Assembly (NCBI GenBank): GCA_001600415.1
Contig: BCJX01000003.1
Location: forward strand, 2,418,761 to 2,482,760
Source of the DNA: Pascua guehoae
Lineage: Eukaryota > Basidiomycota > Tremellomycetes > Trichosporonales > Trichosporonaceae
Length of the DNA: 64,000 bases
Direction: 5' to 3'
A model generated the notes under the pieces. That model worked only from the letters and a program-made list of their open reading frames with translations, was not told the origin of the DNA and ran no database searches. Every line of letters starts with the position of its first letter. Within the stretch, counting starts at the first letter, position 1. The translations under genes were made by a program, and so were the position numbers. This document shows, one piece after another, positions 1 to 64,000 of the stretch.

Positions 1-1164
1 AGCCGAACACTGCCCACCTTTATCGTCCGATCATTGACTCTTTTGGCACACACCATACGGTACCCCTCTCCGCTCTATACTCACAGTGGAAGGAGATGGC
101 GGCCACGCTGAAGCCACTATGACCCCTGTTTGACAACACCGAGGCGTCCTGCCATGTAACTGTTTTGGCCAGCTCGGCTTCGTCACGTACCAGCTCGGTC
201 CTCTGCGCGGCCCTTGTGACTGGTGTCCACCCTGGTACCCATGACAGAGAGTTCAGGGGCCAGGTGAACGACCCTCGATCTCGCCGTGGGCCGCGCCGAG
301 CGACCCTTCTGAACACTGTTCAAACGGGTGGCCTCATGACAAACGGACCCATTGTCCGTGGTCCATGGGGTGGCGTTTGACCAGTTCCACTTCCTTACTG
401 CCGCAGCCAGCCCCGGTTTGTCTCCTGTTTGAGCCCCCACAGCACTCGTGCAGAGCCCGAAAGCCTATCTCGTTGACGAGGATGCTTATCGCTGTTAACG
501 CTCACGCCCGAAAGGCCTGACTAAATGGGATTTCGATACGAAAGTTGCAGAATGCCTTGAGAGAGGACACCGCTTGCTGACCAGGGCAGGTGCTCGCAAA
601 ACGCCACCTACGAGGCCACGAGGGCCTCCTTCCGGTCTTTGGCACACTGTACACAGCACATTGTTTTGACCATGGCATCAGTTCCCCCTTCCCGACGCTT
701 TTGGCATGCTGCTGATAGAGTTGAGTCTCAGACCCGAGTCTCGGACATGAGTCTCGGACATGAGTCTCGGACATACCCGCCAACACCCAGCACTGAAGTG
801 AGCTCCACAACAATCATATGCAGATCATGCAGCTCAGGCACACGCAGCAATCGCTTATTTATGTTTGTTTGTTCTTCCAAAAATACCCGTCCACTACATG
901 AACGCATGCCCTGGTCGGTCGTGCTAACAACATGACAGCGGCGGGATACGTGTACGGGATCGACGTCATGCGTCATTGTTTTTGCTGTGCGCAGTCTCCG
1001 GCGTTGCAGTGCGATGAAGTAAGCTGAAAGGGTAACGGCTAAAGACTACTAATCAGCACAGCGGGGGTGCCTCCCTGCTTGGGTCGCTGCTGACTTGGGC
1101 CGTATCATTTATCCCAAAGACCCGCCTGCACTACTACCGGATCCTCTTCCTGACACGCTTGCTA
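1..1164. other. Gene-free left edge
   Basis: I see no convincing gene. Only short open frames without family resemblance are present. A small tandem repeat lies at 736-774. The stretch immediately before 1165 should hold the first half of the transporter that follows if that gene were whole, and it does not. Confidence 0.5.
736..774. repeat. 13-nt tandem repeat, three copies
   Basis: The unit GAGTCTCGGACAT occurs three times head to tail without mismatch. It is a simple minisatellite in non-coding sequence. Confidence 0.9.
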
Positions 1165-2302
1165 CGCTCCTCACTGCTCCGCTGCTGTACTGGCGATTGG
1201 ACAACAAGCCCGCCGAAGCGCGCTTCCTCACACCTGATGAGCGAAAGGCGGCCATTGAGCTACTGCGCGATAACAACACGGGTATAGAGACCAAGGAGGT
1301 CAAGTGGGACCAGGTGCTGGAGACTCTCGTCTCACCAGCCATCGGGCTATACTTTCTCATCGCCATTTGCACGAACAGCAGTACGTGGATGGCTGCGTGC
1401 CGGGGGACAAGCTGACTCCTTAGCGACACAGATCCCGTCCACTTTGGGCCCGCTTCTGATCAAGAGGTACGAACCTGTCATCCGAAACTGCTGACACTTG
1501 CAGCTTTGGCTTCAACGCCCGCCAGACGCTCTTGCTCAACATCCCCTTTGGGTTTGTGCACTTCACAGTCTGCATCGGAGGCTGCGCTTTGGCGGCCAAG
1601 CTACAGAAGAAGGACTATGTGTACATCTCCTTCCTCGTCCCTGCGGTCATGGGCTCGTGCCTCCTGTACGGACTGAACCGCAACGAGACACCATCGGGGC
1701 TTTTGGTGTACGATGGCCCGCTTTTGTTCGGGTACTCCTGCCTTGGGTTCCTAAACGTGCGTCCCCTCTCAACATCGACGGGTGGTGCTGTGCTGACACT
1801 GCCTCAGGGCTGTCTCCCTTTGTTCTACTCGTGGCTTGCGGCCAACACGGGCGAGTACACGAAAAAATCGCTCGCCATCTCGATCTGTCAAGCCGGCGCC
1901 GCAACGGGCAACATATTCTCCCCACTTCTCTTCAAGACTGGCGCGCCAGAGTACCACAAGGGGTTGGGCGGCATGATGGGCATTCTCGTCGCGTGGATTG
2001 TTCTAAATGCTGGACTCGTTGTACTTCTGGCGTTCATGAACAAGCGCAAGGAAAAGGAGCGCGTCGCCCATGGCAAACCTGCCAAAATTGCAAACTCGTC
2101 CATGGCAAACCAGTACCGAGCCACCCAGGAGGGTTTGTGTGAGCAGGCATTCTTCGATTTGACTGATCACCCGGCGCGTATCCGTCAATCTCACCCCACG
2201 CAAGCGCTGACGTGGTGTAGAACGACGAGTTCGTGTATACGCTTTGAGGACGTCTCCATTTCTGCGTCGGTGGTATTGTTTGATAAAAAGGGTACAGGTT
2301 GA
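1165..2302 (+). pseudogene. 5'-truncated MFS transporter, allantoate permease (Dal5) family
   Basis: Only the second half of a Dal5-type anion:cation symporter is recognisable. It holds the cytoplasmic loop (ARFLTPDERKAAIELLRDN), then about six membrane segments including GFNARQTLLLNIPFGF, WLAANTGEYTKKS and GNIFSPLLFK. Exons can be joined in phase as 1165-1380, 1424-1466, 1504-1756 and 1808 onward, so splicing of this half looks intact. The first six membrane segments are absent upstream: similarity stops abruptly near 1165 and what precedes it is unrelated. The 3' end is uncertain, because the frame runs on to a stop at 2302 but an expected short tail ending EFVYTL lies in another frame near 2220-2250. 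I infer a rearrangement remnant. A complete family member is about 500 residues. Plasma-membrane transport of allantoate, nicotinate or similar anions would be the family role. Confidence 0.7.
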
Positions 2303-2343
2303 TGTTGAGTAATGCTTATGGATCTAATGTTGTTCGCTTGCAT

Positions 2344-2892
2344 TCATTTCCGAGGCCATCGTAGAATGTTGCGAGCCACACAAGTCGGGGCGATGTAGCC
2401 CATCGCCACGGAATTGCGGAAAATATCATCCTGATTGGCGTTATCATTGGCAGAGCCGAAGTCGCCAGCAGTCGCCGCACAGACAGACAGGGTCAAACTA
2501 CTGTACAGTAGTCTTGGGTCCACTTGTAGTGGGTACACGTCAGGCGCAGTCGCCATGTCGCGCAGCAGAGTCATCGTCCTGGCACTATTTCCTATGATGG
2601 CTTCCTCCAGGCATCTGGCGGCGCCACTAAATCCCAATGTGCCTAATCTTTGCCCGCTGTTGATCGCGGCTATCGTCAACTGGAAAGATAACCTGCTTCG
2701 CCCGAGATCGATTCGCGTGGGGCCAGCCGAATGACCTAGCCAAAACCCCAACACTCCGGGCCGAGAGACAAAGCGGGGAGAGAACGCATGTTGGCACTGC
2801 TGAGAGTGAATGAATGCCACGAGATTATTGTCGTAGTGGGGTACGCCGTTTGGAGCCCACATCCGCCGTTGGATTGGTGGCGAAGCTTGCAT
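2344..2892 (-). pseudogene. Possible remnant of a fungal transcription factor C-terminus
   Basis: A 182-codon open frame on the minus strand contains a helical stretch (AARCLEEAIIGNSARTMTLL followed by RDMATAPDVYP) that resembles the C-terminal helices of fungal-specific transcription factors. There is no zinc cluster and no clear start or partner exon. It sits beside a truncated transporter, so it may be another fragment of the same decayed accessory locus. The call rests on style of sequence only and could be chance. Confidence 0.2.
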
Positions 2893-3240
2893 CTAGCTTC
2901 GCTCGATCACCACTCCAGAGCAACTTGATATTGGTACGTCCCCACGCCAGACGTTACAACAACCTTCGAAGTGTCAAGAACACGCTCACTGCCATGTGAT
3001 GTGAAGAATACCACGGTGCACTGCCTTCTATCCCTGCACCAGATATCGCCTACAATTCAATACGTTCCAGTTTAGACCCTCTGAGGCGCTTCCGTTGCAT
3101 TCGGGAGAACCATTACAATGGTCTCCCAAGAATGGTGTTCATGTTTGAGTCCAGCGGCCCTCGCCGCCGCTAGAGATATTTACATTTCTGTTCCCCCGTT
3201 TTCTTCGTAAAGTATGGACGAAGAGTGTCCGTGGACAGTC

Positions 3241-3304
3241 GCCAGACCGAGGGGTTGACTAGCACTGTAAGCCAGACCGAGGGGCTGACTAGCACTGTAA
3301 GCCA
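3241..3304. repeat. 30-nt tandem duplication
   Basis: Two adjacent 30-nt copies beginning GCCAGACCGAGGGG differ at one base (T versus C) and are followed by the first four bases of a third copy. It is non-coding and looks recent. Confidence 0.9.
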
Positions 3305-4346
3305 AGGCTTGAATGTGGTATAAGTTCTCAGCGTATGTCCGATCCAGACGACTCATCCCGGGTAAATGCACTTGGGGAGACTCGTGGCAAGTGTCTCTTA
3401 TCAAAACCAGCGACGCTAGTGACGTCAAAAGCTTCTGTGGGGCTTAGTGGATTCCAGCATTCACATCGACACATCAAAGTTACGATTCCTCATGATGCCC
3501 TCGGCACTACAGAACGAGCCTAACATCGCTTGAAGAACGTAACCGTGTGGGTACCCACTTCCTTGCGATATCCTCCATGTCTCGCGCCGGTCTTCGAATA
3601 AGCGACGATAGTCAACGCGGGTTTGGCGGAGACACTAGAACATGCTGTGTATTGTCATTTATTCCTACTATACTAAACTACACACTAAATCCTCCAATGC
3701 CTTGTGTTGTTCCGGCGCGGAGCGCTAATGAACACGATCTGGTCATAGAAGCGTCATAGGGCCCGTCAGATTCTCCGATATTCAGTTCTCACTCTCATTG
3801 GTATGGTCATTCTGTTCTTCGGTTACGGTCCGCAGTTGGGGGCCGATTGTCCATGATCAAGTTCAAGAGTGGTTATCTGTGCGTGGGGACATCTACAATC
3901 ACCTTTTCTCTAGCTAGTCAAAGGAGAAAAGCACCGGGCTGACTTCCACCCCGTGGTTCCCCGGACGGTAGCTTACAGACTGACATCAGCTAGCCAGCTT
4001 GGCAGCCTGACCAACGCCCCTCGTTTGTCGCTAGGAGTACACGTGTGGTGCCCCTAGTGAATCTCAATGTTCCCGACTAGCAGTCCATACGTTGCACAAT
4101 CTTCAGAACACTCTGCCGAGCACTGAAGCTGAAGTTTACAGCTCGCTCAATGACATGTATCTCGACGACCATCCTGTTCAAGAACGGTATCCACGACATG
4201 TCCACGACGTGCCCATGAGTGTTATCTGATCGTTCTCAAGGATAACCTCGTCTTGACGCACGTTGAAGAGGACGGAAAGGTATACCCGCCATTTCCTATG
4301 GGCTTTGGTATGTTGAGTCCTTCCTGGAGCTCGTCCCAGAAAGACA

Positions 4347-4351
4347 TATAA
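4347..4351 (+). promoter_or_regulatory. TATA-like box before the secreted-protein gene
   Basis: TATAA within CATATAAGG lies about 95 nt before the start codon of the small secreted protein and is followed by a CA-rich leader. This is a plausible core promoter, judged by motif and spacing only. Confidence 0.4.
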
Positions 4352-4443
4352 GGACGACGGCGAGGCTGTCCCAAAAGTCAACTCACAACACAATCCCCCT
4401 CTCCCACAACATCACCAACCCCACAGTCAACCACCTGCTCAAC

Positions 4444-4937
4444 ATGCGCTTCACCGCCGTTCTCGTCGCCCTCTCGCTTGCCGCCGCTCGTGAGTGTCGT
4501 CTACTGCCACGGGCACCTGTTGTCTCTCCCACAACCCCCTATTACCTCCGATGTTATCACCCAACCTCTCTCCTTTCTCTACTTTTACCTCCCAAAACTG
4601 CAGCGCAAGTAATAGCTAACAATCCAGCCGCGGTCGCTGCCCCCGGGCGCATTGAGGCCCGCGACAAGCCCCTCCCGGACATCCCCGACCAGTGCTACCC
4701 CGTCTGCCTCCCCAACGCCGGCCCGCTCATCACCTGCTACAACAGCCTTCCTGACGACATCGAGCCCTGCCGCCCTCTCTGTGATGTGAGTGGCGCCACG
4801 TCCCCCCCCCCCCTCTTGACAGCGAGGAACTTACACCACAGGCGGCGATCTACTCGGACGTCATCAAGTGCCTCCAGTGCGCCCCCGCGCTCAACGACTA
4901 CGTCCACCAGCTCGAGGAGGGCTGCGCGAACGCCTAA
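4444..4937 (+). CDS. Small secreted cysteine-rich protein
   Basis: Exons 4444-4489, 4628-4785 and 4842-4937 join in phase and give about 100 residues. A clear signal peptide opens the protein (MRFTAVLVALSLAAA, then PAVAAPG), so secretion is expected. The mature part has eight cysteines spaced C-x3-C-x9-C-x10-C-x3-C-x10-C-x2-C-x15-C, suggesting four disulfides. The count and outer spacings recall CFEM modules, but the central C-x-C of CFEM is C-x3-C here, so I do not assign that family. Introns are 138 and 56 nt with CTAAC before the first acceptor. A TATA-like box lies 95 nt upstream. The role is unknown; surface protein, effector-like or cell-wall protein are all possible. The gene stands alone, with more than 1 kb of non-coding sequence on both sides. 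Confidence 0.75.
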
Positions 4938-6150
4938 GAGCGCTTCAAGCTGCAGAAGGGCAGCCAGATTATATAGGTAGAAGGAAGAATGGGAATGAAT
5001 AACATGAGGCGAAATTACCGTTGCCAACAAGGTTGCCACTCCGGTATCAAAACGTCTGCTGAAAGAAACATTCCTTCAACCCAGCAGGGTCAGGAAGCTG
5101 GAGTTTCTTGCTCGACATTAGCCACGTAAAAGCGTTGGATGTGCCGAAGGGTCACACTGGGCTGGGGCATCTACGAGTGCGATTCTAACCGAAAGATCAT
5201 AATAATAACAATACTAAGTGGATAAGAAACCATTGCACATACACGTTCCTCACCACCCTACGCTGGGTTAGCTCTTTCGTCTCACAACTGCCAGTTGACG
5301 GGATATGCACCGCAAACCGTGTGCCATGACAGTCTCTGGGAGAGGCTTGACGCTGCCTGCTTCAACCAAACATCTGTACAGGTGTAAGGTTCTGAGAAGG
5401 TTCGGAGATTCTTGCCTATTAAATCCCTTCCAGAGCTTCACGGCTACGTCCAAATTGCCTAAGCGGAAAACCGACGACCTCTGGGCGAGGGCGGTTTCAT
5501 GCCTGGATCGGACTCCAGAGTTGCAGATGTCAAAGGGCAGCAGAGCGGGAAAGCACTCTGTGGCTGCAACTGTGACGTCTCGTGGGAGGTCCCAGGAGAG
5601 ATGGAGACGCAGGCTATGTCGTGTGTTCGAATCCGCTTCAAGCCATGTTGTGTGTTATTCGCGTCTGTCAGGGTGAACCTCCCCCAAGCACCCCTCCGCG
5701 CCATGAGGAACACAGGGGTTATCTTTTCGTTAGCTGCATGCAGTTTCTTTGCTTCTTTTTGTTCCTTTGCGTGTATGATACGGGCAGTTGTATACGCTGG
5801 GCGTGAGGTCGATGGTGGAATGTTGGATGCGGGTAAACCAGGCCAAAGGACTTCGGGATGCAATTCCGGCTTTGGTAGCTCCGGTGGATGAGGCTCGGTC
5901 AGGACCGCTCCATTGCCTTGCCCCCCACTTACGGCCACGGACATGGAGGACACGAGTTCCAGAGTGGAGGTGGTCTCACTCCATTAACAAGCTCGCTCAT
6001 CGTCTCGCACGCTATCCGACACTTGGTCTCGTATTCATCCACAACACCACTGGTCTCGGCGCTAGTGTTCGACTTGTCCCCATCTCCTCTCTAGCGACCT
6101 CATCTGTGCATCCAGCAGCTAGATTCTGGAAAACATAACATCTCGGCACC
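4938..6150. other. Gene-free interval
   Basis: No coding exon is supported. A minus-strand open frame covers 5459-5953 but has no family resemblance. Around 5622 there is a B-box-like GTTCGAATCC that does not fold into a tRNA. Confidence 0.45.
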
Positions 6151-8189
6151 ATGGTCGACTTTGAGGTGGACAACCTGACAGTCGGGCTCTTGACCCTGCT
6201 CACAATCCTCCTCTTCTACCTGCGCTTCTTTGGGCCGTCGCCGCTCGTCCATCCGCTCCTCCTCAGTCGCCAGTCGGATGTGTCGGCCGTCCGCCAGCCA
6301 GGCGAGACGGGCACGTACCGCGCCTTCGCGACGAGCCACGGCGCGCCCCTCCAGGTCCGCCCGGCGGGGCAGCTCAAGACGATCGCCGACGTCGTCAACG
6401 TGCCCCCGCCCAACAAGATGCCGGGCAAGCCCGTGCCGGTGCCCACCCAGCGGTATATTCTGCACACGCCGGTGAGTAGAGGGCGACTGGGACCGGGACA
6501 GGCTCTAGCAAGCGGCCGGTCGCGTGAGCGCGTCTCAACTCGCACGTCCTTTGTGTCTGCACTGTGGACCGATGCTGACCCACAGCTCACCAACGCTGCC
6601 CTCCGCGAGATTGCCCGCCTCGTCCCACTCGGCCTCCGCGCCCTCTTCCCCGCCCAGATGGGCACCGCAGCCTCGCCCCGCGGCGTGCTCGCCCTTCTCC
6701 CGCCCCAGGCCTCGCTCCCGCTTCTCCTCCTGTCGCTCACTTCGCGCCCGTCGTCGCCGCTCGTCGTCCTCCGCCGCCGCGACCAGCTCGCTACAGCCCT
6801 GACCAACACGGCTCACCCGTCCCCCGGGCTGCTCGTCATCCACGAGTCTGCCTTCCCCGAGGCCGTGGAGCAGGACCTCGCGGCGCTGCGCGCCATTGGG
6901 GCTGGCGTCATTATCGTCAGCGACCCCGAGCGCAAGCAGGCTGCCCTCGCAAAGAAGGCAGAGGCCGCGGGCGTCCCCGTCAAGTGGTGGGAGGACATCT
7001 GGGTTGCCGGAGAGAATGCCCCTGCTGGTCCGTCCGAGCCGGTCGAGTACTCGGACATCCACAGCTACTTTTACACCGACGCCGGGGTCGTCACCGCCTC
7101 CCACATGGTGTGTGCCCTTGTTTCTCGGAGCTTATAGTTGTTCTGGCGTAACTGACACACCAGAACATGACGGCTGGAATTGCTGGCCTCCTCTCAATGT
7201 TCCCCGCCGACAAGCGCCCGACCGGCCGCGACGTTGTTGGCAGCACGCTCCGCCTCGACACGCCGTTCGGCATGGCCCTCGCGCTCGGCGCGGTCTGGAG
7301 CGGCGCTGGGTTCCGTCTGATTGCGCCCGCGCAGGTCAGCTGGGACGACTACTGCGACCCTGTCGGCGAGCTCGACGCGCTCGAGGACAGCGAGCCCGAG
7401 CAGCCTTTGCCAACAGTTCTCTTCATGTGCGTACAATCCTTGCTCGCTCACCTCGGTTCTTGGGTTCCTGCCTGCCCTTTACCTTTACACCTTTCCTACC
7501 ACGCTCTCTGCTCTCTTTCCGCAACTAACGCCCAGGGACCCCGCGTACCACATTGCACTCGTGGCCCGCCTCCACGCCGCGTTCCTCAGCAACCCTCTCG
7601 GCTCATGGGCCGCGCGCCACACGCTCAACTACCTCCGCGCGGGCGTCGTCTCGCGTGGCGGCTGGTTCGACACCCTCGTGTGGCGAAGCGTGCGCGAAGC
7701 GGCCCCAGTGGCCGAGTCGCTCCGTGCCGTCGTCGTCGTTGGTCGTAAGTGTCCCCTGTGCAGCTGACCACACACGGAAGCAAGACATCAGCTGACACTA
7801 CAGCCACGTCGGTTGAGATTCTCGGCCCATCGCACGCATTCCTCGGCCTGCCCCTCACGCGCGCGTACACGTCGCCGCTCTCGGCCGGCCCAATCTTCGC
7901 CTCGCACTTCTACGACATCCAGGGCCCCGTGCCCGACTTGTGGGCGGCGCCCAAGAGCCGCACGCCAGGACACACTGGCGCCCCAGCGTCCAACGTCGAG
8001 GTCATCCTCAAGGGACCCCTCACGGAGCCCGCAGACGAGGGAGCCCCGCTTCGTGGAAAGATCTGGGCGCGCGGTCCCGCCGTCCTCGACCCCAAGGGCG
8101 ATTGGGTCGAGCTCCCAGACGAGGCGAGTGTGGCTACAAACGGCACGTTTGTTGTGCACCCCAGCGAGGCAAATGCGGTCAAGGCGTAG
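6151..8189 (+). CDS. Long-chain acyl-CoA synthetase-like protein, probably catalytically dead
   Basis: Five exons (6151-6471, 6586-7107, 7164-7426, 7536-7744, 7804-8189) join in phase to give about 566 residues. The start has a hydrophobic anchor (LTVGLLTLLTILLFYLRFF), then the fungal LACS signature region (QSDVSAVRQPGETGTYRAF) and an AMP-binding fold. Two motifs are missing. Where the adenylate-forming P-loop YTSGTTGxPKG should be, the protein reads YFYTDAGVVTASHMNMTAG, with no GTTG or Lys. It also ends soon after IWARGPAVLD, so the C-terminal lid domain with its RTGD motif and catalytic lysine is absent. Active fungal synthetases have about 650-700 residues. I infer a membrane-anchored pseudoenzyme that may bind acyl groups or partner a true LACS. 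The first intron (114 nt) has no in-frame stop and could be retained. The gene converges on the GDSL lipase 237 nt away. Confidence 0.75.
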
Positions 8190-8426
8190 GCGCGCGTGCA
8201 GAGAGCTTGTCGCACATAGTGCTGCATGCAGGATATGCTGTGATTATTGTACAACAGTAGCGGCACAGTATAGTGCTCATGTGGACCCTGTCACTGTCCT
8301 CTTACACGCCTCAGTCTCGGCTTCGTACGTACGGTTGACGCCTCCTGCTCCTGCTGTGAGCTGATATTCTTCACATCTCCTTCAGCTCACCATGTCTCGA
8401 GGCACAGATGTCCACAGGTCCAGAAA

Positions 8427-10106
8427 TCACAACTGCCCAACACGGATCCTGTCGTCTTCCTCAAGACACCTCACGTAGATCTCGTCCTCCCACGAGATTG
8501 GTGTGGCCTTTTCCATCTGCAATGTGAGCTAACTTATGTCCCACTCGTGGCAGCTCACCATTGTCAACGTCAAGCGGTTCCACATTCCCGCCCCGAGCCT
8601 GCGGTGCGCGGCCTCAGAAGGATGGAAGCAATCCACGGACGACACCGCTTGGATAGGGTAGTTTGCCAAATCGATCGCTGTTCCTGGTTGCCTGCGTGTT
8701 GGTCTCCAGATATCGCCCATCGAAGCTTACCAAATGGCTGCAAACCCAGGGTCGTCCTCGTCGTCCCACTGACGGATGAGTTCGAGTACAGCCTGGTCGT
8801 ATGCGTCGCTTAGGTCGTCCATTCGTGCTCGGGTGTAGTCGCCTACTGGGCCAGGGAGGAGAGCGCAGGAGCATTCGAGTGGGAGGTTTGGGACAGGGAC
8901 TGAGGGGGGGAGAAAGGGGCCTTGACTGAGAGGTTAGCAGCTGACCGCGATCTTCACCTCACCAGTAGGGCTCGTTGTGAATCAGCTTGTAAATGGCAGA
9001 TACGCGGAAGAGTCCGACTGCGAGCTGTGAGTCTATACTTCTCTTGCGTTGCAGGAGTTCCTCACCAATGTTGACGATCAGTTTCGCTGGTTGTTAGTTT
9101 TGCCGACAAGAGAAACTCGCAGTAGACTCACGAACATGGTTGCGCACCACTTGCACCGCGTCCCGGATACCCTTGGCAAACTCTTCAGGCGTACCCGGCC
9201 CTAAAGGGATGTCGGCTATGGTTAGTCAGATCGCGGGGAAATGCTCACATGACAGGCAGAAAGCACACTGGTGGGTCAGCACCGCTCTGTTGTTCGCACT
9301 CGACCCACGATATCATTTGCCCCAATGCCAATGTTGAGAAACGCCCAGCCGTCCTCCTTCTCCATCTCCTCATATGTCGGCATCAGGTAATCTGCTGTCA
9401 GCCTGTTGTCAACATGACTGTTGTACTCACCTGTGACCTGGGTGAGGAGAGCGGACGCCACGCTTCCGCTAATGGCGGCGTTCAGCCTGTCCTCGTCCGA
9501 GTGTGGCATGCACACTCCCACCCCAATGGCACTTCCGCATGTGACGGGGAGGTGGCTCCCAGTAGACGCCCCAGAGACGTTGCGGTAATGGCCAATAAGT
9601 CTTGGCAGCGTCACGGCGCCCTTGTCGCCGCCGATTGCGTATGACACGCCCCGGTATTCCTGAACGGGCGAAATGGGCGCTGGTGTCAGAGGCATTATCA
9701 CTTGAGACTCACAGAGAACAGTCTGGACTTCTGGTGAATGCTCGTAGCTGGCGCCAAGTCTTCCCTCGCCACTCTCACTTCCTTCCTCGGTTTCGCCCCA
9801 GTGCCATATCCCACCCACCCGCTTGTCCTTGGCCAGAAACGCTGCGGTGATCGAGTCACCGAGTGCCATGACGACGGTAAAGTCATCGGGACGTCTGAGG
9901 TCAGCTCTCTATGGGACAAGAATAGCTGAAACCCACACGTCGTCTGCAGATACTGGGGGAGGCCGTTTGCGGAGAGTCGGGCACTTGAACATCTCATCGT
10001 GGCGAACGAAACGGCCTGGAAGGGGAGGAGGCGGGACGGGAGGGTAGGGCCACTCTGGTGCTGCAAGAGCCAACACAGAAAAGAGTAGAAGCTGGAAAAT
10101 GAGCAT
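8427..10106 (-). CDS. Secreted GDSL-type phospholipase B-like lipase
   Basis: Eleven exons on the minus strand join in phase to 426 residues: 9937-10106, 9713-9894, 9431-9679, 9309-9391, 9249-9267, 9132-9215, 9066-9086, 8963-9017, 8731-8925, 8559-8691 and 8427-8516. A signal peptide (MLIFQLLLFSVLALAAPEW) is followed by the nucleophile block VVMALGDSITAAF, the GANDICAFC block (catalytic Asn) and DCFHPSEAAH carrying the Asp and His of the triad. All SGNH/GDSL blocks of the animal PLB1-like fungal family are present, so an active extracellular or ER lipase hydrolysing phospholipid acyl esters is likely. The ten introns are only 33-48 nt, and two exons are 19 and 21 nt. The gene is divergent from the GFA protein 355 nt away and convergent with the acyl-CoA synthetase-like gene. 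Individual small-exon borders are less certain than the gene call. Confidence 0.85.
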
Positions 10107-10461
10107 GGTGGTGTGAATGGTGAGAAAGGATGATGAGAAATGAAGAGAAGGAGATGAGGAAGGAAGATGAGGAAGGCGAGAAGGGGGACGGATGGTGGCG
10201 CCAAACAAATCCAGACTGTGGGGGGCGTGGGGTCTCCAGAATCACGCACGCCGGCCACATGGTTTACCCTGAAGTGCCAATCACAATGCTGATCTTCTGC
10301 GTCGGCGATGGTGGACAATTGCGGTGATTCTGAGCGGTTCAGAACACCAGCAACGGTGGTGTTTGGATGGGAAGATCACTCCTGCACCCTTCTGTTCCTC
10401 TCGCCTGCCGGTCTTGCCCGCCATAACTTACCGCAACCACCTGACATTTGCTCACGTCACC
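10107..10461. promoter_or_regulatory. Divergent promoter between GDSL lipase and GFA protein
   Basis: The 355-nt spacer is purine-rich on the plus strand just upstream of the lipase start (long GA-rich tract 10120-10190), which is the pyrimidine-rich leader of the lipase. It must serve both genes. No specific operator was recognised. Confidence 0.4.
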
Positions 10462-11056
10462 ATGTCCAAGAACGAGACCATCGTGGGCTGCTGCAACTGT
10501 GGCAAGGTTGAGGTGACCATCCCCACACCTCAGCCTGGGAGCATGAAGCTCTGTCGTGGGTAGTTAGAAGCACGCCGTCAGCTGATGTGGTCTCAGATTG
10601 CGTCGACTGCCGCAAGTTTACAGGTGCAATGTGGGTATCGCCCAGGATTTGGCTCACACCCAGCGCCGCCTACCTCATCCGCCTTCCCACGGCAGACATG
10701 AAGCTCAAGGGAGAAGTGAAGGAGTGGTGGACAGTCGGGGATAGTGGCCAGCGAGCAGCACGGTTCTGGTGCAATGAGTGCGGCTGGTGAGGGCCCGTCT
10801 TTTCCAGAATTGGTTTCTAGGCTGACTGCGAGCAACATTTACGACTATGGCGAGATGGACGGGGACACCCTTGTCGTGCACTCTGGTGGGTTACTCTCTC
10901 GGAGAGGGTCATCGCGGCCAGCATAGGGTGGTGCACTGACGGGCAGGTCTTTTCCCGCCCGGTTCTGTCCCGGCACCGACAAGAGAGGACTTTTGGTGCA
11001 GCACGGAGAGCTGGGAGAAGCCCCACGACGGTTGCGAGGTTCGCGATCGCGGGTAG
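10462..11056 (+). CDS. GFA/CENP-V family zinc protein
   Basis: Exons 10462-10555, 10597-10786, 10833-10885 and 10947-11056 join in phase to 148 residues. The zinc-binding pattern of the GFA fold is complete: CCNCGKVEV near residue 10, CHCVDCRKFTG across the first joint, and CNECGCNIYD across the second. Family members include glutathione-dependent formaldehyde-activating enzyme, which helps form S-hydroxymethylglutathione, but most fungal paralogues have unknown substrates, so I do not assign that activity. The acceptor of intron 2 was chosen to keep the conserved CGCN. An acceptor 12 nt upstream would keep the frame but break the motif. The last exon adds FPPGSVPAPT and ends at 11056; if that intron were retained the protein would stop at 10926. 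Introns are 41-61 nt. Confidence 0.8.
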
Positions 11057-11570
11057 ATGCGCAGCAGGTGTAGAACAAACACAGAACAAGCGCAGGTGTC
11101 TCGGATGGCTCTCTGAAACCATGTACGGTATGACGCGCTGTTGCGTTGATGGGTGTGCTTTGCAAAGTGGACGCGTATGATTTAAGCTGCCTTGGTATCG
11201 TTAAAGCGTGAGAAAAGGGCCCTTATCAACCATAAGAATGAGGGCCCTCTGGTTGTGGTTGGCCCATCATGTGCCAAGCGCTGGCACGACCTGCATCGTG
11301 CTCATGTTGAAAGATGAAGGGGATGGACCAACTGATGTGACATGTAGAATGGGACGTTTGCGGTAGGCTCTCGTTGCTGCTGTCTGGACTGTATTTGGTT
11401 CCGTTTTGGTGGCGGGCAGAGCGCGAGTGACCTTTTGGGTCCAAAAGCCCAGACGAGTGTGGACCCTGGCCATCTGGCTGGCACGGTGCTCCTGGGCAAC
11501 AACAACACATCTTGCAACACTTCACCTCTACCTCGCCTGTCCATCTTGTCACCACATTACACCATATATC
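11057..11570. other. Intergenic spacer before the Rho gene
   Basis: This stretch holds the 3' flank of the GFA gene and the promoter of the Rho GTPase gene. No coding exon or strong regulatory motif was recognised. Confidence 0.4.
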
Positions 11571-12821
11571 ATGTCCGTGAGTACGCCTACAGACCTTGTC
11601 CATCGACCACACACCCTACACGGGACTGCACTGTGTGGAAATTCGTGTTGGCAACCTCTCGGCCAGGACAAACACTCACTTTTCGCCCAGAACGATCAGT
11701 TCGACACTGTCTCTTCCCGCCGTCCAGACTTGAGGCGCAAGCTCGTAGTTGTTGGAGACGGTGGTAAGTCTACCTTCCATGTTGTGGTGCGGCGTGTACT
11801 GTCGCCTGTGGAGAGACTTGTTTTCTCTACGGGACCAACACGGTCGGGGCCCCCTGTCAACATGCTGATCGCACCCAGGCTGTGGCAAAACCTGTCTCCT
11901 GACAGTGTACGCCGAGAACCGCTTCCCAGAGGTGAGTAGCAGTGCGCAACGCCATCGAACAGAACTACACCAGTAGTCATAAAAACCATCAGCTGACAGC
12001 GTACAGACCTACATTCCCACAGTGTTTGAGAACTTGGTCACCATCATCCCGAATCCGACAGAGCCGAACAAGACGATCGAGCTGGCGCTCTGGGACACAG
12101 CTGGACAGGAGGATTTTGACCGCCTTCGGCCACTCAGCTACAACGACACGGACGTCATTCTTGTTGTCTTTGCGTGCAACCACCGGCCAAGTCTAGAGAA
12201 TGTTCAAGACAAGGTGTGTGCTACAGTACGAGTGCAAGGATGCAGCCGCGAGGAGGAGGCGTCGGAGGTGATGCTCTAACTACGAGGCGCTCTCTCTGGC
12301 GCCGATATGGGTCAACATGACCTTCATGTTTGGCAGCCTCACATCGCCCGCCTCTCCGCGGCTATCGGCCCGTTGCGAGATGGCATGTCGTGGCATGACC
12401 GCCTCCCTGACGCCACCGGTCTCATCTCGACCCTCGTGGCTGCTGTCACACTGCTGCGCGCGGTGTGATTTGGTATCACAACAATCCCACTGACAAGCTA
12501 CAGTGGTATCCGGAGATGTCGCACTTCTGCGAGAACGTGCCGCTCATCTTGGTGTGCACCAAGACGGACCTGCGGAACGACCCGACGACACAGTCGCTCA
12601 TGGCTGCGCAGGGCGTCACGCCCATCACTCCAATCGAGGGCCAGGACATGGCCAAGGAGATTGGTGCGCGGCGCTACCTCGAGTGCTCTGCCAAGGAGGG
12701 CACAGGTGTGCGCGAGGTGTTTGACGCGGCAATACGCGAGAGCCTGCGCAGGGGCGGCGTCGGACGCATTGTCGGTGGTGTCAGCGGCCGGACGAACCGC
12801 AAAAAGTGCGTCATTGTCTAG
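11571..12821 (+). CDS. RHO4: Rho-family small GTPase, Rho4-like
   Basis: Proposed exons are 11571-11576, 11691-11763, 11879-11931, 12007-12213 and 12504-12821, giving 218 residues. All G boxes are visible: [13 protein letters not shown] (G1), effector loop TYIPTVFEN (G2), [16 protein letters not shown] (G3), CTKTDL (G4) and ECSAKEG (G5), ending in a CAAX box CVIV for geranylgeranylation. The GGCGKT form of G1, WYPEM after the fourth exon, the QGVTPITP insert and the KKCVIV end match fission-yeast Rho4 better than Rho1 or Cdc42. Rho4 proteins act at the plasma membrane in septation and cell-wall integrity. The first exon is only six bases (Met-Ser) with a standard GTGAGT donor. The alternative is an unspliced N-terminus about 38 residues longer and unlike the family. 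The last intron (290 nt) is several times the local norm. Confidence 0.85.
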
Positions 12822-13491
12822 GCTGGCTAGGCCCAAGCAAGGCACCGCACACGGACGACCCTTCTGCAGCTGGGTTCTGCGCGTGTGCAGGGAGAGAGGA
12901 TCCCAGCACAGACGACTGCACGACGGTACCGGCCTGGAGTCGGACGGCGTTGACACGCTACCCACAATACTACCTGCCTCAAGCATAGCACTGTTCAATA
13001 GATTCAGCAGTGATGTACAGTAATACACACGATCTGACAAACTTGGCGCAGCATGGGGTACCTGAGGGAGGCTGGACCGACGACTCGTGTTTCGTCTACT
13101 TACTTCGCCCACACTGTGCTGCCATAATGGTCGACTGGCAACTGGCAACTCGCGATGTCGTTGGGTGAAAAAAAGGGGACATGGCCAGAGAGTGCGCTGC
13201 AGACATTGCTTGTCTCCCTTCCTTCCTTCCTTCCTTCCTTCCTTCCTTCCTTTTCATCCCCACTGTTTTCGCTGTTCTTCTCCTTCAACACACTTTCCCT
13301 TCCTTCCCTCCTCACTTCATCGCCTTCACACTCTCTCAGAATCCATCTTCGCCTCCGACCGTAAGATCTTCTCTCCTAGGCTGCTCGCTCTGTCTCGTGA
13401 GCCTACTCTTTCATCTTGCTTGCCGCGCCACTTGTCCTCACAGGACCCCCTTGCCCCATTATCCCTTAACTAATACACCAGACCCGTCGGC
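12822..13491. other. Spacer with CCTT microsatellite
   Basis: No gene is seen. A pure tetranucleotide run (CCTT/TTCC, about 8.5 units) lies at 13217-13250 inside a long pyrimidine-rich tract that leads to the next start codon, and probably forms its leader or promoter. Confidence 0.6.
13217..13250. repeat. CCTT microsatellite
   Basis: About eight and a half perfect CCTT units sit 240 nt before the start of the small membrane protein gene at 13492. Confidence 0.9.
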
Positions 13492-14200
13492 ATGATCGCA
13501 TTAGCAGACCCGACGTTCGTCATCCCCATCGTGACCGCGTCAGCGGCGCTGCTCGCCGCCGTGCTCAGCATGGGGGACATTACAGCCGTAGAGCGTAAGC
13601 AGAAAGGTCGAGCCAAGCTCACTTTCAGGCCACACCAGCGCCTTCTCCGTGTCGTACCAGGTCAACATCTCGGCTATTGCCCCTGGGAGCATATATGGAC
13701 TTCCCGCGTGGTTATTCAAGCCGACGAGTCTCCAATGCTTGCCCCTGACGAGGAGCCGGGAATTGGACGTGCATGACTACATCAAGACCATCCTCGCTGC
13801 GCTGGCCAACGAGCTAAGGCGCGACGCCTGCATCGGTAAGTTGGGACTGCTGATTCTCATTGCCATTTCCATAACTGACAGACAGCCGTACAGCTGGGCA
13901 AAGGGTCCTTAGAGCTGCGGGGCAAGGTTTGTAAGTCGAGTTACCATTCTTCATGGCACTCCCCGTGACTGACCGGCAGCCTTATGTACGGTCGTCTCGA
14001 TTATCTTCTTTGCAATTATCGCCTTGGTGCTCGTCGTTGGGCACGTTGGCGGGCGGCTCAGTACCAGGCTGAGTCTCGTCATTTACAGGCGCGGTTCTGT
14101 CATTGCCAAGCGTCCTCCTCCCACTCCCAGGCGCCGTCGCGTCTTTACCAGGCGCCGTCTCGTGGGTCGGGCCTATCATGTCAAGGCCAAGCTTGAGTAG
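13492..14200 (+). CDS. Small membrane protein of unknown function
   Basis: Exons 13492-13594, 13629-13835, 13886-13930 and 13980-14200 join in phase to 191 residues. Two hydrophobic segments are visible: near the start (FVIPIVTASAALLAAVL) and after residue 118 (VVSIIFFAIIALVLVVGHVG). They flank a soluble part of about 85 residues. The tail is strongly basic (RPPPTPRRRRVFTRRR), so it is probably cytosolic and may touch acidic lipid. The introns are 34, 50 and 49 nt. I recognise no family. The next gene downstream on the same strand also encodes a roughly 200-residue protein that ends in membrane helices, with the same layout of short introns, so the two may be distant relatives or a functional pair; sequence identity is not evident by eye. 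Confidence 0.6.
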
Positions 14201-14837
14201 ACCGCCGGCTTTGTATGTATCCATGGCCCCATGCGTCCACTAGTCGCTGCTCAGTACTGCCATGGGGATCATGCGTGTGATGCTCACTGTGTGATGATGA
14301 GAGTCTCACACTGTGTTGCGCTGTGCTGTCGGGCAATAAAGTGCCGCATGCCAATTTGCCACCGGCCGACCATCCCGCACTCGCTAGTGTGCAGCCCGAT
14401 TGACGCGGCTTCTTTCTCTTTCAAACAATCTCCATTCGATCCATTCTGTTCCTTCTGTACCTCGTGTTTCGCTCCTTCAACAGCACGCTCTTCTTCTACT
14501 TCCAGCTCCCAGACCCGCCAGCCACGCGCCACCCTACCCCATCCCCTCCACATTCTCCATCACCGTCCCAGGTTCGCGACATGATGCGTCCACACCTCGA
14601 CAACTTCCTCGTCCGCTCCTTCCCTCGTGTCGTCTGTCCTCCCCTTCTACTGAAGGTGTAAGGATATGCAATGAGTGTGTAACTTGTAGCATGTCGTGAT
14701 GGGGACACTCAGAATCGCACAGCCTGGGTGCCTGCTCCCTCAGTTGTCAGTGCGCCAAAGGCGAGCGGGAGAGGCGTTCTCTGCGCTCGCTGCAGTCATA
14801 CAGGTGCATTGTTAAGGCATCACACTCACAGGCAAAC
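14201..14837. other. Spacer and leader of next gene
   Basis: A CT-rich tract (14400-14640) with many TTC and CCC runs resembles the leaders of other genes in this window. No exon is supported. Confidence 0.4.
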
Positions 14838-15553
14838 ATGCTGACAACGGCCACCCCCGGCGTCGCTAAATCTGCGATTAACACTCCCCAGCCGTCCCAG
14901 TCCAACTCTTCGTCTGCGGCGATCCCCTTCGAACTAGAGTCTCCCCACAGCGCACTCGTGAGGGAAGCAGCACGCAACTTTGCGGGTAAGCACCAGGGCC
15001 ATGGCTTGCTTGTGCAGTGCTGACATCACAGGGCGACACCTTTGCGTACTCGGAACTAGTGCTCAACGCGGTCAAAGAGTCCACCGTCTACAGCCTCGAA
15101 CGTGAAGTCCTTGAAGACCTCGAGGCAAGCGTCCAGCATGCCAAGGCGATGCTCGCCCGCAGCGCGACTTTCTTCTTCGAGAACTCGCCCGTCGACATGT
15201 CGTGCAGCTTCGCCGAGGCGATCGCGCCCATCGAGCTCACGCCGGAGCAAGCCCTGTTGATCGACAGACTTTGGCTGCGCCGTGTTTGTGAGTGCGAGGT
15301 GAGGGGGGTGTGATGTTGCTAACAAGAGACAGTTGATATGGTTATGGGATACGTCATGATTGTCGTCGCCTTCCTGGCTGTCGCCTGGATGTTCAAGGAG
15401 TACCTCGTTATCGCCATCACTTTGATCTTTGGCGCCATCACGTCGGTCATGCGGGTGACCACCTTTCTTCTCCACATGCTCATCTTCCTGACTGTCGGTG
15501 TCGCGGGCATCTCGTCGTATGTGTTGTCGCTCATTGGGACAGAGAGCGAGTAG
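14838..15553 (+). CDS. Small polytopic membrane protein of unknown function
   Basis: Exons 14838-14985, 15018-15287 and 15333-15553 join in phase to 212 residues. The first 50 residues are Ser/Pro-rich and polar, followed by a soluble helical segment containing TVYSLEREVLEDLEASVQ. The last third is hydrophobic, with about three membrane spans (MVMGYVMIVVAFLAVAWMF, LVIAITLIFGAITSVM and LHMLIFLTVGVAGISSYVL). The first intron is only 32 nt. The downstream acceptor 14 nt later would shift the frame, which is why I chose the short one. No known family is recognised. It follows the small membrane protein at 13492 on the same strand. Confidence 0.6.
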
Positions 15554-17024
15554 ACAGCTCTGGCGTCGTGTGAGAATGGATGCAATGAGTGACGTGCAGC
15601 ACGCCTTGAGAGGTAAATCCAGACTGTAGACTGTGCATTATGCTGTTCACTTGCTACACAGCATGCGAGTTTGGTCGCCAATCGACATCGATTTTAGACA
15701 TTGGTCGAGCTGGCCTACAAGGGCGGCCTGGACGACCGGACGGCCACGTTTGATAACACGTGCTGCGTGCCTGGGTTACTACCGCCACGCACAAGCTCCG
15801 AGGTCGGCGTCACCTCATGTCAGTGCGCAACTACTGATGCCCGGTCACGGGCAGTTCGGCGTCTCTTGCTCCAGCAAATCACTGAGCAGTTGTCAAGCAG
15901 TGGTCAGGTGATAGGTAAGTCCAGATCTTCATGGAGTACGAAAGACGCCGCCACCTCTACGAGGAGTGCTTAGAGCAGAAGGCAACTAACTGGGCAGTAA
16001 CCCGCCACACGTTCTTGCTCAGCACGGCGATCTGGTGCCTCGGCCGCCGGGCGTCGTCGCTTGCGCTTACGGAGCCTGTCGGCAGCCATAGCCGGTCGCC
16101 GGGTCCCAACTCACTCTGATCCGAGGAACGGTCTTGCCGTCGGGCGTCGGGGTCTACTGTAGCACTGGGGAACAGAAGATGAAAAGCAAGAGCAGGATGG
16201 TGGACACGTTTTGACTCGACGAGGCCCTGGACAGCTCAAGCCGTAGTGCCACACCTGATGGCCGACGGTGACCAATGCCTGCCGTCTTTACGGCTAAGCG
16301 TGTGCCAATGACAGCATTCAGGCCGCGGCCCCGGTTACAATGCGAGCAAAGAGAGACCCTCGAAACCACGGCCCCCGATTGCCACACACACATATTACCA
16401 TGCACGGGCGACAGACGAGCGACACGGTGCGCATCCACTGTGGGCACGGACAGGGATGACCCACGTGGGATGGCGTACAATGACCGCATGATGTGCCAAG
16501 TAGTGTGTTCATGTGTTCCTTGTTCCATTCTGGCCGCCGCGCATCATCTCCACAAGGAAAGGATTGACCCCGCGACCCGGCCCCATCACCCTGTCTTTAT
16601 TTACCCTTGATCCCCGCCGGCGCCACCATTTTGCATACTGCAGTCAAAGGTCAATGGCTAACCCAATGCCGATGGCCGACCAGAACCACCACCACCCATG
16701 GTAGTCATCCCCTCCAGCCAGCCATAAACGCCAGCCACTTATCACACAACGCCCTCTTCCATCATCATCCGAGTGCCCCCAGCACCGCCAGCATTCTCGC
16801 ATTCGTGTGTCACCTCCACTATTCTGTCCTGCGCCTCTGTTTTGGTGGCAAAGATCGCGCCTCCGCTTGCGTCATCCCATCTCGTCCAAGTACCACCCCA
16901 GTACGACACCCAGTCGCTTGAAACGCTCCCAAACAGCTGGGGACGGGCCAGGCCGAGACTCGTGTCGTCGCCATCCACTCGCGCACAACTTTAGTGATCT
17001 TGCTGCTCCACCCCCGCCATCGTT
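15554..17024. other. Intergenic, with a possible short gene relic
   Basis: An open frame at 15701-15915 ends at a good donor (GTAAGT, 15914) and might be an exon of a small protein like the two genes before it, but no matching downstream exon was found. The rest (16120-17024) is the upstream region of ATG26 and shows no exon. Confidence 0.3.
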
Positions 17025-20000
17025 ATGTCTTCACCGAACCCCAACGCCGGCTTGCTGCGATCCGCCTCGCCATCACGATCTGATGGACGCCATGGTTCCC
17101 AGGCGACCTTGCACGCGGTGGATAAGACACCCAGACCCAACCCGCTGACCCTCGTGTCCTCCTCGACTTCTGGAACAACATTGTCACCCGATACCGACGT
17201 CGGTCGCGAGAACACCCACCACCGCCATCATAGCCACAGCCTTTCGTTTGGCAGCCTGAAGCAGACGCTTAGCCATCCGTCATCGTTGTTCAGCTCGCGC
17301 AAATCACATTCTGTCGACGGCGACGACGACGATGTCCAGATCCTGGTCGACGACGACGGCACAATTCACGTCAAAGGCTCTGCCCCTTCCTGTCAAGTCT
17401 TCAACCTGTTCAAGGCACTCGCTGCGGGTCGTCAGTTCGACGACCTGTTATTCGACTCGGACTTTGAAACAGACGAGGGTGGCGATCAGCAAATGGTCGA
17501 CGATTCTGTAGCCACGGACACGACGGGCACACCGTCCGAGTCATCCGAGGCCCTCACTCCCGTCGACTCTGAAAAGAAGGGTGAGCATGGGAGCAAGGCG
17601 ATGCTCCAAGAGGTGCCGAGCGAACACCAGTCCGACGACACGGTCAAGCGCTGGCTCCACGAGACTGTGGACCCGTCGGCCACCGCCGCAGGAGAGCTGT
17701 TTACAGCCGCGTCCATGAACAACTTTTCCCCCTTTGGCGAGAGGAACATGAAGGACAACTCGGAGAGGCAGGGACCGCGGCGCCCGTCGCTCGCGTCAAT
17801 GCGCACTCTGTCCGACTACCGCTCGCCGATGACAGAGAGTCCAAAGCGGATGGCACCCCCGCTCGAGTCGCCTGCAGAGTACTTTGATGCATCCGACTCG
17901 GGCCCAGTTCCATCCGCCGCCGATCCGGGACTAGCGCGTGATGGCTCGGAGGAAGCAGGATACTATGGGCGGGACAACATTTCGCCCGAGGAGAAGCTCC
18001 GTGTCATTATCGACGAGTTTGGCGACATTGCGTCCAAGATGGTCAATGCGGACGGCACACCCGCCGAGCCCGAACGTCTTCTCGCCGAGAGCCAGGGGTC
18101 ACTCTTCAAGGGTGTCATGACGATTGGCAACCTTCACCTTACAACGTACCGCCTGACGTTCCACGCCCTCTTGCCACCGGACTGGGGCTACCTCAACCCC
18201 AGCAGCGGCGATTTACCGGCCCAGACGGAGGCGGAAGCTATGGCACGTATCGCGCGGCCCAACGTCATGCACGCCGGGCCCGTCACGGTCCATAGGCATG
18301 GGCTGCTCAAGAAGCGGCGCGTGTGGATGGAGCTCAACCCCGAGATGATTACAACGTATCCCTCGGCGGACGAGGCGGGACGCGTGCGACCGCTGTTCTC
18401 TATTCTGAGTATGTGTTGATCGTGTCTACCATCAGCGCAACCCTAACAATATCAGTGTCTACCGCGCTTCGTCTCGTACCCATCGACCCCGAGCACCCCC
18501 GCGACTTCATCATCACCTACGACGCACCCGACGGGACGCGTACACTCCACTTTTCCGTCGACACTGAGCAGTCGGCTATCCAGTGGCGGCGCAACATGGA
18601 GTCCATTCTGTTCCTGCATTTGCGGCAACGTTTCCGTGAGGCTCACAAGGACTCTTCTTTTTGGGACAAGGGCGAGTCGGCCGACTCAGCCAACAACTGG
18701 ACCTTGCTCCGGTGCTGTGTTCCACTCGATCGGGCGACGCTTGAAGGGATCAGTGACTTTCACTCATTTGCCACATTGGCCAGCCTCTCTGTTGCACTAA
18801 ACGACACCTCGCATGTGACATGGCACCCCGAGGATCTGAGCGAAGGGTCGTACTCGACATACAACAGTGGCAAGCCGTTGTGCAAACCCGGCAACATCAC
18901 ACCGCGGCACAGCCCATCCATTCGTCGTGCACTCGGAATTGGCGGCGGTTCGCGCACTCATTCGCGATCGAGTTCCCGAGACCGCTCAGTGCTGGTTCCC
19001 AGCACCACGACGTCGTCGCTGCCGCCGAGTGACACATCGCCTGGCAACGTTGAGCGTGTGGATACGACCAAGAGCGAGCCGCCCATCACGGCCGCTGAGG
19101 CAAGGAAGTCGGTGGACGAGAGGCGTTCAATTGACAGTGATCGGACGCCACCACGCAGCGCGACAGCACCCACCTTCCTGGAGAGCGACGTCTCTGCCAT
19201 CGAACCTGGTAATATGATTACGCGCACCCCGCACAGCTCTGTGTATGCGCTTCCTCTGTCGTCACCTAGTACCACAGGAACGTGCGTGACCCAGGATTGG
19301 GCCAACACCTTCCAGTTTATGGTTGCCGTTCTCAACGACCATGCGTGGTTTGCCGATGAGCTTGAAAACGTTATACAGACCGCGCACACTCGGCACTACC
19401 GTCCTGGCGAGACGCCTGTGGAGATGGTTCTCGATGTCGGCGGATACAACTGCCTGGCGAGAGACGACGAGCCCGACTCGCGAGCGTCTGACATGTCGTC
19501 TGACGCCGAGGACGAGGACGACGAGCGGCATAAGCCTCTGGCACTGCTCAACGCTCGCAAGGCTGAGACGGCCCGCATGGCCGCACGAGTCTTTGGACTG
19601 CGCGAGGGCGAAGGAATTTGGGGTAGGTGTATCCTTCAAGGATGTCTTACTGACTTGCAGTGAAACGCTGTTACGTCATGCAGAACTTGCATCTTGCACG
19701 AGGTCATATCATTGTCACACCTCGCTTTGTCTGCTTTTGGCGACGTGTGCGCTTTGGCACCGATATCAAGGTAAGCCTTGGTGGCATTGGGTACATGGTC
19801 TTTTGCTGACTCTTGTAGTATCGTTACGCCATGCAGGACGTCAAGGGGATGGAGAAAGCGTCATCGCATCGCCCAGGCACTTATGGTCTCGCACTCAAGA
19901 TTCACGGTCATCATGACCTGCATTTCGAGACTTGGGGAAAGAACGCGCGGGACGAGATTATCAAGCACGTAAACGACATGGCACAATCGACCGCAATGCT

Positions 20001-21773
20001 GGCTCTGCGCACATCAACCGACTCGTGGCCATCCGAGGCCCCTCCTTCCATGGACAGCTCGCGTGAGCCATCATTGATGGAAACACCCACACGCGAATCA
20101 ACCCTTGCATCCCAGGATATCAACGACCTGTGGGAGCGGACACGTGATATGAAGATCACCGACGTCCCGTTCAACGTCAACCCAGCGCTTGTACGCGACG
20201 GTACCGACACGCCGCTCCGCCAAGCCGTGGAAGTTCTTGCGCCACCCCCGGACGTGCTGTTGAAAGCACACGCGGTCAGCGACGAAGCACTGAGCTACAT
20301 GCCATTTGTGGCGAATCGCATCTGGCAGACCAGCTCTGGCTACAACGTCAAGCTGACGCCGCGTCGTTTTACAATGCTCACGATCGGGTCGCGCGGTGAC
20401 GTGCAGCCATACATTGCGTTGTCGCTGCGACTGATGCGGGACGGCCACACGTGTGTGATTGTGACACACGACGAGTTTAAGGAGTGGATCGAGGGATACG
20501 GTATTGAGCACCGACAGGCTGGAGGCGACCCCACGGCGCTCATGAAGCTCAGCACCGAGCACCGGATGTTTTCTCCCGGGTTCTTCAAGGAGGCGCTCGG
20601 CGGCTTCCGTATGTGGCTCGACGAGCTACTGGTCGACTCTTGGGAGGCGTGCCGTGATGCGGATGTGCTCATTGAATCGCCCTCGGCCATGGCTGGCGTG
20701 CACATTGCCGAACGGCTAAAGATTCCCTACTTTCGCGCATTCACCATGCCGTGGACGAGGACGACTGCGTACCCGCAGGCGTTCATGGTGCCGGCGTTTG
20801 AGATGGGTCCCAGCTTCAACTATTCGACGTATGTGCTCTTTGACAACATTATGTGGACGGCAACGTCTGGCCAGATCAACAGGTGGCGTAAAAAGACTCT
20901 TGGCCTCGGTGCGACCGATCAATCATCGCTGTCCATCTCCAAGGTCCCGTTCTTGTACAACTTTTCGCCAGCAGTTGTCCCTAAACCTCTCGATTGGGAG
21001 GACGACATTACCATTACGGGCTACTGGACGCTCGAGGACAGCGACAAGGACTGGTCACCTCCAGACAGCCTGATTGCGTTCATGGAGCAAGCGAAAGAAG
21101 ACGGCAAGCCTCTTGTCTATATCGGCTTTGGGTCGATTGTTGTGCCCAACCCGCAAGCAGTCACCAAGAGTATTGTTAAGGGCGTGCAGAAAGGTGAGCA
21201 TCCAAACAATCAAACAAGGGGCTGACAACAGCCGGTGTGCGTGCGATCATTGCAAGGGGCTGGTCTGCACGCTCAGAGGACGGCTCAAAGGAGACAGACG
21301 ACACACCACTCCCTCACTTCTGCTACCAGCTGGACAAGGTCCCTCACGGATGGCTATTCCCGAAGATCCAGGCAGCGATGCACCATGGTGGCGCCGGTAC
21401 GACGGGTGCGAGTTTGGCCGCGGGTCTGCCGACTATCATTCGTCCGTGGTTTGGCGATCAATACTTTTGGGCCACCCGCGTCACCAAGCTCGGGGTAGGC
21501 CACAAGCTGACGTCGATGCGCTCGGACGAGATTGCCTCTGCGCTCAAAAAGGCGACGACCGACCGCGTCATGGTCGAAAAGGCGTCTCGCATGGGCCAGC
21601 GCATTCGGTCTGAATCGGGCGTTGATGTGGCGGTCAACATGATCCATTACAACATTGTCCGTGCCCTGCGCAGTGGCAAATCCAAGCCAGCCAAGTCGGA
21701 CACGGCGTGTCCCGTTCGCGACATTCGCGACAAACTGCCAAAGCCGTCCCTGTCGCTTCCTCGCGTTCGTTGA
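17025..21773 (+). CDS. ATG26: UDP-glucose:sterol glucosyltransferase
   Basis: Five exons (17025-18408, 18456-19622, 19661-19770, 19819-21193, 21232-21773) give about 1525 residues. The domain order is that of fungal Atg26: a disordered N-terminus, GRAM domain (from about residue 320), PH domain (from GLLKKRRVWMELNPEM, about 425), a low-complexity linker, a second GRAM (CYVMQNLHLARGHIIVTPRF, about 853), then the GT28/GT1 glycosyltransferase starting MLTIGSRGDVQPYIALSLRL at about 1072. The nucleotide-sugar box HHGGAGTTGASLAAGLPTI lies near 1396 with the downstream acidic FGDQYFW. It transfers glucose from UDP-glucose to ergosterol at membranes. The GRAM/PH part binds phosphoinositides, and in Komagataella the protein is needed for pexophagy. 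Introns are 38-48 nt. The length is somewhat above that of yeast Atg26 (about 1200 residues) because of Ser/Asp-rich linkers. Confidence 0.95.
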
Positions 21774-21959
21774 GCTCGTGTGAGCTCGTGCCATGGCGAG
21801 AAGAGCACTCCACTCCACCTTTATCACTACAACGCACCTATACATCCGACGAAACATCTTGACCTGTCCTTAATAGTCGTGATTGGCGGTTTTGTGTAAA
21901 TAGCCCCTTTTCTTGTAAACCGATGTAAATCTGTCGATCCTTTGGTTTGACATTGCCGG

Positions 21960-21967
21960 TGACGTCA
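21960..21967. promoter_or_regulatory. CRE-type palindrome TGACGTCA
   Basis: A perfect eight-base bZIP (ATF/CREB) site lies about 230 nt upstream of the HSP78 start. In fungi such sites bind stress-response ATF factors. Function here is inferred from motif and position only. Confidence 0.5.
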
Positions 21968-22028
21968 CGTCGAGGGTCTGGATGGCCACAATGGTGCCTG
22001 AGCCAACCACGAGGTTCTGTGGGCCACT

Positions 22029-22038
22029 GGAACGTTCG
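22029..22038. promoter_or_regulatory. Heat-shock-element-like inverted pair
   Basis: GGAACGTTCG contains nGAAn followed directly by nTTCn, the basic HSF unit. Another TTC lies exactly 20 nt upstream (22015), in register with the 5-nt periodicity. Placement about 155 nt before an HSP100 gene makes it plausible, though only two adjacent units are perfect. Confidence 0.45.
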
Positions 22039-22190
22039 CCGAGCTCCAGCGAGCTCCGACCTGCTCCAGCCATCGTTGCTATGCTGGTGGTCTTAAGAGC
22101 AACCCCCCCATGCACTTACGGTGAAGCCCCTTCCCACGACTTGAATCTACCACTTTTCTTCTGTCCATTGCAGAAACACACACACGACAC

Positions 22191-23344
22191 ATGATGATTG
22201 CACGTCGGCAATTGACACGAACCGCGCCACTTGCGCGTGCCTCACTCGCGCGCACGTCCATCGCCCGCTCACCACTGCCCCTCGCGCGACTGAGCCCACT
22301 GTCCGCGACACTCACCGCCTCGCCCCCACTCGGTGTGCGCTCATATAACCAAGGCCCACGCTTCCCCGGCGGCGGCTTCCCTCCCGGCGGTTTCCCCCCT
22401 GGCGGCTTCCCACCAGGCGGCGGCGGCGGGGGCGGCTTCCCACCGCGCGGAGGCTTCCCACAGCAACCGCAACAGCCCCAGGGCCCCAAGAGCGGCGACA
22501 CACTCAAGCAATTCACGACCGACCTGACCAAGCTGGCGGAAGAGGGCAAGCTCGACCCGATTATCGGTCGTGACGAGGAGATCCGCCGTACCATCCAGAT
22601 TCTCTCGCGCCGCACCAAATCAAATCCCGTCCTCATTGGCCTGCCCGGTGTGGGAAAGACGGCCATCCTCGAGGGCCTCGCGACGCGCATCGTCAACAAG
22701 GAGGTGCCAGAGTCCATCCAGGGCAAGCACCTGCTCCAGCTCGACTTGGCGGCCCTCATGGCCGGTACGGGCGTGCGCGGCGAGTTTGAGAGCCGCTTCA
22801 AGGCCCTCCTCAAGGATATCGAGGAGAGCGATGGCAAGGCCATCATCTTTATCGACGAGCTGCACACGTTGTTGGTGAGTATGAAGTGTTCAGGGGCGTG
22901 GAGGCGTGCGACGAGTGCAAGGCCGCGGACCCAGTGCTCCATTATCTGGCGTGTGGGGTACCAGCCGGGCCGCTGTTGCCGGGATGAGCGACGGTGCTGC
23001 CTTGCCCACGATTACCTAACCCACACTGAGCTCAAGCCCAAGCTAACATGCAGAACCTCGGAAAGACCGAGGGCTCGATGGACGCGGGCAACATGATCAA
23101 GCCTGCGCTCGCCCGCGGCATGCAGCTGATCGGCGCGACGACGCTGGACGAATACAAAAAGTACATTGAAAAGGACCCTGCACTGCAGCGCCGCTTCCAG
23201 ATTGTCATGGTCAACGAGCCGAGTGTCGAGTCGACCATTTCGATCCTGCGTGGCCTCAAGTCGCGCTTTGAGGCGCACTTTGGTGTGCAGATTGCCGACT
23301 CTGCACTGGTGACGGCTGCCGTCTACTCTGACCGGTACATTGCG

Positions 23345-23376
<32 letters not shown>

Positions 23377-24892
23377 TGTGGACGAGGCGTGCTCTGCGCT
23401 CAAACTCGCGCACGAGAGCCGGCCTGCGACGCTCGAACACCTGGACCGGCTGATTGTGACGCTCGAGATTGAGCGCGAGTCGCTGAAAAAGGAGACGGAC
23501 CCGTTCTCTGTCTCGCGCCGCAAAGAGGTCGACGAGGAGCTCGAGGAGAAGAAGCAGGAGCAGACCAAGCTCATGGAGCTGTGGCAGCAGGAGCGTGAGC
23601 GCATCAACGAGATCAAGCAGATCAAGGAGCACATCGAGTACGCCAACATTGAGCTGGAAAACGCCCAGCGCCAGGGCGACTTTGAGCGCGCGTCCAAGCT
23701 GCGCTTTTCGACCATTCCGCAGCTCCAGGAGCGGCTGCCCAAGGCCGAGGCCGAGCTCGAGGCCGACGCAAAGGAGCAGCCCGACCTCGTTGTCCGCGAC
23801 AAGGTGACGAGCGAGGACATTGCGATTGTCGTCGGCAAGGCGACGGGCATCCCGGTCTCCAACCTGCTCAAGGGCGAGCGCGAGCGCCTGATCCACATGG
23901 AGGACCAGCTCAAGAACCGCGTCGTCGGCCAGGACGAGGTCATCAAGCGTGTCTCCAACGCCATTCGTCTCTCGCGCGCAGGTCTCCAGTCGCCCACGCG
24001 CCCGCTCGCGTCCTTCCTCTTCCTCGGCCCCACGGGTGTGGGCAAGTCGGAGCTCACAAAGGCCGTGGCAGAGTTTTTGTTTGCCGACGAAAAGCGCGCC
24101 ATTATCCAGCTCAACATGTCCGAGTTCCACGACAAGCACACCATTTCGCGCCTTGTCGGCGCCACGCCCGGCTTTGTCGGCTACGAAGAGGGCGGCCAGC
24201 TCACCGAGGCTGTGCGGCGCCGGCCCTACTCTGTCGTCGTGTTTGACGAGATTGAAAAGGCGCACCCGGACGTTGCCAACATTCTCCTCCAGATTCTCGA
24301 AGAGGGAACGCTCACCGACGGCCAGGGCCGGCAGGTCAGCTTCAAAAACTGCATCATTGCCCTCACGTCCAACCTCGGCGCCGACGTCCTGTACGAGCCC
24401 GGCTCGACCAACCCGGACGGCACGGTGAGCGAGGCGGCCAAATCGGCCGTCCTGCGCGAGGTGGGGCAATTTTTCAAGCCAGAGCTCCTCAACCGCCTCG
24501 ACGAGCTCGTCGTCTTCAACAAGCTGCCCCAGAGCATTATTCTCGACATTGTCGACCTCCGCATCAAAGAGCTCGCCAAGCGCCTCCAACCCCGCCGCAT
24601 CACGCTCGACGTCACAGACGACGCGCGCGAGTGGCTCGCGAAAAAGGGCTACAGCGACAGGTACGGCGCCCGTGCCGTCCAGCGCGTGATTCGCGACAAG
24701 ATTGCAAACCCCCTCTCGATCAAGATGCTCGACGGGTCGGTCCAGGACGGCGAAATTGTCACGGTCGGCCTCGAGGGCGACGAACTGTCGTTTTCGTCAA
24801 AGCCAGACCCAAACCAGCCAGACGCGCCAAAGAAGTCGTCGGACGAAAAGGACACGCGCACGCTCATGGAGGACAGCGGCGAGATGCCATGA
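22191..24892 (+). CDS. HSP78: Mitochondrial Hsp100/ClpB disaggregase
   Basis: Two exons (22191-22874 and 23054-24892, intron 179 nt) give 840 residues. The N-terminus is Arg/Ser/Ala-rich without acids ([20 protein letters not shown]), a typical mitochondrial presequence, followed by an unusual Gly-Phe-Pro repeat segment (residues about 60-95). The ClpB N-domain is missing, as in yeast Hsp78. AAA-1 has GLPGVGKT and Walker [10 protein letters not shown]. The ClpB middle coiled coil (about 400-520) is present. AAA-2 has [17 protein letters not shown], Walker [17 protein letters not shown] and the D2 small domain ([14 protein letters not shown]). It unfolds and rescues aggregated matrix proteins with mitochondrial Hsp70. 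The intron falls just after the first Walker B motif. A second ATG follows directly at 22194, so the start could be one codon later. CRE and HSE-like motifs lie upstream. Confidence 0.97.
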
Positions 24893-25983
24893 GCGCGGCG
24901 CTAGGCCGCGAGACGTCACGCCGCGCCCGTGCACCCGAATAGTCGACGCACGGCGCGCACGCAGACGCCTCCCCCGCACCCCCATAACCAAACGCACATA
25001 CGCACACGCACATTTCTTGGCATCAACCTCTTACCCTCCCCACATCTCGATCACATTCGTTCGGCTCTCGCCGGCCCCACGCCAAGATCGCATGATGCGC
25101 ATGGGCCTGTCTTGAATAAGAAAGAAAAAGAGCTCGTTGTACACCTCGCAACTGCAGCGGTATGACGGACCGAACTCGGACCGGCACTAGGCCTCCGTAA
25201 AGCATGTATATCATCGTTCCTAGCAAGCGTGGGCGGAGCAAAGTCAAGGTCGAGTTGCAGCACGTGCATTATATGCAAACGTTCAGGATCCGTGCATGTG
25301 GCATTGGGACCACTCTTCGGGTATTCCCTCCCCCTCTGAAGTGTGCAGAAGGAGCAAAGTCACGATGCCCAACCCCGAACACATCCCGTCGACAAACGAA
25401 TGGACTACAAAGCACAGCCACGTCTGCAGCCGAGTCTTGGCGGGCAACACGAGTCGATAAACGCACCACCAGTGCTGGACAGGTCAACACACCAGGCCAG
25501 AAACAGCCTGGCGCAATCCCTACCGCGACAACATACAGGCCAGAAACAGTCTAATCCCTACCGCACACACCACAACCCTCCCGCCAGGCCTCGCCTTATC
25601 TCGCCAGACCTGGGCGCCGGACAGCACCAGTCCCCACCAAGCCCATTTTGCCGAACCGAAGCGCTACGATCGCACCCTCTGACGTTTCATCTGTGCACCC
25701 CCGCCAACCTTCACGCATGCAGCGCCCGTGCCGTGGCAAGAAACGTCGGCCGCTGCACGGTCCCAGTCCCCGGTCAAGTTCAGCGCGGGTTTCAGCACGG
25801 CCGTGTTTCAGGCCCGCCTTCCAACCACAAGTGGGGCACCGGCGCGGAGGACAGTGCGCATGGCATACCGCCCTCGCCGCGGCAACTGCACAGTTGCTCG
25901 ATGCCGCTGCTGCGCGGTGGGTTTCAGCTGGCTCAGCTGGCGAGCATGGACTGGAATGTCATTCCACGTGTGGATATTCTCTC

Positions 25984-26016
25984 CAGCTGAGCTAGCTGAG
26001 CTCGCTGAGCTAGCTT
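25984..26016. repeat. AGCTGAGCTAGCT palindromic repeats
   Basis: Overlapping palindromes (AGCT, GAGCTC, GCTAGC) form a short array of about 11-nt units that could fold into hairpins. It is non-coding. Confidence 0.7.
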
Positions 26017-26106
26017 TCTCGTGTACGGCCGGCTCCGAAATCGAGTGTGGTGCTCTTGCTTCTAGCCCAGCTAGCTAACGGTGGCTCCGTGGCCGTGTCG
26101 GAGTGG

Positions 26107-26190
26107 CAGTGCCAGTGCCAGTGCCAGTGCCAGTGCCAGTGCCAGTGCCAGTGCCAGTGCCAGTGCCAGTGCCAGTGCCAGTGCCAGTGG
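26107..26190. repeat. CAGTGC hexanucleotide array
   Basis: Fourteen near-perfect CAGTGC units run head to tail. In one frame they read as alternating Gln-Cys, but no gene context supports coding. Confidence 0.95.
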
Positions 26191-26840
26191 GCTGGTGCCT
26201 TAGTTTACCAGTGCCTGCCGTGCATGCCGGGCCCCACTCACTCGACATTCGACATTGCGCGGCGACAAGCCAACCTGGTCTAGCGGGTCTGGTGATCAGT
26301 CCCTCGGTCATCCATACCATGCCAAGTTCAACAACGCGATAACAACGACAAGATCGGGCAAGAAGCGCTTCCGACACGGGTACCGTACATGCCGCGGAGG
26401 CAGAGCTACAGTACACCTTGCCTGGCCTGGCCAACTGGGCAAGTACAGAGCGTGCCAAAATGGCGCAGGGATGCCGAGGCACGCAGATGTACTGTAGCGC
26501 TGCTGCAGACGGTTGAGACGGCAAGAGTCGGCCAGTCTCACCCTGGCCATTACTCGTTCCTTGTTGACACGCTCTGTACGGAAAGGCTCGGTCATTGCCG
26601 GTCATACCCCATTCATGCTGACTCGCGGCATGACTCGTGGGCATGTAGGCATGACTCGTTCCGCGTCACGTTTCCTAGGAGTCACCTCAGCTTGATGCAA
26701 GCATGATGACGTGTGCCTCCATTCTCAGAGGGGCTAGTGCCGCGTCGGAGGGGCGCGCCGGCGGCGCCCGTGCTCGTGGTCGCCCGTCGTCCAGCCTTAC
26801 GACATGTGGGCACGGGCTGTGAATGGGCATCGTACACCAT

Positions 26841-26935
26841 GTGAGGTGAGGTGAGGCCAGGTGAGGCCAGGTGAGGAGAGGTGCGCCCAGGTGAGGTGAG
26901 GTGAGGCCAGGTGATGTGGGGTGAGAAGAGGTGTC
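26841..26935. repeat. GTGAGGCCAG-type decamer array
   Basis: About nine 10-nt units, variants of GTGAGGCCAG and GTGAGGTGAG, occur in tandem. The strand is G-rich. It is non-coding. Confidence 0.85.
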
Positions 26936-28665
26936 GTGAGACGAGGTTTCACCATGCACTGCGCAGTTGCTTTGACATCAGCACCTGCGCCTCGTCACCG
27001 TCGTGTCCAATCTCCAGCCACCCACAGCGCACGCATTACACCCGTGTCTCATGCGTCACAGGCGTTATTGGACGTCCTGGAGAGGTAGGTGGCAGGTGGC
27101 GGCCGCGCCGAGGCGCGCAGCACGTCGGGGCCTCAATCGGGGAGAACCGGAGTCAACCCGAGTCAACAATGCAAGGCAGAAGGGCAACAGTGCACTGCAG
27201 CTTGGCCAAGGGACACTAGAGTGCTAGCCCGTGGAGGGCCCTCTTCCAAAGGCTTCTACGGAAGGTGTTCAAGTCCGAGTCCGACGACGACGACGGCCGT
27301 CGGCGGCCGAAATGGGCCCAGGCACAGGGAACTGTTGTGGAGGGTTATTCAGGGACGGGTTGGGTGGCGACTACAGTACTCAAACTGAGCCGCTGACGGC
27401 AGCCGCAGCCGACTTGCAGGCTGGGCTGGTGCTGGCTGTGGACTCTGGGGTGGTGCTCTGGGCTGGACCGGCTGTGGACTCTGGGCTGGGTCTCTGGGCT
27501 GGTCTCTGGGCTGTGTCCCAAGTTGGGCCAGTTAGTCTAGTCCGAGTCTGTCTGCAGTGACATGGCTCCAGGCACATGTGCACGGGGGCTAGGGATCGAG
27601 ACTACCAAGGCATGCACGCACGTAAACGGCCCAGCGGGGGACGTCAGTGGCCCGCCGTGGCTTGTGGCTTGTGGCTTGTGGCTTTGGCTTGTGGCTTTGG
27701 TTCGTGGCTCGTGGGTGTTGGGGGGAGGGGCGTGCAGCCTGCAGCCTGGGCGCGAAGATTATGGTTGAAACAGGGCGACATTACCACTGTTCGGCATGTT
27801 CGGGCAAAAGGGCAACGAGCAACGAGCAAGATTACAGATTGACGCGAGGGAACTAGGGCCCACTGGCCACTGGCCACTGGCCACTGGGGGTGGGCGGGCA
27901 GGTGGCGAGCTTGCGGTGGAGGTGGGCCACGGGCGCCTGGCGGCAGGCTGCGTAGGATCGCTGCCGAGGGTTCGGTGACCGAGGCGACATGGCCGCGGTG
28001 GGTGGCGGGCCTCGAGCTGAGCTGAGCTCTGCCAGAACGCCAGCTACGCCTACGCCTACGCCTACGCCTGCGCCTGCGGCCGGCGGCTGTGGCCAAGAAG
28101 CAAGGAGCAAGGAGGCAAGGACGAGGCGACGTAGACACCACGTCACCCGTCGGGGACACGGTCGGACACCCTCCCAAGCCTCCTGGGCATGGGCAGCAAC
28201 AGAGAGGGCTTCCGGGCTTGCTTCAGACGCCCTGTCGCGCGCGCCCCACGTCGGGCGCGGTCAAGATTGCTAAGAACGCAGGGACCGTGGGCTGGGTGCG
28301 CCGGAGCCGAGACGGCACGAGTTGCACGGAGACGAGGTGAGAGCATCCGTTTGCAATGCCCTCTTGGCCTCTGGCTCGGGCAAAAGCTGCTGCGCGCAAG
28401 TGGACTGGACTGGGTCTCGCCGGATAATATACGCATCCCTCGATGCCATGCCACACACCCCCGTCGCACTCGATTGTCACTGTCACTTTCTTATCATCCA
28501 TCGACGAGCTCTGCCGTCTGCTGTCACTCTCGCACGTCGCTCACGTCGCACGCACCGAGTTTTTTTTCTCTCACGCAGCTGAGAACGCTTCTGTTATCTA
28601 GGACGCGTAGAACAACAACAACAAGCACCCCTCGCACCCACATCCGCCACACGTCGCCACCGGCC

Positions 28666-31450
28666 ATGCGCGCCGCGACCTATCTCTCCCTCCTGGCACT
28701 GCCTGCCATGGCAGCTGCCCTGGCCACAAACGAGCCCGTCGTCGCTGCACGGCACGGCGACGACCACGACGACGACGGCATGGACATGGGCATGGACATG
28801 ACGCACGGCGAGCACCACACTGACGAGGACGCCGCGTCCACCATTCCTTCTTCCTCTGCCGTACCTCCTGCCTCTAGTTCTACTTCTTCCGCTGCCAAGC
28901 CTGTCCACCCGCCAGCCCCGCACGACCCACACGGCCACCACTCACACGCGCCCGTCAAAGAGTTTCTCGACGACCAAGCCATCCACGCCTGGCACCACTT
29001 CCCCCCGACCTACCTGGACGCAGACTTTCGCCTCGCCAACGACTCGGTCATCTTTGGTGAAGAACTCCCGGCAGACTGGCCACAGGGCGTGCCGTCCCAC
29101 CGCGGGCTCATGGTCGCGCACGTCCTCTGCATGGTCCTTGCGTACTTTGCACTTCTCCCCATTGGTACGTGCTAGGGCGGCGATTGTGTCTCATTGTTCC
29201 CACCCACACATGACTGCGGCCATACTTCAGAGCTCGGCTTCTGGGCCGCCTGCGCCTGGGCGGCATCGGGCATCTCGGATCATCCCCGATCCACCATCCG
29301 ATCCATTGTTGTTGTTCTCAGATTTTCCATCTTCATATGGACAATACTAACCCCCCAGCACTCGCACTGCGCGCCGCGAGCCATCCGTCGCACTACCTGG
29401 CCAACACGGCTTTCCTGATTGTCGCCGTCCTGGGATGGTTCTGGGGCGTGGCGTACAAGGCAGCCATGCCAGACATGTGAGTCAGAGTCAGAGCCTTGAG
29501 TCACCACCGCTTTGGGGATTGTAATCGGTCGGTCCGTCTGCAGGCCCAGATTAGTCATGCCTGCTGCCTTCTTTCCTTCTTTTTTTGCTTGCTGGGCGGC
29601 GGATCAAAACATGTTTGGCCAACCCGGTTCAGGGGCTGTGGCGACTTGCCGACGGCCCAGCGTGTGACGAAAAAAAAATGGCCGCCGGGCTGGGGTGCTG
29701 TGGCCTTTGCCCTTGCGCCCCTGAACCCAGACGTCCCCTGGTATCCACATGTTCGGACCTGTTGCGTCTGTTGCCGCCGCGGCCGCGCATCGACATGGAA
29801 TTGTGGAATGCTTTCTCACAATCTACCCCCCGTCATCCCCCGCATCAGCCGCATCTGCTCCCGCTGTTTCGCAATCTCTCCTAATCTCTCGCAATCTCGC
29901 CTTAGTAAAAGCAGAAACAGTCTGGCTGACATTCTCCCAGGTACCCAGGCGCAAAGCACGGATCCATCGGCAGCATTCTCGTCCTCGTGTCCATCGGCCT
30001 CGCCGTCCTCGACTCGTTTGGCCTCATCTCGCGCGCCGTCGCCTTTTACCGTGCTGGACACCGCGACTGGCGCTCGTTTTTCCGCGATGCGCTCCAGGGT
30101 GCGCGCGAGGACAAGTTTGCCGCGGCGAGCCGGTACGAAATGGTCGGGCTGGTGCACGGCGATGACGACGACGACGACGAAGGGCTGCCCGTCTTTTCCA
30201 TTGGGGATGACGAGGACGATTCGCGTGCTTCGTCTGGCCGCAGCTCGCCCCGGACTGCCCGGTGGGCCGCGTCGCGCCAGTCCACCGGCTCGGATGGCAC
30301 GCTCCACGACTCTCCTACCAGCTCGCGCGGGTCGGCGCACCACTTTGAGATGGGGGCCGACCGCCAGCACAAGAACAAGGGCCTGTCTCGCTCGCGCGCC
30401 GGTGCTTTCGACGCCGAGCACGACCGGCCGGCATGGGGCGAGGTCGCTCCTACCCCCGACGAGGCCCCAGTTCAGGTCAACAAGCCCCTCACTGCCAAGC
30501 GTTTCGCCGAGATTGTCCTCACCTGGGTCCGCCGCACGCAGGTTGTCGTCGCCTATGTCTGCATCTGCACCGGCATCCCAGTCTACGTCGGCATGTGCCG
30601 CGCGGGGTTCATCAACACGTGCGCCGCACACATTATCAAGGGCTCCATCTTCTTTGGCTACGGCGTCCTCACCTTTGCGCGCTACCTCGGCGCCTACGCC
30701 GACCTCGGCTGGGCATGGAACCGCAAGCCGAGGGGCAGCCGCGCCGTGTCGGCCGAGATGATCGAGTCGGCCGTCATCTTCACCTACGGCATCACCAACA
30801 CGTGGATGGAGCGCTTTGGCGCAAAGCCAGGCGACCCGTACACTGTAAAGCAGGTGCAGCACATTTCCATTGCCGTCATGTTTTGGTTTGCCGGTCTCTC
30901 GGGCATGCTCCTCGAGTCGCGCCGGATCCGCCGCATCCTCGGCGCCGTCGTCTCGGCGGCATCCCCCAACGGCCGCGTCCGCGAGCCCCCATCGTACGCG
31001 TTCAGCTTCAACCCCTTCCCGGCGCTCGTCATTGCCATCACAGGCCTCGCCATGGCCGCACACCACCAGGACTACAAGTTCCAGGTCGAAATCCACTCGC
31101 TCTGGGGATGGCTCCTGGCTGCCGGAAGTCTGTTCCGCTTCTCCACCTACTTTTTCCTCTGGCTCCGCCCGCCCACCGAGAGCATGCTCCCGTCGCGCCC
31201 GCCCACCGAGGTCCTCACCGCGTTTGGATGGGCGGCTGGCGGTCTCGTATTCATGCTCTCGGACGAAGAGGTCGCGTTTGCTGCCATGCGCTCGGGCTTT
31301 GACGACATGATGGCCTTCCTCTGCTTTGCAGTCTCCCTCACCTGCCTCGTCTTTACATGGATCACCGTCGTCCTCGCCGTCAAGGGATACGCCGTGTTTC
31401 GTCTCAGCCGCGGTGTCCAGCTCGCTGCCGACCAGGAGGCGTCGGCATAG
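28666..31450 (+). CDS. YTP1: YTP1-like multispanning membrane protein
   Basis: Exons 28666-29164, 29359-29476 and 29941-31450 join in phase to 708 residues. A signal peptide (MRAATYLSLLALPAMAAALA) is followed by a His/Asp/Met-rich luminal segment (HGDDHDDDGMDMGMDMTHGE, then HDPHGHHSHAP), a cytochrome b561-like N-terminal helix block (HRGLMVAHVLCMVLAYFALL), a long acidic/Ser-rich loop (about 275-370), and the conserved YTP1 C-terminal domain with about eight helices (ITNTWMERFGAKPG, VQHISIAVMFWFAGLSGMLL, HHQDYKFQVEIHSLWGWLL). Yeast YTP1 has no settled function. The b561-like fold and His/Met-rich segment suggest haem or copper binding, which is inference. Intron 1 is 194 nt and intron 2 is 464 nt, unusually long for this window. 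Confidence 0.88.
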
Positions 31451-31894
31451 ATGGTGGCCATTCGAGTGTGTTTAGAGAGAAAAGAGAGGGGTCACAGTGA
31501 TCTTAATATAGCCCCTCGTTATAATGGGCTCTGTCCGGCGGCTAGTGCAGTGCCGGGTGGCTTAATAAGCTGTGATTTATGCAGTAGTTTACACTTGTGT
31601 GCAGTCGTTTGCACTTTTATGCTGTCGTTTACACTTTGTCGACCTGTTCTTTCGTGTTGCGTGTTGGTGGCCTGGTGGTGCATGGGCGTTGGTTGATACG
31701 TGGTGTGCTGGTACGCAGAGGCCAGCAAGCCAGCAGCCAGCAGGCGCTGCAGCATGCGCTAGTGGTGGTGATATGTGCGTCACACCAACCCACACTTCAC
31801 ACTGGTGGCGCGCGCCTCGTGCCCCGCACACCCCATTTGTGCCTGACCAAAAAGTTGATCTGTTGTTGCATCCCTCCACCCCACCACCACCACC
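31451..31894. other. Spacer YTP1-EFM7
   Basis: The spacer includes a near-repeat of CAGT(A/C)GTTTACACTT at 31581-31640 (three degenerate copies of about 23 nt) and a CA-rich leader before EFM7. No exon is seen. Confidence 0.4.
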
Positions 31895-32971
31895 ATGACC
31901 TCGGACTCTGAAGACGACGGCTTCGGCCTCGGCGACCTGATGCCTGTAAGTCTGCCGCCGGGGGACGTGTGCATGTCCGCTGCAGCCGGCGCTACAGAGC
32001 CGCATAGGCCTGCGTTGGGTCTCCGCACCTGACGACCCCCTGACCGCGCCCACAACACGCCTCCTGACAACCCAGCGCGAGCCATCGCCCGAACCCATCC
32101 CCTTTTCGTTTGCGAGCTACACGCTTCCCGAGGGCTATACGCTCCCGAGCGGGGAGCGCGACCTGTCTATCCGTCTCGTCGGCAGCCACCCACTGTGGGG
32201 CCACCACCTGTGCGTAGCTTGGTCGAGGGGGAGGAAACGGAGTCATGGTGTATCGACACCGTCTCGTCCTCAGCTCGTCATACCCCCTGCCCCCGCGTCA
32301 CTGACAACAGGTGGAACACTGCGCTCGTGACGACATCGTACATTCTCTCGCACCCCGCGCTGGTCAAGGGCAAGCGCGTCCTCGAGCTCGGTGCGGGCGG
32401 CGCGCTGCCCTCGCTCGCGAGCGGGCTCGCGGGCGCGACGACGGTCGTGGCCACAGACTACGCCGACGCCGTGCTGATGGACAACATTGCGCACAACGTC
32501 TCGGCCAACCTGGGACCCAGGGGCGGGTGCGTGCTCGCGCTGGGCCACACATGGGGCCACGACGTCACGCCGTTGCTTTCCGCCCGCTCCCCCGGCGAGA
32601 CGGCGACGGCGAGCGACGGACGGTACGACGTTGTCATCCTCTCCGACCTCATGTTCAACCACAGCCAGCACGACGCGCTCATCCGCACCCTCGACGCGAC
32701 CCTCGGCCTCTCCCCCACCTCGGACCACGGGACACCCTGCGCGCTCGTCTTCCTCACGCACCACCGCCCGCGCCTCGCCGACGCCGACATGGCCTTCTTC
32801 CCCCGCCTCGCGCGGCGGGGGTGGGCGTACGAGCGCGTCGTCACAGAGTACACGGGGCCCATGTTTGAGAATGACCCGGGGGACGCGCAGGTGCGCGGGA
32901 CCGTGCATGGGTTTAGGTGCTGGCGGGATCCGGCGGCGCGTGTCGAGAGCGAGGATAGCGATGAGGACTAG
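31895..32971 (+). CDS. EFM7: Protein lysine/N-terminal methyltransferase of the EFM7 (Nnt1) family
   Basis: Exons 31895-31945, 32076-32209 and 32311-32971 join in phase to 281 residues. After an acidic start the protein shows the family signature FASYTLPEG and HPLWGHHLWNTALVTTSYIL, then the Rossmann SAM motif I VLELGAGGALPSLASGLAGA, ATDYADAVLMDNI (motif II) and the post-motif SDLMFNHSQHDAL typical of Nnt1/EFM7. Yeast Efm7 trimethylates the N-terminal Gly and dimethylates Lys3 of eEF1A in the cytosol. The Trp-rich joint at exon 3 fixes the acceptor. The C-terminus is Glu/Asp-rich. Introns are 130 and 101 nt. Confidence 0.9.
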
Positions 32972-33004
32972 CCGGGGGCGGGGGAGCGGGCGAGGGAGCA
33001 GGGT

Positions 33005-33067
33005 GGTAGAGCTACTAGATGTATACCCATAGCATGGAGCTACTAGATGTATACCCATAGCATGGAG
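33005..33067. repeat. 27-nt tandem duplication
   Basis: The unit GAGCTACTAGATGTATACCC plus ATAGCAT occurs twice head to tail, and a partial third match with TATACCCA follows. Confidence 0.85.
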
Positions 33068-33417
33068 GGCGGTATACCCAGCTCGGAGAGTGGGTTGGGG
33101 TTGCAGGCAGGCCATTCGAGACGGCATACCGCGCCAGGACGTGTGTATGTGTACGGTTGCTGCCCAGCACGAGCATGCGAGCACGGCCACGAACCGTGGG
33201 TGCCGAGGCAGATGCCAAGCCTGCACACTCAGTGTGCAGTTCCCATTGCCGACATGGGCGCCTGTGCGTACATGTTGATAGCCTGCAGAGCTGCAGAGCT
33301 GCGGCATGCTCCATGCACTCTGCAGCATGCATCCCGCTTGCATGCTTGCTTGCTTGCACCGGTCCGCCAGTGTGCTTGCGCCTGTATGACTTGGGCCTGT
33401 GCTTGCAAGCAGCATCC

Positions 33418-33492
33418 AGTACCCAGCACCCAGCACCCAGCACCCAGCACCCAGCACCCATCACCCAGCACCCAGCACCCAGCACCCAGCAC
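33418..33492. repeat. CACCCAG heptanucleotide array
   Basis: About ten CACCCAG units occur in tandem, one with a T variant. It is non-coding. Confidence 0.9.
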
Positions 33493-34059
33493 AGGACTTT
33501 GAAATATATACTCCCGCGCTGCCAAGGACCACTGCGATAACGACCCCCCTCCATCCCACCCTGCACCCCACCCGACCCTGCACAGCCAGCCGTGGGTGCA
33601 CGAGTGGGCGGCGCCACCCGAAATCCAGAGAATCCACGGCCGCACAACCGGCGCGCCATATGTGGGGCCATGCCATCCTCGTAGCGCGCCACTACTCTCG
33701 TCGTCGTCACCCCTCCGACTACAACACTGCAGACGCACGCCGTCGCACGCTGCTCTCTGCTCTCTGCTCGCTGCTCGCGGCTCGGATACGGATACGGACA
33801 CGGACACGGTACGGACACGAACACGGACACGCACCCGAGCCCGGCTGCTGTTGTACATTGCCGAGATATCGCTCACCACCCGGGCCGCTTATATCTCGCT
33901 CGTTTGTGGTCGTCTTCGCGCGTCTAGGGTTTGGGCTCAAGCAACTTGTGCACTCCCCCTTGCCCTTGATCTCCCCCTCCCCTCGACGCCGTCCCCTCGA
34001 CTCCTCGACGCCGTCCCCTCGACCCGTCCCCTCGGCACGCCCACTGCCCCCTTTCCCAC

Positions 34060-34527
34060 NNNNNNNNNNNNNNNNNNNNNNNNNNNNNNNNNNNNNNNNN
34101 NNNNNNNNNNNNNNNNNNNNNNNNNNNNNNNNNNNNNNNNNNNNNNNNNNNNNNNNNNNNNNNNNNNNNNNNNNNNNNNNNNNNNNNNNNNNNNNNNNNN
34201 NNNNNNNNNNNNNNNNNNNNNNNNNNNNNNNNNNNNNNNNNNNNNNNNNNNNNNNNNNNNNNNNNNNNNNNNNNNNNNNNNNNNNNNNNNNNNNNNNNNN
34301 NNNNNNNNNNNNNNNNNNNNNNNNNNNNNNNNNNNNNNNNNNNNNNNNNNNNNNNNNNNNNNNNNNNNNNNNNNNNNNNNNNNNNNNNNNNNNNNNNNNN
34401 NNNNNNNNNNNNNNNNNNNNNNNNNNNNNNNNNNNNNNNNNNNNNNNNNNNNNNNNNNNNNNNNNNNNNNNNNNNNNNNNNNNNNNNNNNNNNNNNNNNN
34501 NNNNNNNNNNNNNNNNNNNNNNNNNNN
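34060..34527. other. Assembly gap (468 N)
   Basis: A run of N flanked by GC-rich low-complexity sequence on both sides, so an unresolved tandem repeat is the likely cause. True length is unknown. Confidence 1.
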
Positions 34528-34789
34528 GGGGGCGGAGGGGCGGAGGGGTGGGCTGGAGGGTGTTGGCTTGGTGGTTGTGGGGGTGCTGGCCTGGTGCTGG
34601 CCTGGTGTTGGCCTGGTGTTGGCCTGGTGGCCTGGTGGCCTGGTGCCGGCTTGGGCGGTATCGTGCGCCGTTGCAGAGTTGGAGTTGTGAGAGTTGTGAG
34701 ATGGGCGATTACTCTTGGCTGGGCGGTGCGCGAGCTGTTGCCGAGTTGGGTGCGCGAGATGTCCGCGGGCGGCTCGCTAGGGGTCGGTG

Positions 34790-35440
34790 TCCGCGGGCGG
34801 CTCGCTGGGTCGGTGTCCGGCGCGGGGGCTGCTGTCGACTCGCTGTGCTGCTGTCCGCAAGTGCGCTGGTGCTGCCTCGCTTGGGGTCGGCGTCCGCGAG
34901 TGCGGGGGTTCTGCTGCAGAGTTGGGAGGTGGGCCGCGTTGGGTGTGAGTGAGACGGCGTGGGGTGGCTCTGGGGTCGGTGTTGGTGTCCGCGTGGTGCG
35001 GGTGTTGGTGTCCGCGTCTGGTGCGGGTGTTGCCGTCCGCGAGTGCGGCTGTTGTTGCTGTCTGCGTCTGGTGCGGGTGTTGCTGTCCCCGAATGCGCGG
35101 CTGTGGCTGCTGCCGACTCGCTGGGTCGGTGTTACTGCCCGCGAGCGCACGTCTGTTGCTGCTGTCGACTCGCTTGGGGCCACTGGTGTCCGCGTGCGCG
35201 GAGTGCTGCTGCCGACTCGTTGGGTCGGTGTTGTCGCGTCTGGTGCGCGGCTATGGCTGCCGACTCGCTGGTTCGGTGTTGCTGCGAATGCACGTCTGTT
35301 GCTGCCGACTCGCTTGGGGTCGGCGTCACTGTCTGCGTTCAGTGCGCCGCTGTGGCTGCTGTCGACTCGGTTGCATCGAGCGGTGTTACTGTCCGCATTT
35401 TGTGGACGCCTGTTGCTGCTGCAGACCGTGTCAGAGCAAA
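34790..35440. repeat. Degenerate GC-rich minisatellite
   Basis: Modules such as GACTCGCTGGGTCGGTGT, GTCCGCGAGTGCG and TGCTGCTG recur in shuffled order with a spacing of roughly 45-65 nt, at least eight times. The array abuts the N gap and probably extends into it. Confidence 0.7.
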
Positions 35441-35732
35441 GCCGGACTCGGCATTCCCGCCGCGTTCTTACCGGTTCCGACGCGCCGTTGGCCATCCCGG
35501 ACGCTCCTGTCTTGTTCTTTACTCAGGGCGCTCCTCCTGCCTGCCTCTTCATTTAACTCGTTCCTCTTGCCTTCTTCCCCGTTCAACTCGTTCCTCCTGC
35601 CTTCTTCCCCGTCAACTCGTTCCTCGCCGCCTTCACCGCGTGTCTCTCTCCTAACCCCAGGCCATTCTGCTCAACCGGATCCACAACATTGTCCGCCGAC
35701 CCCGCGCGCCACCACCGATTCGCGGGACCGGC

Positions 35733-37852
35733 ATGCGAGCACGGATAGCCCGCGCGCTCACCTCACCACGCGCGCCGCACTGGCTGCGCGTGCCGGGTAT
35801 CTGTGCCCTGGGCATCGCATGGTCGCTCTTCACCGTCATCACGCTGCAGACTGGCGGCCTTTGGCCCTCGCCAGAAGCAGTCAACGGCGCACGCCTGCTG
35901 CCGTCCTACCTCCGGCCATACCTGGCCAGCGCCGCCGACGCGCTGGGCGCATGGGCGGATAGGAAGGAGATGGAAGACGTGTGCTGGACCGTCTTCCTGT
36001 GCGTATGCACGGGGCTCGTGTGTGGCGCACTTGCCAACGGCCTGGACAGTGGCCACCGGCGCGATGTGGGCACCAGCTTCAACCTGGTAGGTGCTTGTGC
36101 CTGTGCTTGTGCTTGTGCTTGCGCACTGCGTGTGCTTGCGCACTCGTACTCGTCACGCTGACCACCCAGTTTGGCTTCTCGTTCCTCCTCCACTTTTACG
36201 CATCACCGCTCACCCACACTGTCCACCCAGAGCACCACGGGCGGCCAGACGTCAATGTCCTCTTCCAGCTATGGGTGGGGCTCACAGAGGTAGGTCGAAA
36301 TGCCAGCCGCGCGAGAGCTAGAATCCTCGCTAGACTCCTCGCTAGACTCCTCGCTAGCATCCCCGCTAGACCCCCCGCTAACACCCAGCTCACATGGCTC
36401 CAAGCACTCGAGCTCTCGCCCTCACTCCGCCGCAACCAGCTGCTTCCCACCGGTGTGTGCGGTGCGCTCGGCCTCACCCACTTTGTCTACACCCTTCTCA
36501 CGGCACCACTACGCTTCCCGAGCTTTACGTTCCTTACACACCTCCTCGCACTTCTCCTCACGATTGTTGTCTCGTGCACCGTCCTCCTGCGCGCGTTCAC
36601 ACACATCTTTACGCTCGGCTACATTCCAACACCGATCCTGGCAAACCTCCTCCCGAACGAGGGCGCCATCCCGTCTGCAGAGGACGATGTCGGTGTTGCG
36701 CTCCTCAAGCTGGGGACAGCCTGTATCGAGGCCACATCCTACTCTGGTCTCCGGAACGAGGTCGCAGCGGTCGAGGAGGTGCAGCCGTGGATTGACCTCT
36801 CGTCGCTCGGCAGCGGTGTCACACAACCCAAAGCACCCAACGGCTTTGATGTCCGTATCGACGATATTCGTGTCGCCGAGCTCCGTAATCCCAACGATGA
36901 CAGCCCACGAGTCGAGCAGGCGAAAAAGTTCTGGAGAGCTTGTGGCAACCTCGCAAAGGACGTTTTCTGGACGACCATGCTTGGCACGCCCGTCGGCCGC
37001 AAAGTCTACCGATACCTCTGGGTCATGTACAACATGCGCTGGTGGTATGGTCCGCGCCAGTGGCGCGTCTGGCGCCGTTCGGCGTGGGCTGCGCCGCCCC
37101 GCTATGTCGAGCCTTTACCCCCCGCCCTCATGTCGAGCGCCAGCGGCGCCAGCAGCGCCAGCACTGGCTGGTCCAGTGCGGTCCAGCTCCGCCGCGACGC
37201 GACGCCTGTCGTTGTCGGCGCAGACGCGCCCGATGTGGAGTTTACGTACGATCAGGTGCTCCGCGGCGAAGTGGTACTCGAGAACGAAGATGACGATGAT
37301 GATTGGCGCAGCGAGGCGTCTGACACGTCTGTAGCTACCATGGCTGTTGACGACGACGACGACGACGAGCAGGCAACCCTATACCGCGACTTGGTTGTGC
37401 GCGAGGCAACTCCAGAGGGCGATGACTCTGCACCCCTCCAGCCCATCCTCCTTGCGCACCTGACGTCGTCGTCGCCATCACCCCTCACGCGCCGACGGTA
37501 CGCTGCGATGCTTGGTGGTCCCACAAGCTCACCACCTTGCACCCCGACGCGTGGCACGTCCACGTCTGTGGCTTTGGGCTCGGCGCCGGCCGCCACCCTC
37601 GCCGACGTGGTCGTTACTCGCCGTGCTGTTGTGGCCGCCCAGCCCCAGCCCGACATGTGGGACGAGGAGCGGCGCCATTCGTGTGTCGTGTGCATGGTGC
37701 AGACACGCGACGTGATTTTGTGGCCGTGCCGCTGCCTGCTCATGTGCAACGACTGCCGCGAGAGTCTGGCTGCGCGCCTGGCGGCAAAGGACCATGCGTG
37801 TCCCAACTGCCGCACAAAGGTGGAGGGATACAGCCGCATATATGTGCCATAG
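35733..37852 (+). CDS. Membrane-anchored RING ubiquitin ligase, Asi1/Asi3-type
   Basis: Exons 35733-36086, 36170-36289 and 36389-37852 give at least 645 residues. Several membrane spans occupy the first half (CALGIAWSLFTVITLQTGGL, VCWTVFLCVCTGLVCGALA, then THLLALLLTIVVSCTVLLRA near residue 200). The second half is soluble with acidic/Ser-rich linkers and a C-terminal RING: CVVCMVQTRDVILWPCRCLL, then MCNDC, then CPNC, ending GYSRIYVP at the stop. The usual His is replaced by Cys (CRC), so all eight ligands are Cys. This ending is characteristic of Asi1/Asi3 at the inner nuclear membrane, which ubiquitinate Stp1/2 and mislocalised membrane proteins. The frame is open back to an acceptor at 35660, so an upstream exon may exist; 35733 is the first in-frame ATG. 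The second intron (99 nt) has no in-frame stop. Confidence 0.8.
36318..36376. repeat. 12-nt repeat inside an intron
   Basis: The unit GCTAGACTCCTC, with variants, is repeated about five times within the second intron of the RING gene. Its length keeps the reading frame, so retention would add Leu/Ala/Arg repeats. Confidence 0.85.
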
Positions 37853-38912
37853 ACGCGGGCGAGCAGAAGACATTGTTGCATGTAGGAGGTATTACAGATG
37901 ACCATTGTTGGACCAGACAGACTATAACGAACGTGCATGTGGCGTCACCATGCACGGTGCCACATCTGTGCCACTGGTCGTGTGGTCGTGGGCTGCAATA
38001 CCAAACCGGGTCAAATGGGCGGCCTGGGGCCCTTTTACGGAAAACGGAAATACGCGGACAAATGCGGCGGTCATTTGCCTCCCTCCGGGCTGTGGTCCTA
38101 GTGCCTCCCTCCACTCGTCGGCTGCCTGGGCTGGGGGCCTCTGCCAGCTCGTTCCAACCCAGCACCAGAGCCCGTCCATCTGTAATCAAAAAATGTTGGT
38201 ACGTGGTGCTCGGAGCCTGGAACGCCACCCACCCACACCCACCCGCTTTACCCCAGCCTGGGACCTTTGTGGAGGTGAGGCGAGAGCAGCCAGAGCAGGC
38301 AGAGGAAATGAAAGAAGGGCTTGGTATCATGACGGAGGTCATCAACCAAGCCACAAGATTTTGCCAAAAAGCCAGACTGCACCACCACCACCACCACCAC
38401 CACTCCACTCCACCTCCTGCCACCAGGCCCGCTCTGGCTCGCTCTCTCGAGTCTTCGTCCTCGGCACCTCATCACCTCCTTCACTCTCCACCCTTCTGCA
38501 TCTCTACACCACTCCTCCCCCCCATTCATCTTATCCCACGTCGCTCGCGACCCGGACTCCGACTCCGACGCCACCCCTCGGTCTCCGCCGCACATTCGGA
38601 CCCCCCGCGCGTCTCCCGCCCGACCCGGATCCTTCAGACATTATCTACGCCCCTGCCCACGTTTCGACCCACGTTCAAACTTTGCATCCATCTCATTCCA
38701 TCGCACCTGCACCTGCACCTGCAACTGCACACCTACACCTGCACCGCATACACCCCGGTGCCCATCTCACCTAGCACGACCGCCTCCCCGGCCTCGCACC
38801 GCATCTCGCCGCCGATCCTCTCACCGGCCCAAAAGCAGCCAGATTTAGGCTGAGACACACCGAACACCCACCTGCACCCCGCCCGCCCATCCCCATCACT
38901 CGACGACTCGCA
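37853..38912. other. Spacer and leader of PRPP synthetase
   Basis: No exon is seen. A CAC trinucleotide run lies at 38380-38405, and the last 400 nt are C-rich with CCTGCACCTGCACCTGCAAC (38707-38726) near the end. This fits a long pyrimidine-rich promoter or leader. Confidence 0.5.
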
Positions 38913-41068
38913 ATGTCCACTCCCGGCCACAACTACCCCGCCATCAAGCTCTTCACTGGTGAGCCTCTTGCGAGTGCGGCCTGGACCATGCCTCTTCCCT
39001 CGTCCGAAGCGGTGCACAACCGACGCAAGCCCAATGGACCTGGGCCTGCTCGGACGACACCGCCCCTCGCTCGACTCGGAAGGCACCACCAACACACCCC
39101 ACCCCAACCCACACCCTCACACCCTCGCCGGCCCGCCCAGTGGCGACATTGTGTGGACACACCTGACACACAGGCACGTCGCACCCCGAACTCGCGCAGC
39201 TCATCGCCAAGCGTCTCGGTATCCCCCTCGCGCGTGCCAATGTCGTCCAGCCCCCCTCGGGCGAGACAAAGGTCACCATTGTCGAGAGCGTGCGCGATTA
39301 CGATGTCTACATTCTCAACACGGTGGGTACTCGTGTCCCGTTGGGTCCATTGGAGGGGAGCCTGCAGGGCTGCGGATGTGTTACGCGCAGAGCAGCCGAC
39401 TCGATTGCGTGCGATTGCGCGGTGGTGTAGCGGGCGCGGGTGTGTGGGTGTGGATGTGGTGTGTGGTGTGTGCTTGTTGGTGCGGTATACCGAGCGTCCT
39501 CCGCTCAGCGCGGCGGTTGCTGTTATCTGTGCCAGCACTTGGCCAACCTTCCTCTCTGAGTTTATCTTTTCAACGCCCATACCGTTTCCTCATCTACGTC
39601 TCCGTGCCCACCGGAGCGACAACCGGCGACAAGCCATGACTTTCTCCCCCTCTCCTGCCCCCAGACATCAAGAGGCCCACACGCCGACGATCCGACTAAC
39701 CTTCCCAGGGTGCGGGCGCCGTCAACACGTCGCTCATGGAGCTGTGCATCATGATCCACGCGTGCAAGATTAGCTCTGCGCGCCGCGTCACTGCCATTAT
39801 CCCGCACTTTTTCTACGCGCGCCAAGACAAGAAGGACAAGTCGCGTGCGCCCATTACGGCCAAGCTCGTCGCCAACATGCTCATCGAGGCCGGGTGCGAC
39901 CACGTTATTGTGAGTGGAGTGTTGGATGTAGAGTTGGAGGGAGAGGTGTGGTAATGTTTGAATCTCCTGCCCAGCGGCTGGTTAGGCCTGGGTCGTGCCA
40001 AGCTAGAGACCCGCTTCTGCTGGCAGATTAGTGACACATCAATGCTTGTCGGCGGTAGTATCCTCCGCCATGACCTCGGCTTGCCTTGTTTGCGTCAGCC
40101 ACAGCCCAACACTGACACACAGACCATGGACCTGCACGCGTCCCAGATCCAGGGCTTCTTTGACGTGCCCGTCGATAAGTGAGCTCAGCCCCAATGTGGC
40201 GGTGAGCCTGTGCTGACCCAACTTTTTACTACCCTGTGCTGCACCCAAACTTGAATTCTCCACTACAGCGTGAGTCGGAGTGAGCAGTCGCTGGCAAAAC
40301 AACTGTCAAGGCCCAGCGACACGCCATGACCTTACGCATCCCCGCTCACACCCCAGCTCTACGCCGAGCCGTCAATGATCCACCACATCCGCAAGCACAT
40401 TGACGTGGACAACTGCGTCATTGTCTCGCCCGATGCCGGCGGTGCCAAGCGCGCGACGTCGATTGCCGACCGCCTCAATGTCGAGTTTGCCCTGTTCCAC
40501 AAGGAGCGCAAACGCGCCAACGAAGTGTCGCGCATGGTCCTCGTCGGCAGCGTCAAGGACAAGGTTGCCGTGCTCGTCGACGACATGGCCGACTCGTGCG
40601 GCACCCTCGGCCTCGCGGCCCGCAACCTCCTCGAGGCCGGCGCCACCAAGGTCTACGCCTTTGCCACACACGGTATCCTCTCGGGCCCCGCGCTCAAGGT
40701 CATTGCCGAGAGCGGCATGGAAAAGCTCGTCATTACAAACACCATTCCCCAGTCGGACAAGGTGGCACAGTGTGACAAGATTGAGGTCGTCGACATTAGC
40801 GCCGTCCTCGCAGAGACTATTCGTCGTAGCCACTTTGGCGAGTCGGTTGTGAGTACCCATTTGGCCGTGGTCATGGATGCTGGCGGCTGGCGGCTGTGGC
40901 CAGTCTGTCGCACAAGGCCGATCCGCCACACACCCAATGCTAGGACGACAGAAGTCTGGCCCACCACTCAGCTGCTAGCGCAGCTGCTGCCCCCCGCCGT
41001 AACCCCAGCTCACACCCCAGTCGTACCTCTTCCACGAGGTGCCCTTTGTCAACGGGATCGCCATGTGA
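38913..41068 (+). CDS. PRS: Ribose-phosphate pyrophosphokinase (PRPP synthetase)
   Basis: Exons are 38913-38958, 39174-39322, 39709-39909, 40123-40178, a single nucleotide at 40269, 40357-40848 and 41021-41068, giving 330 residues. The enzyme makes PRPP from ribose 5-phosphate and ATP for purine, pyrimidine, His and Trp synthesis. Visible motifs are [20 protein letters not shown], the ATP/flexible loop [20 protein letters not shown], the Mg-binding [13 protein letters not shown], and the PRPP-binding loop [16 protein letters not shown]. The end [15 protein letters not shown] is also standard. No PRS1/PRS5-type insertion is present. The conserved peptide VPVDNLYAEPS cannot be read across 40178-40357 with one intron, because the frame is one base short. 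A one-base exon (C at 40269) between CACTACAG and GTGAGTCGG restores Asn-Leu exactly. The other introns are up to 386 nt. Confidence 0.93.
40269..40269 (+). other. Predicted one-nucleotide exon of PRPP synthetase
   Basis: The preceding exon ends GTCGATAA with two bases left over. The next begins CTCTACGCC in frame zero. One base is needed and C gives Asn (AAC), which is conserved. C at 40269 is flanked by a canonical acceptor (CTCCACTACAG) and donor (GTGAGTCGG). The flanking introns would be 90 and 87 nt. I tested the other AG/GT pairs in the interval and none gives a frame-preserving exon with credible sites. Confidence 0.7.
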
Positions 41069-42001
41069 TGTGTGTGTGTACACTAGTACCGAGGACGATT
41101 GTCGGCGTCGGATCGGATCGGATGCATTTTTGATACATGAAGATGTGCCAGTGTGCTTTTCATTTCAAGACTGGAGTGTGCACCGTGTCTGGACGTCGTT
41201 TGGTCCCAGTGCGAATCTTGTCTGGGCCAGGACTATTTGCACCACCGCCGACTGCATGCCGAGCAAGTCTGAGAGCGCTCGGCCTGCCTTCCACACTCCC
41301 TCGCCATCCGTTGCCCGCCCACGTGCGTGTCCCCAGCACATGGGCAGACCGTGTCCGAGCTCACCCTGTTCATCCAGCGACGCGGGTTTGTGACTACCAG
41401 CCGTCTGTGCTCTGGATCCTGGCCGCTGCTTGATGGCCCAGGCGGCCAAAACGAGTGCTGGGCCGAGATGGGTGGACATACGTCCTGGGCAGGCCGCGAG
41501 GGGTGGGTATATTCAAATACCGCCTAGAAACAGATGTTTGGAAGAGCCTCTGGAGTTGTAGCAGATGTTGTAGACGACGCTGCATGAGAAGGATACGATC
41601 GCGCGAGCGAGGGCACTTGGGTACAAGAGATGCGGACAATCTAGAGGCCGACTGTGGCGTGGCGCCGCCACTCGGCGAGACGGCAAGGCCGAGCCTCTGT
41701 ATCTCAAATTCAACAGCAGAGAACGAGTCAACCACTACAATGTGTTTTATACTTGTCTGAAGGGATGTCATTTGTCAACACTTGCATTCACTCACTGCTA
41801 GCTTAATTTTATGTGCACCGCGTCCCAGTTGGCTCAACTCCAAACGGGATGCAGTCCACTCTTCACTCTTACACTTCTCCACATACATGCATACTCTCTA
41901 CGTCCGGCGCAAAAGTATGAATGTGGGAGTATCGACACGCGTCGGTGGTATCGTACACTAACAGTTTAACGTCGCGTGTTTTGGTGGGGTGCGCTGCAGG
42001 C
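41069..42001. other. Convergent spacer PRS-calpain
   Basis: The 3' flanks of two converging genes lie here. No exon or repeat of note is seen. Confidence 0.4.
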
Positions 42002-44672
42002 CTACTCGAGACGCACACCGTTACGACGCTTGCGTGGGCACTTGTTTGTCTCTGTCGCGCTTGACTGGGCGGCATTACCGATACCTGTCTGGGTGGCCAT
42101 GCCGCCGGCCCGAGACTCAGTGTCTGCTACCACAGAAGCGGAGGGTGCGTTGGTTGCGTCAGGTGCTGGGCTGGCTGTATCTGTCGGAACTGCAATGGCC
42201 ATTACGCCCATGATGCTGGGGTTGGCCGTGCCGGTGGGCTGGAAGGTGCTTGGGACCGACCTGGAGTTGGAGACAGAGGCGGCACCGACGCTTGAGGCAG
42301 AGCGGATGCTGGAGGCAGAGCGTACGGTAGTGCCCGAAACCTGGCTCGTGCTTGAACCAGGGCTAACACCCGCACTTGGGGCTGCACCGGCCCTGGACCT
42401 CGACAAGGATGAGGTGTGAGAGGTGGAGCGAGAGCGAGCTGCTGTACCCGCGGTAGATTGAGAGTTGCCGGCGAAACGACCTGTACTGGTCAAAGTGCCC
42501 GAGCTTGAGAGACCTGTACTGGTGGTGCCCGAGCTCGCTGTGCCAGAAGAGCCAGGACCGCCGGCAGCGGCACCTGTCTGGGATCCTGACCCGGTGGAGG
42601 CAGAGGAACGACCAGAGCTGGACCCCGCCCCGGCTCTGCCAGAGGACACAGAGCTGACGGTGCCCGCAGACTGGGCACCGGCTGACGTCGCGCTGCGGAT
42701 GCTCGTGGTTGTCGTGCCAGCCGAGTTTGACCCAGGCAAAGTCGCCTGCCGCGTGCTGGAGGTGGAGGTTGCTCTTGACGACGACCGGGTCATGGAAGGC
42801 TGTCGCTGGGATGCTCCTCCACTCCCGGTGATACTCGCCAAGTGCAAAGAGTTTGTCGAAGACGAAGAGTCGCCGCCTCCGATGGGAAATACGCCGCCAG
42901 GGGTAGTAGTCGTCCGCGCGTTGGGTTGGGAACTGGAGGACTGTACGCTCGAGGACCGAGCACCGGAGGACTGTGCAACCGAGGACTGTACGACTGAGGA
43001 CTGTACGCCCGAGGACCGTACGACCGAAGACTGTACGCCCGAGGACTTCAGACCAGAGGACTGCACTCCAGAGGACTGGACTGTCGAGACTGATGACCTG
43101 GCGGGGGACTGGATAGAGTTGGCGGGGACCGTTGTCGTTCGAGAAGCCACAGACCCTTTGCTTGTGTTGGAATCGCCCAGAGAGGAAGTCTGTTCGCCAT
43201 TGTCGTCCCCATCATCGTCATCGTCGTCATCGTCATCGGGGCATAGTGCGCCCATGCACTTGCACGGCGGAACTCCAGGAATGCACCCAGCGGGTATCCA
43301 GACCACACCAGCAGGGCCAGGGGTCGGAGTAGATTGCGACGCCGGCGGTTCAGCCGGTGGGGGAGTTGGTGGGCCGGGCGGGGTGGATTCAGTAGACCGT
43401 ACAGAAGTTGAAGATATCGAAGGTGTGGATGTTGCGGCAGAAGTGGCCTTGGGCGATGACGTAGACGTCGATGACCTGGACGATGATGAAGACCTTCTTC
43501 TTCCAGGATTTTCTTGGACGACTTCAGCCAAGAAAGGTAGGATACGCTCCACTTCGTAAGACTTCAATACGTTTGGAGGCTCCCAAGGATTTAGAAGTTG
43601 GACCTTGTCGCTAAATATTGTCAGCTCCGTTGCGCGTGTTATAATCGCCGGACTATCGTCCTTGAATTGTATGACACTACGCCATACGTGTGGTCGCTAA
43701 CGAACGTCCTGTTGGCTTTCGCGAGGCTTGGGTTGAGGAGATCTGTTTCCCCACCGTCTTTGCTGATGGTTCCAAGGGTGGTTAACCTTTCGCGAGACGC
43801 TTGCCTAAGCATCCGGGCCATTTCCGTCCGGGTTGCCTCAGTCTGGACAAGCGCGTTGGAGACTGTTATAGTCTTGCCCCGTCCAAGAATATTGTCAAAA
43901 ATCTGTTATGAGGCGTGTGGTTAGCCTAGGTACTCAACATGGGCAGATTCCTATCACTGCACGTTTTTTTTCACTCACACGGCCGGCATTGTTGCCCGTA
44001 TTACACGTTCCAAGCGTAAACCCCTCGGCGTCTGAAATCGCATATTCGATGGCACCGACCCACCTGTGAAATACGTCAGTTTAATCTATTACTCCAAGGT
44101 GTCAGGATGCCTTCTCACCAAGGCCAATTCGCCCTGGGTCGGGTATCAGTCTTGTCATTGTTGAGAGGACCAGCTAGAGCGTAGGAGGCGGACCGTGTTG
44201 TGTTGATACGTCCGCGGCGGTGGACGTATTTTAAATCGACAAAGACCGACTCGACCGTTCCTGGGGTGGTGCCTTCCTGGAACACTCTAATAAGACTCTT
44301 GATCAGTTGTGGACGCTGCACGGCAACTAGTTTGAGAACGGCCGCCATGTAGCAGTTATCGGCATCTGCTTGCACGACATCCCCGTACTTCGGCTGTCCA
44401 CTTGGGCCATATAGGGGACCGCTGCTAACAGGGGCGCCTTGACCAGGTACCAGCACAGGTAGGTCGTCTGGACTGTTGCAGTTGCTGTTGCTGGATATAT
44501 CGCGGTGCTCGAGAGGCTCAAACGGGACGAGTTGTTGAGGAAGGGGGGTCGCGGCGCCAAGCCAGTGAGCTTGAGAAGACCAGTCAGCGTGGTACGACAA
44601 GGTCATTGGTCAATAGCACGACTCACCTTGGGAGAGCAACAAGCAGAGCAAGCCAAGTGTGAGAGCTCTCAT
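42002..44672 (-). CDS. Secreted calpain-like cysteine protease with Ser/Thr-rich tail
   Basis: Minus-strand exons 44627-44672, 44119-44569, 43979-44063, 43654-43902 and 42002-43624 join in phase to 817 residues. A signal peptide (MRALTLGLLCLLLSQ) leads into a papain-fold domain like family C2 (calpain). The catalytic triad candidates are Cys88 in ADADNCYMAAVLKLV, His265 in SDHTYGVVSY, and Asn289 in VQLLNPWEPP. These correspond to the GDCW, HAY and NPW boxes of calpains. No calcium-binding penta-EF-hand or C2-like domain is visible. From about residue 320 the protein is a mucin-like Ser/Thr/Gly-rich tail with a Cys cluster (CIPGVPPCKCMGALCP), a run of nine Asp, and five-residue QSSGV/QSSVV repeats. 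It probably becomes O-glycosylated and wall-associated. Joining His to Asn needs a 29-nt intron (43625-43653) or the gene is frameshifted there. Confidence 0.75.
42925..43090. repeat. 15-nt coding repeats in the Ser-rich tail
   Basis: About ten 15-nt units (GAGGACTGTACGCCC and variants on the plus strand) encode the QSSGV-type five-residue repeats of the calpain-like protein. The repeats also keep an antisense frame open. Confidence 0.85.
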
Positions 44673-45528
44673 ATCCGGTAGTGAGAGAGACGGTGGATGA
44701 GGAGTTCATGGGGCAAATATTGAGCTGCTGGGCATCCTTTAAGTATCATTGAACCCGAAAGGCGATCAGTGGACTTGAGGGCCTGGACGCTCAGCTCTAG
44801 AGACCCACTGACTGTCAGACTGTGATCAAAGGTGTCGTCAACACAGAGAACAGCTGTAAAACAACGCGGAACGGTGCCGAATCACCAAGGAGCAGACGTT
44901 GCAAGTGCGGTTGTTGCCCGGCAACACAGGCCCAACGCTAAATTGTAGAATGTTGTTTTGCTCTGGACAGCCAGTTGGGACACTGGTAGTGGATATATGT
45001 TGACTGGTACAACGCTCCCCGTCACGTTCGTTACATGCATGCCACCCGCGACTCGTCCCGGTGACTTGCTGATTCGTACTGTAGGACAAGAGATTGGGAG
45101 TGTGACTGTTGTTGAGGTGTTGGAGATTTCAAACGCGGTACGTCATGGCATAGCCCCTGCCGTTTCAAGCGCGTCTTGTCACCAAAGCCGCATTGGGTGG
45201 ATGCCAAGCATCCAAGTAAAGTATCAGTTGGTTCTATGTAGGTTAGTGTTCAATGTGAGTTGGATCAGCTTGTTGTCGGGTACCTATCACCTGTCACGGC
45301 GTTGCAAATAATGGGCCAGACCTTTGGCGAGATGGTTTCCATGACCACCACATGCCTGCCTAGGTCAACATCACAGTCACCATCTCGACGACAATCCGCA
45401 CAGCAGGTCACATGACCCAGGTCGTCCGCCGTCCGTCGCACGTTGTGCTGGCAACAACGAAACGATGTTTGAATGTGTGACATTCACCAATCATCCAGAC
45501 CCAGTATCCTCGTATCCCATCTACCAAC
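44673..45528. other. Divergent spacer
   Basis: This 856-nt spacer lies between the calpain-like gene and the single-exon gene at 45529 and carries both promoters. No exon was found; composition is less GC-rich than the genes. Confidence 0.4.
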
Positions 45529-46704
45529 ATGGCGCCTCCACCGAAGTACACGGGTGTGACGATCGTTCTGCAGACCCCAGGCCTGCAATGGCGTTCAAGC
45601 AAGCAAGACCCAAACACCACTGCCGACCGATATTCCCAATCATACTGGCTTGCCCATGCCAACAGCATGCCCGCCGTCACAGCAACGCTCGAGAACGAGG
45701 ACCCCCCAGAGATCGATGTCAAAGTCCCGCGGAGGGGCACGCCAGAGTTGACGTCCGAAGAAGCTATTCTACCGGCTGTGAACCACCTTGTCGCCTCATC
45801 TCTCGCGATGCCCGACACCTTCATCCTTGACGACCTCGAGGTGCTTAGCCTGCGATCGCTCGACGTTGGCCAACTCGGTTCAGACTCGATCGGGATGTGC
45901 ACAGTCGCAGCTTTTATTCCACGTGCATCGCTTGAGTTTATTAACCTGCAAGACGTTGACCTCGACGACACGGACACGGACGCTGCTTTCCTACGTGCCT
46001 TTGAACACAACACGACCATTACCTCTGTATGCAACGAATGCACGCCTCACGGCGGACAACAGGTCTGCAACAGACCCGCCGGACGGTGTCCCGTCGGGGC
46101 CATAGCCGAGGGCATGCCACTACCCGGCAGCGGCCCGCACTGGCAGCATCGCTTTGGCGAATGGTACTGGAGCACGCGCATCGTGTCCATCTGCGCGCGC
46201 AACGCCGCCCTCCGGTCCCGCGTCCACCGGGCCGTCTTCCGCGTCCTGCCGTTCGCGCGGATCATGCTGCGTGGGCAGACCCGCGCGCCCATCCCGCTCC
46301 CATACCACATTATCGAGAACATCGCATTCTTTGCGTCGGGAGGCTACCTGACCCGCGCCCAGCTCAAGCGCCTCTTCGACCACGCCGCCGACGCCGACGA
46401 GACGCAGCGTATCGCCCACGTCCTCGGCGGGGCGGCTCAGCGCGGCACAGACCACTGCGGGCGGATGCGCGACGAGTGGCTCTACAATGGCGGGTTTTGG
46501 TGGGATCTAGGCTACGACGCGGCGCGCGACGAGCTCCAGCACCACGAGCAGCGGTATCGTACGCGTAGTGGGGCACTGCCGCCGTGGCCTAGGCGGGACG
46601 ACGTGCGTGCCCAGCTGGAGTGGTTTGCGTTTAGCCCGCCCAAGATGCGGTGGGCGTACGGCGAGGGCGAGTTTGTACGCACCATCGTCGATACTTATGC
46701 GTAG
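45529..46704 (+). CDS. Unrecognised single-exon protein, 391 residues
   Basis: One uninterrupted frame with good GC-rich codon use in its second half gives 391 residues. The middle has a leucine-rich-repeat-like stretch (LEVLSLRSLDVGQL, then ASLEFINLQDVDLDDTDTD, then FLRAFEHNTTITSV) suggestive of one or two irregular LRRs. It is followed by a cysteine-bearing segment (SVCNECTPHGGQQVCN) and a helical C-terminal part rich in Arg, Trp and Tyr (PYHIIENIAFFASGGYL, YNGGFWWDLGYDAARDELQ). PYHIIENIAFF resembles the first helix of an F-box, though placed late in the protein. No signal peptide or membrane span is visible. I know of no family. A later in-frame Met at 45670 is possible. The absence of introns is unusual beside its intron-rich neighbours. 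Confidence 0.6.
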   Translation: MAPPPKYTGVTIVLQTPGLQWRSSKQDPNTTADRYSQSYWLAHANSMPAVTATLENEDPPEIDVKVPRRGTPELTSEEAILPAVNHLVASSLAMPDTFILDDLEVLSLRSLDVGQLGSDSIGMCTVAAFIPRASLEFINLQDVDLDDTDTDAAFLRAFEHNTTITSVCNECTPHGGQQVCNRPAGRCPVGAIAEGMPLPGSGPHWQHRFGEWYWSTRIVSICARNAALRSRVHRAVFRVLPFARIMLRGQTRAPIPLPYHIIENIAFFASGGYLTRAQLKRLFDHAADADETQRIAHVLGGAAQRGTDHCGRMRDEWLYNGGFWWDLGYDAARDELQHHEQRYRTRSGALPPWPRRDDVRAQLEWFAFSPPKMRWAYGEGEFVRTIVDTYA

Positions 46705-47584
46705 GCGAAAGTTTGTGCGAGTGCTCGTTGTTTGTTGTGTGGTACATAATGTAGCTTGCTCGCCGTTGTCAGGGTGGTCATCTATTCTCTTGGTACGCAG
46801 AATATGGAGACCATCATGTTGAGCTGGGTTCCACGCACGCAGGGCGCCGCTCGCATGGGAAATTTCTTTGCAGAAACAATATAGCGAACACCCCGACTCC
46901 CACCCTTGTCTCGAGATCGTAGGCCTTGATGTACACGGTGGATACTGTAGTGGGATTAAGAGATGGCATTGAGCACGATATCGTACAAGGTACCCTGATG
47001 CACTGCGTCGTACTCGTACCTCGGAGTGATGTAGACAGTGTCCATGCCTTGACCAGTCCTCAACCGCCACTTTGGTCCTGGGTTCAGCGCCGAGGTGCCC
47101 GCCCCATCGCCGACGCCACCTCGTCAAACTGCTCCTCACCTGACGTAGCACTCGTGGCTGGTACTCGTGTGCTCGTTTCTAGCACCGCACCAGCGGCGCT
47201 AGCGGCGCGCTCTCCTCTCCTGAGCCGAAAGTGGCACCAGTTGTCATAAAATAACACCTTTTGAACGCATGGTTTCTGGCTTGCTCTGGCCGATTCTTTT
47301 ACTTTTACTCTCAGCTCAGTACAATTCAACTGCACAGATACTTTTACTCTCAGCTCGGTACAATTCAATTCGACTGAAAAGATACACTCCCTCTCATCGA
47401 CCTCGTGTCTCGTGTTCTAAAGGTACCTCTACTCACACCCGCCCAAGCATGGCGGGTTTCATCCCACCCTTGTCTCCCTGACGAGGCCTGCGCTGCCAAA
47501 AGCAACCGGTACGCATACATTCCAAGCACTCCACCTCCAGCACAGTACAGTACACCGGCCCCGCCCACCCCAACCGACACTTGC
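46705..47584. other. Convergent spacer with 40-nt duplication
   Basis: The 3' flanks of the unknown gene and phenol hydroxylase lie here. A 40-nt-period direct duplication is at 47301-47372; nothing else is evident. Confidence 0.5.
47301..47372. repeat. Imperfect direct duplication, 40-nt period
   Basis: ACTTTTACTCTCAGCTC followed by GTACAATTCAA occurs twice, 40 nt apart, with small differences in the linker. Confidence 0.85.
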
Positions 47585-50500
47585 CTACTTGTTCTGGGGA
47601 ATCATAAACGCGTCGAAAAAGCTTGCAATCTCCCCGGCCCCATCCATGCCAAACACACCCGCCACGTGCTGGTCGGGCCGCACGACGACGACGCCGCCGT
47701 GCGCAATGTCAACCCCGTAGCCCTCGTAGGCGCGCCCGTCGCCGTCGTGGTGGCTGCGCTCGTCGGAGAAGATGGTGTCAAATGCGCGCACGCCGTAGGG
47801 CTTGCGCTTCGGGAGGAGCACAGAGGGGAGGTCGTTGGCGAGGTACTGGACGTCCCTGTGCGGCGTGGCGAATACCGCGAGCGTCTGGATGACACTGTCC
47901 GTGTCGTCGTTGGGCGGGGTGAAGCGCGTAATGGGCCCAGAGGGCGAGGTGAGCGCGTCGCCGAGGGTTTGGAGCGCCGTGAGGGTGCGCGGTGTGCGGA
48001 TGTCGCCCGGGAAGACTGGGGTTAGCGGTGCGTTGGGTGGTGGCATGATGGGCGCAGGAGAGCACTATGTCACTATGGGCGAGTGGACACGACACGGTCG
48101 GGGCGTGGGGCCAATGTGCGTACCCCACACCACATGCACGTTCACGCCGCATCTACGCATTTCGAGCCGCTGGACTCGCCTCCCCACCTCGCCTGACTCA
48201 CTGATGATGCGCCACCGGCCGTCCGCGACGAGCTGCGCCTGCAGCTGGATGCAGTGTGCGTTGAACGCGCCCACAACCTGGTGGTTTTCAAAGTGCTGCG
48301 TGTTAGTTGTATTACTTAAACTCGCAAACGTGACAGGGGCGCTGTGGGAGTACGTCGCAGTACGTCGGTGGGCCCACAAGCAAACGACGCCGGATCATGC
48401 ACGCGCGCCCCACTGGCGCGAGACTCATAACTCACCGACCCAACAATGATATTCTTGGCAATGCGCTCGGCGTGCTTTTGGTCGAGCACGAGCGTGTTGG
48501 GCTCGTACACGACACCAGTGCCGCTGGTAAACTTGATCGACTTGTCGAATGCGGCCTGCATCTCCTGGGGCGTAATGCCCTCCTCGTCGGCCGTCTTGGC
48601 CTTGCCTGTGAAGAGGGCCGAGAACTGGCGGTCAAAGTCGATCAGCGCCTGGGCCGTCTTTTGACGTTCAAGATGGTCTGGCGTTAGTAAAGGTGCTGAG
48701 GCGGTGGGATAGGAGAGGCCTCCTGTGCCAGTGGTATTTGGGAGGCGTCCATCGCCGCGCAGCGGCGACGAACGCTACAACTCACATGTGTGGACGATAT
48801 CCATCTTGGCCTGGCCCTTGAGGACGCTCGCAATCTTCCACCCGAGGTTGAACGTGTCCATCATGGACACATTCATCCCCTGGCCCGCCTTTGGCGAGTG
48901 CGTGTGGCACGCGTCGCCGGCAATGAGGACGTGGTCGTTGTACGCCGAAAAGGTGTCGCACACGCGCTGGCCAATCTCGTAGCACGTGTACCAGTCAATG
49001 TAGGGGAACTCGATCGAGTACGGCTTGAGCACCTCTTTGGTCTTTTCCATGAGCTTTTCAATCGTCACGGCCGCGCGGTCCACGCGCTCCCCGGCCTTGA
49101 GCGAGCCCATTTGCGTGTACACGCGCACCATGCCCTCTTCGCGCGGGACCATGAGCACCGTCCCATGGTTGGCAGAGTGGGCGACGTGCTTCATCCGCGT
49201 CGTTGGGAGCTAAGTGTTAGTAACCAGTGCGTTGGCAAGTTGTGGACGGCCGCAGGGCCAGGCGCCACACTCACGTTCGAGTCGATGATGGCGTCGAATG
49301 CGCCCCAGTAGACGTTGGCAGAGTCGCCCAGGAGCTCGAGGCCGAGGGCCCTGTGGTGTCAGCGCTGTCCCAGGAAGGTGAAGCTTGACAAAAAAACCGT
49401 CGCACGCTCCAAAGACAAGCGAGTAGCAATATCCAGACCCAGCAACACTCACTTCCTCACCCACGACCGCGCACCATCACACCCAACGAGGTACTTGCAC
49501 TGCACCGTCTCCTCGCCCGCATGCTCGCCAGCGGTATCGTTGCCCGCCGTGCTGCTCTCGTCCACAAACAGGTTGGAGCGGTACATGCCGCTCTTGACGT
49601 CGCCGTTGGCAAACTCGGCGGGAGGCGGCAGCTTCTTGAGCGTCACCGTCACGGGGTACGCGGTGGGGTCGTCCAGGCGCGACTCGTCGACCTTGAGCGA
49701 CGTCGGCGTGATGAGGCGCTCGACTTCGAGGTTGTCTGGGGATTAGTATTGGTACCGTCTAGGAGAAGCTGTCTGGGAGAAGGGCTCGTCTTGGAGAAGA
49801 GTTCGTCTAGGACAAGAGTTCGTCTAGGACAGGACTTCGTCTGGGAGAGAGTTCGTCTGGGAGAGAGTTCGTCTGGGAGAGAGTTCGTCTAGGGGAAGGG
49901 TTCATCTAGGAGAAGAGAATCCTCTCGCCGGCGCTCCACACGCTCTGCACACTCTGCACACTCTGCACACTCTGCACACTCTGCACACTCTGCACAGTCT
50001 ACACACTCTGCACAGTCTACACACTCTGCACACTCCGCACACTCTGCACACCGCGAGGTATCCAGTACCCCAGCCCTCTCCGGCACGCGACCCGTCACGG
50101 GTCTCCACTCCACAGTCTGCCACCCCACCCAACCCTCAGTCCCACCGCCACCAAACTCACTGTTCTTCTTCATCGCCTCGAGGAGGATAGCCTCAACCCG
50201 GTCCTGGCCGAGATTGACGTGGCGCACACGCGAGAGCCCCGGCGCAGTCTACAGTCAGAAACAGTCGGGTATAGTACTCACGTCGACGACACGGCTCGTC
50301 TCCTTGATGCCGCCCGTGGCCGGGTCGGGGTCCCAGATGATCACCTCTGGCTGTCAGTCAAGTCCAGAGGCAAATGGCTGTAGAACATGGGACATGGGAC
50401 GTGTGCAGAGCGACGTGCGGTGCAGGCGTGCAGTGCAGTTGTCCTCTTGTGCCCATGCAATGCCCGCATGTCCACTGGCGTCCACTGCCTACGCTACTCA

Positions 50501-50892
50501 CCGGCACACTCGTGCGTCTCGGCGTCAAACTGCCGGTGGACGTTGAGGGCCTCGAATACCTCGCCCGTGCGGCACTGCAGACCTGCCCGTTAGTCGTGCT
50601 CAAGACCAATACTTCGCCACCTGTGCCACCCCACCCTCCCGTACTCGAACATACCATCAGCATGGCCGCGGAGGACCGGGTGGGCCATCTTGTCCACGAT
50701 GCGCGTGTTGACCTTGAGCTTGCTCAGCTGCGTCGCGAGCATGAGTCCCGCTGAGTGTCAGTCGACGTACTCACTCTCCCGGGGAGGTAAGGGGGGTTGG
50801 GGGCTGTTGGCGGGGGGGGGGGGAGGACGGCTGTACTCACCAGGACCGGCGCCGACGATGAGCACGTCGACCTTGTTTGGAGCGTTGGCCAT
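47585..50892 (-). CDS. Phenol 2-monooxygenase (FAD-dependent phenol hydroxylase)
   Basis: Eleven minus-strand exons join in phase to 643 residues: 50841-50892, 50655-50750, 50502-50582, 50282-50346, 50161-50248, 49453-49735, 49275-49350, 48786-49209, 48436-48677, 48202-48295 and 47585-48015. Group A flavoprotein motifs are complete: the FAD GxGxxG (VDVLIVGAGPAGLMLATQL), the DG box YLVGCDGARSWVRK, and the second FAD motif VLIAGDACHTHSPKAGQGMN (about residue 340). The C-terminal thioredoxin-like domain follows (FPGDIRTPRT to the end). It closely resembles the Trichosporon cutaneum enzyme (665 residues), which turns phenol into catechol with NADPH and O2 in the cytosol, the entry to the ortho-cleavage route. 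The fifth intron (425 nt) holds two minisatellites; others are 33-186 nt. A GTGTCT-rich leader precedes the start. Confidence 0.93.
49742..50052. repeat. Two minisatellites inside an intron of phenol hydroxylase
   Basis: The array at about 49757-49912 has roughly nine units related to GTTCGTCTAGGAGAAGA (14-18 nt). The array at 49942-50052 has about twelve CTCTGCACA units with AGTCTACA variants. Both lie wholly in the fifth intron, making it 425 nt long. Confidence 0.85.
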
Positions 50893-52207
50893 GGTGTCTG
50901 TGTCTGTTTGTGTCCTGGTCTGTGTCTGCGTCTGCGTCTGTGTCTGTGTTCGTGTCCGTGTTCGTCTTGGTGTCCGTGTTGCCCTATTCCTCGAGTGTTA
51001 TCCGTGCTGGCCTTCGAGTCTGCGTTCTTGGATACATCCCACATCCATGATTCGCGTCGAGCGTTAATATCATGCTCTGGTCGACTGTCCGGCGCCTTAG
51101 GCGCCGGGTTGATGGATACATGTTCGCATCTGCCCGTCATACCATCCGTGCTATCCGAGGCATCCCCGGTGGATCCTGACATCAGAGGCGAGACGGACAT
51201 GGACCGGTGGCGGCCATGGGCTCGGAAATAGGATATCCCAGCGTGTGGGGATCAGGGCGTGTGGGATGTGGGTGGGACCGGGGCAGGTGCTCAGACGTGC
51301 CTGGCAGCTGGCAGTGGGTAATGGGCTGATCTCGATTTGTGCAACGTGTGGGGCCCATTGCGTCTGCTGGCGGGCAACTGGTGTCGCGTGTGCGGCAACC
51401 TCGGGTGCCTAACCTGATCATCGACTGCAATGGATGCCGCACGGCGCAGCCCGACCACGCGGAGGGCGTTTCCGCATACCCGAGGAATTGCCCTGGCGGC
51501 AGAGCAACTCGCATACCTGGCATACCTACGTCGCTGCCTGAGATCGTCGGCTCGGTGTCCTCCTCGGTTCGCAACCAAAATCCACGGCCGCGGTGTGTTG
51601 CTCCGAGGCGATCAGCTTGTTTGGTTCTGCCTCGTGTTTCAGGCTGGCCATCGAGGCTTCCATGGCCCAACTAGCGCTACCATGCGCTACTTTTGCACTA
51701 TGTTGTGCCAAGCTAATGGCATAGTGGCATGTGGCAACTGCCCGTGTGGGATCTGGGACCAGTGGCACAGCGTTATTCGAGTGCTCCTGGGGCCAGTGAC
51801 CGAAGTGTGTGCGACTGCTACTGGGACGAGTGGTATTGGTGTATTCGAGTGCGCCTGGGACCAATTGTATGAGTGTGTTCGACTCCGAAATGATAACTTG
51901 GCAAGGGCAACTGTCGCGCAAGTCGCGAAGAGGTAAGGCGCATGCAATGCACGTCATGATGCGTGCTCTGACGATCCGCAAGGATGCACGTAGTGGGTAT
52001 GCTGGATTCATGTACGCCAGGTGGGCCAGTAACCTCGCTTCGCTGACACCCCGACACATTATTCTCATCAATTGCGCCCTCCATAACCGCAGGACACTGA
52101 TTGCTTCATACGTTGCATCCGACATACGCACCCTCGCACAGTACACCAAGATATGTGCCGGTCTAGAACCCTCTGTAACAACGGTCTACATCTCCGTCGC
52201 GCTCCAT
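50893..52207. other. Spacer upstream of phenol hydroxylase
   Basis: About 100 nt of GTGTCT/GTCTGC hexamers (50895-50990) lie directly before the phenol hydroxylase start, reading as an AC-rich leader on its own strand. The remaining 1.2 kb shows no exon. The region must contain the phenol hydroxylase promoter, but I recognise no operator. Confidence 0.5.
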
Positions 52208-53567
<1,360 letters not shown>

Positions 53568-53947
53568 GGTGATTTGTGTTTGGAGTGTAAAGAGGACGCG
53601 ATGGACAAAAGAAAGAGACGAGGGGGATAGCACCAAAGATATGTATGTGTCGCCGCGTCGTTCAACAGGAAAGGTCGATCCCGCCGGCTACCACAAGGCC
53701 TCAAGTGCCGGTCCAGACGGCATCGACCGACACCCCTTACCTCAGCCCGGCCCGGCACTATCACGTGACCCCAAGAAAGATTAGGCTCGTGAATCTCACC
53801 TTACAAGGCTCCCCATTCCGTTACTCTGCCTATTCCCTGAAAGTGAACGGCGACCCTCAAAGATCGATGTCACTTGCAACTCGGTTGTTTGCCGCAGCGT
53901 CTCATTCTTGTCGCAGCTCAACTTCTTTGCCATCCACCATCTCCGAC
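53568..53947. promoter_or_regulatory. Bidirectional promoter nitronate monooxygenase / PRP17
   Basis: A 380-nt spacer separates the two divergent start codons. It includes a CT-rich tract on the minus strand ahead of the monooxygenase and no recognisable TATA box. Sharing of regulatory sites is inferred from spacing. Confidence 0.4.
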
Positions 53948-55929
53948 ATGTCGATGCTCCTCGCGGGTTACGAATCATCCGACGACGAAGGAGTTGCCGG
54001 CCCCTCGGTCGTGGTACCATCGTCCACCACTCAGGGAGCTGTGGTCGATGCGGACGACGATGACGACGACGACATCGAGGAGAAGGCAAAGGCGGACGCG
54101 TTTGGGCTCGCCAGCGTCGGAGCAGGCAAGGCGGCGGCGGTCGAAAAGAGCCTCGCGGTGGCAGCGGCACCGGATGTACTCAAGGAGGACCCCAACGACG
54201 TTTCGAGTGCCATCATTACCCGGCCAACAGACAAGGTCATCAACGTCAACATCAAGTATGACGATATGATTCGGCCCGTCCAAGGGCCCAATGACCCGTT
54301 CAACCCTAGCAAAAACAAGGGCATGAACTCACTATCTGGTGGGTCGCGCATTCTTCCGACTGCTTGAGGCTTACCACCAGGTCATGTGGAGGAGCAGGCG
54401 ATGGACAGCTACGAGTTTGCACGGCAACGGCAGACGTTTGATGTTCACGGCTATGCGATTGACCCGTCGATGAACGGTGGCGGCGTCGTCGGAGCAGTCG
54501 ACGCAGCACAGGCGAACGGCTTCCAGCTCATCGACACTGTTAGGCCGAGCAAGAAGGCTCGGAGAGAGATGAAGCGGAAGCGCGAGTCCAAGGGCGACGC
54601 GAGTGTCGTGGACGGTGCCGGCTCGTACAAGGGTCCATGGGCAGAGTACGAGGGCTCCAAGGATGTGGAGGAGGAAGTCGAGGAGGAGGCCGAGGAGTGG
54701 CGCGAAGAGAAGCGGCGCCGCGAAGAGGCAAAGGCGGCGGCTCAGGAGCGCATGAAGGTCGCGCGCGAGGAGAAGAGCATCTTCCACGGCAAGGAGCTCC
54801 ACGACTACGCGGGGCGGACGTACATGCACATCCCTACCGATGTTCCCGTCAAGCTCAACCCGTCCGATGGCACGCCAGCGCCCAACAGCTATCTTCCCGA
54901 AAAGTGCATCCACACATGGACTGGTCACAACAAGGGCGTGTCCGCCGTCCGTCTCTTCCCCAAGAGCGGGCACCTTCTCCTCAGTGCCAGTATGGACACC
55001 AAGATCAAGCTTTGGGACGTCTACCACGAAGGCAACTGCCTGCGTACATTCCTTGGTCATTCGCAGGCCGTCAAGGACATCGACTTCAACAACAAGGGGA
55101 CAAAGTTCCTCTCGTGTTCCTACGACCGCACCGTTAAACTCTGGGACACGGAAACGGGCAAGTGCATTCAGGCGTTCTCAAATGGCAAGGTCGCCAACGT
55201 TGTCAAATTCCAGCCCGACCCCGACAAGCAAAACATCTTCCTGGCTGGTATGCAGGACAAGAAGATCATCCAGGTGAGCTTGACGACACAGAAGCACAGC
55301 TGACATCAGTACGACATGCGCGCGCACGAGATTGTGCAGACCTACGACCAGCACCTTGGTCCTGTGAACACAATCACCTTTGTCGACAACAACCGACGCT
55401 TCCTCACAACCTCGGACGACAAGACGATCCGTGGATGGGACTACGACATTCCCGTCGTCATCAAGTACATTGCTGAGCCGTACATGCACTCGATGCCGTC
55501 GGTGGCCAGACATCCCAGCAACAAGTGGGTTGCGTGCCAGTCGCTCGACAACCAGATCCTCGTCTACTCTGCCGACGGCAGCTTCCGGCAAAACAAGAAG
55601 AAGCGCTTTGCGGGACACACAGTTGCGGGCTATGCGTGCGCAGTCAACTTTTCGCCAGACGGCAAGTACATTTCGTCGGGTACGGGTTCTGGCGACGTCG
55701 TGTTCTGGGACTGGAAGACGGGCAAGATTGTCAAGCGGTTGAAGGCGCACAACCAGGTTGTCATTGACCACGTGTGGCTTCCGAACGAGCATGTGAGTGG
55801 CCGTGACGACGCAGGACCATCGGACCCGAGCACGGGGCCGTGGCCGTGCAATGTGTGGAGCAAAACTGACAAGCGCAGTCCAAGGTGATCACGGCGTCAT
55901 GGGATGGGCTTATCAAGCTGTGGACGTAG
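53948..55929 (+). CDS. PRP17: Pre-mRNA splicing factor Prp17 (Cdc40)
   Basis: Exons 53948-54338, 54381-55273, 55310-55792 and 55879-55929 join in phase to 605 residues. The N-terminus has [15 protein letters not shown] and an acidic run, the conserved NVKYDDM-type segment ([20 protein letters not shown]) and [21 protein letters not shown] charged coiled-coil segment follows, then seven WD40 repeats from [19 protein letters not shown] to [13 protein letters not shown], including [15 protein letters not shown] and [11 protein letters not shown]. Prp17 acts in the spliceosome at the second catalytic step with Prp16, Prp18 and Slu7. A second ATG at 53954 is also possible. Introns are 36-86 nt. 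Its presence beside genes with extreme micro-exons is coincidental as far as I can tell. Confidence 0.95.
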
Positions 55930-57057
55930 ACACAGAGGCATCAATGGCATTAGCGGGCATGGTTAGACGGCATGCATGTATTCTATGGAAGAAGTTTGTG
56001 CAGATTGTCGCCGCTGTTGGTGATATGGAGCAAATGACGAAAGTGTAGTGCGAGTGGCGCCTGGCGGTGGTGGGCGACGGTTTGGCGTGCCTGGTGACCT
56101 TGTTGGGTTTGAGACCTCTGGTAGGGTGGGTGGCGGGGCCTGGCTCGCAAGCTTGAACACTGCGGAAGCAACAGATGGAGCGGCTGGCAGGGGGGACGGC
56201 GTGGTGTGCCATGACATACGAGATGCTCGCCTGTCGCAAGTGTTTGAGCATTTGGTAAAAGGGCATGCACATGAAGAAATTGCACAGTAAGCATGTAGGC
56301 TTTGGGTCAGGGCCATTTGAGTGGAGAGGGTGGGAAGGGTTGATGCATGGTTGATGATGATTCATACCCAGTAGCCTGCAGCCTGGCTGCTGGCTGGCAT
56401 GGCTGGGATGCAGGATGCCTGCAGGCTGCCGGCTGCTGGCGGGCATCAAACCCTGGAACGAAGCCACCCACCCATCCACCATACAGGCCATGCTTGGCTG
56501 GCTGGGCTCGCTGGGCTGGGCTGGGCTCGCTGGCAGCGCTCGATGCATGCAATGCACGCACGCACGCACGCACACACACACTCACTCTACCGCACCAACG
56601 TAACTGTATCACATCAGTCGTCTGTCTGTCCTCCCCCTGCCACCACCACCATCACACACTACACTATACTATACTATACTACTACTACCTTCTTGGTATA
56701 CCTACTTGACGACTGGCAACCCCTTCAACCTCACTTGTAACACACACACCCACACACGCGCGCGCACCCATCAACCAACCCTTGGCATTTCATCACCACC
56801 ATCACCACCACCACCCTCGCACCCTTGTCTCTTGCATTCAACGCCATTCCCCCATCCCATTCTTCCTCCACATCACCGTCGACATCATCCGCGACGGTCG
56901 CGCCACCCATCCCTCACACGACACCACAACCACCAAGCGTCGCCCGTGCCGCCTGGGCCTCGACATCCCCGTTCCCACAGGCCGCGGCGGCCTACGCGAC
57001 ACTGTACTGCGTCGTTGACAAGCGCTTGCCACCGTCTGCTCTTACTCTGCGCCCACC
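55930..57057. other. Spacer with microsatellites and MUB1 leader
   Basis: No exon is supported. Short arrays include CTGGCTGG/GGCTGGCA blocks (56385-56540), ACGC then AC units (56547-56580), TATAC pentamers (56662-56685) and CACCAT/CACCAC runs. Long open frames here and into the next gene are composition artefacts. Confidence 0.5.
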
Positions 57058-60000
57058 ATGCGCGAGTCAAACTATACCTTTCCACCCTCAAACAGGGCAG
57101 TCATCAGCATCAACCAGATGCTCTATGACCGACGAGGTACGTCTCAACCGTTGCTGTGCTGTGTCACTGCTGCGTGCTGGTCGCTGGTACCGTTCTGAGC
57201 GCGATACATGTTGGCGAGGGAAGCCGAGGTCGTGTTTGGGTGTGTGTGGACAGTGGGAGCGAGCGAGCGAGCGACCAAGGAAGCAAGCCAGCGTGCCGAC
57301 CGACCCTCGCCGCGCACTGCTCTGGGTTGCGCTGTGCACAGCGTTACCAACCTGCCGACCGCCGGCGTTGATCGGGGGACGCCAAGATCAATCAACGCCT
57401 TGCTTCCATCAGCCCCTTTGTTCGTGCTTGGCCACCCAGTCATTGCGTGCACACAAACGAGTCGGGATAAGTGTGAACAACCAAGCTAACGGTACCGCAG
57501 CTCTCGACACAAACTCGACACTCGCATTGCTCAACAACCTATGCCAGCTCACGTACCTCACGTCGTCGTCGCAACGAATACGCGAGGTGCTCACCATGGA
57601 CGGGGGGCTGGAGCGCATGCTCGACATTCTTCGGGATTCATGCCTTCCTCGAGAGCCGACCATGCCCGACTTGTGGGGATTGAACGGGCCATGCACAGCG
57701 CGCACCATCAACGTTGACCGTGCAATCTCGCTGCGCCACTCTCTGGCGTTCCAATGCGTAGTCAACATTGGTGTGCGCGGCAACGAGAACATCCGAACCC
57801 GCGTCGTCCAGGCGGGCGCACTCGACATTGTGGCCCAGATCCTCGAGTCGTGGCTCAAGAAGAATGGTATTGCCGTCTTCTCCTCATCGCTGGGTTCTCA
57901 AGCAGCTGTTGACGCCCTCGCAGCAGGCATCCCTCTGCCAGAGCGCCGCAGACGGCAGCCCAGCTCACGCCACCACCAGCGTGATAACACCAATGCGCAG
58001 ACACAAGCATCCTCTCAGCAGCCCCAGGAGCCAAGCGCACCAAATCCGGCCCCATTTGGACAGGCGCTCGTTGTACCCAACGCACCTGGAGCCACCAACT
58101 TGCCAAACATGCCCTTCCCCATCCCGCAGTTCGCCGGGGCACAACAAACAGGTGGCACCGGCAACCAGCCGCGAGGCGTCGGGCAGATTGTCGCAACCTT
58201 CTTGGCAAACCGTCTCAACACCCGCCAGCTCCCCCTCGGAGCGGCAGGCTTGGCAGGTGGCGGAGAGCCAACAACAGCCAGCTCCATCGACACTGATGTC
58301 GACATGGCAGACGGCGAGACGGACGCTGGCGAGACAGAGGGCGACACGGACACTGCGGACGCGAGCATGGACGTCGAGTACGCCACTGGCGAGGAAGGGA
58401 GCGAGACACCCGACCCAACGGGGGGGGACGAAGCTGCGACTGCCATGGCTCAGGACGGCACCATTCCTATTCATGTCACCACCACCCCACGCGCGCGCGT
58501 CCCTGTTCTGCCAATGCAGATTCCAAGGCGCTCACCGGACCCCGCGAGCGTTGGGACCAGCATCTCAAGCAACGCCGCATCCGCTTCGTCATCTGACGAG
58601 CCAGCTGCGATTCCCCGCGCGCGTTCCGACAATTCGCTCGCAATGACCAACGCAGTGGCCGCTGCCGAGTCGGGACGCCCAGCATCCGGCCTCGCAGCCC
58701 GGATCCCACAGCTCGCGACAGAGGCCGTGAGCACACAATCATCCCCGATGGGATCACCTGTACATGCTGTCGAGCACGTCGAGGGAATGCGCGGAAGGCG
58801 GGGGACGATTGTTGGGCGGCCGCTCCTCCTGCAAACTCGCGAGCAGCAGCGGCGGCACGACGAGAGCGAGAGCGACGGCGCTGCCGAACCAGACCTCGCG
58901 CAGGCGACCATCTCTGTTGGTATCGCTGCCGCTGCGGCGAATGCGGCGATGGAGGCTGCAGCAGCGGTACCGAACCAGCCCGAGAATGGACCACAACCCG
59001 AAATCGTTGAGAATGTCGGCGAGATGGTCCCCGAGGATCCCGACCCCGAGGTTCTTGCCGCCGAGCAGGCGCGGTTCGACATGGAGGCTGGCGCACCACC
59101 AGGTCAACCGGGGGCCGCCCAAACACCCCAGGTTACCACGACCGACGTGCCGCTCCCTGCAACCGACATGGCGGTCCAGGTACCAGCCGTCCCGCCTGCT
59201 CAAATCATCATTGCTAACGGCGCCCCACGGGGATTCCAGGACCTTGCCTCGTATGTCGGTGTCTCGATGCTCCTCAACCCCGAGGGAACAAACTACTCTG
59301 AGGACAACATTCTCCTCGCGCTTCAGCTCCTCGCGTACCTCTCAAAGTACCCACACGTCCGCGCAACGTTCCACCACCCCCGCCGGCCGATGCACCGCAC
59401 CTTTGACCTCGGTGCCGACGACGAATTCGTTCCTCTCCCGCAACGCCCCGCATACTCTGAGACACCCAACATCTTCTCTCTTGTCGAGCGCTTCACCTTC
59501 CGCCCCTCGCCCTCTGACCCGCTCATGTACCGCATCCCAGGCGAGATACAATACTGGGCCGGTGTCATCATGCGCAATGCCTGTCGCAAGGACGACGCCC
59601 AGGGCGGCATCCGCCAGTGCGCGTACATGTCGTGCGGCAAGTGGGAAGTGTTCCCCCGCGAGTTTGCAAAGTGCCGTAGGTGCAGGAAGGCAAAGTACTG
59701 CTCAAAAGAGTGCCAGAGCAAGGCGTGGAGCGAGGGACATCGGTTCTGGTGAGTACAGAAGTGAGGTTTGACCTCTGGGGTCCTGCCTTGCCTTGTCAAT
59801 GTTGTTCACCGACTATTCGTACTGACTCCTCAGGTGCAGCATCCGTTCCGAGCCCGAGCCCAACGCAGACGGAGCAGCTGGAGGTGGCGGCGGTGGTGGC
59901 GGTGGTGGCGGCGGTGATGGCAGAGGAGGAGGCGGTGACGGAGGGGACCGCAGTGACCGTCACGACCGCCGTGATCGCCACGACCGCCATGACCGCAACG

Positions 60001-60611
60001 ACCACAACGATCGCCGTGGACGCGACGGGGACGTTGATATGGCCGACGCGACCGCCGATGCCACCCCGCGTGTCACTAACCGATCCCTCGCCGTCACCTC
60101 GGAGCCGCGTGACATGCCCGCATCCGCAAACGAGTTTGCACATGAGTGCGAGTGCCCTGTTCTCGTGCTCGACGACGAGCAGGATGACGACACGAGCGAC
60201 GTCGAGAGCATCTGGGCGGCTGAAAACCAGAGCGAGGACGACATCAGCAACGTCGAGATTGTCCCTCCTCCCCCGGCAATGCCACCAGCTCCACGCGGCG
60301 CCGCACGCCCATCATTCCTGCGGCCTCGCGTCGTGGGCGCCAAGAACATGGCCACTCCCGTCCCCGCACCCATTCCAGTCGTCAACGCACCTACCATCTC
60401 CCCCCTCGTGCATCCTCACGACCCTACCCTAGACCACGAAGACACCTTCTCAGACCTCTCCCACGACCCCAATCTCGACCCCCTCCGCACCCTCCGACCT
60501 ATGAGAGCAACCCGCACGCGCACGCTTCCGGCATTCCTCAAGCCCAGCGCTGTGATTAGCGACACACCCTCGACTGACGCGATGAACGCCGCCATGGCCT
60601 TGCGGCGATAG
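57058..60611 (+). CDS. MUB1: MYND zinc-finger protein Mub1/SamB
   Basis: Exons 57058-57136, 57501-59748 and 59834-60611 join in phase to 1034 residues. The start MRESNYTFPPSNRAVISINQ followed by MLYDRRALD, and LTYLTSSSQRIREVLTMDGG, are the signature armadillo-like N-terminus of Mub1/SamB. The C-terminal part has a second conserved block (YRIPGEIQYWAGVIMRNACR) and a MYND zinc finger near residue 760 (CAYMSCGKW, CRRCRKAKYCSKECQ, GHRFWC). Yeast Mub1 works with the ubiquitin ligase Ubr2 and Rad6 to degrade Rpn4 and kinetochore Dsn1; the Aspergillus homologue samB affects morphogenesis. Between the two conserved blocks is a long Asp/Glu/Ser-rich linker. After MYND comes a Gly run and an Arg/Asp/His-rich segment not typical of the yeast protein. 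The first intron (364 nt) is long. An ATG-proximal context CCCACCATG supports the start. Confidence 0.92.
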
Positions 60612-61080
60612 TTGTCTTGCATTCTTGCCTGTAGCAGATGTTTGCATGGATCTACGAATGAGCATTGAACGAGGGCGAGTGGGGGCGAGCACGTTCTATG
60701 CGGGGTGATGGGCGTGGGGCCAATAGCACCAGCGACAGGTCCGTTGCTGAACTGGGAGGTGTAGCACAGGTGTCTGTTGCAGACTTGGCTCGGCTAGTGC
60801 GGGATGAATCAAGATGGCTTGGTAGGAACGGGAGGCTGTGGCTTTGGTCGAGTACAGCTTGGTCCTGTTCACCTGCCATCCGCACAAGTGTCTCAGTGGT
60901 CTTGAAATTCGTGGCACAGTGTCCCGCCGTGCCGTTCTTCCCCCGTCATATGAGCCTGGCAGTGGCAAACCCAACGCCCCATTGCCCGATTTCCTAATGC
61001 AGCATGCAATGCAATCGCATCTCGCGTCATTCTATCCTACGATGCTATACTCGTCGCCCCAGATACTCGTCCCAGCTGCT
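60612..61080. other. Convergent spacer MUB1-UTP25
   Basis: The 3' flanks of two converging genes. Nothing is recognised beyond likely polyadenylation regions. Confidence 0.4.
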
Positions 61081-63591
61081 CTACTCATACTCAAACTTTG
61101 CCTCGGTGCTCGCGAGCATCCTGCGTGCGTCCTGCGTGCCGACAATACGCTCGAGGGCGAGCACGTCAAAGCGGGAAAAGAGTGTGCGCGACGAAATCTC
61201 GGCCGGGTCGACGCTCTCGTCGACCTCTGTCCCGGCGCCGCGGGACGCGATGAATGGCGTCGCGAGCAGCTCTGCGTAAAAGGCCGCGTGGGCGGGCGGT
61301 TGGTAGAAGACGACCGTCTTGGCGCCACGCAGGCGGTAGCTGGGTGTGAGCGGGGAGCAAGTGGATACGCAGGCGTGACCGAGGTCTGCACCTTGGCTCG
61401 ATCGACTCGAGGGCACTCACCGACGGTAAAAGTGGAAACGCTCCGTGACGATCAGGAACGATTTTTTGCCCTTGAAGAAGAGCGTACGCGCGCGTGCAAT
61501 CTCAGAGTTGGACGAGTATTCGCTAATGGCGGCGTACGACACCGTGTCGGCCTTGCGGAGGTGGTTTGTCACGCGGACAAAGTCAAAGTAGCTCGGGATG
61601 ATGATGAGCGTGTTCTGTCGGGACACGGCCGAGCGGAGAAGTGCGGGGATGGTCTGGGTGTTAGCACAAGCACATGTTTGCTATGGGTTTTGGTGGCCAT
61701 GGTAGCTGTTTAAACAAGCAGACGGTGGTGGCCACGATTCGCTCAACAATGGCTCCAGTTCCATCTGTGTAACACGCACCTTCTTTGTAAACCACTCAAA
61801 CCTCGTGTCGACCTCCTCGACGGCTGCCTCTGCGCCCATGCTGCTCGCGTCGACGTCGATACGCTCAAACGTCTGGCGCACGCCCTCGCGGACGCGGCCA
61901 AGCACGCCCTGGAGGGCCCCGGCACTGACGGCGTCGATACGGCGCTTGCCGGCCACATTGTGGCATTGACGGTGCAGGAGCGCACGCGCCTCGGGCGTGT
62001 CGTACCGGCCAAACATGAGTGTCTGGCGCAGCTTGGACGCGTTGCCGTCGAGGTACCATGGCTTGACGCGGGAGAAATCGCAGCCGTGGGGTGACTGAGG
62101 AATCGCGTTCAGGTTGGAAAAGACGTACTGTGCGTGTCAGTCGTGGAAAATAAATGGCAGCCACAGTGGTGGAGAAGCCGAAGACATCCATTGGGCAGAC
62201 GACTCACGAGCACATGGTCCCAGTTCTGCATCTGCAGAATGTCGACGCCATCGACGATGAGAATCTCAATACAGCTGAGGATATCGGTACTCTTCTCCCT
62301 CTCTGCGGCCATCTTGATGGCGAGCGGGGACGAGACGATAATGTCGCAGTCGAGGAGCTTTTCCTCGTTTGCCGGGGGCATGACGACACGCCATGCCTTG
62401 CGGGTAATCTTGATGCCAAAGCGGAAATTGTCGTCCGTGTTGCCGGCAAAGCTCTCGCGGTGGTCGACGGGGTACTCTGCCTTTTCGGCGACGGGGTCCT
62501 CGACGCCCTCTGGGAGTCCAAACGACTTTGTAAACGGCGCGCGGTTCTCGATTTGCACCCCCTCGCCCGCGAGCGGGAACACGTGCCGCGTGAGCCAGTG
62601 CAGGGCCAGCGCGCGCGTCGGCAACAAGAGCAGCACCTTTGGCCGTGTAAACGCCTGGTCGCGCGGCGACTCGAGATCTCCTCCTTCGCCCGCCGCCGCG
62701 GCGCGCGCCAGGCGCTCATTGTTGCGCACGATTCGCCGGCGCGTCTTGAGCACATGGTTGAGCGCGTGTGCTGAGGATGCCGCACGAAGCCCTTCCCGCG
62801 CCGACGTGGGTGCAAAGGCCGCACGCTCCGACCCGTCCGCCTCGCCGTCCAAAGAGTGGGCGTACAGGTCCTCGTATGTGCCCAGGTGCGAGAGGAACGT
62901 CGGTGCCAGTGTCGCCGACGACGACGCAAACGCCTTGGCTACAGATGGGACAATCTGCTGTCAGCAACAATGCGTGCAATACCCAAGACATGCCTCAGAA
63001 GGCCAGAGCTGGGGTGAAGATCTCCCGTGAAAAATGAACACGCTAGCTACTCACCCTCGCCTTGCCCTCCACTGCGGGTGCGTCACCTGGCCGCTGCTCA
63101 ATCACCCTCCCCAACCCCTTGAGGCTGCTGCGGTGCGTCGTCCACGACCCGGCCTCGTCGGCCGCCACCGCTTCCGGGGTGAGCACGGCGGGCGCGGCGC
63201 CAAAGTGCGAGTTGAACGTGTCGGCATCCGCCTCGTCGTCCGAGTCGGCGCCGTCCTCGCCTGCCGTTTCCTCATTGTCCGCCTCGGCTCCGCTCTCGCC
63301 CCCTGTCCCATTTCCATTGACGGCCTCCTCGGCAATCGCCACCTCCTTGCCCTTCTTGATGCCTCCTTTCCGCTTCTCGCCGCCCTTGTAAGTGCTTCCG
63401 CTCGGCCCGACCTCGCCGCCAAACACGACGCTCCGCCGCCGTTTGGGCGCCTGCTGGTCGTCTCCGCTCGCGCTCTGTTCGCGAGACATTGAGGGGGAGC
63501 GGAAGCCCCCGGGCTGGTCGAGTGCGCGCGGGCGCTTGATCGCGCTCACGTTGAGCAGCGTGAGCAGCTTGACCTCTGTTAGACTCGTCAT
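61081..63591 (-). CDS. UTP25: U3 small nucleolar RNA-associated protein 25
   Basis: Five minus-strand exons (63055-63591, 62208-62954, 61780-62127, 61421-61653, 61081-61339) join in phase to 707 residues. The N-terminal quarter is charged and disordered with a basic tract (KRRRSVVFGG) and acidic runs fit for the nucleolus. The rest is the conserved UTP25/DEF domain, a degenerate DEAD-box helicase fold: RPKVLLLLPTRALALHWL (helicase motif Ia-like), DCDIIVSSPLAIKMA, EILIVDGVDILQMQNWDHVL (degenerate Walker B, DGVD for DEAD), NTLIIIPSYFDFVRVTN, RYRLRGAKTVVFYQPP. It is part of the SSU processome needed for 18S rRNA maturation (A0, A1, A2 cleavage). Its length matches the yeast protein (about 720). 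Introns are 81-126 nt. Confidence 0.93.
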
Positions 63592-64000
63592 GGTCGTCGT
63601 GCGTGTGGTGGTGGTGGTGATATCCCAGTCGTGGTGGTTGGGCGGTTTTGTGTTGTGGACGGTCGCTCAATGATGGCGGTGGAGGCAGACCTTCCTTGCA
63701 CCAGCCCAAATCTTCGAAGACCAACATTTTGCTTCCGTCCGACCTCCATCGCGTCTTTGGGTGGCGAATCGGTAGCACCTCTGCCCACATGTCGTGTGCA
63801 CCACCGCCCAGCGTACGCGCCTTGTCACAGCGGCGTGCCCTACTGCAAAATCAACGGCCCATCATTGTCCTCTCGCCTACTATTGCAGAAACCCCTGTAC
63901 TGCAGACACCATGACCACCCATATTATCACTGCCACACTTGCATGAGATGCTACTACTTGCTCTTGGTCTAGTACGGAAGCCCGCCACCACCACCACCTC
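63592..64000. other. UTP25 upstream region to window edge
   Basis: The first 70 nt are a GTGGTGGTGG-type tract (CA-rich on the UTP25 strand). No further exon could be supported before the window ends. Confidence 0.4.

Follow-up and report, generated by a model that had tools for sequence, protein, structure and literature searches.

A predicted one-nucleotide exon in the PRPP synthetase gene of Pascua guehoae and its probable traces in the proteins of related fungi

The cytosine at position 40269 (C40269) is very probably a genuine exon of one nucleotide in the gene for PRPP synthetase (ribose-phosphate diphosphokinase), probably a constitutive one, with its flanking introns presumably removed successively by intron definition. 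The gene occupies seven exons at 38913-41068 on the + strand of the window, the 64,000-nucleotide stretch of Pascua guehoae DNA analysed here (C3:2418761-2482760, from a genome of 33.6 Mb in 28 contigs). When spliced with the one-base exon (Table 1), the model has a CDS of 993 nt and a product of 330 aa, without an internal stop and with GT-AG ends on all six introns; the remaining four introns measure 215, 386, 213 and 172 nt.

Table 1. Parts of the PRPP synthetase gene around the predicted one-base exon, in window coordinates
Feature	Coordinates	Strand	Remarks
Exon 1	38913..38958	+	start codon 38913
Exon 2	39174..39322	+	spliced model
Exon 3	39709..39909	+	spliced model
Exon 4	40123..40178	+	ends GTC GAT AA, with AA opening the Asn codon
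Intron A	40179..40268	+	90 nt, GTGAGC...CTACAG
Exon 5	40269..40269	+	single C that completes the Asn codon AAC as its third base
Intron B	40270..40356	+	87 nt, GTGAGT...GCTCACACCCCAG
Exon 6	40357..40848	+	starts CTC TAC GCC GAG CCG (LYAEP)
Exon 7 and stop codon	41021..41068	+	spliced model

Judged by full-length similarity, the predicted product is a PRPP synthetase. The closest proteins among the matches listed are those of Vanrija albida and two Cutaneotrichosporon (90%), which we take to be Trichosporonales; the V. albida protein shares 90% identity over 99% with the 330-aa product and aligns with PRPP synthetases of the PDB over almost its full length. A PF13793 match falls on exons 2 and 3, and two PDB chains, ribose-phosphate pyrophosphokinase 1 and 2 (presumably human), read DIPVDNLYAEP at the aligned site. 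The genome also holds a second PRPP synthetase-like gene (G000:C16:792603-794390; L002 1062-2849), in which an insert in the C-terminal half and a PVDNLFSD stretch without an intron break were seen by eye.

The earlier note had described C40269 as flanked by an acceptor and a donor and as the third base of a conserved Asn codon, and its coordinates (40178, 40269, 40357) proved exact, as did the lengths of 90 and 87 nt that it gave for the adjoining introns when compared with the spliced model. C40269 lies between AG and GT in CTACAG-C-GTGAGT (40263-40275), inside the 178 nt that separate the end of exon 4 at 40178 from the start of exon 6 at 40357. The statement that a single intron puts the frame off is borne out as well: when the C is left out and 40178 is joined directly to 40357, the frame is lost and the protein reads VDNSTPSRQ followed by a stop, six residues past VDN. 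VPVDNLYAEPS requires one further base, C or T, in the Asn codon, and C40269 supplies a C.

Splice routes through this region were enumerated using GT or GC donors at 40130-40419, AG acceptors at 40150-40459, a minimum intron length of 35 nt and a middle exon no longer than about 90 nt, which gave 289 one-intron and 6,738 two-intron routes (7,027 in all). The frame remains open in 379 of the 7,027, including 12 with one intron, and a single route of the 7,027, that with the single-base exon, restores VPVDNLYAEPS. Five other routes keep VPVD and LYAEPS with added residues between them, and their GC donors depart widely from the consensus; none of the 289 one-intron routes enumerated keeps both VPVD and LYAEPS. 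Skipping C40269 leads to an early stop, as does retention of intron A or of intron B. The reading of C40269 as a one-nucleotide exon is hence supported by its being the sole canonical route tried that restores VPVDNLYAEPS, and additionally by the proteins of relatives.

Taken alone, the AG-C-GT motif is moderately surprising. In 5,000 dinucleotide shuffles of the 178-nt stretch, with the site required to fall in the admissible middle, YAG-Y-GTRAGY appeared in 0.48%, the looser YAG-Y-GTRNG in 1.6% and bare AG-Y-GT in 23%. The 13-base site CTACAGYGTGAGT is no signal by itself, since it occurs 4 times genome-wide versus 3 times for a reversed control; by eye, two of the three other occurrences (L005 and L006) resemble ordinary exon ends. 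It is the motif, the frame requirement and the relatives taken jointly that are convincing.

Intron B has a branch-like CTCAC 8 nt from its acceptor. Its last 13 bases, GCTCACACCCCAG, occur 56 times in the genome versus 6 for the reversed control (both strands), and read as a putative branch site plus acceptor signature of this genome. The same 13 bases close both intron B (40344-40356) and the last intron (41008-41020). The sole branch-like site found in intron A is CTGAC, at a distance of 52 nt from its acceptor. This counts against the one-base exon, since the other five introns all have a branch-like site 7-9 nt from the acceptor. An origin of introns A and B by duplication of one intron was rejected, as 152 of 300 shuffles reach their alignment score. 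The 178-nt stretch matches only its own locus in the genome in a search that ignored very common words.

To follow this joint in other species, we combined three protein searches, from each of which the 120 best of about 7,990 scored proteins were listed, into 201 proteins (P0001-P0201), each standing for a 90% cluster. When sorted by source, 111 had ncbi, nr or uniref and were treated as genome-based, and 90 had lgn or jgi alone. Setting aside the intact Culex protein P0044 left 110 fungal genome-based models, three of which (P0009, P0013 and P0053) also have lgn among their sources. The longest contigs of the 90 lgn/jgi proteins range from 0.9 to 6.3 kb and their frames are uninterrupted. 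Because the contigs are short and the frames run open through a gene that has six introns here, these contigs are probably mostly cDNA, that is, derived from RNA. The contig protein P0036, placed near Trichosporonales, shares 92% identity with P0005 from Apiotrichum and has VDNLYAEPS intact; at the ILNT/GAG joint it carries a 45-residue insert beginning VSV that looks like a retained intron, VSV fitting GTNAGY. Among the named proteins in the matches listed (best 120 of about 7,990 per search), none belongs to Ustilaginomycotina or Pucciniomycotina.

Among the matches listed, 16 of the 110 fungal genome-based models have an intact VDNL[YF][AS]EP versus 89 of the 90 lgn/jgi proteins, a contrast that the latter figure overstates because cDNA-like contig frames are selected for openness. 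The lgn/jgi exception, P0062, has S in place of N, and the 94 other genome-based models are altered at the VDN/LYAEP joint. Earlier tallies of the matches listed, with Culex included, ran in the same order (intact in 14/49 versus 70/71, then in 17/101 versus 80/81); Fisher's test on the second gives 3e-33, a value to be read with caution, given the relatedness of the sequences and the favouring of open frames among contig proteins. The intact genome-based models comprise four from Trichosporonales (P0001, P0002, P0003 and P0005), eight from other Tremellomycetes (P0004, P0006, P0008, P0009, P0013, P0028, P0037 and P0038) and, in addition, P0053 (Laccaria), P0140 and P0141 (Taiwanofungus) and P0157 (Somion). 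The annotation of these 16 may include the one-base exon, or their genes may lack the introns; they count against a shared exon. The broken models include Phaffia, presumably of the Tremellomycetes, and Agaricus, Scleroderma, Trametes, Russula, Stereum, Sphaerobolus and Sistotremastrum, which we take to be Agaricomycetes.

The annotation trouble is specific to this joint, as follows from a comparison with four control joints in the same alignment. Indels within 4 residues of the joint were present in 55 of 101 genome-based models and in 1, 3, 0 and 1 of the 101 at the other four joints (Culex included, matches listed), the joints compared being those of the window's gene; some relatives may lack an intron at one or another of them. 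For the 81 lgn/jgi proteins among the matches listed, the indel counts were 0 here and 4, 2, 0 and 1 at the control joints, and a first-stage count of the matches listed gave 24/49 here and 0-3/49 elsewhere. Several broken models can also be paired with an intact protein that agrees with them at every position compared, the masked site and columns with gaps being set aside. For example, P0019 (C. neoformans) matches P0012 (374 contigs), P0026 (C. deneoformans) matches P0013, and both P0024 and P0030 (C. gattii) match P0009, each at 317/317; it should be noted that the intact partners P0009 and P0013 have genome-based sources as well. Likewise, P0112 (Leucocoprinus) matches P0051, and P0155 and P0160 (Postia/Rhodonia placenta) match P0159 (113 contigs), at 309/309.

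The 94 broken models fall into 29 that read VDKLYAEP, 29 with VDK plus one residue, 18 without VDN, 15 with longer inserts and 3 that are shifted or otherwise altered. Each in-frame class is a gene finder's way of gaining one base modulo three. In the models with VDK plus one residue, the donor would have slid by four bases, from GATAA/GTRNGT to GATAAGTRN/GT, so that the inserted residue must be TRN, which is Tyr, Cys or Trp. Where L[YF]AEP follows, the residue is indeed W (14), Y (10) or C (4), that is, W, Y or C in 28 of 28 as compared with a background share of 4.5% for these three residues, although the 28 are not independent events because many come from related species. In the 29th such model, P0160, the C is present and the L is absent. 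Among the 15 longer inserts, 3 start with VDNVS, which by its protein letters would be AAY running on into the GTNAGY donor of a putative intron B, and 9 end in Ser, which fits the final AG of a putative intron A plus a pyrimidine one-base exon; P0088 belongs to both groups. P0040 reads NCTP and P0096 NCMLSRP, letters that point to a plain single-intron join one frame off. P0019 (VDKHCC), P0039, P0160, P0164, P0166 and P0178 fit no simple class.

These remnants bear on the explanation that a base was lost through an assembly or sequencing error at the border of exon 4 or exon 6, leaving the 178 nt as one ordinary intron. Such a length would be in keeping with those of the gene's other introns (215, 386, 213 and 172 nt), and the internal motif could be a matter of chance at the shuffle frequencies of 0.48-1.6%. 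However, it is at this very joint that genome-based models of many other species break down (94 of 110 among the matches listed), and in relatives too the W/Y/C inserts agree with a GTRNGT donor lying immediately behind GATAA. We consider an error of this kind very unlikely.

Slimmer still are the chances of two readings that take a class of broken models at its word. In the first, a single non-canonical intron keeps the G of one or the other border (GATAAG/TG..AG or GT..CA/GCTC) and yields VDKLYAEP, the form present in 29 genome-based models among the matches listed. This needs non-canonical ends, while K is the expected product of an aligner that absorbs the border G, by which the VDKLYAEP models are plausibly explained. 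Moreover, the contig proteins show N in 89 of 90 (S in P0062), and the Postia model P0155, which reads VDKL, is the same at 309/309 positions elsewhere as an lgn protein (113 contigs) with N at this codon. In the second reading, which we regard as no more probable than the first, a weak donor GTCGAT at 40171 is spliced to 40356 and gives an in-frame protein without VDN as the main or a minor form. This splice is one of the open one-intron routes, and VDN is absent in just this way from 18 genome-based models among the matches listed. GTCGAT is nevertheless a poor donor, its use removes three residues from a motif that the PDB chains retain, and the form without VDN occurs in 0 of the 90 contig proteins (89 intact, P0062 with S for N); the 18 models would reflect a gene finder taking the GT of the Val codon as a donor (minus 8). 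A stwintron, a nested arrangement of a kind described in fungi according to passages of PMC5639578, is the least probable of all, since removing all 178 nt (40179-40356) shifts the frame to VDNSTPSRQ and a stop, and the sole borders that add one base (40179 and 40356) give G and hence K, neither leaving GT/AG at the outer ends by our reading.

For the one-nucleotide exon itself, we propose that introns A and B, both short, would each be recognised by intron definition and taken out one after the other. If A were removed first, the product GATAA-C/GTGAGT would carry a ready donor for B; if B were removed first, the product CTACAG/C-CTCTAC would carry an acceptor for A. Either order would leave AAC in the mRNA, so that the site would work like a recursive-splicing ratchet from which a single base stays behind. 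Intron definition with sequential removal is favoured because an exon-spanning complex on one base is hard to imagine, and passages of the APC11 study show that Guo and Liu proposed the same for that gene (PMC4674806).

As a kind, one-base exons are already known, from plant APC11 and VPS55, from Fusarium CYP621A and from a mention in Cryptococcus neoformans. The earlier note had called them rare and cited APC11; that case stands, and the rarity is lessened by the others, which include C. neoformans (passages of PMC3990503). According to passages of PMC4674806, the Arabidopsis APC11 exon, base A333 within a 422-nt stretch, is experimentally proven, and it resembles the PRPP synthetase exon in that one base lies between AG and GT, is essential for the frame and was misannotated, with intron definition and recursive removal proposed; it differs in belonging to a plant gene with experimental proof, whereas the PRPP synthetase exon belongs to a fungal enzyme with short introns and is known from sequence. 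The 1-nt microexons of VPS55 and APC11 are described in passages of PMC8831610 as well conserved in land plants and absent from reference annotations. Their donors are GTRAGT, as in PRPP synthetase, but they were shown by RNA-seq and RT-PCR, and VPS55 also has forms that lack the exon (PMC8831610, in part). The Fusarium CYP621A exon is a G between AG and GT with SRA reads in support, claimed in passages of PMC12940212 as the first fungal case and placed in a gene said to be rarely expressed. Like the PRPP synthetase exon it is fungal, a single base inside a conserved motif and a place where models go wrong; CYP621A is, however, an ascomycete P450 with base G (PMC12940212, in part), and PRPP synthetase a housekeeping gene of a basidiomycete, in which the base is C and the apparent range wider. 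The passages of PMC3990503 mention 1-bp exons in C. neoformans without a named gene or a claim of conservation, and the PRPP synthetase of that species is among the enzymes that would carry the exon on our reading. No one-base exon appears in the passages of PMC8022950 and PMC1184071, the latter giving 6 bp as the shortest exon of Phanerochaete P450 genes.

A one-base exon in PRPP synthetase was not found in the titles and abstract openings of the papers listed from the open literature, searched mostly by exon kind, with subscription papers and preprints outside the scope. The single-base exon of placozoan cox1 is mitochondrial and not spliceosomal, unlike that of PRPP synthetase. The two are alike in consisting of a single base, as reported for placozoan mitochondrial cox1 (PMC5436844).

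Tremellomycetes and Agaricomycetes probably share the one-base exon, because of the contrast between broken and intact proteins, the joint-specific indels, the W/Y/C remnants and the identical pairs. Hence the exon is probably not peculiar to the P. guehoae genome but an old feature of the gene, a claim about age that is based on peptide remnants in the proteins of relatives. What is new here is the suggestion that the same tiny exon is present in the PRPP synthetase of many relatives, with an unusually wide apparent range. PRPP synthetase is an essential enzyme and the entry point of nucleotide synthesis. Because skipping the exon, keeping A and keeping B each give an early stop, one might speculate, though we think it unlikely, that the exon goes back to the ancestor of Agaricomycotina and was retained as a splicing checkpoint that sets the amount of PRPP synthetase through the success of a double splice.

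If the exon is old, a very large group of fungi would be splicing a one-base exon reliably in a gene with a housekeeping role, which exon definition would find hard to account for. Most models of the enzyme (94 of 110 among the matches listed) would then be wrong at one place, and comparing broken models with contig proteins offers a cheap way to detect further tiny exons. The many species concerned, with their short introns and, for some, genetic tools, would provide natural replicates for studying the order of intron removal and the handling of adjacent splice sites.
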